A stretch of 64,000 nt of DNA from Gongronella butleri (Eukaryota > Mucoromycota > Mucoromycetes > Mucorales > Cunninghamellaceae). The notes beneath the pieces were generated by a model that was not told the DNA's origin, made no database searches, and saw only the letters and a list, made by a program, of their open reading frames with translations. The position numbers were made by a program, and so were the translations under genes. Shown one piece after another: positions 1 to 64,000 of the stretch (positions are counted from its first letter, which is position 1; each line of letters opens with the position of its first letter). Location of the stretch: positions 1 through 64,000 of the forward strand of contig JAIWZP010000014.1 in assembly GCA_025201375.1 (NCBI GenBank). The letters run 5' to 3'.

Positions 1-377
1 GCAAGCTTGATTTGCTCAATGTCGGCCATGTTTACAAAGGAGACGAGCGTCGTGTACAATTCCTGTGCCTGAGTCTCGGTGGCGCGGCAGCATGCGGTGG
101 TTCTACGCGATAACAAATGCATGAGTGGCGCGTCAAAAAGCCGTTTTTTTTTTTTGGCAACTTGCATAAAATAGAGGTAGCCGAGCGACTGTGTGGCCGG
201 ATTGAGGACGTGTAGTGGATGGGTGTCCTGGGCGTCTTGCTGGCTGATGGCGTCGGCGAGCTGGTCGTCGGTGAGCGCCTCGAGTTGCTTGCACACGGGG
301 TTGCCACGCAAATCATCGATGCTCGTAATAGACAGCAGCACGCCTAGCACGCTGTCGATGTCGGGAGCGGACGCCAT
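1..377 (-). CDS. COP9 signalosome subunit 3-like protein, 5' part only
   Basis: Two exons are visible on the minus strand: 377-162 (72 codons from the ATG) and 68-1, which runs off the window. The intron 161-69 starts GTTGCC and ends ACTCAG and keeps phase 0. The first exon reads MASAPDIDSVLGVLLSITS; the second contains YTTLVSFVNMADIEQIKLA. The helical pattern and the start of the second exon resemble the N-terminal helical repeats of CSN3, a scaffold subunit of the COP9 signalosome that removes NEDD8 from cullins in nucleus and cytoplasm. This identification rests on weak N-terminal similarity only, because the PCI domain lies outside the window. Another acceptor (TATCGCGTAG, ending at 103) exists but quickly leads to a stop. 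The gene is divergent from NAF1, whose ATG lies about 185 bases away, so they may share a promoter. Confidence 0.45.
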   Translation of the reverse strand, partial: MASAPDIDSVLGVLLSITSIDDLRGNPVCKQLEALTDDQLADAISQQDAQDTHPLHVLNPATQSLGYLYFMQVAKKKKRLFDAPLMHLLSRRTTACCRATETQAQELYTTLVSFVNMADIEQIKL

Positions 378-562
378 TTTGAAAAAAAAAGTAATTGAGA
401 GGAGAAAGAAAAGACGCGCACAACGGAAGCGGGCTGAATCGTTTTCGCAATGCCTGCGGCGATTGAAAATGGTACTTTTTTTTTTTTTTTTCTTCGCTAC
501 AGGGCACTAAGTTTTCGTTCCTTTCTTCTTTCTTTCTTTTTTTTTTTTTTTTTTTACAAACG

Positions 563-1802
563 ATGGATCCTGTGCCTGATCAGTTAGCTCAACCCATGGT
601 AAGCGCTTGTGGGTGAAAAAAGGGATGTATGACACTCATGCAATAGTATGTTTCGCGTGTAGGTGCCTCAGGATCAGCCTGCGCAACAGGATCTGCTGCC
701 TGCGGCAGCCGATGCCCTTGATCAGGCGCTTGCTGGCGAAGCCGCGGCGGCCGGCTATGAAAGCAGCGACCTAGAGCTCTCGTCGGACGACGACGACGAT
801 TCTTCCGCCTCAGAGGACAATGGGTAAGATTAAGAAATTAACGGAAAAGACGAAAAAAGCAAGAAAAGAGGCTCACACGCGCGACAATTGCATGCATAGG
901 GACGAGAAACAAGACGTGCGTGATATGGATTTGGACATGGAGGGCGAGAGCCAGGTGGTGGCGACGCGCAACGAGATCACGGACATTGTGGTGGAGATGC
1001 CGGTCTTTGACGTCACTGAATCGACGCCTGTGGTGGCCATTGGCCGCGTGGAGAGCATTCTGGACAAGACGGTGGTCATTCAGAGTGATTCTGGCGTCCA
1101 GGTCCTGGACATGGGCTGCTTGCTCGTGTACGCCGACCGCACCATCATAGGCGAGGTCTTTGAAACATTTGGGCCCATTAGCCACCCGTATTACTCGGTC
1201 CGTTACAATTCAAAAGACGACATTGACACGACGCGCGCCATCTCGGGCGCACAGGTGTTTTATGTCCCCTCCTATGAACGTTCGCAACTCGTCGAGGTCG
1301 AGAAAATCAGACACATCAAGGGCACAGATGCAAGCAATCTGTACGACGAAGAAATCAATGAGAGTGTAAGCCATTAGAAAAAAAAAACACGCCGCGTTGC
1401 GTCGCAGCGCGTCGCAAACGCGTGCCGACGCGCGATTGCTAATATTCTTTTTTTATTTTCCATTGATGGTAGGACATGGAATTCTCGGACGACGAGGAGG
1501 AAAAGGCCGCGCGCAAGCGGCGCACACAAAAACGGAAGAACAATGCGAGCAAAGCGGCGCCTGTGCAGCAAGAGACGCGTGCATTGCCCGTGTATGACGA
1601 TGCGACTCTGCCTGTCGATCCTCGCGCTGCTGCTGCTGCGGCCAACAGCAGCGAACAAAGCGTGTCTGATACCATTGACGAGCTGATGAATTACTATTCG
1701 CAGCCGCGTACCCGCCCTGAACAGGCGGAAGACAGCGCCAGCAGCGGCAACACCACCAACAAGAGTGTCAAGTCGCTCTTTTCGCATCCTCCCTCGTTTT
1801 AA
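563..1802 (+). CDS. NAF1: H/ACA snoRNP assembly factor NAF1
   Basis: Four exons (563-598, 663-823, 900-1365, 1473-1802) give about 330 residues. NAF1 binds the Cbf5/dyskerin pseudouridine synthase during nuclear assembly of H/ACA snoRNPs and is later replaced by Gar1. The Gar1-like beta-barrel spans roughly residues 85-190 and includes MGCLLVYADRTIIGEVFETF and GPISHPYYSVRYN, which are diagnostic of NAF1. After it come the family's GTDASNLYDEE and MEFSDDEEEK acidic stretches and a basic, Ser-rich tail. The N-terminus is acidic and low-complexity (ELSSDDDDDSSAS). The start is the first ATG after a T-rich leader, and all three introns close in phase. Length fits short fungal NAF1 proteins. Only the poorly conserved first two exons are less certain. 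Confidence 0.9.
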
Positions 1803-1868
1803 TTCCCCATTCTAGCCCCCTTTCTTAGCATGTCTCGTTCTTTTTTCTTCTTTTTTTTAATACTTGCA

Positions 1869-3236
1869 CTATTCATCCTCTACTGGCATATCGGAATAAG
1901 ATGTATTTTCTTGGTCTTCTGCGTAATATTGTGAAATGACGCGCCGGATGTCCTGGCCCTTGACTTCAAATGCGACAGCTGCTTGCGCTTGCTCGATCAA
2001 ATTGTCCGTCAGCTGGCACAATCGTTGAAACACCTTGTCGTTTTCCCATTCATCTTCCGAGAGCTATAAAAAAAAATAGAGAGAATGAGCAAAATGTGAA
2101 GAGACGCGTTTTTGTTTCTTTTTGTTTCTTTTTTAAATGTACCTCGGATGCGGGTGTCTGGGTGAATGGCGCCAATGCAGCGGGGTCGATGAGCGTGTCT
2201 GTGCCTGTCAATTGCTTCTTTAGCTTGGTGACTTCCAATGCTTGTTTGCGCACGGTGGCTTCTAGCATGGCATTGACGGCCAGCAAGGATTGATTGGAGA
2301 TTTCTAAGTCTTTGATCTGTGCAAAAATAGGCAAAAAAAAAAGCGTGTCAATGGGGGCAAACGGATCCATTGGATGCCATTTTTTGTTACCTGTCGATTG
2401 ACGCGGGCCTCAATGAGCACGCCTTCATTGCTCGAGTCATCTGCTGTTGCGACGGATGACTTGTCATCATCTGTGAATTGGTCGTCATTGCACCCAAATG
2501 TGTCATAAGGATCCTCCTTGCTGTTGATGGTATATTGCGGATCCTCGGTAGGAGAATAATCGTCGTCCGCATACGCAGTAGCGGAATTGGCGGCGGAAAT
2601 TTTCATGGTGCTTGTGGATGCAGGATTGGCCGTGACAAGGCCATTGGCGGGCAATGGCTCGGGGGTCATGGAGAGCGGCGGCGTCGGTTGTTGGTGAAGA
2701 TGATGATTTTGCTGTTGCTGCTGTTGATGGAACGACGGCTGGTAAGAGGTAGTTGGGGTTGTGTAATGGGCCGAGCTATTCGCTTGTGCGGCCGGGGAAG
2801 GCAAAACACGTGGATTGGAGGCGCTTGTCGATGGTGGTGCATATTTTGCGGCGAGCAAGGGGGCGGTATACGATTTGGTCATGGAGGCAGCTTTGGCGTG
2901 CGTTGGATTGGCAGCGGGTATCCTTGGCATGGCGGTGCCAGGCTTGTAAATCTCAATGGGCGGGCGGTCCTTGGCCGGCTGCACAGATGCACGCCGCTCC
3001 GGCATTCGCAATACCTTGGCCCCAGCCGCAGACGCTGGCCGCTGTGCAGACGCAGGCGGGTGATATATGTTGAGTGGCGGCTTCTCAGACGACGAAAGAT
3101 GTGCACCCGTTGTCACTCGCGGCTTGCGACTCTGACTGTACGACGATAAAACAGACCCACTCTTGGGCGAATTCGTAAGCGACTGCGTCGGACGCAAGAT
3201 ATTCATCGCCTTGGGGTGCGACGGCTCTTTGGACAT
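1869..3236 (-). CDS. Low-complexity protein with conserved coiled-coil segment, function unknown
   Basis: Three exons on the minus strand (3236-2391, 2316-2143, 2063-1869) encode about 404 residues. The first 280 residues are disordered, rich in Pro, Ser, Ala and Gln, with a short poly-Gln run and an acidic end (SNEGVLIEARVNRQ). Exon 2 holds the ordered part, a coiled coil reading IKDLEISNQSLLAVNAMLEA followed by TVRKQALEVTKLKKQL. That leucine-rich LEISN-x-SLLAxN pattern looks like a conserved fungal element, but I cannot name the family. The C-terminus is acidic (YAEDQENTSYSDMPVEDE). The reading frame is open further upstream to 3590, but through poly-A/T sequence, so the ATG at 3236 is preferred. 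It is convergent with NAF1, their stops being 66 bases apart. Confidence 0.75.
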
Positions 3237-3774
3237 CCGAACAGGTATCAAGGGGGAATAGGACACAGATGCAAAAGGGAAAGAAAAAAAAAAAAAAGAA
3301 GAAAAAAAAAGAAAGCTGCAAAAAAATGAGCTCTTTTTTTTTTTTTTTTGTGCATCTTGCCACTTTCTCCGCCCCCTCCCTTCAATTGCCCCTGAGAAAC
3401 CGCCGGGCGCGCCGATCCTGCTTCTTGGACAACCGTGACCACCCACACTTTTGTGTAACACGCCCATCCCGTGCCTTACAACAAAACCCCTACTTTTTTG
3501 CAAAATCACTGATTGGCGCCGCTCCCACTCTAGTTTTTTTATTTTGCGACGCGACAAATGGACACACTTGGCGCGTTTTGACGCGTCCATGCCACTCTAT
3601 TTGTCCATTGGCTCTCTATTCGTCCATTGACGTGTTTTATTTACATTGCCAAAGAGGAAAGATCTGATATTTCGGTCAAAAGGCTCAAGTGGAGCTCGCG
3701 GGATATCCGGGGCAGAAGCTGTAAGGAAAAGAGAGGGGAACGCGTTAGTCAACTGGGCAAAGAAACGCGCTTTT
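3237..3774. other. Intergenic region between the coiled-coil gene and CENP-L
   Basis: This 538-base stretch is upstream of the coiled-coil gene and downstream of CENP-L. It contains A/G-rich and T homopolymer runs (3285-3320, 3334-3349) and several GCGTTTT/ACGCG words near 3480-3600. No gene or RNA was recognised. Confidence 0.5.
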
Positions 3775-4767
3775 TCATACTTTTATCTGGCCCTGATTCG
3801 ACAAGTACGCGACGGGCGTGCCAACGCGCGTACACACGAGCTGCTTGATATCGATTCCTAATGTTTGCTTGATGTGCAGCCTGATGATCTCCAGGATAGA
3901 CGCGTTCTTTCCACCTCTAAAAAATAAAAAATAAAAAAAGAATTAAATGCCATGCCAGCGTGTCAATTAGCATGTTTTTGCTTACACGTCCTTCAATTTG
4001 ACGAGGTTTTTAAAGCTGATAAAGGTAGAGATGGTGTCAATGTGATCGTTTGGGCCTTCAAAGTCGAGATCGACACCGCAGCGGAATGGCATGTTGAATT
4101 CGCGCTCATTGGCCGGTAGCGTGAGCAATTGGTCGGTCCACCACTCGAGCAGAGTGTTGAGCATCACCCGCGACGGGCAATACGGTATGGCACTGCACGT
4201 AAAGGTGTCCCGCAGCCACTCCAACATTGGCGTCTCAGCTGCTCGCGTGCCAAATCGCATCAATGCCAATGGATAATCCTTGGCATTGCCCGCAAGCTCC
4301 GTTTTGAAATTAAATGTCGCAGGCATCAGAAGCATGACATTTGTCTGCAGCGACGACTCGCGCTCTTGAATCACCACCTCGATCCGCAATGGCCAGCATT
4401 TGGGATCCACTAGATAAAAAAATAGAAAAAAAAATTAGCGCGTCACGCGTTTTGCGCGTAAAAAGCGTGTTTTTTATACCTCGGTCCCATTCCTGCACAT
4501 TGAAGTGATATATGCTGACCGCGACAATAACAGGGCCGGTGACCAGGGAAAACACGCCAAGCATATGCTTGGTCAGGCTCGCTTCTAGCTGATCGCGCGT
4601 TTTTTTGTCAAAATCAAGCAATGGCGTCAGACGCCATAGCCGAAACGTCACATTGGTAAGATACCCTAATATAAAAAAACAACAGTGAGATCACACAAAA
4701 GGCACTCGAACCACTGGCACTACTCACGGATCCCATCTTCCGCGGCATTTGGTATAGAAAGGTCCAT
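3775..4767 (-). CDS. CENPL: Kinetochore protein CENP-L (Iml3/Fta1 family)
   Basis: Four exons on the minus strand (4767-4728, 4665-4480, 4409-3986, 3916-3775) encode about 263 residues and close in frame. CENP-L pairs with CENP-N in the constitutive centromere-associated network (CCAN) at the inner kinetochore. Family-like segments occur in order: FRLWRLTPLLDFDKK near the N-terminus, matching the WKLYSLSPLYHF region of animal CENP-L; a mid-protein block PLALMRFGTRAAETPMLEW with TFTCSAIPYCPSRVMLNTL; then REFNMPFRCGVDLDFEGPND; and a last exon ending TRVGTPVAYLSNQGQIKV, like the animal C-terminus. Length is slightly shorter than animal proteins. The gene is notable because some Mucoromycota are reported to lack CENP-A. 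The order of conserved blocks makes the assignment fairly secure. Confidence 0.8.
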
Positions 4768-5085
4768 GGGTGGCCCAAAAAGACAAAAGGACAAAAAGAC
4801 GGAAAAAGAGAGGTGTTTGAAAAAACTGGAGCTGCTCCGCGCGCGCCTTTATTTTCATATAAATATATTTTTTTTTTCACATTTGCCAGCAATGCCATAG
4901 AAAAGCACCCATTTGGGTGTAACACGTCGAAATCAGGCTTTTTTCAGGCACACACGGATCAGAAAGGCAAGGCAGCGGCGATGAGGGTGCGTCCTTGGGG
5001 GCACAATACAAAATCATGAGGAGCGGCATTTCAATTATCATTCGTTTCCATTTCTTCCTCACTTTTCTCGTGCAGCACTTGTTTT
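4768..5085. promoter_or_regulatory. Divergent promoter region, CENP-L and NTF2-like gene
   Basis: These 318 bases separate two divergently transcribed genes, so both promoters should lie here. A T-rich block (4867-4880) and an AAATATATTTT stretch are present. No specific operator could be identified. Confidence 0.4.
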
Positions 5086-5694
5086 ATGGATAGTGAATCG
5101 GAATTCAGCTTTGACGACGCCAGCGAGGACCTTATCAACAGTAAGTTTATATCTAGGCAACTCGCGGAAAGCACTCATGTTCTTTTTTTTCTTTTTTCCC
5201 TGGCTCGCAGCCGTCGTAGAAAGCATTTTTTCTTATGACGATATTCAGAGGCAGCACATGATCGATGGCTATTACTTTCCCGAGGCTTTTTTCATATCCC
5301 CATTGCTCTCCGTGCAAGGCAATTACAATATCAAAAAGTAGGCAAATCGGCTAGATAAAACGCGAGAAAATCGCAAAAATCCACTCAACATCATTCTGTT
5401 TTAGGGTCTTCATGCTTTGGAAAGCAATGAATCGACAGCCGCCGCACATTGACAATGTGTGCTTTGACGGCCAAACATGCGTCGTGTACTTGACACAGAT
5501 CATCCAGCCGCGACTGTTCCCATGGATCACCCTCAAGGTGCCAATGATTGTCAATCTCGGTTTCCGCGAGACTGACTTGGACAGCGGCTTGTGGAAAGTC
5601 TACATGCACGAAGAATCATGGACTATCGATGGTAAGCACGGCAATCGCGCTCGCAGTAGCCTGATCAATGGCCGATGAGTTGCTCATTTTCTTG

Positions 5695-5726
<32 letters not shown>

Positions 5727-5969
5727 CGAAAAGGCTTCCTTGATTCCATGCCCCTGATCTCTTATTGGTATCAATCGGTGCTGCGCGTGTTCAATGGCAA
5801 ACTGATTGTGCTCTCCGGCAAATTTATCCATACCGTGACCGAGACTGCACAGCTGCTCAAGGACCGAAATCAAGAAATCGAGACCGCGACGCGTCGCTTG
5901 TCACAGGGGAACGTCGACGCCAAGCAATTGAGCCAGTATGACACCGTCATGAACGGAAAGCACCCGTAG
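5086..5969 (+). CDS. SigF-like NTF2-like family protein
   Basis: Four exons (5086-5140, 5211-5337, 5405-5631, 5734-5969) encode about 214 residues. After an acidic start (MDSESEFSFDDASEDL) the protein follows the layout of fungal SigF-like NTF2-like proteins: an alpha segment (SIFSYDDIQRQHMIDGYYF), then a cone-shaped alpha+beta core (VFMLWKAMNRQPPHIDNVCF, TCVVYLTQIIQPRLFPWITL), and a final strand pair with VYMHEESWTIDGF. A hydrophobic segment near LISYWYQSVLRVFNGKLIVL could associate with membrane. No catalytic residues are known for this family and the function is unknown. The poly-T tract in the last intron (5705-5726) is typical of this genome. The gene ends only five bases before the duplicated monooxygenase 3' end that starts at 5974. 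Confidence 0.6.
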
Positions 5970-5973
5970 AATC

Positions 5974-6390
5974 GATCGATACCTACCATTTTTTGGCTCG
6001 TCACCCTTGATACCTTGTTTTTACCCCCAAACCATAAAATATGTCAACTACTTTCACTTTATTTCTACAATTAATAGCTGTTCATGCCCTTCCACTTGAA
6101 GAATTGGTTCAAGCCTTTCATAAAGATTTTGCCAAACGCAAATGAAATCGGGCCAGAGCTGTGATTTCGCCAGGTGTTGCGCAGCGACTCCTTCACCGCA
6201 CTTTGTCCACGCGCCCACATGGTCGTCTCGTACTCACCAAGCGCCACTTGCCAGTCCTCACGCGCGAGCGCTTTGGCAAGATCAATCGAGTCCTGAACAA
6301 AAAATAAAAAATGAGAAACAAGTCGCAAAGTGCTTTCTTTTCTTATTTTCTCACCATTAATGCGACGTTCGCCCCGAGTCTCGCGTTCTG
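5974..6390 (-). repeat. Direct repeat, outer copy (monooxygenase 3' end)
   Basis: This copy is collinear with 11361-11775 and in the same orientation. High identity begins at GATCGATACCTACC (5974 and 11361), covers the 3' flank, last exon and intron, and breaks down just inside exon 1. Together the two copies bracket the LAGLIDADG gene. Confidence 0.85.
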
Positions 6391-6450
6391 CTCATCCACC
6401 ACAGGGAATGATGGCGTCGCCGGCTAGGTCGCTATACTGAAAAAACGTCT
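5974..6450 (-). pseudogene. Truncated FAD-monooxygenase remnant: intact last exon, decayed end of exon 1
   Basis: The last exon (6292-6071, 222 bases), its intron and about 95 bases of downstream sequence are nearly identical to the 3' end of the intact monooxygenase at 11458-12748. The 73 encoded residues are identical; I count four base differences in the exon, all synonymous. Beyond the splice donor near 6357, identity drops sharply. The last 11 residues of exon 1 read NARLGANVALM against NAGLGANTALM in the intact gene, with about 7 of 33 bases different. Further upstream a GDA motif of the FAD-binding fold (LAGDAIIPCGG) survives, but is followed by an in-frame TGA and a frameshift. No earlier part of the gene was found. 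The piece is therefore a remnant, though its last exon looks oddly fresh. Confidence 0.8.
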
Positions 6451-6784
6451 CTAAGCACAATTTAACGCGGGCGTCGAGACACAAAGACACTTCCAAGCTT
6501 CAATGGGCTACTCCTCCTGTACATCTACTTATTTTCCACAAAATAAAGTAAAAGTGTCTATGATACGCGCCTTACTATTGAAACTCAGCGTCGCTCGCTT
6601 AATTCGCTTGCATTGCCAATACTCTCAACATATCAAGAGGCCGGTTGCTATGGCAGGTCCTAGATGATCATGGACAGACAAAATTTCAGCTCATCGACAG
6701 GAAAAAAAAAAGGATGAAAAAAAAAGAGCGCCCTTTTTTTCCCTTCCTTTTTTCACCTTTTTCTTCCACACTGCCACACCCCTC
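6391..6784. promoter_or_regulatory. Upstream region of the LAGLIDADG gene
   Basis: About 390 bases lie between the monooxygenase remnant and the ATG at 6785. A pyrimidine-rich leader (6734-6780) immediately precedes the start, as for most genes here. No operator or TATA box was convincingly placed. Confidence 0.35.
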
Positions 6785-9700
6785 ATGGCGCAGCAGAAAC
6801 GGAGTAAGTTATTTGACCATCTCACACGTGTTGAATACGTGCCATCATGGCTCACCCACTCTAATTTGACTTGTTTTTGTAGTTTCCGATTTCTTCACGC
6901 CTGCAAAGCGGCGTCGAGGTAAAAAACAATGACGATCGCCTTTGATTTTTGCTAATACAATGCTTTGTTTGCGTCCTAGTGGGAGATTCTGGCACGCAAG
7001 AAGGGGACGCGCCCACTGTGGACGCGCCCGATGTGGATGCGCCCAATATCGACTCCTCCAATGTTGTTTCGCCTAATGTCGACACGCCCTTGGAGAGAAT
7101 GGAGGTGAAATATCTGGAAGAGGCGTTCCCAGGCATCAGTCGAGAAGAAGCCCTGCATGCTTTGCAGCAAAAAAACAACGTGGATGCCGCCGCCATTTTT
7201 TTGATGGAAACCGGCGCGGTCGCATCAACCAATTCATCCAATGTGCTCAATTCATCCAATAATCCACCCAATCCACCGCACCCATCGCCCGAACGTGAAG
7301 ACACGACGCCAGAAGCGCCGCAATTGGCACTTTCCCCGGCCACAATCGCTTCTACACGTAAGAAAATCACGACAACCAATTCATTTCTTTGACAATGCCT
7401 TGTTTATTACCTAGTGGATGACTCTGACGATGATGTGATTCATGATGACAGCAATGCCGCGTCTGTGGAAGATGACACCGATGGTCTGTCCCATGTGGAC
7501 GCACTGCAAGATGTTTCCCCACTGGCCAGTCGGCAGGAAATCATCCAGGCTCTCGATGGCAACAAGAACGTGGAGGATGCGGCGCTCATTCTGATGGAAT
7601 CCGGCGCGGCTGTAGACAAAACAGCAACATCCAGCACCCACGAGCACGATTCATCGCATCCATCGCCTGAACGCGAAGACTCGACGCCAGAAGCGCCGCA
7701 ATTGGCACTTTCCCCGGCCACAATCGCTTCTACACGTAAGAAAATCACGACAACCAGTTCATTTCTTTGACAATGCCTTGTTTATTACCTAGTGGATGGC
7801 TTTGACGATGATGTGATTCATGATGACAGCAATGCCGCGTCTGTGGAAGATGACACCGATGGTCTGTCCCATGTGGACGCACTGCAAGATGTTTTCCCAC
7901 TGGCCAGTCGGCAGGAAATCATCCAGGCTCTCGATGGCAACAAGAACATGGAGGATGCGGCGCTCATTCTGACGGAATCCGGCTCGGCTGTAGACAAAGC
8001 AGCAACATCCAGCACCCACGAGCACGATTCATCGCATCCATCGCCTGAACGCGAAGACTCGACGCCAGAAGCGCCACAATTGGTACCCACCCCTCATTCA
8101 CCGCCCACACCCCTCCTCGCACGTCCGCTGCAATCAGCAAACACGACCAGCACGCGTGTATTGGCAGCAGCATCCACCTCTGGCGCGCCTACCAGCCAAT
8201 CGCGCCCGATTCCAGCCACATTCACTACCGAGCAGCTCGAACGCTTTGTTGCCACCATGGTGGAACGCGCCACCGCCGGACCCAGTGGATCTCTGAACCT
8301 GGAAGCCCTGCCTGCTACAATTGACCATGACACCATCCTCCAGAATTTTCATGTGACTTCATACGATTGCGACAATTCCACAGTGCTCCAATTCAAGAGC
8401 AAACAACTCCCTCTTGTTGCCACGTTGACGGCTGCCATGGTTTGGGTCATGAGTGCCTTGACTGATTCGCAACTCTATGTGCTTGGTCTGTACTCAGGAG
8501 ATGGCATTCATAGCAATTCGAGTTACAGCTTCACCGGCTTTGGTTTCCATATTATGGACCTACCCATGTTGCTCGACTTGCTCCTGGCCGTCGGTTTGAC
8601 GGACATTGCACTCAGGTACCCCTTACTCAATCACCTTTTGTCAATTGGATGACGAGGTCTGATTTTTTTTTTTTTTTTTTTTTTGTGGATTGCAAGACTG
8701 ACAAAGGTCATGTAAGTCTGGTCATGGCTGTCTGCGTGCGTCGCTCGCCGGGTGAACTCAAACAAGAGTTGGCAGCTCATGCTTTTTTTTTTCAAGGGAC
8801 CGCGATAATACAGATTTCGTCTATTTGGGCAAGGTCATATGGAACAGCTTCGACAAGAAATTCCAAGACTTCTTCCTAGCGACTGGTTTGCCCAGCTCGA
8901 AAGTGATCACGTGTGTTCCAGATCGCCTCGAGGCCTGGTGGGCGGCGCTACAGACAGGTGTCACTTTCGAGGAGGCCAAGATTCGACTGGCGATTGTCTT
9001 GCTCGGTCTGCTGCATGCGGACGGCAGCGTCCAAACGAAAATCATCGGCACTCTCGATTCCGCCAGTTCTGCGTTCTCTGCGCTTTCTTGGTATCAGAAG
9101 GATCCACACTTCATGCATTGGTTGAAACAGAAGCTTTTTGATTTGTGGGCAATTGATGCATCTTTGATCGAAACGGAAAGTGGTTCTGGCATGTACCGAG
9201 TGTCTATTTACAATACAGCAGACCTCATGTCCTTGTGCAAGCCGGCCATGGATCGATTGGTGGCATCAGGCATTGCTCTTCATGGAAAAATGGATCTGTT
9301 GTGGCGGCTCCTCCACCACCCACGAAATGCAGAAGGCTACTGGTCACGACGCACTTTTGGTCGCCAGGATCTTCAGCAATTCGCCAATGAAGTACCAAGT
9401 GACCAGCGTTTAAGCACGCGAGCTATTGCACGTGTTGTGGCTCAGTAAGTTCCCCTCTGTGTGTGTCTGTGTGTGTGTGTGTGACCGCACAACTCGCCCA
9501 AAAAAGGCGGCGTGGTTGACATATGATCTTGCTCATTTCATTCCTTTTTTTTTTTTTTTTGCCATGAGCAGCGATTTCTATGACCATAGCTACAGCAGCA
9601 TCCGTGCACTGTTGCGATTGTTTAAGCACCAAGAGGATATCGAATCGGTGTGGGACCTGAATTTGCAAGAGCTGGTGGAATTCATGCAAAATTCGGAGTC

Positions 9701-10708
9701 TGTCATTGCAACCGCCTATTGCCGCGTAGCAGAAATGCGCCTTGTCGATCCATCGTGCGCAATGCCAGTGCCGGCTAGGGTCAATTTATCGGTAAGTCAT
9801 ATCAGAAAAAGTTGAACAAAGGGAAGAGAGACGATGCCCATCTTTTTATTAGGGATTTGTCCGATACCTCCATTGTGATGGCATCCTCATGCGGAATTAT
9901 CTGAGCAAGCATGGGTGTCAGGCACTAGACCGCCAGATTACGCCTCACGACGTGGCACCTGTCGAGATGGCCGTGGGCCAGGTGAGCCTCCATTCTATTG
10001 AATCTGCCCATCATGCTCATTTTCTTTTTTTTCACTTTTAAAGCGAGCCGACCATATCCACCCTCTTCCGATTTCGGCATCCACCCTGTATGCGTCCTTT
10101 TTCACAATCACGCCTGTGGTAAAATACGGGATTGAGGAAAAAATCGTGCACATGGATCATGAAATCAGCTGATCCTTTTTTTTTTAACATATTATTGTGA
10201 CGCTTTCTTAGGAAAATGACGACGGTCAAGTGGTGGAATCAATTTGCGACGCTTGTGGCAAGCGCCTTAAGTTTGACCCAAAGTTTGGTCATCAGAGAAC
10301 ACATCTAGTAAGAAAAAAAAGCCATAGCAATTGGCCATGATGCTAACAAATGAAATTCGTAGGCCCTATTTGGCGTCGGTGATGAGAAACAGTTGTGCTC
10401 TACCTGTCGAGTTTTTCTTCCTTTGCAACAAGATTATGATGATCACTTTGGCGGCAAATTCCACGAGGTATGGTACACGCTTTCTTTTTTATTGATTTCT
10501 CTTCTCACATATTGTATCTTTCTTTTCAGACACGTCTCGCTCATGTAATAATAATAGCTAAAGACCAGGTTCTCAAGGCACGCGGCTGATTTTTTTTCTC
10601 AAATTCTTAGTCCGGTGAATTTACTTGCGATGTGTGCTGCGGAATTACGTTTAAATCGGCCAGCAGCCTCAGAAGCCATCTCAAGTCCAAGGCACATCAG
10701 GTACGATA

Positions 10709-10745
<37 letters not shown>

Positions 10746-10844
10746 GCTCTGAACATTTTTTTCCCGTAGGCAAATGCCAGCGTGCGTGAATTCGTCGCCC
10801 GTCAACTCCGAATCGAACTTGAACATGGTCGTTACACGATCTAA
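6785..10844 (+). CDS. LAGLIDADG homing-endonuclease-like protein with PIP box, CUE-like repeats and zinc fingers
   Basis: Fifteen exons (6785-6803, 6883-6918, 6980-7357, 7415-7735, 7793-8615, optional 8697-8711, 8797-9444, 9572-9791, 9853-9981, 10044-10118, 10212-10307, 10363-10467, 10530-10544, 10611-10700, 10770-10844) encode about 1014 residues. Residues 4-11 (QKRISDFF) form a perfect PCNA-interacting box, followed by TPAKRRR, a likely nuclear signal. Three CUE-like units follow, for example LEEAFPGISREEALHALQQ and LQDVFPLASRQEIIQALDG. Two LAGLIDADG motifs come next: LYVLGLYSGDG (about residue 479) and LAIVLLGLLHADGS (about 595). Each keeps the acidic residue expected to bind metal, and the spacing suits a monomeric two-motif endonuclease. 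Zinc fingers begin near residues 900, 932 and 966 (CDAC...HQRTH, CSTC...HFGGKFH, CDVC...HLKSKAH). LAGLIDADG plus C-terminal zinc binding resembles yeast HO, without a visible Hint domain. Activity is unproven; it may be domesticated. The two 15-base exons are uncertain but phase-neutral. Confidence 0.75.
6980..8080 (+). repeat. Tandem exon-intron duplications, 378-base period, each encoding a CUE-like unit
   Basis: Exon 4 (7415-7735) and the start of exon 5 (7793 to about 8080) are nearly identical at a 378-base offset. The 57-base introns before them (7358-7414 and 7736-7792) differ at one base. Exon 3 (6980-7357) shares its last ~80 bases (PSPEREDTTPEAPQLALSP) at the same 378-base offset, but its CUE-like part has diverged. 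This indicates an older duplication followed by a very recent one. Confidence 0.9.
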
Positions 10845-11360
10845 ATCCATTTCATTCCCAAAAACAAAACAAAAGCAACATTCCAAACATCTATATCATA
10901 TCATTTAGTGTAGCATCCCCTCAGAGAAATAAAATTTGAGCATTAGTCAGCCTAGGGACAAGGCAAAAGATCGACTTTTCAGATCACAAATGTAATTTTA
11001 GTGCATAATTGATTTTGCGAGCACTCGTCGATCTAAAATTTGGCTCTGGCATTTGATATTTTATGCGATGCTGTCGGTTTTATTGCTGGCTCCAATGTTG
11101 ACTTGCTGAATGAATCCTATTTTTACGAGAATGCACCAGCCGATCGCTTTGAAACCCATTAAATTGTCACGGACCATCCCAAGCTCAGAAGCGAGCGCAC
11201 CCAAAAGGCGCCCGAGTCGACACATATCACGCGTTAAAAGTCATTTTCGCAAATTTAGGACTGATTCTAGTTTTTTTCGTGGATGTCGGCAAACTGGCGC
11301 CATTTAATTAAAAGAGACACGCTCGGACGCCATTTTCCAATTGATTGCACGCCCGATATT
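10845..11360. other. Intergenic stretch downstream of the LAGLIDADG gene
   Basis: This is the AT-rich 3' flank of two convergent genes. AATAAA-like poly(A) signals occur near 10927. No coding capacity or RNA gene was recognised. If the bracketed segment is a mobile unit, one of its edges should lie here or at 11361. Confidence 0.4.
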
Positions 11361-11775
11361 GATCGATACCTACCATTTTTTGGCTCGTCCCCCTTGATAC
11401 CTTGCTTTTACCCCCAAATCATAAAATATGACAACTACTTTCACTTTATTTCTACAATTAATAGCTGTTCATGCCCTTCCACTTGAAGAATTGGTTCAAG
11501 CCTTTCATAAAGATTTTGCCAAACGCAAATGAAATCGGGCCAGAGCTGTGATTTCGCCAGGTGTTGCGCAACGACTCCTTCACCGCGCTTTGACCACGCG
11601 CCCACATGGTCGTCTCGTACTCACCAAGCGCCACTTGCCAGTCCTCACGCGCGAGCGCCTTGGCAAGATCAATCGAGTCCTGAACAAAAAAAAAAAAAAT
11701 GAGAAGCAAGTCGCAAAGTGCTTTTTTTTTCTTATTTTCTCACCATTAATGCCGTGTTGGCGCCAAGTCCCGCGT
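11361..11775 (-). repeat. Direct repeat, inner copy (3' end of the intact monooxygenase)
   Basis: This is the partner of 5974-6390. It forms the functional last exon, intron and 3' flank of the FAD monooxygenase. Confidence 0.85.
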
Positions 11776-12748
11776 TTGGTGAGGTAGCGTGAGCGGCGTC
11801 CCCGAGAAGCGTGACGCGTTGATGCTTTATCTTGGTCAATGGGCAATCTGGTTGGTATTTTGTCGAATGAACTTGTCGTGTACCGCCTAGGACCACATTT
11901 TCACCGGTGGCACGATCGACGAGCTTGGCGAATTCAGGATGAAAATGCTCGTGCACGATCTTCTGCATCCATTGGAGCATGCCAGCATTGTCAGTGGGAA
12001 GCGTGGTGCCCTCCACGAGCGAGTCAGGCCATGAAAGTCCGACAAACATGTCTTTGCCGCCGGTATCGTTGGACGCGACGCCTGTCAAGATGCTGTAGCC
12101 GTTCGGTGAACTAGAGCGCACCATGGCAAAGGGGAGCCAAGTCATCAAATGCGGAATTTCTTTTGGATCGGGCGCATCAAACATGATGCCAAATTGAGAG
12201 ACGCCCACTCCTTCGTATCGAATGCTAGGACAGAGTTGTTTCCTGACTTGTGACCAGCAGCCATCGGCTCCAATTGCGATATCTGCCGTGATCTTGCTGC
12301 CGTCCTCAAAAAATACATCGATGCCGTCGTCTTTCTCCTCGTAACGTGTGAAACGCTTGTTGTACACAATGTCCACCTTTTGGGCGAGCAGCCTATGCAG
12401 CGTGCGTCGATGCAGGATTGCAATGGCCCACGCACTGTCCTCGCCATTGGCCGCCGTGGCCGCCTGCGCAGGGCCGCCCATGCGCAGCAGCTCGTTTAAT
12501 TTTTCGTCAAGCACCACAAAGCCTGTCACCATATTGGATCGCGTCGCCTCCGCCAGATTCTCGATTTGCGCCTCCTTCATCGCCGCAAGACCATTCTGAT
12601 TGATGCCCAGATGCCAGCCTTGTTGATGCTCTGGTGATTTGATCTGGTCGTACACGGTCACCTCAAGATTCGGAGCGTACACCCGCAGCGCATTGGCAAG
12701 ATTCAGACCGCCGATGCCACCACCAATAATTGCAACAGTTTTAAGCAT
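11458..12748 (-). CDS. FAD-dependent monooxygenase (PHBH fold)
   Basis: Two exons on the minus strand (12748-11744, 11679-11458) encode about 408 residues. The N-terminus has the dinucleotide-binding Rossmann motif TVAIIGGGIGGLNLANAL. Around residue 170 is the family's DG motif (AIGADGCWSQVRKQL), and near residue 320 the second FAD-binding motif LLGDAAHATSPNAGLGANTA. These three define flavoprotein aromatic-ring hydroxylase-type monooxygenases, soluble enzymes that use NAD(P)H and O2 to hydroxylate small substrates. The substrate cannot be told from sequence. Exon 2 is short and ends WKGMNSY. Its near-perfect copy lies 5.4 kb away on the other side of the LAGLIDADG gene, so this 3' end may have been replaced or homogenised. 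The start is the first ATG, directly before the Rossmann motif. Confidence 0.9.
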
Positions 12749-13421
12749 GAGAGTTGTAAGAAAAAAAAGCAATGAAACGAAGAAAAATGAAAAGAAGAAA
12801 GAAAATGACCTTTTTTATATTTTTTTTTTCTATGACTTGCAATCCGATTCCTCGTTTTCCCTTTTGAGTCATACCGTGCCAATGTGATCGCCAAGGCCGG
12901 AGTACACGCCCTTACCGCCCTGATTTGAGTCAAAAAGTAGAAAAAGGTAAATAAACACTTTTTGGATTTCTTGGATGGTCTCGTCCCGTCAATCCCTTGG
13001 CTAGCAGGGTAGTCATGGCTTCCACATGGCCCTTTGGTCATCCTCGTTCCGTGTGATTTCGGGGGAAAAATGGGCCATGGTAAAGATCAAAGAGAAAAAA
13101 AGAGCGCATCGAGCGAGTATAAAACGCGCTTTGGTCATAAAAATAAGATCGAATCGCGTGGTATTGACTGCAATCACTCGACAATCTCTTGATCAAAAGA
13201 TTGGAGCTGTCCCAGCCCAAACGGAGGAGGAGATCAAGGAATTGGAGCCATCACAGCACAAAAGCATGGAAAAGTCGGCTTGCATCGACGTAAAGTCGCT
13301 TTCGAATTCCGCTATTTCCCGCATGAATTGGTTGTGACGACGAAAAGAGGCGCAAGACCACCCCTCCCTCCGTCGCTCTTGTTTTTCTTTCGCTTTTTTT
13401 TTATTATATATCGTGTACAAT
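12749..13421. promoter_or_regulatory. Divergent promoter region, monooxygenase and MIC19
   Basis: These 673 bases separate two divergent genes. A T-rich leader (13387-13412) precedes MIC19. A/T runs occur near 12770-12830. No gene was seen, and short open frames here look like chance. Confidence 0.4.
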
Positions 13422-14168
13422 ATGGGTGCGACACAGTCCAAGCAAAGCGAGCCTGTCATTTTCTACAACCAGAACGTTCCTCTTCAGGTAAAGCGCTAGA
13501 CGAAAAGCAAAACGAAGCGCCAATTCACCTGTGTTTTGCTTGTAGTTTTCGCAAGGACTCGTCGATTCGCTGGAATCTCGTCAAAAGGTGCGTGGACCTG
13601 CCAATGTCAATGCACAAATGACAAGGAAATTGACGTGTCTTGTTTTATAGGCCCCTGCCACCTCCGAGGAGGTTGAAAACATTGTGCGTCAGCGCGTGGC
13701 CGAGGAATTGTCGCGCACGCAGAGCCAAGATCAGTCTCTCAAGCAGCAATTGTTCGACGACATTGCCAAGCAGAACATCGACAGCGACCAAAACTCGGTC
13801 GCTCTGTCCTCTGATATCCAAAACATGATCCAGCGTATCGAGCGGTACGACCAAAAATACCGTTTTGTCACGTGTTCATGCAATTGAGCGCTCATCTCCC
13901 TTTTTTTTTTTTGGTGTTTTTTCTTGCTAGCTCGTCGCCCAAGGCAATCCCTGCCGATGTCGCCGAGCGACAGGAAGCTCTGGTCTTGTGCTACAAGTAA
14001 TGATCAGCGCGTCGCCCGTGATTTTTCATTGTACTGACTGATTTTATTCTCCTTTTTCATTATTTTAGGAACAACCAAAGCCGCGTCCTCGATTGCTGGC
14101 AGGAGGTCGAGCAATTCAAGGAGTCCGTAGTCAAGGCGCAGAAGCAATTCGTGTCCACCCACCAATAA
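13422..14168 (+). CDS. MIC19: MICOS complex subunit MIC19 (CHCH-domain protein)
   Basis: Five exons (13422-13487, 13546-13587, 13651-13844, 13931-13996, 14069-14168) encode about 155 residues. The N-terminus MGATQSKQSE is a typical N-myristoylation signal shared with yeast Mic19. Next come a short conserved segment (FSQGLVDSLES), a coiled coil of about 65 residues (EEVENIVRQRVAEELSRTQ onward), and a C-terminal CHCH-type region with cysteines in VLCYKNNQSRVLDCWQEVEQF. MIC19 sits on the inner mitochondrial membrane facing the intermembrane space and links MIC60 to the rest of MICOS at crista junctions. Only one C-x(n)-C pair is visible, as in yeast Mic19, rather than the two found in animal CHCHD3. 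Order, length and termini make this assignment strong. Confidence 0.88.
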
Positions 14169-17100
14169 AAAGTAGATTTTTGCACATTAGATCATTCAAA
14201 AACGCGTTTTCTCCCACTTTTTTTCCCTGCTTATCGACCCACTGGCGACGCAGAAACCCCCATTTCAGATTCAGCTGTGGTGGAAGGAAAGACGGAGAAA
14301 GCAAAAAGTGCGTACTTTTGGCAGTGCGATGCGCTTTCGTGATTCTTCTCTATTTCTCTATACCCCCACATGCAATCTCTCTCTCCTGTGGCCGAACAGA
14401 TATCCCTACTTCATTTGCAATAGCACATTCCAATGTCAACGGTCGTAAAGAAAGAAAAAATAACACGCATGTCGCCGGAGACGCTCCTTTGCGTTGAAAA
14501 CGCCCTGTATGCGCATAATCATCGTGATATTTTAATGTACAAATGGCTATTTTGACAAGAACAATTGGTGGATTGATTGTGCATGGTGGAAAACTACTGA
14601 GCTAGGGCCACCGTGACACCAGCAATCGTGAAATTGTGCGTTTTGGCATTTTCATACAGTCATTGCGCAACTGCTTGTCGTGGAATGCTCTAATCTTCTC
14701 GTACAAGTTATCTTGCTTTTGTTCGTTAAAACTATGTATTAAAATGGAGGTCGACTGCAGATGGCTTTTTGAGAAAATTTCGATTAAAGCCGTTTTGTTG
14801 TCTTTTTCATTACTTTTCGATAAATTCGCAACTTACAGTAGCAAAGCCTCCTTGAGTCTACAATTCCAGTCGTCCTTGTTCGAATGGGCCCACTTTTGTG
14901 GAGTTGCGATCGTTAGATGGCGTGCAATGCCGCATTTTGAAAATCATGAATTTTCCAAGGGACATAGTCGAGGATTTGAAAACGATGAAATTTAGGTCTT
15001 CAGATCGCCACGCATTCAACCATATGAAAGATGACCTGTATTCAGCGAGAGAAATGACATAAAACAGAGAGGTTCCATTAGCTGGTTCGTCGTAAAGTGC
15101 ATTTAAGGTCTTATTTTCGGCTCAAGGTCATCTCGACGAAACGTGCCTGTATCTCCGAGAAACAAGTAACATCAGAAAGGGCATGCTTCGCTGCATACGT
15201 TTTCATGGGTGATCAATGAAAAAAATGATTTTTTTGGCAATTTTGACGCGTTTCAAAATCATTAATGTTTTTCGACGCGCGACAAACCGCGTCAAGCGTC
15301 GAGTTGCATGCGTCTGTTCTTAAACAATCCATGCACCTGGAGTGTATCTTGCTAGTGGACGCACCGGCGCGGCTACATTGGCGCGTTTTCCTGATGAGAA
15401 TCGCGTTTGAAATTTAATTGAAAATCGCTCATTGCTCGTCAACGACCGCATGGACCGCGATTCTTTTGGCATTTCCGGGGTTTCTCCCTCTCGGGTTCTC
15501 TTGTGCATAAGTTTGGCATAATTCTGAGGACCTCATTTTTCATTTTCGTGTCGGATGGCTCAATTCGTCTAAATTTTGATTTGCATGTAGCGTGTTCCCA
15601 AAGGCTTGTGGGTGCTTCAAACCGCGTCCCCTCTATGGTTTCTAGCTTGCGACTGCACGTTGCAATGCGGTTTGAAGCTTCACGGCGCGTGGTTGGTCAG
15701 ATGCAAATGAATAGCCGTTTAAAAACAACCGCTTCATAAGCTCATCTCAAAAAATTGTACAAATGGTCCCATATTTGAAAAGCAGATGATGGCTAACCCG
15801 AGCACTCCATTACAGTATTACAAACTTTTCGGCAATCGGCTAGAACAGTCTTGCAATACTCGGGAAAATCAGGGTCAAATACGTTTTTCATAGAAAAACT
15901 CAACGAGATCTCAATAAATTCGCCTCAAAAAACCTAATGCCTTGAAAACTTCTTGTCTCGTTGATTCATTTGAAATCTCACACGCGTTGGTTGGTTTGTG
16001 TATCCGCAGAGCAAACGACCAAAATGGTGCATCATTTGCACTTTCCTGCTGAGTGTCTCTTTGGAATCCTGTTGAAATGGCCCCAGATTTGGACCAGTTG
16101 CTGACAGAACGCAAAACTCCAATGATTTCATTGTTTCTCGGCGACTGGCCAGCATGAAACACTCTTTACGTGCTACGTGTAAAATTCACGCCCAAATTAA
16201 TCATTGATGTGTTTTTGCTTGATGATCTCGGCCATGCGGCTCCATAATTACACTCGATGATGACTGGCTCATGTGTTCTCGCCAATTGAATGATTAAATA
16301 GTGAGCGCGCGCTCGGTAACGACGTCAAGCAAGCATACATTTTTTTTTTTAAATATTTTCTTCGCAATGAAACCATCCGGTCACCGTGCATGATGCGCCG
16401 GCTAAAAGTGGAGAGTGCCGAGTCGGATGCGAGATCCTTGAGGCAGGACTGACGCGCGAGTGAAACGATCCAGTCTCCAAAGCTCAATTTTATGAGAAAA
16501 TGCTCTTTTTTACGCGCTTTACGTTGTGCCCCCTTGCTTTGTGGGTTGTATTTTGTAAGTTAGCCCAGTGTCCATGCCAATTTACCTAATGATTGGCTAC
16601 TTGGAGATTGGCGAGGCCTCATGGGATGGGGTTATGATTACTCAACGCACCCACACCATTGGCTGGTCACAGGATTGGCTGCCATTGGTCCAGCGCACAC
16701 ACAAGTCGTACCTGGCCAAATTTAAGACCTGAGGGTGCATGGATGCATTCCACTGCCATGTGCGTGCCAATTCTTTTATTTTTTCACAAATGGGCGAGGC
16801 TTTTGCGATGGATAATAGTCAATTGACGAAGCTGCCCTGACTCAACTTAAAAGCACAAAAGTCGTGGGGTCAAAAATGGCTTGGCTATGCGCGCCCTGTC
16901 TGTCAGGAACTCCACCATGATAGTGAATTTTCCACAGTGATTGGTGCGCTTTTTAAACTAAACTTTTGTGTTTGTCCAATGGAGGCATGAGTTTATGAGT
17001 AATACCCCTTTTTAATGACAGTCTCCCCCATTTGTCTTTGTTTACCTTTTTCTTTTTCTTTTTTTTTTTTTTTTTTTGACCAACATCCCCCATCCTTTCG

Positions 17101-17170
17101 CCATTGTATATTTTTTTTCGCCCCCTTCCGTGCATCCCTCCTCTCCATCACATCCTCCATTCTGTATATA
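14169..17170. other. Gene-poor 3-kb region containing a dispersed repeat
   Basis: No coding gene with splice-consistent exons was found. Sequence is AT-rich with frequent TTTTGACGCG/ACGCG words. About 14820-15930 is a diverged copy of sequence at 45265-46400 (listed separately). The last 650 bases precede the GATA gene and end in a pyrimidine-rich leader with a T tract (17062-17078), so they probably contain its promoter and 5' UTR. Confidence 0.5.
14820..15930 (+). repeat. Dispersed repeat, copy A
   Basis: Collinear similarity to 45265-46400 is seen along about 1.1 kb. Anchors include TCAGATCGCCACGC (ends 15013 and 45480), GCTCATTGCTCGTCAACG (15427-15444 and 45898-45915) and GCAGATGATGGC (starts 15782 and 46252). 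The spacings between anchors match within a few bases. No open frame is shared between copies. Exact ends could not be set by eye. Confidence 0.75.
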
Positions 17171-17962
17171 ATGAATCAAGACTATCTTTTGTCTCCAGAT
17201 TTATTTTTTGGCTCTCAAGACGCTAGCGAGCCATTCTTCCAGCCTGCGCTGTCCCTGCCGTCGCCCACCACATCTTTGGACTCGATGTCGCCCATCACAC
17301 CCCTGGACTCGATGTCGCCTGAGATGAGCCCATTGGACGAGCAAGCCTTGACATCTTTGCTTCTTGCCGCGTCGGAATCGCCCGAGTTTGATTTGAATCA
17401 ATTCGTGTCGTTTGATGACGAATCTGCTGCTGCTCTTGGCAAGGACGACAATAAGGCCGCCAAAAAATCCAAAAAGGCGCGCGCCCCTCGCCAGCTGGAA
17501 TGCTTCAATTGCCGTGTGACCAAGACCCCCTTGTGGCGCCGTACCCCTGACCGTGCCCATTCTCTGTGCAATGCCTGTGGCCTCTACTACAAACAATATG
17601 GCTGCCATCGCCCCTTGCACGTGCGCCAAAAGAACCAGGTCCCCAAACCACAGGTGCCCTTTAACATGTCGTTGACAACGCCTCTCACGCCGCCCGCCAT
17701 TGGCAAGCCCATGGAGTCCGGCCTGAAGGAATTGAAGCCTATTGCCAGCAAGCCTCTGCTGCTGCCCGCTATCAGCGGTGTGAAACGCCCCTTTGATGGA
17801 GAGGAGGGATGCTTTGAAAACAAATCGCGAAAGGAATTGGCCGAAGAGGACGAGCGCTTCCGCTCTCTCTTGGCTCAAATGAACAAGGACCAAATGCATG
17901 GCTTCCTGGAGATGCTTGAACGCCGCTGCGTCATCTTGCGCTCGGTCCTCACGCAAGCGTGA
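17171..17962 (+). CDS. GATA-type zinc-finger transcription factor
   Basis: This is a single exon encoding 263 residues. Residues about 111-136 form one GATA finger of the C-x2-C-x18-C-x2-C class, starting [17 protein letters not shown] and ending [20 protein letters not shown]. The basic extension after the finger should contact the WGATAR major groove. The N-terminus is acidic, Ser/Pro-rich and contains a duplicated SLDSMSP/PLDSMSP motif, which may be an activation region or phosphorylation sites. A Lys-rich stretch ([14 protein letters not shown]) before the finger may be a nuclear signal. The C-terminus carries a helical segment ([20 protein letters not shown]). Fungal GATA factors of this size regulate nitrogen, iron or light responses; the class cannot be decided here. 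A pyrimidine-rich leader ends just before the ATG. Confidence 0.9.
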
Positions 17963-18525
17963 ATGGGCCCCCTGCAATCGCCCTGCGTGATTTTGCCCTA
18001 CTTTTTCTCTTTCCCCTCTTTTTTTTGATGGCGCTTTTGCTCTCACCCTTTTTCTTTTTTTTTTTTATCTGTGTATATTTCTGTTTAGTTTGATCTCTGC
18101 CATTCTTCAACAAGAATGGTAGACTGTAAAAATGTTCAACACATCCAATACCTGAGATTTCAACTCTCTAGCATCCTCCCCCCCCTCATCATTCATATTA
18201 TTATCATTATACCGTTCAACACTCTCAAAATAATTTAATTGACTTGTCCTTGACAACGAAAATAAAGCTGACCCAACCGTGGTTTTTTTTAAAAAAACAA
18301 ACGCGACTCTCCGATACCCAATTGCGACCACAAACGCGCCACGCGCTTTTTTTAAAATAAGGACAGACGCGTGATTTTATGCGTCTTCCTTGCCCAATCG
18401 CCCACCATCGCCCACCAGTACACTATGTCGTGTAAATGACGCGTGAATTTGACGTGTTTTGGTGTCAATGACCGTGGCTGTCGCCGATTTAAGCGAGTCA
18501 CAAGCTTTTTCTCGCTTGACCGTTT

Positions 18526-18569
<44 letters not shown>

Positions 18570-19090
18570 GCGGGAATGTTCCATTGGTTGCCCGTCCGTA
18601 TTTGCATGATAGTCATACACAACTTGCGCAGAATCGTAAGGCAGAGGCGCTTGTCCCCGTGACTTTTAGGTAGTACAATTCCGTTTTTCTATTTTGTACG
18701 CGTGAGCTGGACAGACTGCAACCCTCGTCGAGAGAGGTATGATAAACACGAGCGCCAATTCGCTCACAATGTATAGGGTCCGCGGTGCACACTGCTGGTG
18801 AGCTCATGTTGTGTCATCTTTTGCTTTTTTATCATCCACAACGCGACATCCCTGATGGCCACGGGACGTGCCGCGGAATTGGCATGATTTTCATTCTGTC
18901 CATTGTTGTCTCGTTCCTCTCCTCTATCCGTCAATGGCCCGTCGTCCTTGTTCCTTCCATTTCATTTATCATGGCATCTGATGCTCTCCCACGGCGCAGA
19001 TCGACCGTGCCCACCCTCATTCCGTCGTCAAATCACACGATTCACACGCTGACAAGCGTGACGGACTTGGCTTACAAGCGACGCGACGCG
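17963..19090. other. Intergenic region with a 41-base T homopolymer
   Basis: This is the 3' flank of the GATA gene and upstream of the first secreted-peptide gene. It contains an uninterrupted T run at about 18528-18568. A frame open from 18785 into the downstream gene exists by chance or as leader; no signal supports coding upstream of 19166. Confidence 0.5.
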
Positions 19091-19098
19091 TATAAAAA
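19091..19098 (+). promoter_or_regulatory. TATA box of the first secreted proline-rich gene
   Basis: TATAAAAA lies 75 bases before the ATG at 19166, directly after an ACGCGACGCG block. Its position supports the short signal-peptide start over the long upstream open frame. Confidence 0.6.
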
Positions 19099-19165
19099 CG
19101 GCTTCAGCGCATCGGTCGTCTTCTTTTCTATAATTTTCACAAACCTTGCTCCTCTTCTCTCCTCA

Positions 19166-19381
19166 ATGCAACTCATCAAGTCTCTCTTCTGTGTCGCCCT
19201 GGCCTACCTCATTGTGAGTCCCATTGCCGCTGCGCCGGCCGCGCCTCAAGACAAGGAACAAGCTGAACAGCAAGCCAAGCCCGAAATTTACTACCCTCCT
19301 CCTCCTTATCCTGTTCCTTATCCTCCTCCTTGCCCCTGGATGCCTTCCCCATACCCCGGCATTGGCTACCCGCACCGTTAA
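19166..19381 (+). CDS. Small secreted proline-rich protein (paralogue 1)
   Basis: This is a single exon of 71 residues. Residues 1-22 (MQLIKSLFCVALAYLIVSPI) are a clear signal peptide ending at an Ala-rich cleavage region. A short charged spacer (APQDKEQAEQQAKPE) leads into a Pro/Tyr-rich tail with YYPPPPYPVPYPPPCPWMP. One cysteine remains in the mature part. The layout matches the gene at 20189-20482: signal, Ala-rich site, DKEQ spacer and proline repeats. Both have a TATA-like box close upstream. Likely roles are cell-wall or extracellular matrix, or an effector-like function, but no known family was recognised and the role is inference. Confidence 0.7.
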   Translation: MQLIKSLFCVALAYLIVSPIAAAPAAPQDKEQAEQQAKPEIYYPPPPYPVPYPPPCPWMPSPYPGIGYPHR

Positions 19382-20188
19382 CTGGCCATTATGCCTTGAA
19401 AAAAAAGCTTAGTTACTTTTTTTGTCACAAATAAAACTTTTTCTTGTGTTTCTTGCCCAATTCCATTTTAACTTGGCTTGCGGCGGCAGAGACTGGCAAT
19501 TTGGCAGTGATTCTGTGCGCACATGAGGACAGAGGGATCAGAGCACAGTTGAAATTCGTTAAAAAAGAGAAAAAAAAACAGACAAAGAGTGCGCGACGTG
19601 ACGCATCGCTCGTACTGGGCGGGGCTAGCCATCCGGTGTGCCCGGTCATTGATGCTTCTTCCTTTTGCATAGTGTGTATTTAGCACATGGGCTCACAAGT
19701 GCATTTTTTATGATAAAAAAAGTCTTTTTTTTTCATCCGCGGCATTGACTTGCGACGCGCCCATCCCTAACCGTGACCATGACGACGCGCCGCGGGTGTT
19801 CATGTGACAATCATGCAGCGCGTGCCTCTGATTGATGGGGACGATCATAGAGAACAGCCTGGCATGGGTCGCGTGTTTGCATTTATCAGAGTTTTTCTTG
19901 TTTTGCGCTCGCCAATCATGATGCACACTGAACGTGGCAATGACGATCTGATTGGCTTTTGCTTTGTCAGTGTTTAGCGATCTGATTGTATATCGACAAT
20001 TTCTGCTAATTTTTTTATCAGAGCGCCAACTGTTGTCTCACGGACACTTTTTCTTTGGGTCCAGTCATCGATTCGTAGGGCGCACACGGTGCTCTGATTG
20101 ATTGAGACCGTGGAAGGCGTGTTGTCACATAAAAGACGCGATTTTCTGACCCTCTACCCACTTTTTGGCCACGATCTATTATTTTCCA
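19382..20188. other. Intergenic region between the two secreted proline-rich genes
   Basis: This stretch of 807 bases has no supported gene. AATAAAAC after the first gene (19430) may be its poly(A) signal. A TATA-like ACATAAAAG (20127-20135) lies about 55 bases before the next ATG. Confidence 0.5.
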
Positions 20189-20482
20189 ATGCAATCCATC
20201 CATTCTTTCGTCTGTATCGCTCTTACTTGGCTTGCCATTGCCATGCAAATGGCTCCCAGTGCGGCCACGCCATCCGTCCCCGCTGACAAGGAACAAGTGA
20301 CTCCTCAAGACCAAATCAACCCGGAGATGCATGGTTCTTTCCCTCCCCCGGTCTGGCACCCTCCTCCCATCTGGTTCCCGCCGCACCCTCCTCCCCCCAC
20401 CTGGTTCCCGCCTCATCCTCCTCCTCCCACCTGGTTCCCGCCGCAGCCTCCTCCTCCCTATCCGGGCTATCCTCCACACTAG
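20189..20482 (+). CDS. Small secreted proline-rich protein (paralogue 2)
   Basis: This is a single exon of 97 residues. The signal peptide is MQSIHSFVCIALTWLAIAMQ followed by an Ala/Ser cleavage region (APSAATPS). A charged spacer (VPADKEQVTPQDQINPE) precedes a tail made of near-perfect repeats of about 11 residues, P-P-P-x-W-F-P-P-(H/Q)-P-P, occurring three times (20367-20456) before ending YPGYPPH. It is a tandem paralogue of the gene at 19166 and in the same orientation. The repeat units at DNA level are also similar, so the tail probably expanded by slippage. A frame-open ATG at 20165 would add eight residues ahead of the signal; the later ATG gives a better signal peptide. Function is unknown. 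Confidence 0.7.
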   Translation: MQSIHSFVCIALTWLAIAMQMAPSAATPSVPADKEQVTPQDQINPEMHGSFPPPVWHPPPIWFPPHPPPPTWFPPHPPPPTWFPPQPPPPYPGYPPH

Positions 20483-20792
20483 CAACAAAGCTCCATCTTT
20501 GCTTAGAAAATAGCTTTTGCTTTTTGTTTCAAATAAAAATTGACCGCATGTGGCCTTCACAACACAAAGAAAAGGGAAATGGAAAAAATGTCACGCTCGC
20601 GTGTTCATTGCGACGCGCGGAGAGCGAATACACGACAGAAAAAAAAAAACCCACAAATGGAAAACCATGCAAAGATGGCGTGATGCGAGAGGTAGGACGC
20701 GTGATGCGAGAGGCAAGACGCGTGATGATGCAAGCAAAAAAAGATGAACTATTTTTTTCTTGTTTTAATTTGGCAATGAGTAATTTTTGAGT

Positions 20793-22507
20793 CTATTTAC
20801 TGGTGGAAGGCTGCTTGTTGATGCAGACGACCTTGTGCCCTGATTTCCAATGATTGCGCTGGCACTCACGCGAGCAGTACGCGACGCGTTCACACTGGCC
20901 GCAGCGCTTAAAGTCGCCCAGCTTTTCCTCGGCGTTCTCGCAATAAGGATTGGCGCATTGTTGGCGCTTGACCTTCTCAGGGGCGGCCTCCTTGGCGAGC
21001 TGACGCACGAGCTTGGCCTTGTCCTCGTCGCTGAGCTTTTCAAAGTTCTCCATGTTTTGCTTTTCGAGGGCGACGCGCGCCGCCATCTTGGCACGCAGCA
21101 CACGCACGAGGTATTGATACGCCTCCATGTCGCCGCGCACCAGAGCGAGCTCCAGGTAATTCTGCGCCTTGTCCATGTCATACAGACCATAGTCTTGCGA
21201 CCCAAAGATCAAGCCAAGCATCAGCATCGCATCGGCATCGCCATTATTGGCCGCATCTTCCATATAATCGATGCCCGTCACAATCATCTCTTCCTTGTCC
21301 GCGTCAGGATGGCCCGCTTCCTTGGCAAGGTTCGAGTCCTTAGACATGAGTAGGTACATGCGGCCAACTAGCAAAATGAAAAAAAAGAAAAAAAAGAAGG
21401 AATTATCAGATCATTGTGCCCACTTTCCCATTTGCACACTTTTTTTTTTCTTCTTCTGTCCATTGAGACTCACGAGCATTAGCCGAAGGCGCGTAGCCCC
21501 ATTGCTTTGCACGATCAAAGTATTCGAGAGCCTTTTTGACGTTCTTGTGGGGGAGCGTGGCGGGCGTTGTGCCTTGGTAGATGATGGCAATGTTGTGAGC
21601 AGCATCAGGATAGCCCTGATCGAAAGCCTTGGTGTATTGCACAATGGCATTTTCCAAATTGATATCGCAGCCATAGCCGGACTCGAAAAAGAAGCCCAAT
21701 TTGTGACAGGCCATCTGGAGGGGAAAAAAAAGTTGAGCACAGACGTCAAGGGGATTTTTGTGCGACTTTATGGTTTCTTACGGGGTTGCCCATTTCGGCG
21801 GCTTTTGTGTACCATTGGAAAGCCAGCTTTTTGGGATCCTGGCCCTTTGGCATGTTTTTACCGGCGGCGATGCGGTCTTCTTGAGTGTAAAAAGAGCCGA
21901 TTTGGACGGCGGCCATGGAGTACTTGTGTTCGTCGAATGCGCGTTCGAGGAGGTGCTTTGCGCCGTCGAAATTGGGGCTGGCGACGGGGGACATGCTGGC
22001 GCGGTCATCAGGCGACGTGGGGTCGCGACGCAAACCGCCATACAGCAGGCTGCCCAGCAGCAGATCGCGCAAAGAGCACGCTTGATTCTCGCCCAATTGC
22101 AATCCCTCGGCCGCCTTGTCAATGTTCATGTCGCTCTTGGACAGCCTTGTCACCGCCTCTTGCTGGATCTCATCAAACAACGCGAATTCGTCTCCCCATC
22201 GCATCTCGGCACGTTCCAACTGGAAGAAAAAAATCAAACAAACCGTCAATGCCTGAAATTTTCATGGACTTGCCATGGATTTTCTGTTTTATACCTTTTT
22301 GCCGACGCTGTTGCGCTTCTCGTACTCGGCCGCGAGCTGCTGGGCGGCAATTGGCAGGGCAGTGGGCATTTGTTGAGCAAATTCCGGGTCAGACTCGTTG
22401 TAAAGAGCAACAAGCAGCTTGGACTGCTGTTCAGTCATGCCAAGGAATGCTGGCACCTCCAGCTGGCCCACTGTGTCGCTGATCGGGACCGATTCAGTCA
22501 CTTGCAT
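20793..22507 (-). CDS. Sel1-repeat protein with C-terminal MYND zinc finger
   Basis: Four exons on the minus strand (22507-22295, 22219-21782, 21714-21474, 21367-20793) encode about 488 residues. The central part (about residues 150-400) holds Sel1-like/TPR-like helical repeats, recognisable from KLAFQWYTKAAEMGNP, CDINLENAIVQYTKAFDQGY, KALEYFDRAKQWGYAPS and DADAMLMLGLIFGSQDYGL. The C-terminal 50 residues are a MYND finger with the expected cysteine/histidine series: CANPYCENAEEK, CGQCERVAYCSRECQRNHW and GHKVVC. MYND fingers bind proline-rich peptides and Sel1 repeats form scaffolds, so an adaptor role is likely, but no pathway can be assigned. The gene is divergent from ORC3, with only 156 bases between the two ATGs. 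Confidence 0.85.
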
Positions 22508-22663
22508 GGTACTTGTAGAAGAAAAAAAATAAAAAAAAGCAGAAAGAAGAGGCTTAATTCAAGGTCCGAAGTGGCTTTCCACCCCTTTTGAGCATGAAAA
22601 GGGACAAGACAGCCCTTTTTTGTCCCTCTTCGTCCCCTTTTTCTTTGTTCTTTCCCGCTCTTC
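22508..22663. promoter_or_regulatory. Short divergent promoter, Sel1-MYND gene and ORC3
   Basis: The whole intergenic space is 156 bases. A TTTCCCGC word (22651-22658) directly before the ORC3 ATG resembles an E2F/MBF-type site, which would fit S-phase expression of a replication gene. That is a single short match and only suggestive. Confidence 0.35.
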
Positions 22664-25600
22664 ATGTCTCTGACCAGCTTTGACGACTTTGATTCTATTG
22701 CCGAGGTGTGTTTCTACCTTGAAATATCACATAAAGAGCGGTAACACTCATTTTATTGTGTTTTTCTTTTTCTTTTTTCTTTTTCTTTGGCTATAGAGCT
22801 GCTTTCTGATTCTGCCTGCGGCGCGTGGCTCGCAGCCTAGTCCCGCGCGCAAGCGCAAAGCAAAACAACAGCAAAGTAAGCCAAGATTTCGCTCGTTTTT
22901 TTTTTTTTTTTTTTTTTTGCGTTTCTCATTTTTATTTTGAGCAGAATCCTCCATGGCCAAGCGCCGTGGCGTGGAAGAAAGCGCGACGATGGACAATGAT
23001 GGGTTTCAGACGCTGATCAGCGGCATGGAGCCTGCGGGCTGCATGGCACTGCGCCAAAACGCGTTCCGCGCTCTTTGGGACCGATCAGAAACCATCATGG
23101 ATGTAAGCCACCCGCCTTTTATAATATATGAATGGAAGCAGCATTGACACGGTTTTTTTTCTTTAATCAGGATATCCTTTTGGGATTGAACGACTCTGTG
23201 CGCGCAAGCATTCGCGATTTTGTGGATATGGCGGATCGGCCGAGTGTGCAACGATTGATTTCTATGCCTTACCACGAGATCCCCACGGCGCTCGTCTCGG
23301 CTGGCATCAATGTCCCCGATCACGATGCCCAATTCAGCTCCATTGCCGACACACTTATCACGCGTTCCGATGATGCACCCATGGGCCACTTTGTCGCAAG
23401 GCTTGCGTCGCGTGCGTGTGGTTCCCTCACTGCCATGATGACTTCCATGATGGACCAGCTCCTCGCTCAGCATGAAATCAGCAACAAATCACGTCGTGGC
23501 GCGTCAAATAGTGCGCACGCTGCCGAAAAAGCCGAAAATGACACGGATGACGACGCCTTGGACGAGGATGACGAGGAAAGTGGCATTTCTTACCAGCTAT
23601 CTGCCCTCATGACCAAGCCCATCAAGATCGCCAGCCACGATCTGCAAATGTTGACTGGCTGGTATAAGCATGTCGTCCAAAGCATCGCCGACAAGGCTCA
23701 ATGGCCGCGCATTGTGATTATTCTACAGGATTTCGAGGCATTCGACTCGCAGGTTCTCGACGACTTTGTCACTATTATGAGGTAAGAAGGAAACATGGGC
23801 TTGCACGACGTCAATGACACAAAGTCACTTATCTTTTTTAAAAATTTATAATAGCCAATACCGTCAGCAGCTGCCAATTCAACTCATCATTGGCGTTGCC
23901 ACATCCATCGAGATTCTACATCAATCCCTCACCAAGACAACCATCAGTCTGCTGCGCATTGAGAAATTCCGTTTGCAAAAGAGCACCATTTGGTTTGGCA
24001 AGGCTCTGGCACAGGTAAAAAGAAAAAAAGAAAAAAAAGAAAAAAAAGAAACTCGATCTGATTGTACTTTTGAATTTTAGCTTTTCATGGACGGGATTTC
24101 AGGGCTTAAATTCGGTCCGCGGCCATTCAAGTTTCTGCTGGATCAATTCTATTTGACGGATTACTCGGTGCGCAAAGTCAAGGCGAGCATCAAGTATGCA
24201 TACATGCACCACTATTATACGAACCCTCTGTCGATCTTTTTGGAGTTGTTTGATGAGGAAGAGCCCGTACAGCGATTGATTTCGTGGCACAAGCAAGGAT
24301 TGACTTCTGCACATCATGCGAGCCACTTGCGGATGCTATGGTCATTCCGCCGACGTGTCGAGCGACTCGTGGACGACAAGGAGCTTTTGCTCGCGGCCAG
24401 GCTCCTCGAGGACGATGAATTCTTGTTGACGGAGCAATTGAGCGCGTGGATCCAGGAATTGCACGCTTATCATCGCGCATTCCGCCTCGCCATGGCGACC
24501 GTCGGGTTTTTGCAGCAGCAAGCGCCCACCTCACGCCTCGCTGAACTCTCCAAGCTGCAGTTGTACCAAGATATCCTCGAGAATCCCCAATGGCATGAAG
24601 ACGATGACGGATTGCTTAAACACATCCGCACCTTCATCCATCGATTGGACGCCGATGCCATCCGTCCATTCCTCGTTAGCCTTGCTCAATTCCTCGCCAA
24701 CGACGTCGATGACATTGATTGTGACGAGCGCAAGGAATGGAGTTCTCAGGTAAAGCGCTGGATCAGCGATTTGGACGCTGTGACAATGACCAAGGCTGCC
24801 GACGACGAAAACGACACTGCCACCGACGACACCAACATCTCGACCTCCGTCACCAAGATGCCTGAAAACAAGGCATTGGCTCTGCAGGCCGATGTTACAC
24901 GACAAACAAAGACCGCCGCCAAGTCGCAGGAAAAGGCGATCGACCACCTGAAGCAAAAGGGCTCATTCACCTCGCGCTTGCTGATCGACATGGCCAATTG
25001 GCTCCAACGTGTGCTTGCGTAATGCCAACGGAAAAAAAAAAAACCTGCGGATGACGTGCCAAACTTTACACGACTGACACGCTTCCCGGCTTCTTTTTTA
25101 CTTTTTTTTTAGTCATTGTTTGCGGTCGTACACAACTTTGCCGATGTACGAGCTTGTTTACTACCCTCACGTGAACCTGCATGAACGCGTAAGTTTATCC
25201 GGCACGGCTCTCAAGGGGAAAAAAATGAATGTCACAAAAAAAAAGGACTCACTTCCGCTTCATTGGATTTTCCTCCAATAGGCATTCACGCCAAACCCGA
25301 GCGCGTCGATCCACACAGCCCTGACCCAAGCGCAGTATTACCTGAATTGCACGTGTTGCGTCCAGCATCCTGATCAATCCCTAAAGCCCACCGAGCAAGA
25401 TACCAATTTGATCTACGAGTCCTACCTGGAATGCAATCGCTTGATCAATCTGTTTGATCTCTTCACCGCCTTTAGCGAAAAGGTCTCTCGCGAGCCAAGA
25501 CCCAAGAAACACCCATTGGAAAAGAACGAGATCCAGTAAGTCATTGTTTTTTTTTACAGAAAAACAGAAAAAAATAAGGCTGTGACAATCAGAGGGAGGT

Positions 25601-25734
25601 GCTGATCCCTTTTTCTTGTCATTTTCAGGGCACGCTTCATCCGTTCCGTGGCCGAGCTTCAATTCTTGGGCTTCATCAAGCCAACACAGCGCAAGACGGA
25701 TCATGTGCTTCGCCTGACGTGGTCTGCACAGTAA
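22664..25734 (+). CDS. ORC3: Origin recognition complex subunit 3
   Basis: Nine exons (22664-22705, 22797-22875, 22945-23102, 23171-23781, 23855-24014, 24081-25018, 25113-25188, 25282-25535, 25629-25734) encode about 807 residues. The N-terminal exons are variable, with a basic stretch ([10 protein letters not shown]). The ORC3 AAA+-like core shows [20 protein letters not shown], a [20 protein letters not shown] segment and [20 protein letters not shown] in the Walker B-like region. Then come [20 protein letters not shown] and [15 protein letters not shown], both typical of ORC3. The C-terminal winged helix is split over three exons ([51 protein letters not shown]). ORC3 binds ORC2 and anchors ORC at replication origins. 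Length is typical. Exon 7 was placed by phase and by matching the LPMYELVYY motif. Confidence 0.93.
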
Positions 25735-25873
25735 AATGCGCGATTTGTTGTCACCCGGCTAGCTGGGAAAACGATGGAAAAACCAAATAAAAGACGTGTT
25801 TCATGACGCTTTATTTGCCCAAATTGATGTCATTGGGCATGGAAGGATGCTTTTTATGATGCTTTTCGAAAAT

Positions 25874-27577
25874 CTAGTAGAACCAGCTGCGAGTGCGATG
25901 CGTGGGCAGGGTCATGTCGTTTTGGATTTCTTTGGCAAGGTCCCAAATGTAGAAATCAATGAGGATGGCATTGATGTGCGTGCCTGGGTAGCGGCGCACA
26001 ATGCTTTGCCGCGCAAGCTCGACGGCCCAGATGGAATTGCCGCGAATTTCCACCTCCAATTGGCAGCCGGATGAAAGATTTTCGCGCCCTTGCAACTTGG
26101 AAATCAGCGCCGGAGAATACTTGAGCAGCCCCAAGTGATACAGCGCCTGCAGCAAGAATAATTCAGTGACACCACGTGCTTTTTCGCCTCAATCCACTTT
26201 TTTTACTTTTACCTGTGGCACGCGATAATCAGCAAACATGGTGATGGAGTCAATGTCATTGAATTGTCCATACGACTCGCCGTCAAAGCAAGCCCTACCC
26301 AAAGAAAAAAAAAGAAAAAAAAACAAGGTGCTCATCAGCCTCTCTCTCTCTCCGCTCGATGGGCCAGGCTCCCTGTTCTCACGCCAAATAGAGAACAGAG
26401 GGACCGTGAGCTTTCCGTTACTTGATTTGGTTACGCGGCTACATACCATATGTCAGCGATCAGAATCTGCGCACGCTTCAAAATAAACACTGCGAGAAAA
26501 AAAAATAAAAAAATAGAAAAAAGGTTCAATTGCCACGCAACACGCGCTCACGGCACGCGCCGGTATGCGCGCCTTACCTTTTCGTCCCTTGAACTCGTGC
26601 ACGTCGCGAAACGAAGGAAAATGCTCAAGCAAAAGATCTAATAAGGCACTTGCCGATTGATTGGCCAGCTGCAAGCAGCGTGTAAACGAGCCATCAAAGT
26701 ACTACGCACGATAAAAAAAGATCAGTTCACACAAGACACGAGGCACCGTGTGTGGGTTCCCCTTTGCCCCTCCCCGGGCGTCTCCGGGCCATTACTTTGC
26801 ACAACGTCTGGCCAGCTTCTTTCATCAATTGAACGCGTTCTTCCAACATGGGCACCTTTTCCTTTGTATCCGACCGGAACAAATGAGCCAATTCCTCCGG
26901 GGACGCCGTGGCAAGATACTCTGCATTGGTCACGGGAATGCCGTCGTCCAAGGCTGAGCAGCCGAGGACCAAAAAAAAAAAAAAACCAACAAAAAAAAAG
27001 TGGTGAGACGCGACACGACCGGGTGTGCATGGAAATGACGCACCTCGATTGATGGCTGCGCACAAGGACCAGTACCCAGTGTAGGCTGTGCCCTTGTAAG
27101 TGATGGCAAAGCGATCCGGGTGCGGTGTCGTGCGATCCGCCTCATCCAAATCACTCCAAAACGAGAAATTGAGCAAATCCACCAAAAAGATCCAATCCAC
27201 CGTCGATGCATCATGAGTCTTGGGATTCAGCGGGTGTTGGTTCCAGGTCTTTGTGCTGTAAGCTCGTTGGTGCATGCTTGCCAAGATCTATTTTTTGTTT
27301 TTTTGTTTTTTTTTTTTTTGTTTTTCCATCGATCTCGCTTAATTAGTGTCGCGTGGACAACTTTTGTGAGCGCATCCGCATCCCATTTTTACCTGATCCG
27401 CCGCCGCATCAACCGCATCCGGGGGTATAGTGACATAATCGCTGTTCTACAATATGGTCAAAAAGTAAAAATAAATAAAAATGGAAGCATGATGTTGAGG
27501 AGAACGGGCCGCGTGTGTTACCGTCCATTCCGTACCTCTGCAATGTATTGTGCGCTGTCAAGCACACGGTTGGTCAT
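25874..27577 (-). CDS. QNG1: Queuosine 5'-phosphate N-glycosylase (queuosine salvage, DUF2419)
   Basis: Eight exons on the minus strand (27577-27536, 27446-27393, 27287-27044, 26953-26796, 26701-26578, 26489-26447, 26294-26213, 26146-25874) encode about 339 residues. The family signature is strong: NPKTHDASTVDWIFLVDLLN with FSFWSD, then YKGTAYTGYWSLCAAINR, LDLLLEHFPSFRDVHEFKG, a D-rich MFADYRVPQALYHLGLLKYS and the C-terminal INAILIDFYIWDLAKEIQ. The enzyme releases queuine from queuosine 5'-monophosphate so that it can be reused for tRNA modification; eukaryotes only salvage queuine. A tRNA-guanine transglycosylase is therefore expected elsewhere in the genome. The two shortest 5' exons (MTNRVLDSAQYIAE and NSDYVTIPPDAVDAAADQ) fit in phase and in family layout. 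The gene is convergent with ORC3. Confidence 0.9.
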
Positions 27578-28369
27578 CTGTTGTTCCAAAGGAAAGAGGA
27601 GAAAAAATCAAAAAAAAACATGGAAATCACTTTTTCTGGGGCCACCCATAAACAAATCCCCAAGGAAAAAAAAACAATGACGCGTGCGGAGAGAGCCCAC
27701 GCCGTTGTTGCTCCATGGGGAGAAAGGGTGTTTGCAAATTGTTTGCTCAAATGGAGGCTATAGACCGAGGATTGGGTGGTGGGGGAGGGGGGATCTTCAT
27801 GTTGGGTCGCCTACATCTTTTGTTTCTGATGGATGGTTACATGCCCCATGGAGGGACTGGCTTTTTGTTTTCCCATGGTTTCCCGTGCAATGATAGCGGG
27901 CATGCAGCACCCATATTAGGTGAATGGCGGCATCTCAATGTGCTGCTCCCCAATCGCTAAAATGGCTTACTTTTATCATCAACGAGCCAGTCAGCGGCCG
28001 TGGTCGTGCACGATCGCACGTTGGGGCCCTTTCTTTTTTATTTGCATTAGGCTATTAGCCCAACGATCTAAATTGCCAAGCAAGGAAATCAGGAGTTTCA
28101 AGGCAAGACTAAATCAAGCTCGCCCCCCCTCTGGACACGGCTGGCGTGCACAAGGCCGCTTGCCTTTTGCTTTTGCTTTTGTGTGCCATTGCAAATAAAA
28201 AAAACGGGGGCGAAAAAGGCACCAATGCCACCTGCCTTGAGCCCGAGACAAGATGCAATGGCGTGATGTCCCGACGGCATTACCTTTTTGCAAAGAGATC
28301 AAGGCGATCATCCTAAGCAAAGCATCTTCTTTTACCCGAGCCTCCTTTTATTTTGTTTTGCCTTGCTCC

Positions 28370-28403
<34 letters not shown>

Positions 28404-28771
28404 GAGACATCCCGAGGGGCGCGCACCTCTCCCGAGAGAGCACGCCTGGGCTGAAGGAAAAAAACTCAACCGTGGGCCTATGAAATCAACATCGGCCCTG
28501 CCCTCTTCTGAATACTTTTTCCTTGTCCCGAAAGCGGAGTTTGAGCATTTGACGTAATCGTGGATTTGTTTGGTGAGGCACGAAGAGCCATCCATGGCTT
28601 GCCATTTTCGTCACCCTGTGATTGGGCCATCGTCATGATCCTATTGCAACTGATTGCAAAAGTTTCATATCAACTTTGTGCCACCTGGTGTTGAAAAAAA
28701 AAAGCCCAAAAGAAATTTTTTTTTTATTCCTTGTGGGACCATGAGCGGGCGGGGCGGACACTCAACCCCTT
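27578..28771. other. Intergenic region upstream of the H+-ATPase
   Basis: About 1.2 kb without a supported gene lies between two divergent genes. It contains poly-T runs (28374-28402), CG-rich patches and several short open frames without splice or family support. It probably holds the strong promoter of the H+-ATPase gene. Confidence 0.45.
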
Positions 28772-28986
28772 TATAAACCCAAATATCTCGTTGATTTGGT
28801 ACCTTTTGTTTTTTTTCGATTCTTTCTTTTTTTCTTATCCTCCTTTTCCCTTTTTTTTTTTTCTTCCCTTTTCTTTTCGAAATCTCTTTCGAACCCCTCT
28901 CTTCCTCTCTTCCCTCTTCCTTCAGCTTGACGACGAATCCGCTGTTTCCACACAGACATTTGTTTTAGTACAAGGAATCCTTCACC
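28772..28986 (+). promoter_or_regulatory. TATA box and pyrimidine-rich leader of the H+-ATPase gene
   Basis: TATAAAC (28772-28778) is followed by a C/T-rich tract (28805-28922), typical of strongly expressed fungal genes. GTACCT at 28799 and a CTTCAG at about 28919-28924 would allow a short intron in the 5' leader, but this is unproven. Confidence 0.45.
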
Positions 28987-31900
28987 ATGTCCGAAGAACA
29001 CACAAAGGTGGAAGTGTCTGACACTCCCAAGCAACAAGTCAATGGTGATTACACCAACTTCACCGTCGAGGAACTCTACGATAAGGATAAGTTCGACTTG
29101 TCCACCATGGACAACCAAGATGCCATGGCTCTCTTGAAGTAAGCATATCCATTCCAACATTTGGATCAATGGGGGGCCCCTGTCAATGCGTGTTGTGTCC
29201 ACGGGCATTGGCTTTTTATGGCAAAACGCAAATGTAAACAAAAAAAATCGTTAACCTTTTTTTTTTTTTTTTTTTTTCTGTATTATAGGACCTCTCGTGA
29301 TGGTCTGACCTCGCAAGAGGCTGCTGCCCGCATTGAGAAGTTTGGCTCCAACAAGCTGGAAACCAAGGAAGTCAACCCCTTCTTGCAATTCCTTGGCTTC
29401 ATGTGGAACCCTCTTTCTTGGGTCATGGAGGCTGCCGCCATTGTCGCCATTGCTTTGTCCAATGGCTTTGGCAAGCCCCCCGATTACCCTGATTTCATTG
29501 GTATCGTGCTCTTGTTGTTGGCTAACTCCATCATTGGCTTCATGGAAGAACGCCAGGCCGGCAATGCCGTCAAGGCCCTGATGGAGGCTCTTGCCCCTGA
29601 ATGTAAGGTCAAGCGTGATGGCGAGTGGAAGACTATGGAAGCCGCTCACTTGGTCCCCGGTGATATCATTGCCTGCAAGTTGGGTGATGTTGTCCCTGCC
29701 GATGGTCGTCTCATCTCTGTAAGTTCCTGTTTTGTGATTGGGGGGCCCTTTTTCCTTTTCCCCCTTTCCCCGCGACCTGGGCCACAAGGAAAAAAAAATT
29801 TTTTTTCTCTCTTTGCCTAGTTTGGTTTTTTAAAACACAGCAATGGCTCCGATTGGAAAAGATCCCATTTGTCTGACCCTGTTTTTTTTTCCTTTTCCCC
29901 CGCAATAGGCTCACGGTCAAGTTTCTATCGATCAAGCCGCTTTGACTGGTGAATCGCTCCCCGTCACCAAGGAAGCTGGCGATGAAATCTTCTCTGGTTC
30001 CACTGTCAAGCAAGGTGAAGCTGAGGCTCTCATCATTGGTACCGGTCTCAACACCTTCTTTGGCCGCGCTGCCAAGCTTGTTGGTGATGCTGGCGATGAC
30101 ACTGGCCATTTGCAGCAGATTCTTGCCTCCATTGGTAACTTCTGTCTGTGCACCATTGGTATCTTCTTGGTCCTCGTCCTGATTGTTCAATATGCCGCTT
30201 TCCACTACGATTACCGCCGTGGTATCGACAACATCCTTGTCTTGCTCATTGGTGGTATTCCCATTGCCATGCCCACTGTCCTTTCCGTCACTCTTGCCAT
30301 TGGTGCCAAGCAATTGGCCGAGCACAAGGCCATTGTCACCCGTATCACTGCCATTGAGGAGATGGCCGCTGTCACCATCCTTTGCTCTGACAAGACCGGT
30401 ACTTTGACCCTCAACAAGCTCATTGTCGACAAGCCCACCATCAAGCAATATGCTGAGTTTGACGGCGACGATATCATCAAGTTGTCTGCCTTTGCCTCGC
30501 GCACTGAGAACCAGGATGCCATCGATTTCTGCATTGTCAACTCTCTGCCCGATCCCTCTGCCGCCCGCGCTGGCATTGACGAGCTCGAATTCAAGCCCTT
30601 CAACCCCGTCGTCAAGCGCACTGAAATCACCTACAAGGATCACGCCTCTGGCAAGGTCCTCCGTGTCACCAAGGGTATGTCCCACACCATTTTGGATCTC
30701 TGCACGCGCGACAAGACCGAGGAGCAGATCAAGGCTCTCAATGACGATGTCGACGAGTTTGCTCGCCGTGGTCTCCGTGCTCTGGCTGTTGCTGTTGATG
30801 AAGTGCCCTCTGGCGAGGTCGAAGGCGAAGGTCTCGGTATGCGTCTCATTGGTCTCTTGCCCATCTACGATCCTCCCCGCTCTGATACCAAGGAGACCAT
30901 TGACCGCTCTATTGCTCTCGGTGTCCAAGTCAAGATGATCACTGGTGATCAATTGGCTATTGGCAAGGAAACCGGCCGTCGTCTCGGCATGGGTGACAAC
31001 ATGTTCTTGGCCAAGACCCTCAAGGAAGGCCCCCCCGCTGGCTCTGGTTACACTGATGTCGATGACATGATCTTGCAATGCGATGGTTTCGCCGGTGTCT
31101 ACCCCGAGCACAAGTATGAGATTGTCGAACGCCTCCAGAACCTCGGCCACATGACCGCCATGACTGGTGATGGTGTCAATGACGCCCCCGCTCTCTCCAA
31201 GGCCAACGTTGGTGTCGCTGTCGCTGATGCCACCGATGCTGCTCGTTCCGCTGCCGACATTGTCCTCACCGAGCCCGGTTTGTCCGTCATCGTCGAGGCC
31301 ATCATTGGCTCCCGCCAGATTTTCCAACGTATGCGCAACTACTCGATCTACACCTGCTCCGTCACCATTCGTGTCGTCGTCGGCTTCTCCATCTTGTGCT
31401 GGGCCTACCAATTCGATTTCCCTCCTTTCCTTGTCTTGATTTTGGCCATCCTCAACGACGGTACCATCATGACCATCTCTACTGACCGCGTCAAGCCCTC
31501 TCCCTTCCCCAACTCCTGGAACTTGCGCGAAATCTTCACCTATGCCATCGTCTACGGTCTCTACCTCACCGTCTCCACCGTCGCCTTCTTTGCCGTTGCC
31601 TACCAGACCGACTTCTTCTCTGAAAAGTTCGGCGTCGAGCGCTTCGCCGACCCCAACGACCCCGTCTACCACTCGGTCATCTATTTGCAGGTGTCCACCA
31701 TCTCGCAGGGTCTCATCTTCATCACTCGCTCGCGCGGCTTCTTCTTCACTGAGCGCCCCTCGGTCCTCCTCATGTGCGCTTTCGTCGTTGCTCAATTGGT
31801 CGCCACCTTCATCGCCGTCTATGCCGACTGGGGCTTCACCAGCATCAAGGGCTGTGGCTGGTCGTGGGCCGGTATTGTCTGGATCTGGAACTTTGTCTGG

Positions 31901-32185
31901 TTCATCCCTCTTGACTTTATCAAGTTCGCCATGCAATACATCTACGAGCCCAAGAACACCATGGACATGAAGCGTCAACCCGGCTCGCGCCGCACCTCCG
32001 CCATGTCTGGCTCCTCCTCCGCTCGTTACTATGCCAACCGCACTCGCTCCCTCAAGTCCATGGAACGCCCCCAGAACTTTGGCCAACGCGTCTTGTCCAT
32101 GGGCAAGAAGCGCATGGACCCCAAGGAAATGCGCCGTTTCAGCTCTGCTCAAGCTTCCGCTGCCGCTCAAGTCTTGAACAACTAG
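28987..32185 (+). CDS. PMA1: Plasma-membrane H+-transporting P-type ATPase (type IIIA)
   Basis: Three exons (28987-29138, 29289-29718, 29909-32185) encode about 952 residues. The enzyme pumps protons out of the cell, setting the membrane potential that drives nutrient uptake. Signature motifs are present: TGESLPVT in the actuator domain, the phosphorylated aspartate in [13 protein letters not shown] near residue 355, [17 protein letters not shown], and the hinge [20 protein letters not shown]. Around ten membrane helices are recognisable, including [20 protein letters not shown] before the phosphorylation site and several in the last third. The C-terminal tail is Arg/Ser-rich ([25 protein letters not shown]) and may be the autoinhibitory, kinase-regulated region. 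Codon use is strongly biased toward C-ending and GGT/GCT codons, as expected for high expression. That bias leaves a long open frame on the opposite strand. Confidence 0.97.
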
Positions 32186-33960
32186 ACAAATTAGATTGTA
32201 CCTCTTCTGTACCAATACATGCAAACCTAACCCCTTTGCACCTTTTTTTCACTTGTTGTAAATTTCATTTCTTTTTTTTTATACGCGCGCAATTTCACCA
32301 TTGTGCTCCACACACCCACCCCCCCTAGACTGTTTTAATAAACATGTGTTCATTGACACCCAAATTACCGGATTTTGGCCATGTGCGCGAAAAAAAGATC
32401 AACATAACAAACAAACAGTCAAAAAAAAAAAAAAAAACCACCAAAGCACGCGCACATACTCGGGCTCTGAGATGTTTTCGGCGGGGGCCGAGCTCTAAAA
32501 GTGCTTTGCGCCCCGTTGACAGGCGGCAAGCAGCGCGCCGAGCATCGGTTTAGTGCGCAAAATGAGTTTTAAACTTCCATAGTCAATTTGATCGACAAAT
32601 AGGCAAGTCAGCCCTCGGTTTTCTTCACACTTTTACAATGAAACCAGGGTCAATGCACGCTATGGGGCTATAAAAACTGGGTTTGTAACACTCCATTTGA
32701 CGATGTTTCAGGCAGAGCCACCTGTTTGTGGTAAGCCATATTGACACGTCTCTGCCAGACCCGGTCACTAACATTTAAATAAAGGTCTTATTATATATTT
32801 CAAAAAGGATAATACTCCAAAAACCCGCCTTTTCGACTTTCCCCTATATCACTATGCCTTGGAATATCACCAAAAAATCGCGGTTTTTTCAAATCGACGT
32901 GCCACGCCGTCGAGTGGCCGCCGTGTCTTGGAACATTCTATTTGGCCAATTCGGCCACTCTCTTTTCAGAACAAACATAAAAACTTGGGGTCGATCAGAC
33001 CGCTGACGAGAAAATCGACTTTTCTGCGTAAATTCACGTTTTCAATCATCCCGCGACAAACTGTTGTTCGATCGCGCTTAAACTTGTACGTGTGGAAAGA
33101 CACACGTTTGATTGTCATTTCGCCCTTGCCCGACAAAGTCAATGCGTGAACTTTGTACGCTTGCGACATTCGATCAAACATTTCAACCCCATTTTTCTCG
33201 CACTTGGACAGAGCAAAACACAGGGGTGGTGCTGGGACGAAAGATGCACCATTCATTTTACTTTTAAATGAGCCCGGTTCCACCACGGTGTGTCAAATTA
33301 AATACCAAAGGTTGATCAAGAAGTTCTGCGAGAAATCCGACATTGCTCAAAATTAGGCTAAGGTAACGAGGATGGCTCGAAAGTAACATCAGTCGATTCC
33401 AAATCAAATTTTACATCCAGAGCCCCAGGGGCATGCAATGCGTTAAATCCTCTCGAGCATTTCCTGGGCGGTTAGCAAAAGATTTACATTACAAAATAAA
33501 AATTTCAACCTCGATGTTCTCGGCAACGGATTGGACAACACACGGCATTTTTAACGTGTCGAAGCAGGTAAGCAGCTGTTGATCTATTCGTGGTGTAAAA
33601 TCATAAAACATGAAAATCATCGTGTTTCTGGGCATTTTCTCGATGTACGATGTTTTTGTTGAAAAGAGAGTGTTCGTACCAGTACACGCTTTTAATAACA
33701 CTTGAGTACAGTAAGCATACTAGATCCTACAGGGAAAAGAGCGCAACAAAGTAACAGACAAAGAATGAAAGAAATGGCCAAAAAAGACTTGTTGATCCCG
33801 AAAAGTACAAGATTTCAAAGTACGACCCATTCACCCACAAATGCTGTCAGTTGGTGTTCCTCGTCTTGTGCATCCCGCTTAGGATTGCACCAGATACTTT
33901 TTTTTTGAGAGGGGAGAGTGAGCATTTCTAATTTATTTTGAGAGAATTATAATGTACAAA
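32186..33960. other. Intergenic region, 1.8 kb, without a supported gene
   Basis: The first 150 bases are the H+-ATPase 3' flank. The rest is AT-rich with no splice-consistent or family-like frame. Its composition resembles the two dispersed-repeat regions, but no clear anchor shared with them was found by eye. Confidence 0.45.
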
Positions 33961-35774
33961 TCATCGCGTCTTTTCCTTGACGACGATGGGATCCGCTGGT
34001 GGCGGGTCGATGCCGACAGCCTCTGTGACGTCGACATCCTTTGCCTTTGGTTCGCGATCGGGCGATTTGGAAATGTAGCCGCTCTGATGCGCGCGTTTCT
34101 TTTGAAGCGCGATCAGCGGGCGATACACGACCTTCAGCAAGCCAAACGTCGCAATGCCCAGGATATAGTGGATGTAGTAAACATTGTGCCAAATGTGCAG
34201 CACGGGCTGCAAATACAGACCGACAAATGACATGGCCGTCACATTGACAATAAACACCGTGACAACGGTGCCAAGCATGTCGTACACCGACTTTTGCAGG
34301 GGCAGCGGCATGCGACCGTCAGGCGCAAGCGCCAATGGTCGCAGGCACCGCCGCAAGGAGCGACCCAATGTCTGGAACAGCGCCAACGAAAGGAACATGA
34401 CTGGTAAATTCCAAAAAAAAAAAAAAAAAAAGGTGGTCAGACTCTCGAGCTCAGACACATTGCATCTGACACGACTTGTTGCTAAAGGTGCACGTCTTTT
34501 CCCCTTCTCGACACTTGTTTTCGTGCCATCACTTACTATAATAGCCAGGATAAAAGCCGTGCCACAGGGCAGAGACAAAGTACGTGACAAGCGAGCTCTT
34601 CATGCCGGCCTTTTTGTTGGGCGGCGTGACGCGCAGGTAAACATAGTGCTTGAGCCAGCGATTGGTGGCCATGTTCCAATTGTCACCATATTCCTTGAGC
34701 GACTGCGCCAATTCGACGCGGGCAACATTGATGTTGGTCAGGCGATCCCACTTTGCGCGGCCCTTGTCGTCGTATCCGTTGAACCCAAAGCCGCACAACA
34801 CGCATGCGCCCTCCGACAGGAGCCACACCGCGTAATACTTGCACCGCGACACAAAAGCCACCACTTGGATGAACGCCAACCTGGGGAAAAAATGCCATTG
34901 AATCATTTTTTTTTCTCTGTTTGTGTTTCGAGTCGCCTCATGCGATGCTTACCTTTTCAAATAGGGCATGGATTCCCACTCCGCCTTTAGCAGCACATCA
35001 AAGTTGTATTTTGGTCCGCAGGTCACGAGGATGGCGATGAACAGCAGACTCCTAGCAACGATCATGAGGGCGGGCTTTGCAGGGGATGGAAGCTGGCGGC
35101 GCGCCTTGTCATCGAGGTGTGTGAATCGAATGTAGTCCATGTACTCACAGCTGGGGCCAACAAGATATCCTCCGAAGAAAAACAGCCAGCCAAAGTACTC
35201 GAGCAGCGTGGGGTACGACGAGATCTTCATCTGCTCATTGTATGCCGTCAGGCCCTGCTGTCGCCGCCCGTCCAGCACATTGAATCCATACATGGTCAGC
35301 TTGATGGTCGCAATCATCATCATCCCCGAGTAATCCAGCGTCGTGTCGCCCGAATTGCCCTTGAATTGACGGTCGATGTGGCTTTTTTTTTTTTCAAAAA
35401 GAGCACGCGGGTCGTAAGTCTCTTTTTTCATTTTCATTTTCTTTTTGCACTCACCATGCGGACATGCTGGTCATCACGACGACAAAATTGAGCCATGGGC
35501 CACTGGGCGAACGATTGTACTTCATGCAGAGATACGTGAAGAGCGAGGTGAGCGTGATGTGCAGAAAGCCGCTGTACATCTTTAGCAGGCCGAGCATGGT
35601 CATGAGCGTGACAATGACCGAGAAAAGGTGCTTTGTGCTTGCGCGCGCGGGTAGCAGTGTGTAAATCCATGCAAAGAAATACGATGAAAAGATGCTAAAC
35701 ACAAGTTTCAGTTGATCGCCCGTGACGCCAGCCCCAAGGAGCTGCGCACCCTTGTCAAACAGCGCGTCAAGCAT
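33961..35774 (-). CDS. ALE1: Lysophospholipid acyltransferase, MBOAT family (ALE1/LPCAT-like)
   Basis: Four exons on the minus strand (35774-35455, 35381-34953, 34880-34537, 34400-33961) encode about 510 residues. The protein is a multi-span ER membrane enzyme. The MBOAT catalytic pair is visible: the asparagine in NWNMATNRWLKHYVYLR (about residue 323) and the histidine in SALWHGFYPGYY (about 357). Other family segments are TIKLTMYGFNVLDGRRQ, YFGWLFFFGGYLVGPSCEYM and a C-terminal helix pair (HNVYYIHYILGIATFGLLKV). Enzymes of this group re-acylate lysophospholipids in the Lands cycle using acyl-CoA. The C-terminus is basic, then acidic (ALQKKRAHQSGYIS), and lacks a KKxx signal. The second exon begins after a poly-A stretch; its first residues are the least certain part. 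Confidence 0.92.
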
Positions 35775-36392
35775 CAATGAAAAAAAAGTAAAAAAAAAGA
35801 AGCAAAGGAGAAAAAAAACAAAAAACAAAAAAACAAAAAGAGTGTGATTATTTTACGCTATGTCACATCAAATGAAGAGAGCTGCCCAAATTGTTGGGGT
35901 GATTGGGGGGGGGGACACAATGAAGAAGCAAACACATGGGAGCGGCGACAGACAAAAAAACAGGGCCATGGAATGGAGGTGGAGTGGGGAATGACCCTGG
36001 AAGAACAAAGAGACCAAGCTCCAATGAGCGTCCATCATGTTTCAGCCGTGCCTGATTTTTCATGCCATGACGGCATAAACAAGAACACAACAGCACGTCC
36101 TTTGGCCACGCGACATGCCCTCCCTCTAACCTGCCGCGCGCCATCGACAGGGGATGAAATCAGCAAATAATAATCACATGACGACGTCTGAGCTTTTTTT
36201 TTTTTTTTTTTTTTTTTCACTTTTGGGCGGAGTGCGCGGGACTGACCCGGGAAGGGGTGCAACCAGCCGTTGAAATTCACAATTGTATCCTTCTCTTGCA
36301 ATTTCCGCTGCAAAGCGGCTCCGCTCTTCGTTTTTATTTTTTGCCGCTATTTTGCCGCCCTTTTTTATTTTTTGCCGCAGCCCGTCTTCTCA
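35775..36392. promoter_or_regulatory. Divergent promoter region, MBOAT gene and Mtc2-like gene
   Basis: These 618 bases lie between two divergent start codons. They contain a run of nine G's (35907-35915), a 23-base T tract (36195-36217) and a repeated TTTTTATTTTTTGCCGC word (about 36331-36380). No gene was recognised. Confidence 0.4.
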
Positions 36393-37804
36393 ATGAACGT
36401 TTTAAAGCAACGTGTCGTAAACTTGCGCAAGCAGTCTGGTCTTAACTTTGACCAGGACGTGTTTGTCTCGGTTCTTCTTTGTCTGATCGCTGGCACGAGT
36501 GAACATCTCATTCTTATCTGTCCGCGGCACCACACAGCCAAAGTGACCCATATGGCCACCGAGGTAATACTGAAAAACAAAAGGCATTGGCAGATCAATT
36601 CATCGTTTTCTTCTATTTTTGCTGTCATTCCGTAGATTTGTCGCCTCATTTTTGGTTTCAGTGTGTCGCGCGTCACGTGCCATGAGTCGCAATCGGTGCC
36701 CACGTTTGTCGATGGCTTGTCGACGGCCATTGATGCGGACGCGGGTACCGACGGCGGCCCCAGTAGCAGTAGTCATGGGCGGATGGACAGCAAAGATACA
36801 TTGACACCGGCCAGGCATGCGGCCACGGGCAGCAGCAGCAGCGGCGCGTCCATGTCACGGTCGGCGTACCCCATCAGTCCCGTGGATTTCACCGTGCAGC
36901 GCAAATCGAGTGGGCGGCACCATAGGGTGCATCATCATCGCGCGCAAGACGAGCGCAAAAAGCGACACTATGCGTCAATGCCGCTTTCTGGCGGCAAAGC
37001 GTACAGGCTCGAGCAGGCGCTCGTCATCAGCCAATTTGAGGCCGCCAACGAGCTTGTCCAGGCCGCACTCATGGAATTGGTCGTCACAAACGAAATACGC
37101 ATGCCAAACGCAAGGTACCAGGCACCAAAACCATTTCTCACCATTGTCGTTCTACCCGAGAACGAATACCAACACATCATACCCTCACCACTGGTAAAGA
37201 AAACATCATCAAAAAAAAAATCGAGAAACGCGTCTTTTTATGCCTGTTTTTCCTGTTTTAGCTTGATCAATTCTTCATTTCTTATCGATGCACAGATGCC
37301 TCGCTGGCAGCAGCAGGTGCACACGAGTCCATGGACCCGAGCACAAGTGCCATGCCGCGCAGGGCGGCCCATTTCAGCAGCCACGAGATCGACGCGCTCG
37401 AGCGCCAGGCAAAATCCATCTATGTGCACATTGACGTGACACGGTACATCCGCGACATCATCGTTGGACTGCGTACACATCCACGCGTCACGGGCGGACT
37501 CACAGCACGAACGTCCGAGGACCTCGTCCGCGTCACAAAGTAAAAAAAAAAAAAAAAAAAAAGAGCCAGAAAAAACATGCGATGGGCGTTTTCTGACGCA
37601 CTTCTTTTTTAAATAATCAGGCTGATGGCTGCCATTTTCCAACGCACGTTTTTGACGCCTGAATTGGTGGCGGTGGCGGTGGAAAAAGTGGTCGGGCACC
37701 GGTTGCGCATCAAGACGGAGGGCAGAAAACAGGAAATAGACACGCACGACGTCATTGCCGACATCATTGGCGAGATTTTGCAGGTTGCCATTGCTCCCGT
37801 GTGA
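36393..37804 (+). CDS. Mtc2-like / magnesium-chelatase-like fungal protein
   Basis: Four exons (36393-36563, 36636-37193, 37262-37539, 37621-37804) encode about 396 residues. The C-terminal half resembles fungal proteins annotated as chelatase-like ATPase relatives: SIYVHIDVTRYIRDIIVGLR, then a THPRVTGGLTARTSEDL segment and LTPELVAVAVEKVVGHRLRI. The N-terminus (LLCLIAGTSEHLILICPRHH) may be the remainder of a P-loop domain, but no Walker A glycine loop is visible, so nucleotide binding is doubtful. The middle contains a low-complexity insertion (SSSSHGRMDSKD, HHRVHHHRAQ). Yeast Mtc2 has the same general plan and affects telomere capping by an unknown route. The family assignment is from remembered pattern and is tentative. 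The gene model itself is well supported by phase. Confidence 0.5.
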
Positions 37805-38165
37805 TCCAACTGTAGATAAAAAAAAAAAAGGAGTGTCTTCCCTTGTGCACATCACGAAGCGTCGTAAAAAGACGCAAATGCCCGTGTTTTGTTATCTTTT
37901 TTTTTTTTTTTTACGCGTGCCAACAATCCTGTACTTTTTATGATAGTATGGGATTGTCCTGCGAATGGAGAGACAAATGAAAAGGGCGAGGGAAACACTT
38001 GGCGGGCGGCAAAATTAAAATGACAAAACTCGCCCGTCTACATGATTTTTTTCTTCTTTTTTTTTTCCGATGTACATGAACGAGACAGAGTGTATTTATT
38101 ATTTTGAGCTTAAAATGCATAGAGAAACAGGGGGAAAAAGTAAATTACAATGAAACATGGGTTTT
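37805..38165. other. Intergenic region between two convergent genes
   Basis: About 360 bases with T/A runs and no gene. Poly(A)-type signals are expected here for both genes. Confidence 0.4.
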
Positions 38166-41100
38166 CTACCAGGCCATGCGCGCGATGGGTCCACGGGGGA
38201 ATTTGCGGACGCAAAGCTTGCGCAATTCGTCGGCGACCATGATCAGGGCGGCCCAGCCAAAGGAGATGAACCAGTATTGTACAGGGATGGGGGAGGTGCC
38301 AAGATACACATTGAAGACAGGGACATAAAGGATGATCAGAGCAATGGCGAGCGATGCGCACATGGCGCCAAACAGGTACCAATTCTTATTCTTGCCCCAG
38401 AGCGGGCTCGCCTGCGTCAGCGACAAGCGACGCGTGCGCGTCGACAAGACATTGCCCCATTGACAGATGACAAGATTGACAAAATAGACCGATTGCGCCG
38501 TGTTGACCAAGCTTGTGATTTCATCTGCCGTGTAGCCCATGTAGCCGTTGGGGCTGTTGAGGTTCTCAAAGGACAAGAACACCTTGGAGGGAGGCAGGCC
38601 GTTTTGCGACATGAAATAGTAAAACATGAACATGGATGACAGCATTTCCATCAAACCAATGAAAAGGTAGGCTTGGCACAACAGGCGACCATTGACAAGG
38701 CGGTCGTTCTTGGGGCGGCGAGGCTGGCGCTCAAGAAGGTCGGCTTCGGGCTTTTCCATCATGATCGCAAGCGAGGGAAGCAAATCTGTCAGCACACAAA
38801 TGACGATCATCTGGAAAGACGACATTGTCTGCGGCGAGCCAAGGAAAATATTCACAACAACGGGCCACAACTCTAAATTGATAAAAAAAGGAATGGAATC
38901 AGCACGCGGTCGTTACAACAAAAAAAAGTCATCTGGCGGACGCGTAAAGTCGGCATCGCGTCTTTTTTCGATTTTTTTTTCATTTTCTTGCGATTTCGTA
39001 CCTGACCAAGAGCCGGCGGGGAGCAAATAAGCAATGACTTTCTTCAGGTTGTCAAAGACGAGTCTGCCATTCTCGACGGCGTCCACAATGCTTGAAAACT
39101 TGTCGAGAAGGACCATGTCGGCGGCCTCAATGGCGACGTCGCTGCCGGTTGCGATGGCGACACCGACATTGGCAGCCTTGAGAGCAGGCGCGTCATTGAC
39201 ACCATCACCGGTGACGGCAACCACATTGTCGCGCTTTTGGAACTCCTTGACGACGCGCAATTTTTGATCGGGCGATGTGCGCGCAAAGACGATCTCTTGG
39301 TATTGGCACACTTGCTCCCACATCGTGTCATTGAGCGTCAGGATGTCCTGGCCAGACAAAAGGAGCGATTGCTTGGACGAGTAGTGCGCCACCGTCGCAC
39401 CCGAGCTCTTTTCTTCATCTTCCGTCATTGGTTCTTGCTGCGCCATGGGGTCTACAGGAACATATTGCTCCACTTGTTTGATATCCAATTGCGAATCAAG
39501 ATCATTCACCGTGTGGGGACGCGTCGTCGTGAAAATGCCAACCTGGCGCGCAATGGCCGCGGCCGTCAATGGGAAATCTGTAAAAAGAAAAAAAAAGGTG
39601 TCAGGGGCGATTTTGCGATTATTTTTTTCATTTTTTCATTTTTCATCTTTTGGAGAAACTTACCACCGGTGACCATGTAAAAGCGGATGCCAGCATTGCG
39701 ACAGGTTTGGACGGTTTGGAGTGTTTCAGGGCGAGGGGGATCCACAATGGCTAAAAGGCCAACAATGGTCAAATCTTGGTTCATTTCGGTGGCCCAGCCT
39801 GCAAATTTGGTGGAAGAGGTGCTTGATTCCGAGGGCATGTCATGGCTCTTGATTGGGCGGTAAGCAAGCAAAAGAACGCGCTTGCCGTCGTTGGCCCAGC
39901 GCTTTTGCAGACTTTCCAGGGCCTCGCGGCGCTTGTCGGTCAAGTCGGCAACAGAGCCATCGGGCAACATGATGGAGCGGCAGCGCGCCATGATGACATC
40001 GGGCGCACCTTTGCAGAAAAGAACCCAATCCTTGGTGGAAATGTCAGCCGTGGTGTCAGCATTGAGAACAGAGCACATGCCCTTGGATGCAGGCTGGCAA
40101 ATTGTCAACATCCATTTGTTCTTGGAATTGAAAGGGATTTCGTATACGGGATTCGCCTGCGACCGGATGGATTCGACAGTGAGCGTGGGGTTCACCGTGG
40201 CTGCGAATTTCAGGATGGCAGAGTCGGTCGCGTCGCCAATGGTGGCCATTTGCAGCACGCTCTTCTTGTCAGCATCGGCCTCGTCAAACTTGGCACCATT
40301 GCAGATGGCCGCACCGGCTTGCAAAAGCCCCAAAGAGCGCACAAGTCCCGATTTGCTCTCACCATGCGCCACAATCTGGTCGCGCGCCACCTGCGCGCTG
40401 ATTTCTTCGTCCAGGATCGACACATCAGACACAAACATCTTGTTCTCCGTCAACGTGCCCGTCTTGTCTGAGCAAAGCACATTCACACAGCCAAGCGTCT
40501 CCACCGTCGTCAACACCTTGCAAAGCACGTTGGCCTTTTGCATTCGGCGCGCAATCAACGTCAGGCACAAGGTCACCGCAACAGGCATACCTGGTACCAC
40601 GCACAAAAAAAAGGGGGGAGGGGTGAGATTGCGCTTTTTTTTCGAATCATTGGGCCATTTTTCTTGGTTTTTACCTTCAGGAACAAAGGCAACAATGACA
40701 CTGATGACATCTATGAGGGCATTTGGCAGAGACAGATAGTCTGGGTGATCGACACGCAACCAGGCGGCCCAGGTGATAATGCAAATGGCACCGACAGAGA
40801 GCGAAAGGCAAGCAATGATGATGACAAAACGCAAAATTTCGTATTGCAGGATGGTGCGCGTCGCGTGGTCGTCCAGCGTGAAGCGCGCAATCTTGCCCAT
40901 CATGGTGTTGTCACCAATGCTGATGATGCACCCCGTCGCACTACCTAAAAAGAATGGAAAACAATGAATTCATGTGTTTTATCGATCAAAATCCGGCTTT
41001 TTTTTTTTTTTACCATTCACACAATGAGTGCCCATCATGGCCAAATTGTGCGTCTCCAGAGGATTTTCGTCCGTGCAATCGACAGAGCCCGGAATGGCAT

Positions 41101-41917
41101 CGGCCTCACCCGTGAGCACCGAACGGTCAAACTTGAGATCATCCGTCACCTTGACCAAACGCATGTCAGCAGGGATCTTGTCGCCCATTTTGATTTGCAC
41201 AATGTCACCAGGCACCAATTGGCCCGCGTCCAGCGTCAAGACCTTGCCGTCGCGCACCACCTTGCAATTGGTGGGCAACATGTTGTTGATCGAGCTCATC
41301 ACCCTGGATGTGGACCAATCTTGCCACGCATTGAAGAAAGCTTGCAAAAACACCACCATCATCAGAATCACAGCAAGAGCAAGATTCACAGGCGATGGAT
41401 TAGGGTTGCCCAGAGGTTGCCACGAGATCCTGTAAAAAAAAAAGGGCGTCAATCATGCGTCCAACGCGTGTTTTTCTTTTTTTTTTTTTTGTTCCTCTTA
41501 CCAACAAATGATACTTGCGAACCAAAGCAGACTGCAGAAGCCGCCGAAAAAGTAGCCAATAAGCTTGCGGAGCAGATTACTTGGGGGAGGGGAGATGGCG
41601 TTCTTGCCATAGAGCGCGACGCGCTTATCAATTTGCTCCTTGTCCAGCCCGCGCTCAACTGACGTGCCATATTGCTGGGCCAGCTCGTCAACGGTGATCT
41701 TGTGGTAGCTGACCTCCGTCAGCTCATTGACCAGCGACTTGTCCTTGGATTTTCGCTTGGAAATCTTGTCTTTTTGCTCATTGGTCTTCTCGGACACCGT
41801 GATGGACAGCGTGCGATAAGCAATGATCTGTTGATTCCCCGCATCGCGCTTCTTGATCTCATCATTGGTAAATCGGATGGATTTTCCCTTGTCTGCGCTT
41901 GTGGAAGCCATGGCCAT
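38166..41917 (-). CDS. Type IIC P-type ATPase (Na+,K+/H+,K+-ATPase-like)
   Basis: Six exons on the minus strand (41917-41502, 41429-41014, 40944-40675, 40590-39664, 39577-39002, 38872-38166) encode about 1103 residues. The membrane-cytoplasm order fits animal Na,K-ATPase alpha subunits: VPGDIVQIKMGDKIPADMRL, TGEADAI, VPEGMPVAVTLCLTLIARRM, the phosphorylated aspartate in [13 protein letters not shown] (about residue 409), MVTGDFPLTAAAIARQVGI, and [20 protein letters not shown]. The late membrane region has RQPRRPKNDRLVNGRLLCQA, equivalent to the PRNPKTDKLVNERLI segment of animal pumps, which separates type IIC from fungal ENA (type IID) pumps. The canonical PEGLL following the ion-binding proline is PEGMP here. 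It probably exports Na+ or H+ against K+; substrate specificity is unproven. An N-terminal Lys/Ser-rich extension precedes the first helix. Confidence 0.88.
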
Positions 41918-42625
41918 GAGGTCAAAAGAGCGAGAAAAGAAAAAGATGAGCGAAAAAAAAGAAAAAAAACAGGACGATCTCTGCGGGTTATTATATGTGA
42001 ATTGGCAGAAAACTCTCAGTTACATCACCGAGGCTTTTTTTCTGGCTGAGGTATTAAAAAAGCGCTTTGCGGGGGATGTAACCTACAGCGTATCGCTCCG
42101 ACAACCCACCTGATGCCCTGAAACAAGGTTGTAGAAGCTTCCCAAAAGGAAATCAATTACATGATCGCGGTGGCACACTCTTGCCACTTGCTCATGCAAA
42201 AAACATAAAAAAAGGGGTGCATCTCGTATTTTACCCGCTGCTGGGAATCAATGAGCAGGGCACGGGTCCTTTTCATGCGTGTTCCGGCCCTTGGCTGCAT
42301 TTTTGCTGAGCTTGGGAACCATCGAGGCAGTCAACATCTATGCAAAATAGCTCAGCTTTGCCTGCAATGGATGGTTGACGCATGCAAAAAGCAAGGGATC
42401 AAGACGAAATCAACAAGAAAATAGCGATTGCGCTATTTACATGACTGAAATCAGGCTTTTTTGAATCACGATGGATGCGATGGCATGGCGCGGCAAGGGC
42501 GCACGAGGGACGGAGATTCAATTCGGGGTGGCTGGGGCAAGCATCTCTTGCCGAATTTGCATGTTGGCGCACTTTTTTTTTTTTTTTTTCTTGTCTCTCT
42601 TCCCGATCTACTTTTTATTACAACG
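41918..42625. promoter_or_regulatory. Divergent promoter region, type IIC ATPase and NOP15
   Basis: About 700 bases with no supported gene. A T tract (42572-42589) precedes the NOP15 start. Confidence 0.4.
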
Positions 42626-43841
42626 ATGGCCAACAAGAGCAAGACAGCAGTCAAGGGCAAGGCCGCCAAGAAGCAGCCTGCGCCTTCGAAGAAGGTGACT
42701 TTTTCCAAGAAGAACGAGGTCACGACGTTTGACAAGAATGCGGTGGTGGGCAAGCGCAAGCTGGCCGATCAGGAGGACAAAAAGGAGCACAAGAAGGCCA
42801 AGGCCGTCAAGACCGTCAAGGCTGTCAAGGTTGTCGAGCAGTTGTCGGACGACGAGGTGGCCAACGACGAGGAGCTCGAGGCTTTGGACGAGGAGCAGGA
42901 AGAGGCTCTGCGCAAGGAAATCCTCGGCGACCTCGTCGAGAGCGACGACGACGAAGACGACCAGGAAGACGATGACAGCTCCGATGACGACGATCACATT
43001 GAAACAAACGAGAACGTTGTCTCGCTTGACAAGAAAAAGCCCGCAAAGACCCAGCAAAAGACGCCTGCCAAGGTAAAGTCGTGTGAAAAAAAGGAGTCAT
43101 TCGCGTTCAAATGGAATGCACTGTTGAAGGCGTGGACGGCCATGTTCCTAGTGACGGTCAACGGGCGTGGAATGAGTGCAGTTAGGTGGAATTGGGGCTG
43201 TTTGGCTTATTTTTTTTGTTTTTTTGCTTTTGTTATTTTTTACCTGAAGGCTGACGATGAATCGGACGAGACTGGCATTGTGTACGTTGGCCGTATTCCC
43301 GAGGCCTTTGTGGAGGCCGACATGATCAAGTATTTCCAACAATTTGGCGACATTTTGAAGATTCGCATCAGCAAAAACAAAAAGGGCCAATCCCGGCACT
43401 ATGGCTTTGTCCAATTCGCCTCCAAGGAAGTCGCTGAGATTGTTGCCGACACCATGAACAACTACCTCATCGACGGCCGCCTCTTGCAGGTCCAGGTCAT
43501 CCCCACCACGCAGCACCACGACAAGATGTTTGACCAGCAAAAGAAGACATCAGAGCTCGGCTTCTTGAAGCGCACCGCCAACAAGCGCAACAAGGACCAG
43601 GACGTTAAGCAGTACCTCAAGCGCGCCGAGAAGCTCGTCCAGACCGAGAACAAGAAGCGCAACGCCCTCAAGTCAAAGGGCATCGACTATGACTTCCCTG
43701 GCTACGTAAGAAAAATATAAAATAGAAAAAAAAATGCGCTCAAAAAGCACCAGACTCACTTTTTCTAATTTTGTGTACCTTTAGGCCGCCTCCTTAACTC
43801 AGTGGAAGCCCAAGTTCACCGCCAAAATCGAGTCTGCTTAA
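42626..43841 (+). CDS. NOP15: Ribosome biogenesis RNA-binding protein NOP15 (NIFK family)
   Basis: Three exons (42626-43072, 43250-43705, 43785-43841) encode about 319 residues. The N-terminal 150 residues are Lys-rich with a long acidic run (VESDDDEDDQEDDDSSDDDD), typical of nucleolar proteins. One RRM domain follows (about residues 156-233): RNP2 is IVYVGRIP, RNP1 is SRHYGFVQF, and the domain ends NNYLIDGRLLQVQVIPTT. The C-terminal part is basic and helical (FLKRTANKRNKDQDVKQYLK) and ends with the short WKPKFTAKIESA exon. NOP15/NIFK binds ITS2-containing pre-rRNA during 60S subunit maturation. The 177-base intron (43073-43249) is long for this genome and stays open in the reading frame, so partial retention would add a run of residues. 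Confidence 0.9.
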
Positions 43842-44376
43842 AACTTCATCCCTTTTTCATCTCCAATTTGCATCCATATCCATCTTCCATTTGTAATAAA
43901 CCTGACGTTTGCCAACATGATGCGCCTAATGGAGCATTGGAATGCCGCAGCAGGGGATGATGACCTGGGCTATGGGACGACGATCTTTTTTTTTTTTTTT
44001 TTTTTTTTTACCAAAAAGACGGACACGTCTCGTTTTCCACTCATTCGTAGGCTATGCAAAAATGCATTGAGTCTTCAATGGCAGGCAATATGATAGTAAG
44101 TGCCAATGGTCAGCTGACTCGCGCCCTGCGGCAATTGGGCTCCTGATTTCTTTGATTCTTGGCCGATCCAAGAAGTATTCCGCGTTTTCGGGCGATTGGC
44201 GTGCATCACGGGGGGCGGGGTGCTTGGCCCTGAAAGCTCCCGATTCGACGCTGTTTGCCGGTCAAGGTGACTCATTGGCTCCCCGCCTTTTGCGCAAAAT
44301 GCATGCTTTCTTTTTGGCGTTCCTCCCTCTCGCCTCCCCCTTTTTTTCCTTTTTTTTCTTTTTGTGTCATTTTTAA
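43842..44376. other. Intergenic region upstream of the GNAT gene
   Basis: This stretch of 535 bases has a 23-base T run (43986-44009) and a pyrimidine-rich leader just before the next ATG. No gene was seen. Confidence 0.45.
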
Positions 44377-44862
44377 ATGGAGATCGTGCCCTACTCTGCG
44401 CAATACGAGGCCCAATGCCTGCACCTGATTGAGGATATCCAAAAGAATGAGATGAACCTGACGCTTGGTCGTGCGGACCAAGAGGAGCTGATGCACATCA
44501 ATTCGTACTACACGGGCGCCGGCAGCTGCTTTTGGGTCGTCCTCGCTGGTGACACCGTCATTGGCACCATTGGGCTAAAGGCTACGCACGGCATCGGCGT
44601 GCTCAAAAAGATGTATATCCACGCAGACCATCGAGGCGCACACACGGGCCTCGCAGCACGCATGCTCGCCACGGTCATCGACCACGCACGTGACAATCAA
44701 TTGAAATTCGTGTGCCTCGGCACAAACAGCACACTCGCGCGCGCTCGAAGGTTTTACGAAAAAAACGGATGGACGCAAATCGACCGGAAAGACGTGCCAG
44801 AACCTGTTCTTGATTCTTCGTTCAACATCGCTGACGATACGTTTTACAAGATAGACTTGTGA
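44377..44862 (+). CDS. GNAT-family N-acetyltransferase
   Basis: This is a single exon of 161 residues. The GNAT fold is clear: strand CFWVVLAGDTVIGTIGL (motif D/A start), then LKKMYIHADHRGAHTGLAAR, where the R/Q-x-x-G-x-G/A acetyl-CoA loop appears as H-R-G-A-H-T-G, and ARARRFYEKNGWTQ (motif B). The enzyme transfers an acetyl group from acetyl-CoA to an unknown small molecule or protein. The protein is small, intronless and resembles bacterial GNATs, which raises the possibility of horizontal transfer; that is only a suggestion. Its GC content is higher than the flanking non-coding DNA but not unlike neighbouring coding regions. Confidence 0.88.
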   Translation: MEIVPYSAQYEAQCLHLIEDIQKNEMNLTLGRADQEELMHINSYYTGAGSCFWVVLAGDTVIGTIGLKATHGIGVLKKMYIHADHRGAHTGLAARMLATVIDHARDNQLKFVCLGTNSTLARARRFYEKNGWTQIDRKDVPEPVLDSSFNIADDTFYKIDL

Positions 44863-47463
44863 TCATCGCACAATAAAACAATGAAAAAAAAAAACCACAA
44901 TGACGGTGTCGCGTGGGACACGGACCCCGCTCATGTAGCACCGACCCCTTTTCACCTGTAACTGCCTGTCAAGGCAAGTCTCGGCTAGCCTTATTCACAT
45001 TTCTTTTGGCTTTTACAGAGCCATCGCGGAACACAATCTTACGAATAGAAAGGGAACCACGCATTGCAGCTCAGAAAAGGAGCTGGCTAATATGCACCAA
45101 AAAAATGGAAACGTGTTCCCCCATTTTTATTTCCTCGCCTACCTGGCCAATTCGCATAAAACTTGCATGCTCATGCAGCTTGGGCTCGGCGTCAACTTGA
45201 TCAAATTTGAGGCATATTGATATTATAGCGTCATGGTCGAACTTTATGGTAAACGAGACAGAAACACGAATTTCGCAACAAACTCCTCGAGATCGCGACA
45301 AATGCATCTTTGGAGGCACCTGCTCGCACCGTCTGGCCTGGCTCGTTTGATTAAGTCCACTCTTGCGTCGCTGTGGCCACTGGATGGCGCGCAACAACAA
45401 TTTTCAAAAATCGTGGATTTTCCAAGGGGTCCAGTTGAGGATCCGCAAAACGCCAAATTAATGTCCTCAGATCGCCACGCCATTCAATTACATGGTCCCC
45501 TCACTTCCGAAAACCGACAAAAATGCAATAAAAATCGGGCGTCCATTGACTGGTTGTCGCGTAAAACGCGAAAAGCTGCAATTTTTCACCTCAAGGTAAA
45601 TTCGGCGAGGGTTAGCTGCAGCGACGTGAAAGTCATATCACCAGAAAGTGCACGAGCTGACCCGCGTTGTCACGCGGGTGATCTCTGAAAAAAGTGAATT
45701 TTTTGGCATTTTTGACACGGTTTCAAAATCATAGAGGTTTTTCGGCGTGTGAAAAACAGCGTCAGATGGCGAGTGACACGCGTCTGTTCTTACTCAAACC
45801 CATGCATCTGAGTCGTGCCTTGCCAATGGACGCGTCAAAACGCGCGTCAAGGCGCGTTCTTCCCGTGAAATTCAGCGTTCAAATAAAATTGAAAATTGCT
45901 CATTGCTCGTCAACGCGCAATTCGAGCACGCTCTTTTTTGCCATTTTTCATCGTTTCGCCATCCGATGTCTCTTTGGTGCAAGTTTGGTGCCATTCTGCG
46001 AACCCACTTTTTCGATTTCGTCTCGGATGCCCAAATCAACTCATTTTTTGATTTGCGTGTTGCGTGCCCCCAACGGCCTGTGACAGCTACAAGTCACGTT
46101 CCTATGGGGTTTCCGGCTAGGGATTTCACGTCGCAATGCGTTTTGGAGCATTTGCAGTGGCTGGTTGGCGAGTGACAAGCCGACTGGCACTTGAAAACTG
46201 TAGCTTTATGAGCTCGACCCGACATCCTTATACAAATGGACTTAAACTTGACGCAGATGATGGCCAGCCCAAACGATCACGAATCCAGATTTCCAATCCA
46301 TTTGACTAGAAACAATCTTGCAATAGACGTAGAAATTTGGGACAAAATTCGAGTATTAATGGTCAACTAACGGATAACTCAACGGATTCGTCTAAAACCA
46401 CCGGCGTCGTAAGCACTTAGCCTTGATCATTCACTTGGCATTTCCAACAAGGACTGAATGACTCGTGCAAGTCGAGGAAAAATGTAAATTTAGGCATTAT
46501 TGGCATTTGATGTTTGAACGAGTCAGAATTGAGTTTTGAGCGCACCAAATTAGCTGCAGACGTGGTAATGATCATGGCGCGTTTGCTGTTTAAGAAATTG
46601 ATATTGATATTTTTGCCAAAAAAAAAAAAAACGTCAAATAAAGGATTTGGGGTTGCCATGTGCCGCACTTGCCATTGATCAAGGCGGACCGAGAATAGAT
46701 TGCATCTGTTGAAGCGCCCGTGTCCTGGGCTTCGAATGATCCGCGCGTCGGCTTTGGGCAGCTCGTTTTCGTGGACTCATATAGCATTTTTCATCAGATC
46801 CAGCCAAAAAAACGTTTTCCCGGTGGCCCAGGAACTGGTTTTTCAGATGCCGTTGGTCAAATGGAACTCAATAGTGCATGGGCAGCGAAAGACACACGCG
46901 ACAGGCCGGTCAAACGTTGTCTTTTTTTTTATTTTGGCATTTACAGGCCGAACCACAGGTTTATTCTCGTTTGCGCATCAAATCGACATCCTGTATTCAT
47001 AATTACATGCAGTCACATTGAAAATTATCAATGGTACTCACTTTTTAATGTTTTTTTTTTTTTTTTTTTGGCGGAGAGCCTCAGCTGTCGGGCGACACAA
47101 AGAGGAAAGGGCAATAAAAGAGAGATGCTGCCCTCCGCCGGAGGATGAACAATGAGAAGCAAAGCCCATCGGGATGGATTATATCTCTGGCGTGCGCGCG
47201 TGCCTGTCACGGGATAATGCGGAGAGCAAGCGAAATCACATAAAAAATCTTTTGTGGGACCTAAGATGGCCCCTTTTTCTTGCAATTCCTTTTGTTGCGT
47301 GGTCTCAAAATTAGCGACTGGGCCCTGGCGGGAGTGGGGAAACAGAAATCACATCTGATAATCATTGTGTGACCCTCCGATTTTATCAGATCGGGGGGCG
47401 CCCTTGATTTTTTGGGGTATCTTTTCTTCCTCATTTCCTTTTATTTTCTACCTAGGGCACGCC
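44863..47463. other. Gene-poor 2.6-kb region containing a dispersed repeat
   Basis: No supported gene. About 45265-46400 is the second copy of the repeat seen at 14820-15930. A T tract (47050-47069) lies upstream of the MFS gene. Confidence 0.5.
45265..46400 (+). repeat. Dispersed repeat, copy B
   Basis: Same orientation as copy A. The intervals between shared anchors are 414 and 338 bases in copy A against 418 and 337 in copy B, so the two are collinear despite heavy divergence. No terminal inverted repeat or target-site duplication was recognised by eye. Confidence 0.75.
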
Positions 47464-49509
47464 ATGCGATTCAAATTTCCCTCGTTCATGCCGGGTCCCC
47501 CACCGGTCATTGAAGATGAAGAAGAAAAACATGCCCCTGATGCCATTGGCGACGAGAAGAGCGTGCAAAGCTCTTCAGACAGCTCGCAGGTCGATCACGG
47601 TGTCAAGACCGCGCAGGCCGCCAACCAAGTGTGGTCCAAATCCCACTTGATCGCAGCCTATATCATGTACGCCAATGACCAAAAAAAAAAAAAAGCACAA
47701 CAGCCCATTGATCCCCATTTTTCTCTCTCTCTCTCTTTTTCTCATTTTTGCAGGATTTGGCTAGTTCAATTCGTGCTTGCTTTCTCTGGGGGCATTGCTG
47801 GCGTGCTGACACCCTATGTGACAAGCGAGTTTGAGCAGCATTCGCTGACGGCGACGACGACGATTCTTTCCAGTCTTGTGGCTGGGTTGATTGTGCTTCC
47901 GTATGCCAAGCTGATCAATGTGTGGGGCCGCCCGCAAGGGTTTGCGCTCATGGTGTGTTCGACGACGCTTGGCCTGGTGATGATGGCGGCGTGCAACGAC
48001 GTGCAGACGTACTGCGCGGCGCAGGTGTTTTATCATGTGGGCACATCGACGGTGCAATTCACCATGACAATCTTCATTGCCGACACGAGCAGCCTGCGCA
48101 ATCGCGCTTTGATCATTGCATTTGAGGGCTCGCCATGGCTCGCGTCTGTTTGGGCATACGGTCCCGCTGCACAGCGCATCCTCGACACCATTGGCTTCCG
48201 CTGGGGCTTTGGTATCTGGGCCATGGTCATCCCCATTGTGTGCTCGCCGCTCTTTGGCCTCTTTTACTACAACCAGCTCAAGGCGCAAAAGATGGGCCTC
48301 GTCCCCGAAAAGGAGAAGCACAATCGCACATTGGGTCAATCCATCATCTATTATCTCAAGGAATTCGACGTTGCCGGCCTTTTCCTGATCTGCGCGGGCC
48401 TGGCCATGTTCCTGCTTTCCTTTAGCTTATACTCGTACCAGCCAGACCAGTGGCGCTCGCCATTGGTCATCTGTTTGATTGTCATTGGCGGTCTCCTTGT
48501 CGTCGCATTTGCACTTTACGAAAAATTCATCGCGCCCGTCACATTCATCCCTTGGAATCTCATGACCGATCGCACCGTGTTCTCTACATATACCATGGTC
48601 GCAAGCATCTACACCGCGTGGTACATTTGGAACAATTATTTCTACAGGTAAATCCATCGCCCAAATAGCAAAAAAAAAAAAAAAAAAAAACGCTCACGCG
48701 TCGTTTTTTCCTAGTTTCTTGATTGTCGTGAACAATTTGTCGGTGGCTGATGCCACTTACATCACCAACATTTACACCATTGGCAGCACATTCTGGGCAT
48801 TGGTGGTGGGCGTGGTCATCCGCTACAATGGCCGCTTGAAATGGCTTGGTAAGAGATAAAACGCTGGAAACGTTGTATTTCACGCGCCAACTCACGCGTC
48901 TTTTTGGATAGCGCTGTACTTTGGTGTGCCCCTTTCAGCCCTGGGAGTGGGCCTGATGATCAATTTCCGCCAGCCGGACGTGAACATTGGGTTTATTGCG
49001 ATGTGCCAAATTTTTATCGCGTTTGGTGGTGGCACGCTCGTCATTTGTGAGCAAATGACGGTCATGGCCGTGTCAAAGCACCAATTCGTGTCTGCCGTGC
49101 TCTCCATGGAGGTAAAAAAAAGTCATTGAGGTGACCAAGGGCCATGCTTGTATCTAATTTTTCTTTTTTTTTCTTTTTTTTTTAGAACATGATTGCATCC
49201 ATTGGTGGTGCCGTGGGCAGCGCGATTGCCAGTGCGATGTGGAGCGGCATTTTCCCGCAAAAGCTCGCGGAGTTCCTGCCAGCGAGCGCGCAGGGCGACC
49301 TGGCGTCGATTTATGGCTCGCTGACAGTGCAATCATCGTACCCCGTGGGCAGCCCCGAGCGCAATGGCATCAACGAGGCGTACAGCGCGACGCAACGCTA
49401 CATGCTCATTGCCGCAACCTGCTTGTACGTCATCACCTTTGTTTCGGTCATGTTCTGGAAGGACATTGACGTCAGACACCTCAAAAAGACCAAGGGCAAT
49501 ATCTTTTAG
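47464..49509 (+). CDS. MFS transporter, siderophore-iron type
   Basis: Five exons (47464-47666, 47754-48647, 48715-48848, 48912-49111, 49186-49509) encode about 584 residues. After an acidic cytoplasmic N-terminus, about 14 hydrophobic helices follow, the number typical of the siderophore/drug antiporter group. Recognisable pieces are IWLVQFVLAFSGGIAGVLTP, the A-type motif region KLINVWGRPQGFALM after helix 2, WGFGIWAMVIPIVCSPLFGL, FVSAVLSMENMIASIGGAVG near the end, and the Arn/Sit-type SSYPVGSPERNGINEAYSAT loop before the last helix. Such proteins take up ferric siderophores using the proton gradient made by the H+-ATPase. The exact ligand cannot be told. The frame is open upstream of the ATG at 47464, but that sequence is leader-like. 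Confidence 0.85.
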
Positions 49510-49916
49510 ACGCCCCCGCTTTTTTTATTATTCTCATCCTCCCTACTCGCCTTTGCATCTTTGTACTTATTATAAATTAACCCCACAACATGCACTAATT
49601 GACTCTTCGTCACGCAATAAAAGTATTTTTTTTTTGAAAAACAGACAAAAAAGGCACGCTTTGGCCGATTTTGACGCGTCGCGTCGCCGGACGACAAATA
49701 AATGAATGCTGAAAAGGAGCGATTTTTATGACGCGAAAGAAAAGGAATGAAGAAAGAGATGGACAAATTACAGAAACAGGGTAACATGGGGGTGACAAGA
49801 AAAAAATGAATACATGAAAGCAAGAAAAGAAAAAAAAAGGGGGTGGATGTGAGATGTGAATGTGTGGATGGGGAGTGGGTGGAGTGCAATAAAAAAAAAG
49901 AGGGGAGCGTCTACGT

Positions 49917-51029
49917 CTACACGAGCAACACAGCGTTGATGCAGCCGTCGTTTTCGGGATTGTTGGTGACCTGAGCGTATTTGCCCCAGACAACCTTGCC
50001 GCCGGTGGTGACGAGACCCAATTCCGAGACATTGACCTCGAGAATGGTACCCTTGGTGATGACACCGAGCTGCGTGTACAATGGGGATTGCGGGTTCTTT
50101 TTGACACCAATGATTGGCAGCTGGAACGTCGCCTTGAGCTCCGGATGGGTGACGTGCGCCTTTTTGAAGCGCAAGCCCGAGGGACGAATAAAACGCTCGT
50201 ACTAAAAAGCAAAAAGAGGTGTCAACAAGCCGCACTCGCACATCCACAATTTCATGATTTGTTGCAAAATGCCCCTATTTTTCTTTTTTTTTTCTTTTTC
50301 TTTTTCTTTTTTTTTTCAACTTACTTTGGGGGGCTTGCGGGTGAATCCCTCGCCGACAAAGGTAGCCTTTGTGACCATACGTTTCCAGGACTTTGTCTTT
50401 GATTTGCCGGACTTGACGACCTTGAACATTTCGTCTTCGGCAATACCGCGGACGGCAGGGAGAGGGACAGCCCATTTGCCAGCCTTTTCCTTGCGCTTTT
50501 GCTTGACCATGTTGCTGAGGATCTTTGCACGGTCCTCGCCCTCGCGGTCCAGCAGATACGTGGGCACGGCACCCTCGGGGATCGCATCGTCCGACTTTTG
50601 CTTGGCGTTCTTCTCCTCGTGCTGCTTGATCGTCTTCTTCATCTGGATCTTTTCGGCGTGGCGCTTCTTGTTGTGCATCTTGGCCTTCCAGCCGTGCAGC
50701 TTTTGAGCAACCTGCGAGTTCTTGTGCACCATACGAGCCTCCTTCTTGCGCCTAAAGAAAGAAAAATGAGGAAAAAATGAGCCATTGATTCGACTATAGT
50801 CATCCCAATGAACCCCCCTCCACTTGGTCCGTCACAAACACCGGCCGCTGCTCGATCCTAGGCAACTTACTTGCGCTCTTCGTAATCAAAGCGACGACCA
50901 TGTCGCTTGATATGCTCTTCAATATGCTCGTTTTGGGGCTAAACAGCGATAAAAAGAAGAAAATAAAATGAGTCTCGCTATAATAATGCCCATTTCGTCG
51001 ACAGATCACAACGCTAGGCCACCTACCAT
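49917..51029 (-). CDS. NSA2: Ribosome biogenesis factor NSA2
   Basis: Four exons on the minus strand (51029-51027, 50938-50871, 50751-50325, 50201-49917) encode 260 residues, the same length as the animal protein. Exon 1 is only the ATG codon, followed by GTAGGT. Conserved pieces are [79 protein letters not shown] and the almost invariant C-terminus [20 protein letters not shown] ending NAVLLV. NSA2 joins pre-60S particles in the nucleolus and nucleus and is needed for 27S pre-rRNA processing; its C-terminal beta-barrel resembles ribosomal protein eS8. The gene is very well conserved, so the exon structure is secure. Confidence 0.96.
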
Positions 51030-51985
51030 GAGTCGTCAAGCAAAAAAGTAAGAAAAAAAAAAGTGAAAAGGAAAGAAAGAAAAAAAAAGGGCCCAATGTC
51101 TGAGATCGAGGGATTTTCCCTCGACGCAAGCCACACAAAATGTCCGGCCGCCGATGAAATTCTTGGCTGCGGTGCCTTTCCTGCATGAATTGGCCCTCCG
51201 TTGAATGATCACAGTGGCACAGTGCATTTTCTGGTGCATTTGCATTCCCCATCGCTCCTCAAATCACTTTTTTCAACAAGAGATGCCATCCATTGCAAAA
51301 GAAAAAAATAAAAAAAGTGCGCATCTTTTGGTACTCTGATCATGCATGTCTGATGACGCGTTTGTGCACACGATCCATTTCTTTCAACCCCCACCCCCAA
51401 TTCACAATAGTGCCGAAGCATCGCTTCCCAAAGGCGACGCGCAGACATGAGCTCAATTGAAGGTCGAGCGCCAGGCGTGTCTAGCTGTGTCAAGCAATCG
51501 AGAAGGAAAGGTGCGCGCCGCACAATCGCTTGCTGATCTTGCTAAATTTACATCAATTGGCCGCTACGCGAGCTGTCGCACCCGCTTTGGCACTCCGGTT
51601 TTGCATTCATCCGGTGTGCCCAGATTTTCTGCGCCTTTGTGAACCAAGGCGCTGCGACCGTGCGGCGTTCAGGGGGGTGGAGGCACACATGATCCAATTT
51701 TCAAAAAAAAAATAAAGGAGCGTTTTTTTTTTCTGACACGAATCTGATAGCCGTTCTTTTTTTTTTTCCCCTCTGGGCAAGAATAATGCGGCTGGCATGG
51801 AACAGCCATATTGGTGTCAGTCGCTCATGTCGTGCACGGTAGCCTCTTGCAGCAAATCGCGCACTCTTTGCCGTGCGGCCGGAGAAATGGACGTCTATGT
51901 CGGGTTTTGAATCTGGAATTGATCTTGCTACGGGTTGTTTCTCATTGCAAATTGCACTTCTTTCTCACCTTATTTTTTTAAAATT
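51030..51985. promoter_or_regulatory. Divergent region, NSA2 and M20 peptidase
   Basis: About 950 bases between divergent start codons. Short open frames here lack splice or family support. A/T runs occur at 51052-51090 and 51703-51770. No RNA gene was recognised. Confidence 0.45.
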
Positions 51986-53827
51986 ATGCCTCGCCTTCCT
52001 ACGGAGCAACAAGATACCTGGTGCTGTGTTCCTCGCTTTTTCCGGTCCAACACGCAGCCTCTTTCTATCTCGGCCAACGAGCAGGCCGACTTTGCATATG
52101 ACCGTGTGTCGCCCATGGAGTTTTTGCCATCGTACGAGGACAGTGTCTCCAACGTAAGCGGCCGCAAGATAAAAAAAAAAGTGCCATTTTAGCTGATTAT
52201 CTGCTCAGGCTTTCCCCGCGCTCGATGTGAAGCAGGACCCCGAGGTGGATGGAATTGTCAAGGAAGCCCTGGCCAAGATTAACAAGGAATTGCGCGCAAT
52301 GAGCTTGGACGTAAGTGTCGAAAAAGCATTTTGCCAAATTATCTGATAAAAAGTCCATTCATTCTTACTTTTATTTTGATCATTTTGACAGCTCCACGAG
52401 CACATGGAGACGAGCATGAAGGAAAAGCACGCACACGACGTGCTGACACGCTACATGGAGCAACACGGCTTCAAGGTGACGCGCCACGCGTATGGTATGG
52501 AAACCGCGTTTACCGCCGAATTCAGCAACGGCGCGGGCCGACGCGTCGGTGTCTGCAGCGAATACGACGGCCTGCCCGGCTTGGGTCAAGGTAAAAGAAA
52601 AATGAAAAAAATAGAAAACAAGCAAAGGATGGCTTAATTTCTTATCTTTTTTTTTCGTTTTGCAGGCTGTGGCCACAATCTGATTGCGATCAGCGGTGTG
52701 GCTGTTGCGATTGCTCTCAAGACGCTCCTTGAGCGCGGCAAGGCCAAGGGCAAGGTGATCCTGTTTGGCACGCCTGGCGAGGAATTGTCGGTGGGTAAGA
52801 TCGAGCTTGTCAAGCAGCGCGCGTTCCAAGACAACGTGGACGCCTGTGTGATGCTGCACCCCGGTCCCTCGGACGCACAATTCGCCAAGATGATTGCCGT
52901 GCAAGACGTGCGTGTCGAATTCTTTGGCAAGCCCACGCACGCGTCCGCCTCGCCCTGGGAGGGCATCAATGCCCTGGACGCGCTGACCCAGAGTAAGAAT
53001 TCACTTTTTTTCATGGAATGACACGCTGCTGATACTTTTTTCTCTCCTTTTTTTATTTTTATTTTTATTTTTATTTTTATTTTTATTTTTTTTAGCCTGG
53101 AACAACATTAGCATGATGCGCCAGCAATTGGAGCCCACAGACCGCGTTCACGGCATTGTGGAAGACGGTGGCCAGGCGGTATGCTTTTCCTTAAACACTA
53201 AAGCAAATCGCGCATCATGCTCATCTGCTCCTTTTTCTTTTTCTCTTATTTTCTTTTTTACTTTTTTACTTTTTCTCTTCTTTGCTTTCTTTTCTTTTTT
53301 TTTTTTTTTTTGCATAGCCCAATGTGATCCCCGAGCACACGGCGGCGTTCTTCTTTGTGCGCACGTCGCGCTACACGCAATTGAAGCGCGTGATGCAAAA
53401 AGTGGAGCAATGCTTCGAAGGCGCGGCGATGGCGACGGGCTGCCAGGTCAAGTGGACGTGGCGCGAGACCCCGACCAAGGATGTGGTGCAAAACCATGTT
53501 CTTGCGACGACGTACGGCAAATACATGGAAAAGACGGGAATTCAATTCCCCAGCATGAAAGAGCAGGAATTGGGCGGTGGATCCACGGATTTCGGCAACA
53601 CCAGCTACGTTGTGCCGAGCTTGCACCCAATGCATGGAATCCACACGACAGCATCCAATCATACTGTTGAATTCACGGCCGCCGCAAAGACAGAGCAAGC
53701 CCACAAGGACACCATCAACGCATCGCACTGCATGGCGCTCACGGCGCTCCATCTCTATGATGACAATTATTTTGCCGCCGTCAAAAAAGACTTTGATGAC
53801 ACCGTGCCCAAAGATGAGCAGCATTAA
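51986..53827 (+). CDS. M20-family metallopeptidase (PM20D2-like dipeptidase)
   Basis: Six exons (51986-52153, 52209-52310, 52392-52590, 52666-52992, 53096-53178, 53318-53827) encode about 462 residues. The first 55 residues are a non-conserved extension. The catalytic part shows VGVCSEYDGLPGLGQGCGHN with the expected Asp and His ligands, then ILFGTPGEELSVGKIELV with the Glu-Glu pair, HPGPSDAQFAKMIAVQDVRV, and the dimerisation-domain FFGKPTHASASPWEGINALD. The last third has GGGSTDFGNTSYVVPSLHPM, which carries a metal-region His. This order matches M20 amidohydrolases of the PM20D2 type, which hydrolyse dipeptides such as beta-alanyl-lysine. The fourth intron (52993-53095) contains a run of ATTTTT units before the acceptor. 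Confidence 0.9.
53049..53090 (+). repeat. (ATTTTT)n microsatellite inside an intron
   Basis: About six ATTTTT units directly precede the 3' splice site of the fourth M20-peptidase intron, so the repeat doubles as the polypyrimidine tract. Confidence 0.8.
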
Positions 53828-53857
53828 ATCGAAATAAATGTACTTTTTTTTCTTTTT

Positions 53858-53905
<48 letters not shown>

Positions 53906-54154
53906 ATCGCGTTCCAGGGTCAAAAAGGGCTTGCGCCTAGAGATTTCAAACGCCGATAATGTTTTTGCCGGGTGTGATGCCCAGGGCACAACATTCAAAA
54001 TCGGCTTTTCCCTTTTTTTTTTTTCTTTTTCTTTGTCTTTTTTTTTTTATTTTTTTGATCTGTTGCGTCTGGTCCCTTTCTATTTTTTGCGCCTTCTTGT
54101 TGCTTTTTTGTTCTTGCTCGTTTGATAGTTGTATTGCCACACACACCCCTTTCC
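53828..54154. other. Intergenic region with a 45-base T homopolymer
   Basis: AATAAA (53833) follows the M20 stop. An uninterrupted T run of about 45 bases (53860-53904) comes next, among the longest in the window. The remainder is a T-rich leader of the next gene. Confidence 0.6.
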
Positions 54155-56650
54155 ATGTCTTTTCCTTGGCTTGTTGCTCGGAAAGGCGTGCTTCGATCTT
54201 GGCACCCGGGGCTGTGCAGAGGTTGTTTATTGACGACGCAAGTTGCACGATCCAGGCTTGCCACCACAACCACCGCCACCGCTGCAGCAGCCACCTTGCA
54301 GCCACAAGTAAAGCAGGCCGTCAGCAGCGCTTCGACTCCGGCAACGACGAAAATGACGATAACAATGACCCCGTTGGCAAGATTGCGCGAAAAATTGCAG
54401 CACCCGCCGGTCCATGAGCATACGCGCGCAACCGTCAAGCGGCAGCGCGAGTATCGGCGGCAATTGGTGTCGCTTTACCAGTCTGTGCGCAAGGATATGG
54501 CGCAATGGCAGCAATTGACGCACGAGCAGCTTCATGCGCTGTTCCAGCAGCTGGTTCCGCGTCGCCCAATCGACACGTCGATGCGCCTTGCCAACAAGAA
54601 CGCGCAGCAGATTCTGCTGGACATGCAGCTGCATACCCCTCACCTGTTTACCCGCCACGACGCGCGGTTGCTGCTTGCGTGCTACAAGGACAATCGACAA
54701 AAGGACGACGCGCTCCAATTGCTCCAATGGGCAAAGAACAGCGCCATCGCCGACGATGCCATGATCGAGACGACACTTGCCCTGATGGACGACAATGATG
54801 ACGACTTTTCAATGGCACACTCACTCTGGCAAGAAATGGCGTGCAAGACGGATCGCGCAACGGGGTACATGTTGAAATTGTACGTGTCACGTGGCGAATT
54901 GGCTCAAGCGGCGCAATGGTGGCGCGAGAATGCAAAGGTACTGCCTGTGAACACGACGCATAACGAACGACTCGTGGTGCACGCGTTGGACGGCATGTTA
55001 CGCGACGCGACGGAACGATTGGACTTTTTGGAGGCGCGACACACGTACCAGGTGCTGTGCCGCTTGATGCAAAAGTTACATCGCGACGATGACGCGATTG
55101 AACATCCAATGGGCGGCATTGTGGGCCTTGCGAACAAGGCCATGGTGGGCATCGAGGCCATGACCAATGGTTTCGTGCTTTTGCAGGATGCCATGCAAGG
55201 TGGGCACGCGCGCGGTGTGAAAATGCTGGTACATCGACTTTTTCAGGCGAGTTTGCGCGACGACAATGTGCGGCAAGCCATGGATCTGTACAACGCGCAT
55301 CCACAGTTGTTCCACCACGATATTGTGCGCTCATTGCTTGGTAAGGCGTGCCGTGCGCGCTATTCTTTGGACGCCTATCGTCTATACCAAGGGTACGCGG
55401 CGCGATACCCCGCGCACATGGACATTCGCTTGTACACCAAGGTCATCAAGGCCATGGTCCGCACGCGCAACCTGGATCTCGCCAAAAATGTATACCACGA
55501 CGCCATCAACAACCGATCATTGACCCCGCATCAGCCTGCAGACGCCACACTCGCCTTTTTCAGTGCGGTGTACTCGATCTGTGCACAGACTGGCGATGTC
55601 GGCTTGTTTGAGAACACCATCGCCATGCAGCAGGCAGCAGGGTTTCCTGAATTGTCACACCACGCGCTCACCAGCCTGGCTTCCACGTTTATAACGGCGG
55701 GCCAGCTGCAGGCGGCCAAGACCGTGTTTGATCACTTGGCACACTCATCGTCGTCATCGTCCATGATGGCGGCGCGCACAGCATCGGAGCATCAAGAATT
55801 CATGGAGGCTCAGGACGGACTGAGCGTGGACCAGCAGCAAGAAGATGCCGGGGGCGTGGATGTCGTGGATTTCAACATTTTGATCCGGGGGCTGACCAAG
55901 GAGACCCAGCACTCACCCGAGGTCATGCAGGAACGTGTGCTTGCCGTCCTCAATCACATGTCGCTCGTGGGCATTGCTTCGGATAGTGCCACCCTGCGCA
56001 CCTTGCTCGACATTTACGCCACCATCGATCGCAACATGGCCGACGAGCTGCTGTTGCGCCTGCTCAACGACAAGAACGCGTCGCGCGCCGACCACATCTG
56101 GCTCAACAACCTCCAATTGACACGCAGGCTCCACGACGGCATCAATAACAGCAAAAACAGCAAAAACAGGTCGAGAGACGTCGCTGCACGCAACGCCAGC
56201 CACGTCGCCCATGTCTTTTTGGCCAATCGCCGCCGCGCCCTCTTCCTGTCCGCGCCTCGCGACGAGCCCATTGCCGCCGACAACATCACCTATGCCCTGC
56301 TGCTGGACGCCCTCGCACCATACCCGCCATGCACCACCGTGCACCAGCAAGTCTACGACCATATGCGCAACCTCGGATGGCGCCCGTCCTTGCGCCAATA
56401 CACAGATCTCATCCGCGCTTGGATCAGAAAGGGCCGCGTCCCACACGCCCTCGCCGTCGTCAACGACGTCACCACCGACCTGCACCTGCCCACCGCACCC
56501 CCCACCATCCATGCCACCGTCATAAAGGCCCTCCTCAGCGCAGGAAAAACCGACCGCGCTCGCGAATACGCCGCGGGCCTCACCGCCCAGTGCGCAGACA
56601 TCACCGACCCCCAGCTCGCAACCGCACTCAAAAGGCTGGAAAAGCAATAG
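54155..56650 (+). CDS. Mitochondrial pentatricopeptide-repeat-like protein
   Basis: This is a single exon of about 831 residues, unusual in such an intron-rich region. The N-terminus (MSFPWLVARKGVLRSWHPG) is basic and lacks acids, as expected for a mitochondrial import signal. The rest is made of helix-turn-helix units of about 35 residues. Clear examples are GYMLKLYVSRGELAQAAQWW, DIRLYTKVIKAMVRTRNLDL, ALTSLASTFITAGQLQAAKT, VVDFNILIRGLTKE and IHATVIKALLSAGKTDRARE. Such proteins bind organellar RNA and act in its processing or translation. Which mitochondrial transcript is bound cannot be predicted. An upstream in-frame ATG at 54122 adds 11 residues; the ATG at 54155 gives a cleaner targeting signal. 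Confidence 0.75.
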   Translation: MSFPWLVARKGVLRSWHPGLCRGCLLTTQVARSRLATTTTATAAAATLQPQVKQAVSSASTPATTKMTITMTPLARLREKLQHPPVHEHTRATVKRQREYRRQLVSLYQSVRKDMAQWQQLTHEQLHALFQQLVPRRPIDTSMRLANKNAQQILLDMQLHTPHLFTRHDARLLLACYKDNRQKDDALQLLQWAKNSAIADDAMIETTLALMDDNDDDFSMAHSLWQEMACKTDRATGYMLKLYVSRGELAQAAQWWRENAKVLPVNTTHNERLVVHALDGMLRDATERLDFLEARHTYQVLCRLMQKLHRDDDAIEHPMGGIVGLANKAMVGIEAMTNGFVLLQDAMQGGHARGVKMLVHRLFQASLRDDNVRQAMDLYNAHPQLFHHDIVRSLLGKACRARYSLDAYRLYQGYAARYPAHMDIRLYTKVIKAMVRTRNLDLAKNVYHDAINNRSLTPHQPADATLAFFSAVYSICAQTGDVGLFENTIAMQQAAGFPELSHHALTSLASTFITAGQLQAAKTVFDHLAHSSSSSSMMAARTASEHQEFMEAQDGLSVDQQQEDAGGVDVVDFNILIRGLTKETQHSPEVMQERVLAVLNHMSLVGIASDSATLRTLLDIYATIDRNMADELLLRLLNDKNASRADHIWLNNLQLTRRLHDGINNSKNSKNRSRDVAARNASHVAHVFLANRRRALFLSAPRDEPIAADNITYALLLDALAPYPPCTTVHQQVYDHMRNLGWRPSLRQYTDLIRAWIRKGRVPHALAVVNDVTTDLHLPTAPPTIHATVIKALLSAGKTDRAREYAAGLTAQCADITDPQLATALKRLEKQ

Positions 56651-57117
56651 ACGCACAAAACAACGCATTCCCCCCCCCCTTGTAGATAATACTCATTGCA
56701 TGTCATCTCTTGTACTATTTTGAAATAAAAATCATGTTCTTTTTTTTTTATAAGAAAATGAAGGTGTGAGACTCGAGGCTTGCCACGGCAAAAAAAAAAA
56801 AAAAAAAAAAAAAAACTTGGATTGCTTGCCACCAGGTAGTGACAGCGCGCACAAAGTGCTGTCTTTCAAATCGAGCAAAAAAAAAAGGACCACATTTGTT
56901 CGTTGTATGATAAAATTATTCCAACTTCTTCCCAAAATATCGTAATGAAAATCGTGCCTTGTGAATTTGTTTTGAACCTTTTCAAGTGTCTATGATACAG
57001 TAGCATCCATACAGAATGTATCATAGCAGACGGTGAGCACACACGTAAGAGCTGCAAGGAAGGGGGGAGGAGGGCGTGGTGGTAGGGGTTTTTTATTAAT
57101 ATCATACAATAACATGT
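56651..57117. other. Intergenic region between convergent genes
   Basis: This stretch of 467 bases has AATAAA near 56723 and an A tract (56789-56814). No gene is supported. Confidence 0.45.
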
Positions 57118-60100
57118 TTAGAGAACAAGTCTATAGATCGTGCTGATCCGATCATGGGGAGTCTTCATCATGGTGAAAATGATGGTTGACTCTTGCACGT
57201 GGACGCAACGGATATCATGGCCGGGAATCACTTGAACAATCTCACCCTAAGACATGATGATTAGCAACCAAATCCAAGGGTCAACGAACACGCAGCTAAT
57301 TTTTTTTTTTTTGGGATGACTTACTGTCTGGATATGGCGGATCTCGATGATGAATTTAGCAAATAGAACGAGGAACGCGTCGACAACAGCGACAAAGCGC
57401 GCGTTGGCTTCGAAGCGGATGCACGGGGCGTCGTGGGTGGCCATCGTATACTTGTTGAGCAACCACGCAGCCGTATCGGTGCATGAGAGCAAAAAGTGTG
57501 CATTTTCATCGTCATTGTCATCGTCAAAGCCGTCATCTTCATGTGTGGTGTGGTGATATCGGCTTGTGTGGTCGTTTTTCGCTGGCGACGGCACGCGCAC
57601 ACACCCGATCCACTTGTTGGCGGCCACAGTATTAGCACCAGCGGCAGGCAGAGGCTGCTGGAGGTGCGATGTGCCCGTCCACGGGTCGACACGCTCCATG
57701 CCTTGGTCGGGGGAGCACACAAACACGACATTGTCCATAATGGCTATACTGGCGGCGTTCTTCATCAGCAAAGGAATCGTCTAAAGAGGTGGTCAAGCTG
57801 TCAGCATGATAGCTTTTTGACCCCTTTGCCTTTGTACAATACCTTTTCCTTTTTAAAATAAATGTGACCGGACGATTCGCGGACGGTGCCAATGACGAGG
57901 AGGCGCGTGGCAGGGCGATAGCGCTGGCGCTTGCGCAGTGAGCACTTGGCAAGGTAGCAGACGACGGGGTGGCCGAAGAGCGTGCCCACGACAACGTCAA
58001 TGACGCCGGATGACTTGATGGTGTGGCTCGTTGTGGACGTGGCCTGGTGGAGAGACACGGTGTCGGCATTGGCCCCAGCCATACGGTCCAGCAGGTCGCA
58101 TGCCGCGTATAGCTTGACGGTGCCCCCGGAGCGTGCAATCAAGAAGCTCTCGTGGATCAGCGCAAGCTGCTGACATTCCATCATCTCAATCAAGCGGAAA
58201 CCTTGACCACGGTTTGACGCCGATGGCGCCATCCATAGACCGTGCTGCGTCCCAAGCGCCATCACGTTCGTGCCGTCCGAGGTCACTTGGTTCACACAAA
58301 ATAAAATGAGCATTTTTGAATTGATTTTTTTCTTTTTCTTTTTTTTTTTTTTTTTTACCGAATGGTAGTGTGCAAAAGATGCGTCCACATCCGCCGGACA
58401 GCTTAACGTCGCCGTCCATTTGGATGGTCTGTTTTGTTGCAACGAGTATTTCGCAGAGGATATCGAGATGGAAGGGGGCGGGTGGATGGCCGCGTGGCCG
58501 GTGGTGCGGGTGTGGAAAGCGGCGCAGGTGCCTGTGGGCGTCGTAGCCGTGCTGTGCAGACTGCTCGAGAGCGGCGCTGATCCATTCGTACCACTGGTCG
58601 CGCTGGCGCGTGCTGCGTGCCTTGATTTCAAGCAAGAAATCCGGGTCGGCAAGGTGGCGGATCACCAGTGTGCACGGCGCGCCGTGCAATCTTCGAATGG
58701 AGACAGACCGGAACGCACGCGGTGACTGGACACGCGGCGCCACACGCGCCGACGCGGACACGGGGCTCATGGGCCGCGGCGACTCGGTCAATGGCGGCGG
58801 CTGCGCTGCAGACAGAGGCACGGCGCCATGCAAAACGTGTTCGTTTTGATGATTTTGATGCATGGACTGGCGTGCGGTCGAAAACGAAGCGGACGACGTG
58901 GTGCGCGACAAGGGCGTGGGTGGGCGGAGTCGTTTGAGCTGGTGCATTTGCTTGCGCAGATGTGCGCGGATGTGCAAACCCGTGACGGTCGGCTGCTGTT
59001 GGACCCAATTGGGTGCCGACGGTGACATTGATCGTTTTAAGGGTGACGACGACGCCATGGCGCGTGGTAATGGCAATGGTAATGGCAATGAAGATGGTGT
59101 GGGTGGCTCAACAGCGGCAGATTCGACCGATGTAGATGCCGACGATGACGATAATGAGGACGACCCAGCAGATGACGACGACGACGAAGACCAGGATGAC
59201 GTCGTGGACGTGATGCTGAAGCGATGGCGCAGATCAACCGCGTTTTGCTGCATTTGAGGCGCGGGGCTTGCTGCGCGTGTGATATTGCTCCGAATGGGAG
59301 GAGAATGCATCCACGTAGCCGATGTGGTGGGCGACAATGGCGACGAGACGGAAGTGGAGGTTGTGCTTGGCGATGGACTGACAGTAGCGGCAGCGAATTG
59401 CTGCTGTTTGGAAAGTCTGCGGGAAAGTCGATTGATCAAGGGCGCACGGTGGATACTGACGCACAGCATGGGCAGTGGAATGGGTCGTCTGATCACTTCG
59501 AGCATGGGGGTGTCCAGGGGCGACGATGGCGGCGACGACGACAAGGATGATAACGAGTCGACTGCGCCACTTACAGCATCCGTATTTCCGGCGCCGGACG
59601 CGCCATTCAATAAGCTGGAGGCGGCACCCACCCCTGTGACCTTGGGCTTGGTCAACAAGAGCGCGTGAGCAAACAAAAAAACGTGACATGGCTGGGCACG
59701 CAGCGAATGGGACGACGATCGTGCGAGGCGGAATTGCCCCTCGTGCAGCAATGACGCGTCTTTGAGTAGCGACGCTACGTCCAACGACGACGAAAAGAGA
59801 GAATTGGCTGGGGATGCGACATTGGGTAACTGCAACGGCGGCGACGGCGGCAATTGGGTCACTTGGCGCGGCGGCACTTGAAACTTTGGTCCCTGAAGCT
59901 GCATCTGCTGTTGTTGTTGCTGTTTTTCTTGCTGCTGCGGCGGCCGCTGCTGCTGCGGAAGCGGCAAAGATGCTTTTTCGTGGTTCAATGGCTCGTTTTG
60001 GCTCATGGGATGTGGATGATGTGGATGATGCTTTTTTGAATGGGGAGGTGGGCGGGTGAGAAGCGCGTGGTGATGATGGTGATTGTTGTTGTTTGGCGGA

Positions 60101-61439
60101 ACTAGGCTTGTGGAGATGCGATGCAGGTGGACATGCGCCTCTGCCTTGCGCACAGCATCATTGACCTCGTCTAACAGCTGGTGTAACAGATCAATGGCGG
60201 TAAGCAGGTGCACCTGATCGTCGTGCACATGATCCGAGTGTTTGTGGATGGCCTCGAGCTGGATCTTGAACTTGGTCAGGCGCAGGGTCGGCCGCTTGAG
60301 AAAATGGTCAAGGTCCAATTTGCGCGTGAGTTGATGTGTGTTTTGCTGGTGGATCAAGGCGCGCAGCACCGGATTCTTGTGCATCTCGACTTTGAGCAAG
60401 TAATGGCCCTTTGTGCTCAAGGCTGCGGCGCGCACATACGGATCAAAGAGCGCATTGACATGGTCGAGTAGCGTGGGGCCGATCACGTCGTTGAAAAGGA
60501 GCAGCGGATCCTGGCGGTGTCGCACAAGCCAGTGGCACAGGTCGTGGTGATATTGTTTCAGGTCGAGTGGTGGCGCGATCAGCATGTCGTAAAAGGCATG
60601 GAGCCGTGCATCCGGTTGTGCAAGCAATGGTTGCCCATACACCTGGTCCAGGATGGCTAAATCGTTACAATAATCAAGTTCAGATTGCAATAGCTCGGCA
60701 AGAACACATTGCCGCTTAATCTCGCTCGATGGATAATGATTGAGAATGTACGCAGGAGCATGATCATGCCATGACGATTTCTAGTCCCAAAAACAAAAAA
60801 AGAGAGACAGAGAGTGGGTTTCTCACGCGCGCCTTTTTTTTTTTTTTTTTCCCTTGCGTCCCCCTTTCTTGTTTTTTTGTTTTCTTTTGTTGTTGTTTAC
60901 TTTTTCCAAAAGCGAATGCAATTGTAACCATTGCGTGTTGAAGCGATTGGGGCAAGTGGACGAGTAACAAGGTGGCAGCGACGGGTGGCACCCTGGAGCG
61001 TAGCAGGGCGCTAAATGGGTGAGAAAGCCTTGGACATGCGGCGTCCGCGAGAGGTAAAACGTGCCGTCTTGCAACACAAGCAGCCGCGACGTGACAAACG
61101 CCTGCAACAGCGCTCGCAGTGTGCCCGTGTTGCTTGCTGGCAAGCTAAAACAATAGCTAAGCACGTCCTATCAAGCCAAAAAAAAAATAAGCCAACAAAA
61201 AAGCAGGGGAAAAACAGGAAAAAGTTACATAGACGGTGTCCTCCTTCAGGACAGGGCAGTGCACGGCCTGCTGGTAAAACGCGAGCCATAGCTGGGACAC
61301 AAAAGGCACCAAGTCCAAAGAGTGTCTCTAGAAAAAAAAAAAGAGGAAAAATGAGCAAAAATACAGACAAATTGAGCCCCAAAAACTTGATTAAAAAATT
61401 GCTCGAGTAAAAGGCCCACCTACAGCAGACATATGCCAT
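57118..61439 (-). CDS. Rho1-type guanine nucleotide exchange factor (DH-PH-CNH, ROM2-like)
   Basis: Exons on the minus strand: a tentative short first exon near 61439-61420, then 61327-61229, 61167-60901, 60780-58359, 58285-57843, 57780-57325 and 57246-57118, giving about 1280 residues. The N-terminal exons (VPFVSQLWLAFYQQAV, FVTSRLLVLQDGTFYLSR) look like a DEP-type domain. The DH domain begins QSELDYCNDLAILDQVY and includes VLRALIHQQNTHQLTRKLDL, DHFLKRPTLRLTKFKIQLEA and HLLTAIDLLHQLLDEV. A split PH region follows, interrupted by very long His-, Gln-, Ser- and Pro-rich stretches, ending CTLVIRHLADPDFLLEIKAR. The C-terminal 350 residues are a CNH domain. Such proteins load GTP on Rho1 at the plasma membrane for cell-wall synthesis. 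The exact start and the first splice junction are not resolved. Confidence 0.85.
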
Positions 61440-61640
61440 GAGAAGACGCAACACAGAGGGGAAAAAAAGAGAAGCAAAAAAAAGAAAAAGCAAAAGCAAT
61501 GCGTCCAAAAAGGCGAAAAAAGGCAAATGGATGCGTCGGAGCCTGAACCGCCATTTTGGGAAATGGCAGCCAAGTGAAAAACACGTTCCCGGCTTCCTTT
61601 TTTTTTGTCATTTTCTTCTCTTCTTTTCCTTCGTCTTGGG
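61440..61640. promoter_or_regulatory. Short divergent promoter, Rho GEF and coiled-coil gene
   Basis: Only about 200 bases separate the two divergent starts. A/G-rich on one side and T/C-rich on the other; no specific site was identified. Confidence 0.35.
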
Positions 61641-63103
61641 ATGAACGAAAAGCACGACTCTGACCATGTTGACGTTCTCAACAACCTTATGAATTATTCT
61701 ATGCCCGGATCGCTCACATCGCTCGACGTATGTATCCTAAAAAGAGGACGAGAAAACACGTTTAGAACAAAAAAAAAAAAAAAAAAAAGGGCGAGAGAGA
61801 GAGCTGACTTTTTTTTTCTTCTAGCTTTTGGACGACATGACGCCGGTGCCCAAGCGAATGATTCAACAGGGCGATCTGCAGACGCAATTGCGCAAGCTGG
61901 AGGCTGACATGGAGCAGCTAACGTTGAGCAATGTGCGTTTATTGCGTGCGAATCGCATTTTAAAGCTGGAAAGCGACAAATTGGTCGATGATCAGACAAG
62001 GCAGCTGAAAAAGGACATCCAGGACCTGCGACGCATGAACATTGAGCTGCAGCGCAACAATAGATTGCTTCAAGATGATTTGACCATACGCAATGTAAGG
62101 CAATTGGGGGGCGCGACAAGGCGGGTTTGTGCATGTTGATCACCTCTTTTTTTTTTTTTTCTGTAAAATTAGGCGGAACTCAATAGTTTACGAGACGATC
62201 CAATCCGACAAATGAGAAGCGTTGGCCCTGAATATGAATATTTGGTGCAGATGATCCACCTACTTTATCGACAGGTAAAACCCAAAAAAAAAAAAAAAAA
62301 AAAAGGCGCGTGCGTGCGTCATTCCGCATGGACCTTGCCCACCTTGCCATCCTTGCCCCCCCCCTCCGACCCTACTTGACAAGTGCAATGCACCTTTGTT
62401 CCATTGACAAGTGCGCATGGGCCATGGGGGCAAAAATTAGGCTGGATGGCATGGAGAACACTTATCCAATGGCGTAACCTGGCGCGTGCACGCTCCCCCT
62501 CCTCTCGCATCCCAAAGTTGCTCATTGTCTCTCTCTCTCTTTTTAAAAGATCGACGGCAAGAGCAATTGCGTCAAGACGTGCTGCTATACCAATTTACCC
62601 CTGTCGCAAGGATTTTCCGTCCTGACCCTTCCTCCAGAGGACCAGGAGCAGCGACCACAAGCACAACATATCTGCCGACCGGTGATCCATTCCAATCCAG
62701 CCACCACGCTGCAGCATGAGAACCACAAGATGCAAGAAAAGGTGGCCATGCTCGAGAGCGACAAGGACGATCTGCAACAATTGGTCAAGGAAAAGGACGA
62801 GGTCATCCAGGTTTTAAAAAATGAGCTGATGATGAAGGATCTGATTGTGACACAGCTCGAGAAGGATTTCGAAAAGATGGAGGTCCAGGGTAGGTGCCAC
62901 GAAAAACAAAAAAAAAAAAAAAATGGGGGGATGTGGGATGCGCGCGCTTTCCCCGAGCTCGGCCTTTTGCTCAATCTCTTTTTTTTATTTTTTTTTTCCT
63001 AGCGCTTGCATTGCTTTCGGATCATTCTTTTCCCCTCCCACCATCGAGCGACAGCACGAGCGACTCATCGTCGCCCGTGTCCGAATTTTTCCCCACCATC
63101 TAA
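61641..63103 (+). CDS. Coiled-coil protein of unknown function
   Basis: Five exons (61641-61727, 61825-62094, 62173-62274, 62550-62889, 63003-63103) encode about 299 residues. Two coiled coils are visible: LQTQLRKLEADMEQLTLSNV onward to about residue 118, and ENHKMQEKVAMLESDKDDLQ through KNELMMKDLIVTQLEKDFEK. Between them exon 3 holds a conserved-looking EYEYLVQMIHLLYRQ. The C-terminus is Ser-rich (PPSSDSTSDSSSPVSEFF). The first part of exon 4 is less certain: splice phase gives a Cys-containing low-complexity reading, while another frame reads RRQEQLRQDVLLYQFTPVAR, which looks more protein-like but ends at a stop. No known family was recognised; a scaffold or cytoskeletal role would be a guess. 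Confidence 0.65.
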
Positions 63104-63842
63104 TCTAAAATTCGTAATAAAAAGTGGAAAAAATAGGCAAATCCGATACGGGCTGCCGCAAAAAAAAAAAAAAGGAACAGGGCTCGGCATGCACTGGGGC
63201 AAAGCGCCGGCCATCCTCGGCTCGTGTCGAAATCAATCAAGCGCATTGGCAAAAAAAAAAAAAAAAAAAAGGCGTGTGTGTGTGAGCGTGTGTGTGTGGC
63301 CACTGTCCTTTTTCTCGGCCCTTTTTTTTCTCATTCCCTTTGACTCATGAGCCAATCATGTGGCTTTTTTCGCCAAGAATGAAAAATAAAGCCGTCCCCC
63401 TTTTTTTTTTTGTTTTTTTTTCTTCTCTTTCCTTTTCACACCTTCCTTCCCCTCCACCCCTCCTCACAACCTTTTTCAATCTTTCTTTTCTCTTTTTTTT
63501 TGTGTCCTGTGAGTCTCTCTTGTTCGATCTTTATCGCTCCAAAGAGATTTTACCCCCCAAAAGAAAGAAAAAGAAAGGAAAAGGCTTATTTTCTTGGAGA
63601 CTTGCTGTTTGTTCCTTGTTTTTTTATTGAACACCCTCATCTCTCCAGTCCTCTTCCACACACACTCTCTTCTCTCGGCATCCATTGAAAGGGCACCTTC
63701 ATTGTTTCTCTTTCATCTATTGTTTGTCTTGAACCCCACCCACCCATTGAACAATCTGTTGGTAACGTTTACCCATTTGATCCTTGCACGACATTGAGCT
63801 GATCCCCAATTCCTTTTTTTTTAATTTTTTTTTTAGTGCAAT
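63104..63842. promoter_or_regulatory. Promoter and pyrimidine-rich leader of the last gene
   Basis: About 740 bases, T/C-rich from 63395 to the ATG, with several T homopolymers. TTTTTTTTAG directly before 63838 could be the acceptor of an intron in the 5' leader. Confidence 0.45.
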
Positions 63843-64000
63843 ATGATGCCTTGTGCTCAGCCCTACACATTGTTTCCCAGCAAGCCGATGTTTGCGCCGT
63901 CCTTTTATTACAACAAGGACTCGTGCTGGCACCCTCAGGACGCCTCATCCTTGCTTTTGACGCCGCCGACAAGCCCTGTTTTGTCGACGCCGTCGCTGTC
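63843..64000 (+). CDS. Unidentified protein, N-terminal part only
   Basis: The frame opens with MMPCAQPYTLFPSKPMFAPS, followed by FYYNKDSCWHPQD and a Ser/Thr/Pro-rich stretch containing LLTPPTSPVLSTP, and runs off the window. A TPPTSP motif after a long pyrimidine-rich leader is common in fungal regulators such as zinc-finger transcription factors, but no domain is visible yet. A second ATG (63846) directly follows the first. Confidence 0.45.
   Translation, partial: MMPCAQPYTLFPSKPMFAPSFYYNKDSCWHPQDASSLLLTPPTSPVLSTPSL

Follow-up and report, generated by a model that had tools for sequence, protein, structure and literature searches.

A probable WHO-type homing endonuclease gene beside a fungal monooxygenase gene

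The analysed window, a stretch of 64,000 nucleotides, contains a gene at positions 6785–10844 that probably, with a likelihood of roughly three in four, encodes the endonuclease of a nuclear homing element of the WHO type, one that lies beside its host gene and does not interrupt it. WHO elements are rare selfish elements of yeasts (Torulaspora, Lachancea), which, according to part of their description, cut a host gene and replace one of its ends (Coughlan et al., 2020; PMC7282813). Judged by its anatomy, the locus is best read as an element of this type outside the yeasts in which WHO elements are known. The genome is that of a fungus, judging by 39 Zn_clus and 12 chitin-synthase matches counted by exon, both types being absent from all 14 genomes of a control set of unstated nature. 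A previous interpretation of the same DNA (here called the sequence-only reading) proposed a repair-linked nuclease and overlooked that the gene stands between a whole and a partial copy of a host gene; it is this position that leads us to read the gene as part of a homing element instead.

Judged from its coding sequence, the LAGLIDADG–zinc-finger endonuclease-like gene (6785–10844, forward strand, contig C17) is real. The spliced model gives a single open frame of 1009 aa with GT-AG at every intron, and counts 14 coding exons instead of the 15 claimed earlier. For a relative at C1, a model guided by this gene reproduced the corresponding exon series for exons 1–2 and the last ten exons; exon 2 is 36 nt long in both.

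The core of the predicted protein carries two LAGLIDADG motifs on the forward strand. Motif 1, LYVLGLYSGDG, is encoded at 8473–8505 and contains the invariant residues G24, D25 and H28; motif 2, LAIVLLGLLHADGS, is encoded at 8987–9028 with invariant G133, D138 and G139, in a region that the family profile aligns to I-CreI. All six residues, including both LAGLIDADG acids (D25 and D138), are kept in 7/7 aligned family members, as the sequence-only reading had indicated for the acids. A search of the PDB with the family profile, which comprises seven relatives from the same genome, returned 38 matches at E up to 10, and the first 33 (to E 0.69) were all LAGLIDADG chains. The best match was an engineered single-chain form (4.3e-7), followed by I-CreI variants from 0.0012, many of which are variants of one protein, and by weak matches to I-OnuI and I-MsoI (0.3–0.7). 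Pfam LAGLIDADG_3 was found in three of the seven members, with a best value of 3.1e-5. Searches with single sequences stayed below threshold: the core alone matched LAGLIDADG_3 at 0.0099, found just two chains in the PDB, both irrelevant (E 0.27 and 0.35), and had no match in NCBIfam, and the whole protein matched no LAGLIDADG family in Pfam at E up to 1. Single-sequence structure prediction of exon 6 alone reached a mean pLDDT of 45.9, too poor for fold assessment, and a scan of IMG/VR with the same exon gave five pattern matches, none of them a relative. The LAGLIDADG identity is thus firm through the family profile, with sub-threshold signals from the single sequence. The family profile also supports the proposed descent from a homing endonuclease.

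Exons 1–2 (6785–6803 and 6883–6918, forward strand) encode MAQQKRISDFFTPAKRRR, in which the predicted PIP box QKRISDFF is followed by the basic run TPAKRRR. The PIP consensus is Q-x-x-[ILMV]-x-x-[FY]-[FY], and a PIP degron additionally has a TD motif and a basic residue at +4, as set out in part of PMC3973308. QKRISDFF fits this consensus. Random 25-residue strings contain the slightly wider pattern Qxx[ILMV]xx[FYW][FYW] in 0.15% of cases, and it is found at 2 of the 1317 open ATG starts in the whole window. The C1 relative has a similar start, MTRSKRTIDEYFGPVKRRR, but with K where the PIP box has Q. Compared with the PIP degrons of Cdt1, p21 and Set8, as covered in that part of PMC3973308, the endonuclease start shares the QxxI-xD-FF-xxx-K layout and the K at +4, and has SD in place of the TD motif.

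Three CUE-like units had been suggested downstream of the PIP box, and only part of this suggestion stands. With the whole protein as query, Pfam CUE matches residues 61–89 (7105–7191, forward strand; 2.4e-4) with a score of 21.1, equal to the cut-off of 21.1; this first unit submitted by itself falls under the cut-off (6.6e-4, 19.7 bits). Units 2 and 3, each submitted separately, matched no Pfam family at E up to 0.1, and neither did the CUE-like unit of a broken relative at C26. Units 2 and 3 owe their existence to a tandem duplication of an intron-containing exon–intron unit at 7271–8086 (forward strand), the copies of which, 7271–7708 and 7649–8086, are 96% identical. The set of three CUE domains was therefore rejected in favour of one borderline match with two look-alikes, and this one match is what a putative ubiquitin binding rests on. 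The three zinc-finger units assigned to the C-terminus are borne out by the model, where three Cys/His units with three CxxC pairs, counted by eye, lie at 10212–10700 (forward strand; exons 10212–10307, 10363–10467 and 10611–10700). Pfam, searched with the whole protein, calls the last unit zf-met, a C2H2 type (6.1e-7, 30 bits against a cut-off of 21.2), and the C1 relative model has a similar Cys/His pattern.

The putative host gene lies on the reverse strand. The intact FAD-dependent monooxygenase gene with its 3' flank occupies 11358–12748 (ATG at 12748, stop codon at 11458–11460), and its product matches FAD_binding_3 (Pfam, 1.6e-20) and monooxygenases in the PDB. The arm adjoining the endonuclease gene, 11358–11776, comprises the end of the first exon, the intron, the last exon and 3' flank. 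On the far side, at 5971–6387 and in the same orientation, lies a displaced piece of the host gene, derived from its 3' end and 95% identical to this arm over 419 columns. The endonuclease gene is thus enclosed by a direct repeat, and these two copies were the only genomic places found for the monooxygenase 3' end.

The displaced copy is broken at the conserved GDAAH...GAN motif (codons GDAAH...GLGAN), and past 6387 the sequence has diverged from the host gene. Across the 73 codons of the last exon, the two copies differ by four synonymous and no non-synonymous changes; since the differences are only synonymous, this suggests that the displaced exon was under selection until recently, a pattern that depends on four differences. 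The broken end is richer in mismatches, with 7 in 36 columns against 12 in 383 elsewhere (Fisher 4.6e-4; scan permutation 0.016), and shows two amino-acid changes in 11 codons. Such a cluster is what a sensitive and a resistant allele would be predicted to show, or it could reflect ordinary decay at the end of a fragment.

Similar arrangements were found around three other members of the family in this genome. The C1 member is flanked by direct repeats of the 5' end of a ClpB-like gene (87%), the C44 member by those of the 5' end of a GH15 glucoamylase gene (72–76%), and the broken copy at C26 by 82% repeats that contain no recognised gene and matched nothing in Rfam at the gathering threshold. 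Pfam matches of the host genes were FAD_binding_3 (C17), AAA_lid_9 (C1) and Glyco_hydro_15 (C44). Each of these four loci has a different straddling repeat. At C17, C1 and C44 the endonuclease gene lies between a complete host gene and its fragment; what has been duplicated is one end of the neighbouring gene, and the break lies inside coding sequence. The three breaks fall at GDAAH...GAN, DPVIGRDEEIRRTLE and DPNYYFSWVRDSA, the latter two of which we take to be conserved protein motifs. Around eight other family loci (two clade-A relics, C18 and C25, and six clade-B loci; about 122 kb), no repeats of at least 150 bp with a spacing of 2–9 kb were found, a threshold chosen after the repeats had been seen; one clade-B locus, C23:1044k, is flanked by a 73-bp, 79% pair with a spacing of 7.8 kb, which is too short for this threshold. 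The survey covered 12 of the 18 family places (all except C75, C1:1154k, C22, C79, C67 and C1:109k). Because these eight loci have no such repeats, straddling repeats characterise only some members of the family. C1 also has a second repeat pair, the order of which is unexplained by one insertion, and C26 carries, inside another repeat and away from the intact genes, a fragment from the 3' ends of two convergent neighbours, one of which is a ZNF830-like gene.

A homing cycle would account for this anatomy as follows. Where one chromosome has the element and another has none, the LAGLIDADG enzyme would cut the monooxygenase gene of the latter at the GDAAH...GLGAN codons. The break would be repaired from the element-bearing chromosome, with homology supplied by the copies of the monooxygenase 3' end that flank the endonuclease gene. 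In the recipient, the monooxygenase gene would then be whole and end in the cut-resistant 3' sequence of the donor; the endonuclease gene would follow, and after it, as an outward fragment, the recipient's own old 3' end. An end state of this kind is present at C17, and from it we infer the origin. Relatives may do likewise at other conserved genes, also at their 5' ends. The zinc fingers may help in target recognition, and the PIP box could link the enzyme to PCNA, acting during repair synthesis or else marking the enzyme for destruction in S phase.

In favour of homing are the direct repeat of the monooxygenase 3' end, its counterparts at C1, C44 and C26, the lack of large repeats around the eight other loci examined, the three breaks in apparently conserved coding motifs and the LAGLIDADG acids kept in all seven members. 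Against it speak the duplicated 5' ends at C1 and C44, unlike WHO at FBA1, the straddling repeat without a recognised gene at C26, the out-of-order second repeat pair at C1 and the restriction of such repeats to some family members. One alternative is that a nuclease domesticated by the host, similar to HO or active in repair, sits in a local duplication by chance: the PIP box with its basic run and the length of the open frame would suit such a role, HO is a known domesticated case, and a number of clade-B relatives combine long open frames with a lack of large repeats at their flanks, as would be expected of domesticated genes. This is nevertheless unlikely, as three further clade-A copies lie between different repeats, and the broken relics at C26, C18 and C25 fit a mobile-element cycle better than one host function.

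Quite unlikely, too, is a transposon-like element that inserts arbitrarily and drags host-gene pieces along, since at C17, C1 and C44 it is the adjacent gene's end that is duplicated, with a break in conserved-motif coding sequence; family members do occur at different genes, the ZNF830-like fragment at C26 sits inside another repeat, and WHO10 of Torulaspora globosa is described, in part of PMC7282813, as inserting arbitrarily and carrying host-gene pieces. A tandem duplication of the monooxygenase gene, with one copy decayed and the nuclease gene caught between by chance, would explain why the left copy is a fragment and why the sequence past 6387 has diverged. This explanation is very improbable, because four loci each have a different straddling repeat, whereas the roughly 122 kb surveyed at the eight other family loci contained none as large.

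The homing-element reading can be extended, more speculatively, to a second origin of host-flanking homing elements outside the yeasts, from a different LAGLIDADG–C2H2 lineage. Such elements would replace either end of a host gene and aim at conserved-motif codons, and a PIP-degron-like start would confine cutting to a PCNA-defined cell-cycle window; we regard this combination as doubtful. If the homing-element reading is true, the class would gain in generality through a further family with WHO anatomy, this one from a fungus rich in introns, and either host-gene end would be usable by such elements. Several natural enzyme–target pairs would become available for comparison, and a connection between a homing enzyme and PCNA could be put to the test.

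Among known systems, solved LAGLIDADG homing endonucleases such as I-CreI, I-OnuI and I-MsoI make up the 33 best PDB profile matches. These three are intron-encoded organelle enzymes and are not known to have zinc fingers or a PIP box. No chain of VDE (PI-SceI) or HO was among the 38 PDB profile matches at E up to 10, and no intein family was among the six matches that the whole protein gave in Pfam at E up to 1, a search that distant remnants could escape. The likeness to WHO elements, drawn from anatomy and from part of their description (PMC7282813), lies in a LAGLIDADG protein with a C-terminal zinc-finger region, in a free-standing gene beside a complete host gene with a host-gene fragment of ~400 bp at the far side, and in intact and broken copies within one genome, with some copies elsewhere carrying fragments. 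According to the same part of that paper, WHO proteins have three to five CxxC pairs, against three here by eye; their fingers are compared to Ash1, whereas Pfam assigns the C2H2 type here; and their host gene is FBA1 (aldolase), with its 3' end duplicated. The hosts here are, by their Pfam matches, monooxygenase, ClpB-like and glucoamylase genes instead of FBA1, and 5' ends (C1, C44) as well as a 3' end (C17) are duplicated. The PIP box, CUE match and many introns of the 6785–10844 gene also differ from WHO. HO, compared by description, is likewise a nuclear LAGLIDADG protein with a C-terminal zinc-finger region; it is a domesticated enzyme encoded at a distance from its target, whereas the gene described here adjoins its putative target.

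The LAGLIDADG–zinc-finger endonuclease-like gene (6785–10844, +) is flanked by a direct repeat with one copy on each side (5971–6387 and 11358–11776; 95% identity over 419 columns), and no third copy was found in a genome-wide search. The copy on the right forms the 3' end of an intact minus-strand host gene (11358–12748), identified as an FAD-monooxygenase by Pfam (FAD_binding_3, 1.6e-20) and by the monooxygenases among its PDB matches. The left copy is this 3' end alone. Its similarity breaks off within codons of the conserved GDAAH...GLGAN motif, which also aligns in a PDB relative; its other end is at 5971, and a convergent neighbour has its stop codon ending at 5969. Over the 73 codons of the last exon, the displaced and intact copies show four synonymous and no non-synonymous changes. 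Because of this pattern, albeit from only four differences, the displaced piece appears to have belonged to a working gene until recently. Mismatches are denser at its broken end (7/36 columns versus 12/383; Fisher 4.6e-4; scan permutation of the cluster, 0.016), where the amino acid is altered in 2 of 11 codons.

The spliced model of the window gene comprises 14 coding exons separated by GT-AG introns, with a single frame of 1009 amino acids beginning with MAQQKRISDFFTPAKRRR; the sequence-only reading had given the same span and counted 15 exons. Both LAGLIDADG motifs that it reported are present in the model. Its three CUE-like units were borne out in part: Pfam matched one CUE domain with a score exactly equal to the cut-off, and units 2 and 3, which originated by a 96% tandem duplication including one intron, gave no match at E up to 0.1. 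Among the proposed C-terminal fingers, a zf-met finger scored above the Pfam cut-off.

The cores of seven family members, 20–40% identical to the first sequence, were aligned; G24, D25, H28, W78, G93, S96, S97, G133, D138, G139 and W171 are invariant in all seven. A PDB search with the resulting profile returned LAGLIDADG chains as the first 33 of 38 matches, which are not independent since many are variants of one protein. The best match was an engineered single-chain form of I-CreI (4.3e-7), followed by I-CreI variants from 0.0012 and by I-OnuI and I-MsoI, up to 0.69; non-LAGLIDADG chains appeared only from E 0.96. Pfam LAGLIDADG_3 was found in three of the seven (best 3.1e-5), and no other Pfam family matched the aligned cores.

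When four family proteins were searched against the genome that contains the window (110 contigs, 33.0 Mb) at E below 1e-3, matches were obtained at 18 places by our count, with C1:1154–1155k (contig and kb position) taken as one. An 11-row tree separated clade A (the window gene on C17, C1:980k, C26:477k, C44:20k, C18:477k, C25:506k) from clade B (C16:221k, C21:422k, C23:1044k, C23:451k, C46:94k) at 100/100, with C46 flagged as a long branch and C26 and C18 as poorly filled. Outside the tree are C29:281k, grouped here with clade B according to its top matches, and C75:36k, C1:1154k, C22:429k, C79:76k, C67:302k and C1:109k. Clade B members combine LAGLIDADG with long C2H2 arrays, longer than in clade A, show no large flanking repeats within the sequence examined, and are possibly domesticated; a PIP-like (PCNA-binding) start was not seen in their sequence, read without modelled first exons. 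At C1:1154234–1155587, neighbouring pieces match two different clade B members and are perhaps a cluster of relics. C18:475594–476860 is a relic of a C44-like member, broken up by tandem repeats and, by eye, lying in two opposite orientations.

The C1:980k relative gave an open model of 16 exons and 772 amino acids, starting with MTRSKRTIDEYFGPVKRRR. Its exons 1–2 and last ten are counterparts of window-gene exons and its middle differs, an agreement that is not fully independent because the window gene guided the model. Its PIP region retains the hydrophobic, aromatic and basic positions of the window gene and not the Q. The C26 member is broken, with its first pieces QQKH and SNYFESSKRK still readable by eye, and the C44 member has a looser PIP-like KLTRFFSKGR; the canonical Q is therefore not kept in all copies. 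PIP-like matches occur in 0.15% of random 25-residue strings. The window-gene protein may use PCNA. In sequence, its PIP region resembles the PIP degron signature given in PMC3973308 (Q/N-x-x-psi-T-D-theta-theta-x-x-x-R/K), except for S at the T position; a timing role is only an idea.

For 12 of the 18 family places, the surrounding sequence was examined (9 kb at C29, 6 kb at C46, and 17–24 kb or the window at the remaining ten), using a threshold of 150 bp or more at 2–9 kb spacing, chosen after the repeats were seen. Repeats over this threshold occur at four of the 12 (C17, C1, C44, C26), every one in clade A, and are absent at two clade A relics (C18, C25) and at six clade B loci, C29 included. 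The straddling repeat at C1 (977751–978655/984494–985403, 87%) is the 5' end of a ClpB-like gene (Pfam AAA_lid_9) and stops a few bases past DPVIGRDEEIRRTLEG; a second pair (978676–978844/983860–984021, 71%) is older, and the order is not explained by one insertion. At C44, three repeated pieces (72–76%) represent the 5' end of a GH15 gene (Pfam, 7.3e-23), stopping within DPNYYFSWVRDSA, and the displaced copy has decayed. The C26 repeat (475339–476252/480269–481193, 82%) has no recognised gene and encloses the endonuclease-like gene together with a fragment containing the 3' ends of a ZNF830-like gene (Pfam ZNF380_CC, 4.8e-10) and of a second gene convergent with it, read by eye; this member looks like a copy that has left an earlier host gene. 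Two further C26 pairs do not straddle the gene (479740–480271/483497–484035 and 479520–479755/483128–483362). About 118 bp at C26:475919–476036 has at least 38 further genome matches (73–90%) and no Rfam family at the gathering threshold. Below the threshold, a 73-bp pair straddling C23:1044k in clade B (1041969–1042040/1049745–1049817; 79%, 7.8 kb apart) may be what is left of a former flanking duplication. Tandem repeats are present at several family loci.

The comparison outside the family is the rest of the window, which contains one further non-tandem pair, direct and 30 kb apart (14916–15678/45383–46149; about 790 columns, 70% identical). The window also encodes a proton-pump ATPase (29909–32185, +), which among PDB chains lies nearer to 'ATPase 2, plasma membrane-type' (1.1e-252), a plant enzyme, than to those of the fungal Plasma membrane ATPase 1 (5.8e-123).

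In the published model for WHO elements, yeast homing elements beside FBA1, the enzyme cleaves a sensitive host allele and the element-bearing chromosome is the repair template; a resistant 3' end replaces that of the host, and the old end is displaced beyond the new endonuclease gene (Coughlan et al., 2020, PMC7282813). The anatomy of this product is also found at the window locus, where gene, repeats, breakpoints and pattern of differences are directly observed. By analogy, the window-gene enzyme would cleave the monooxygenase gene, the element would home, and the replaced host-gene end would be resistant. Among the matches listed from the open-licence literature, titles and abstract beginnings mention neither an element of this kind in organisms other than yeasts nor a homing endonuclease that carries a PIP box; WHO elements were reviewed in 2024, as cited in PMC12324515. 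By anatomy, the window element is a WHO-type homing element. We do not assign it to the WHO family itself, because its host gene is a different one, family members also use 5' ends, and the comparison is one of anatomy.
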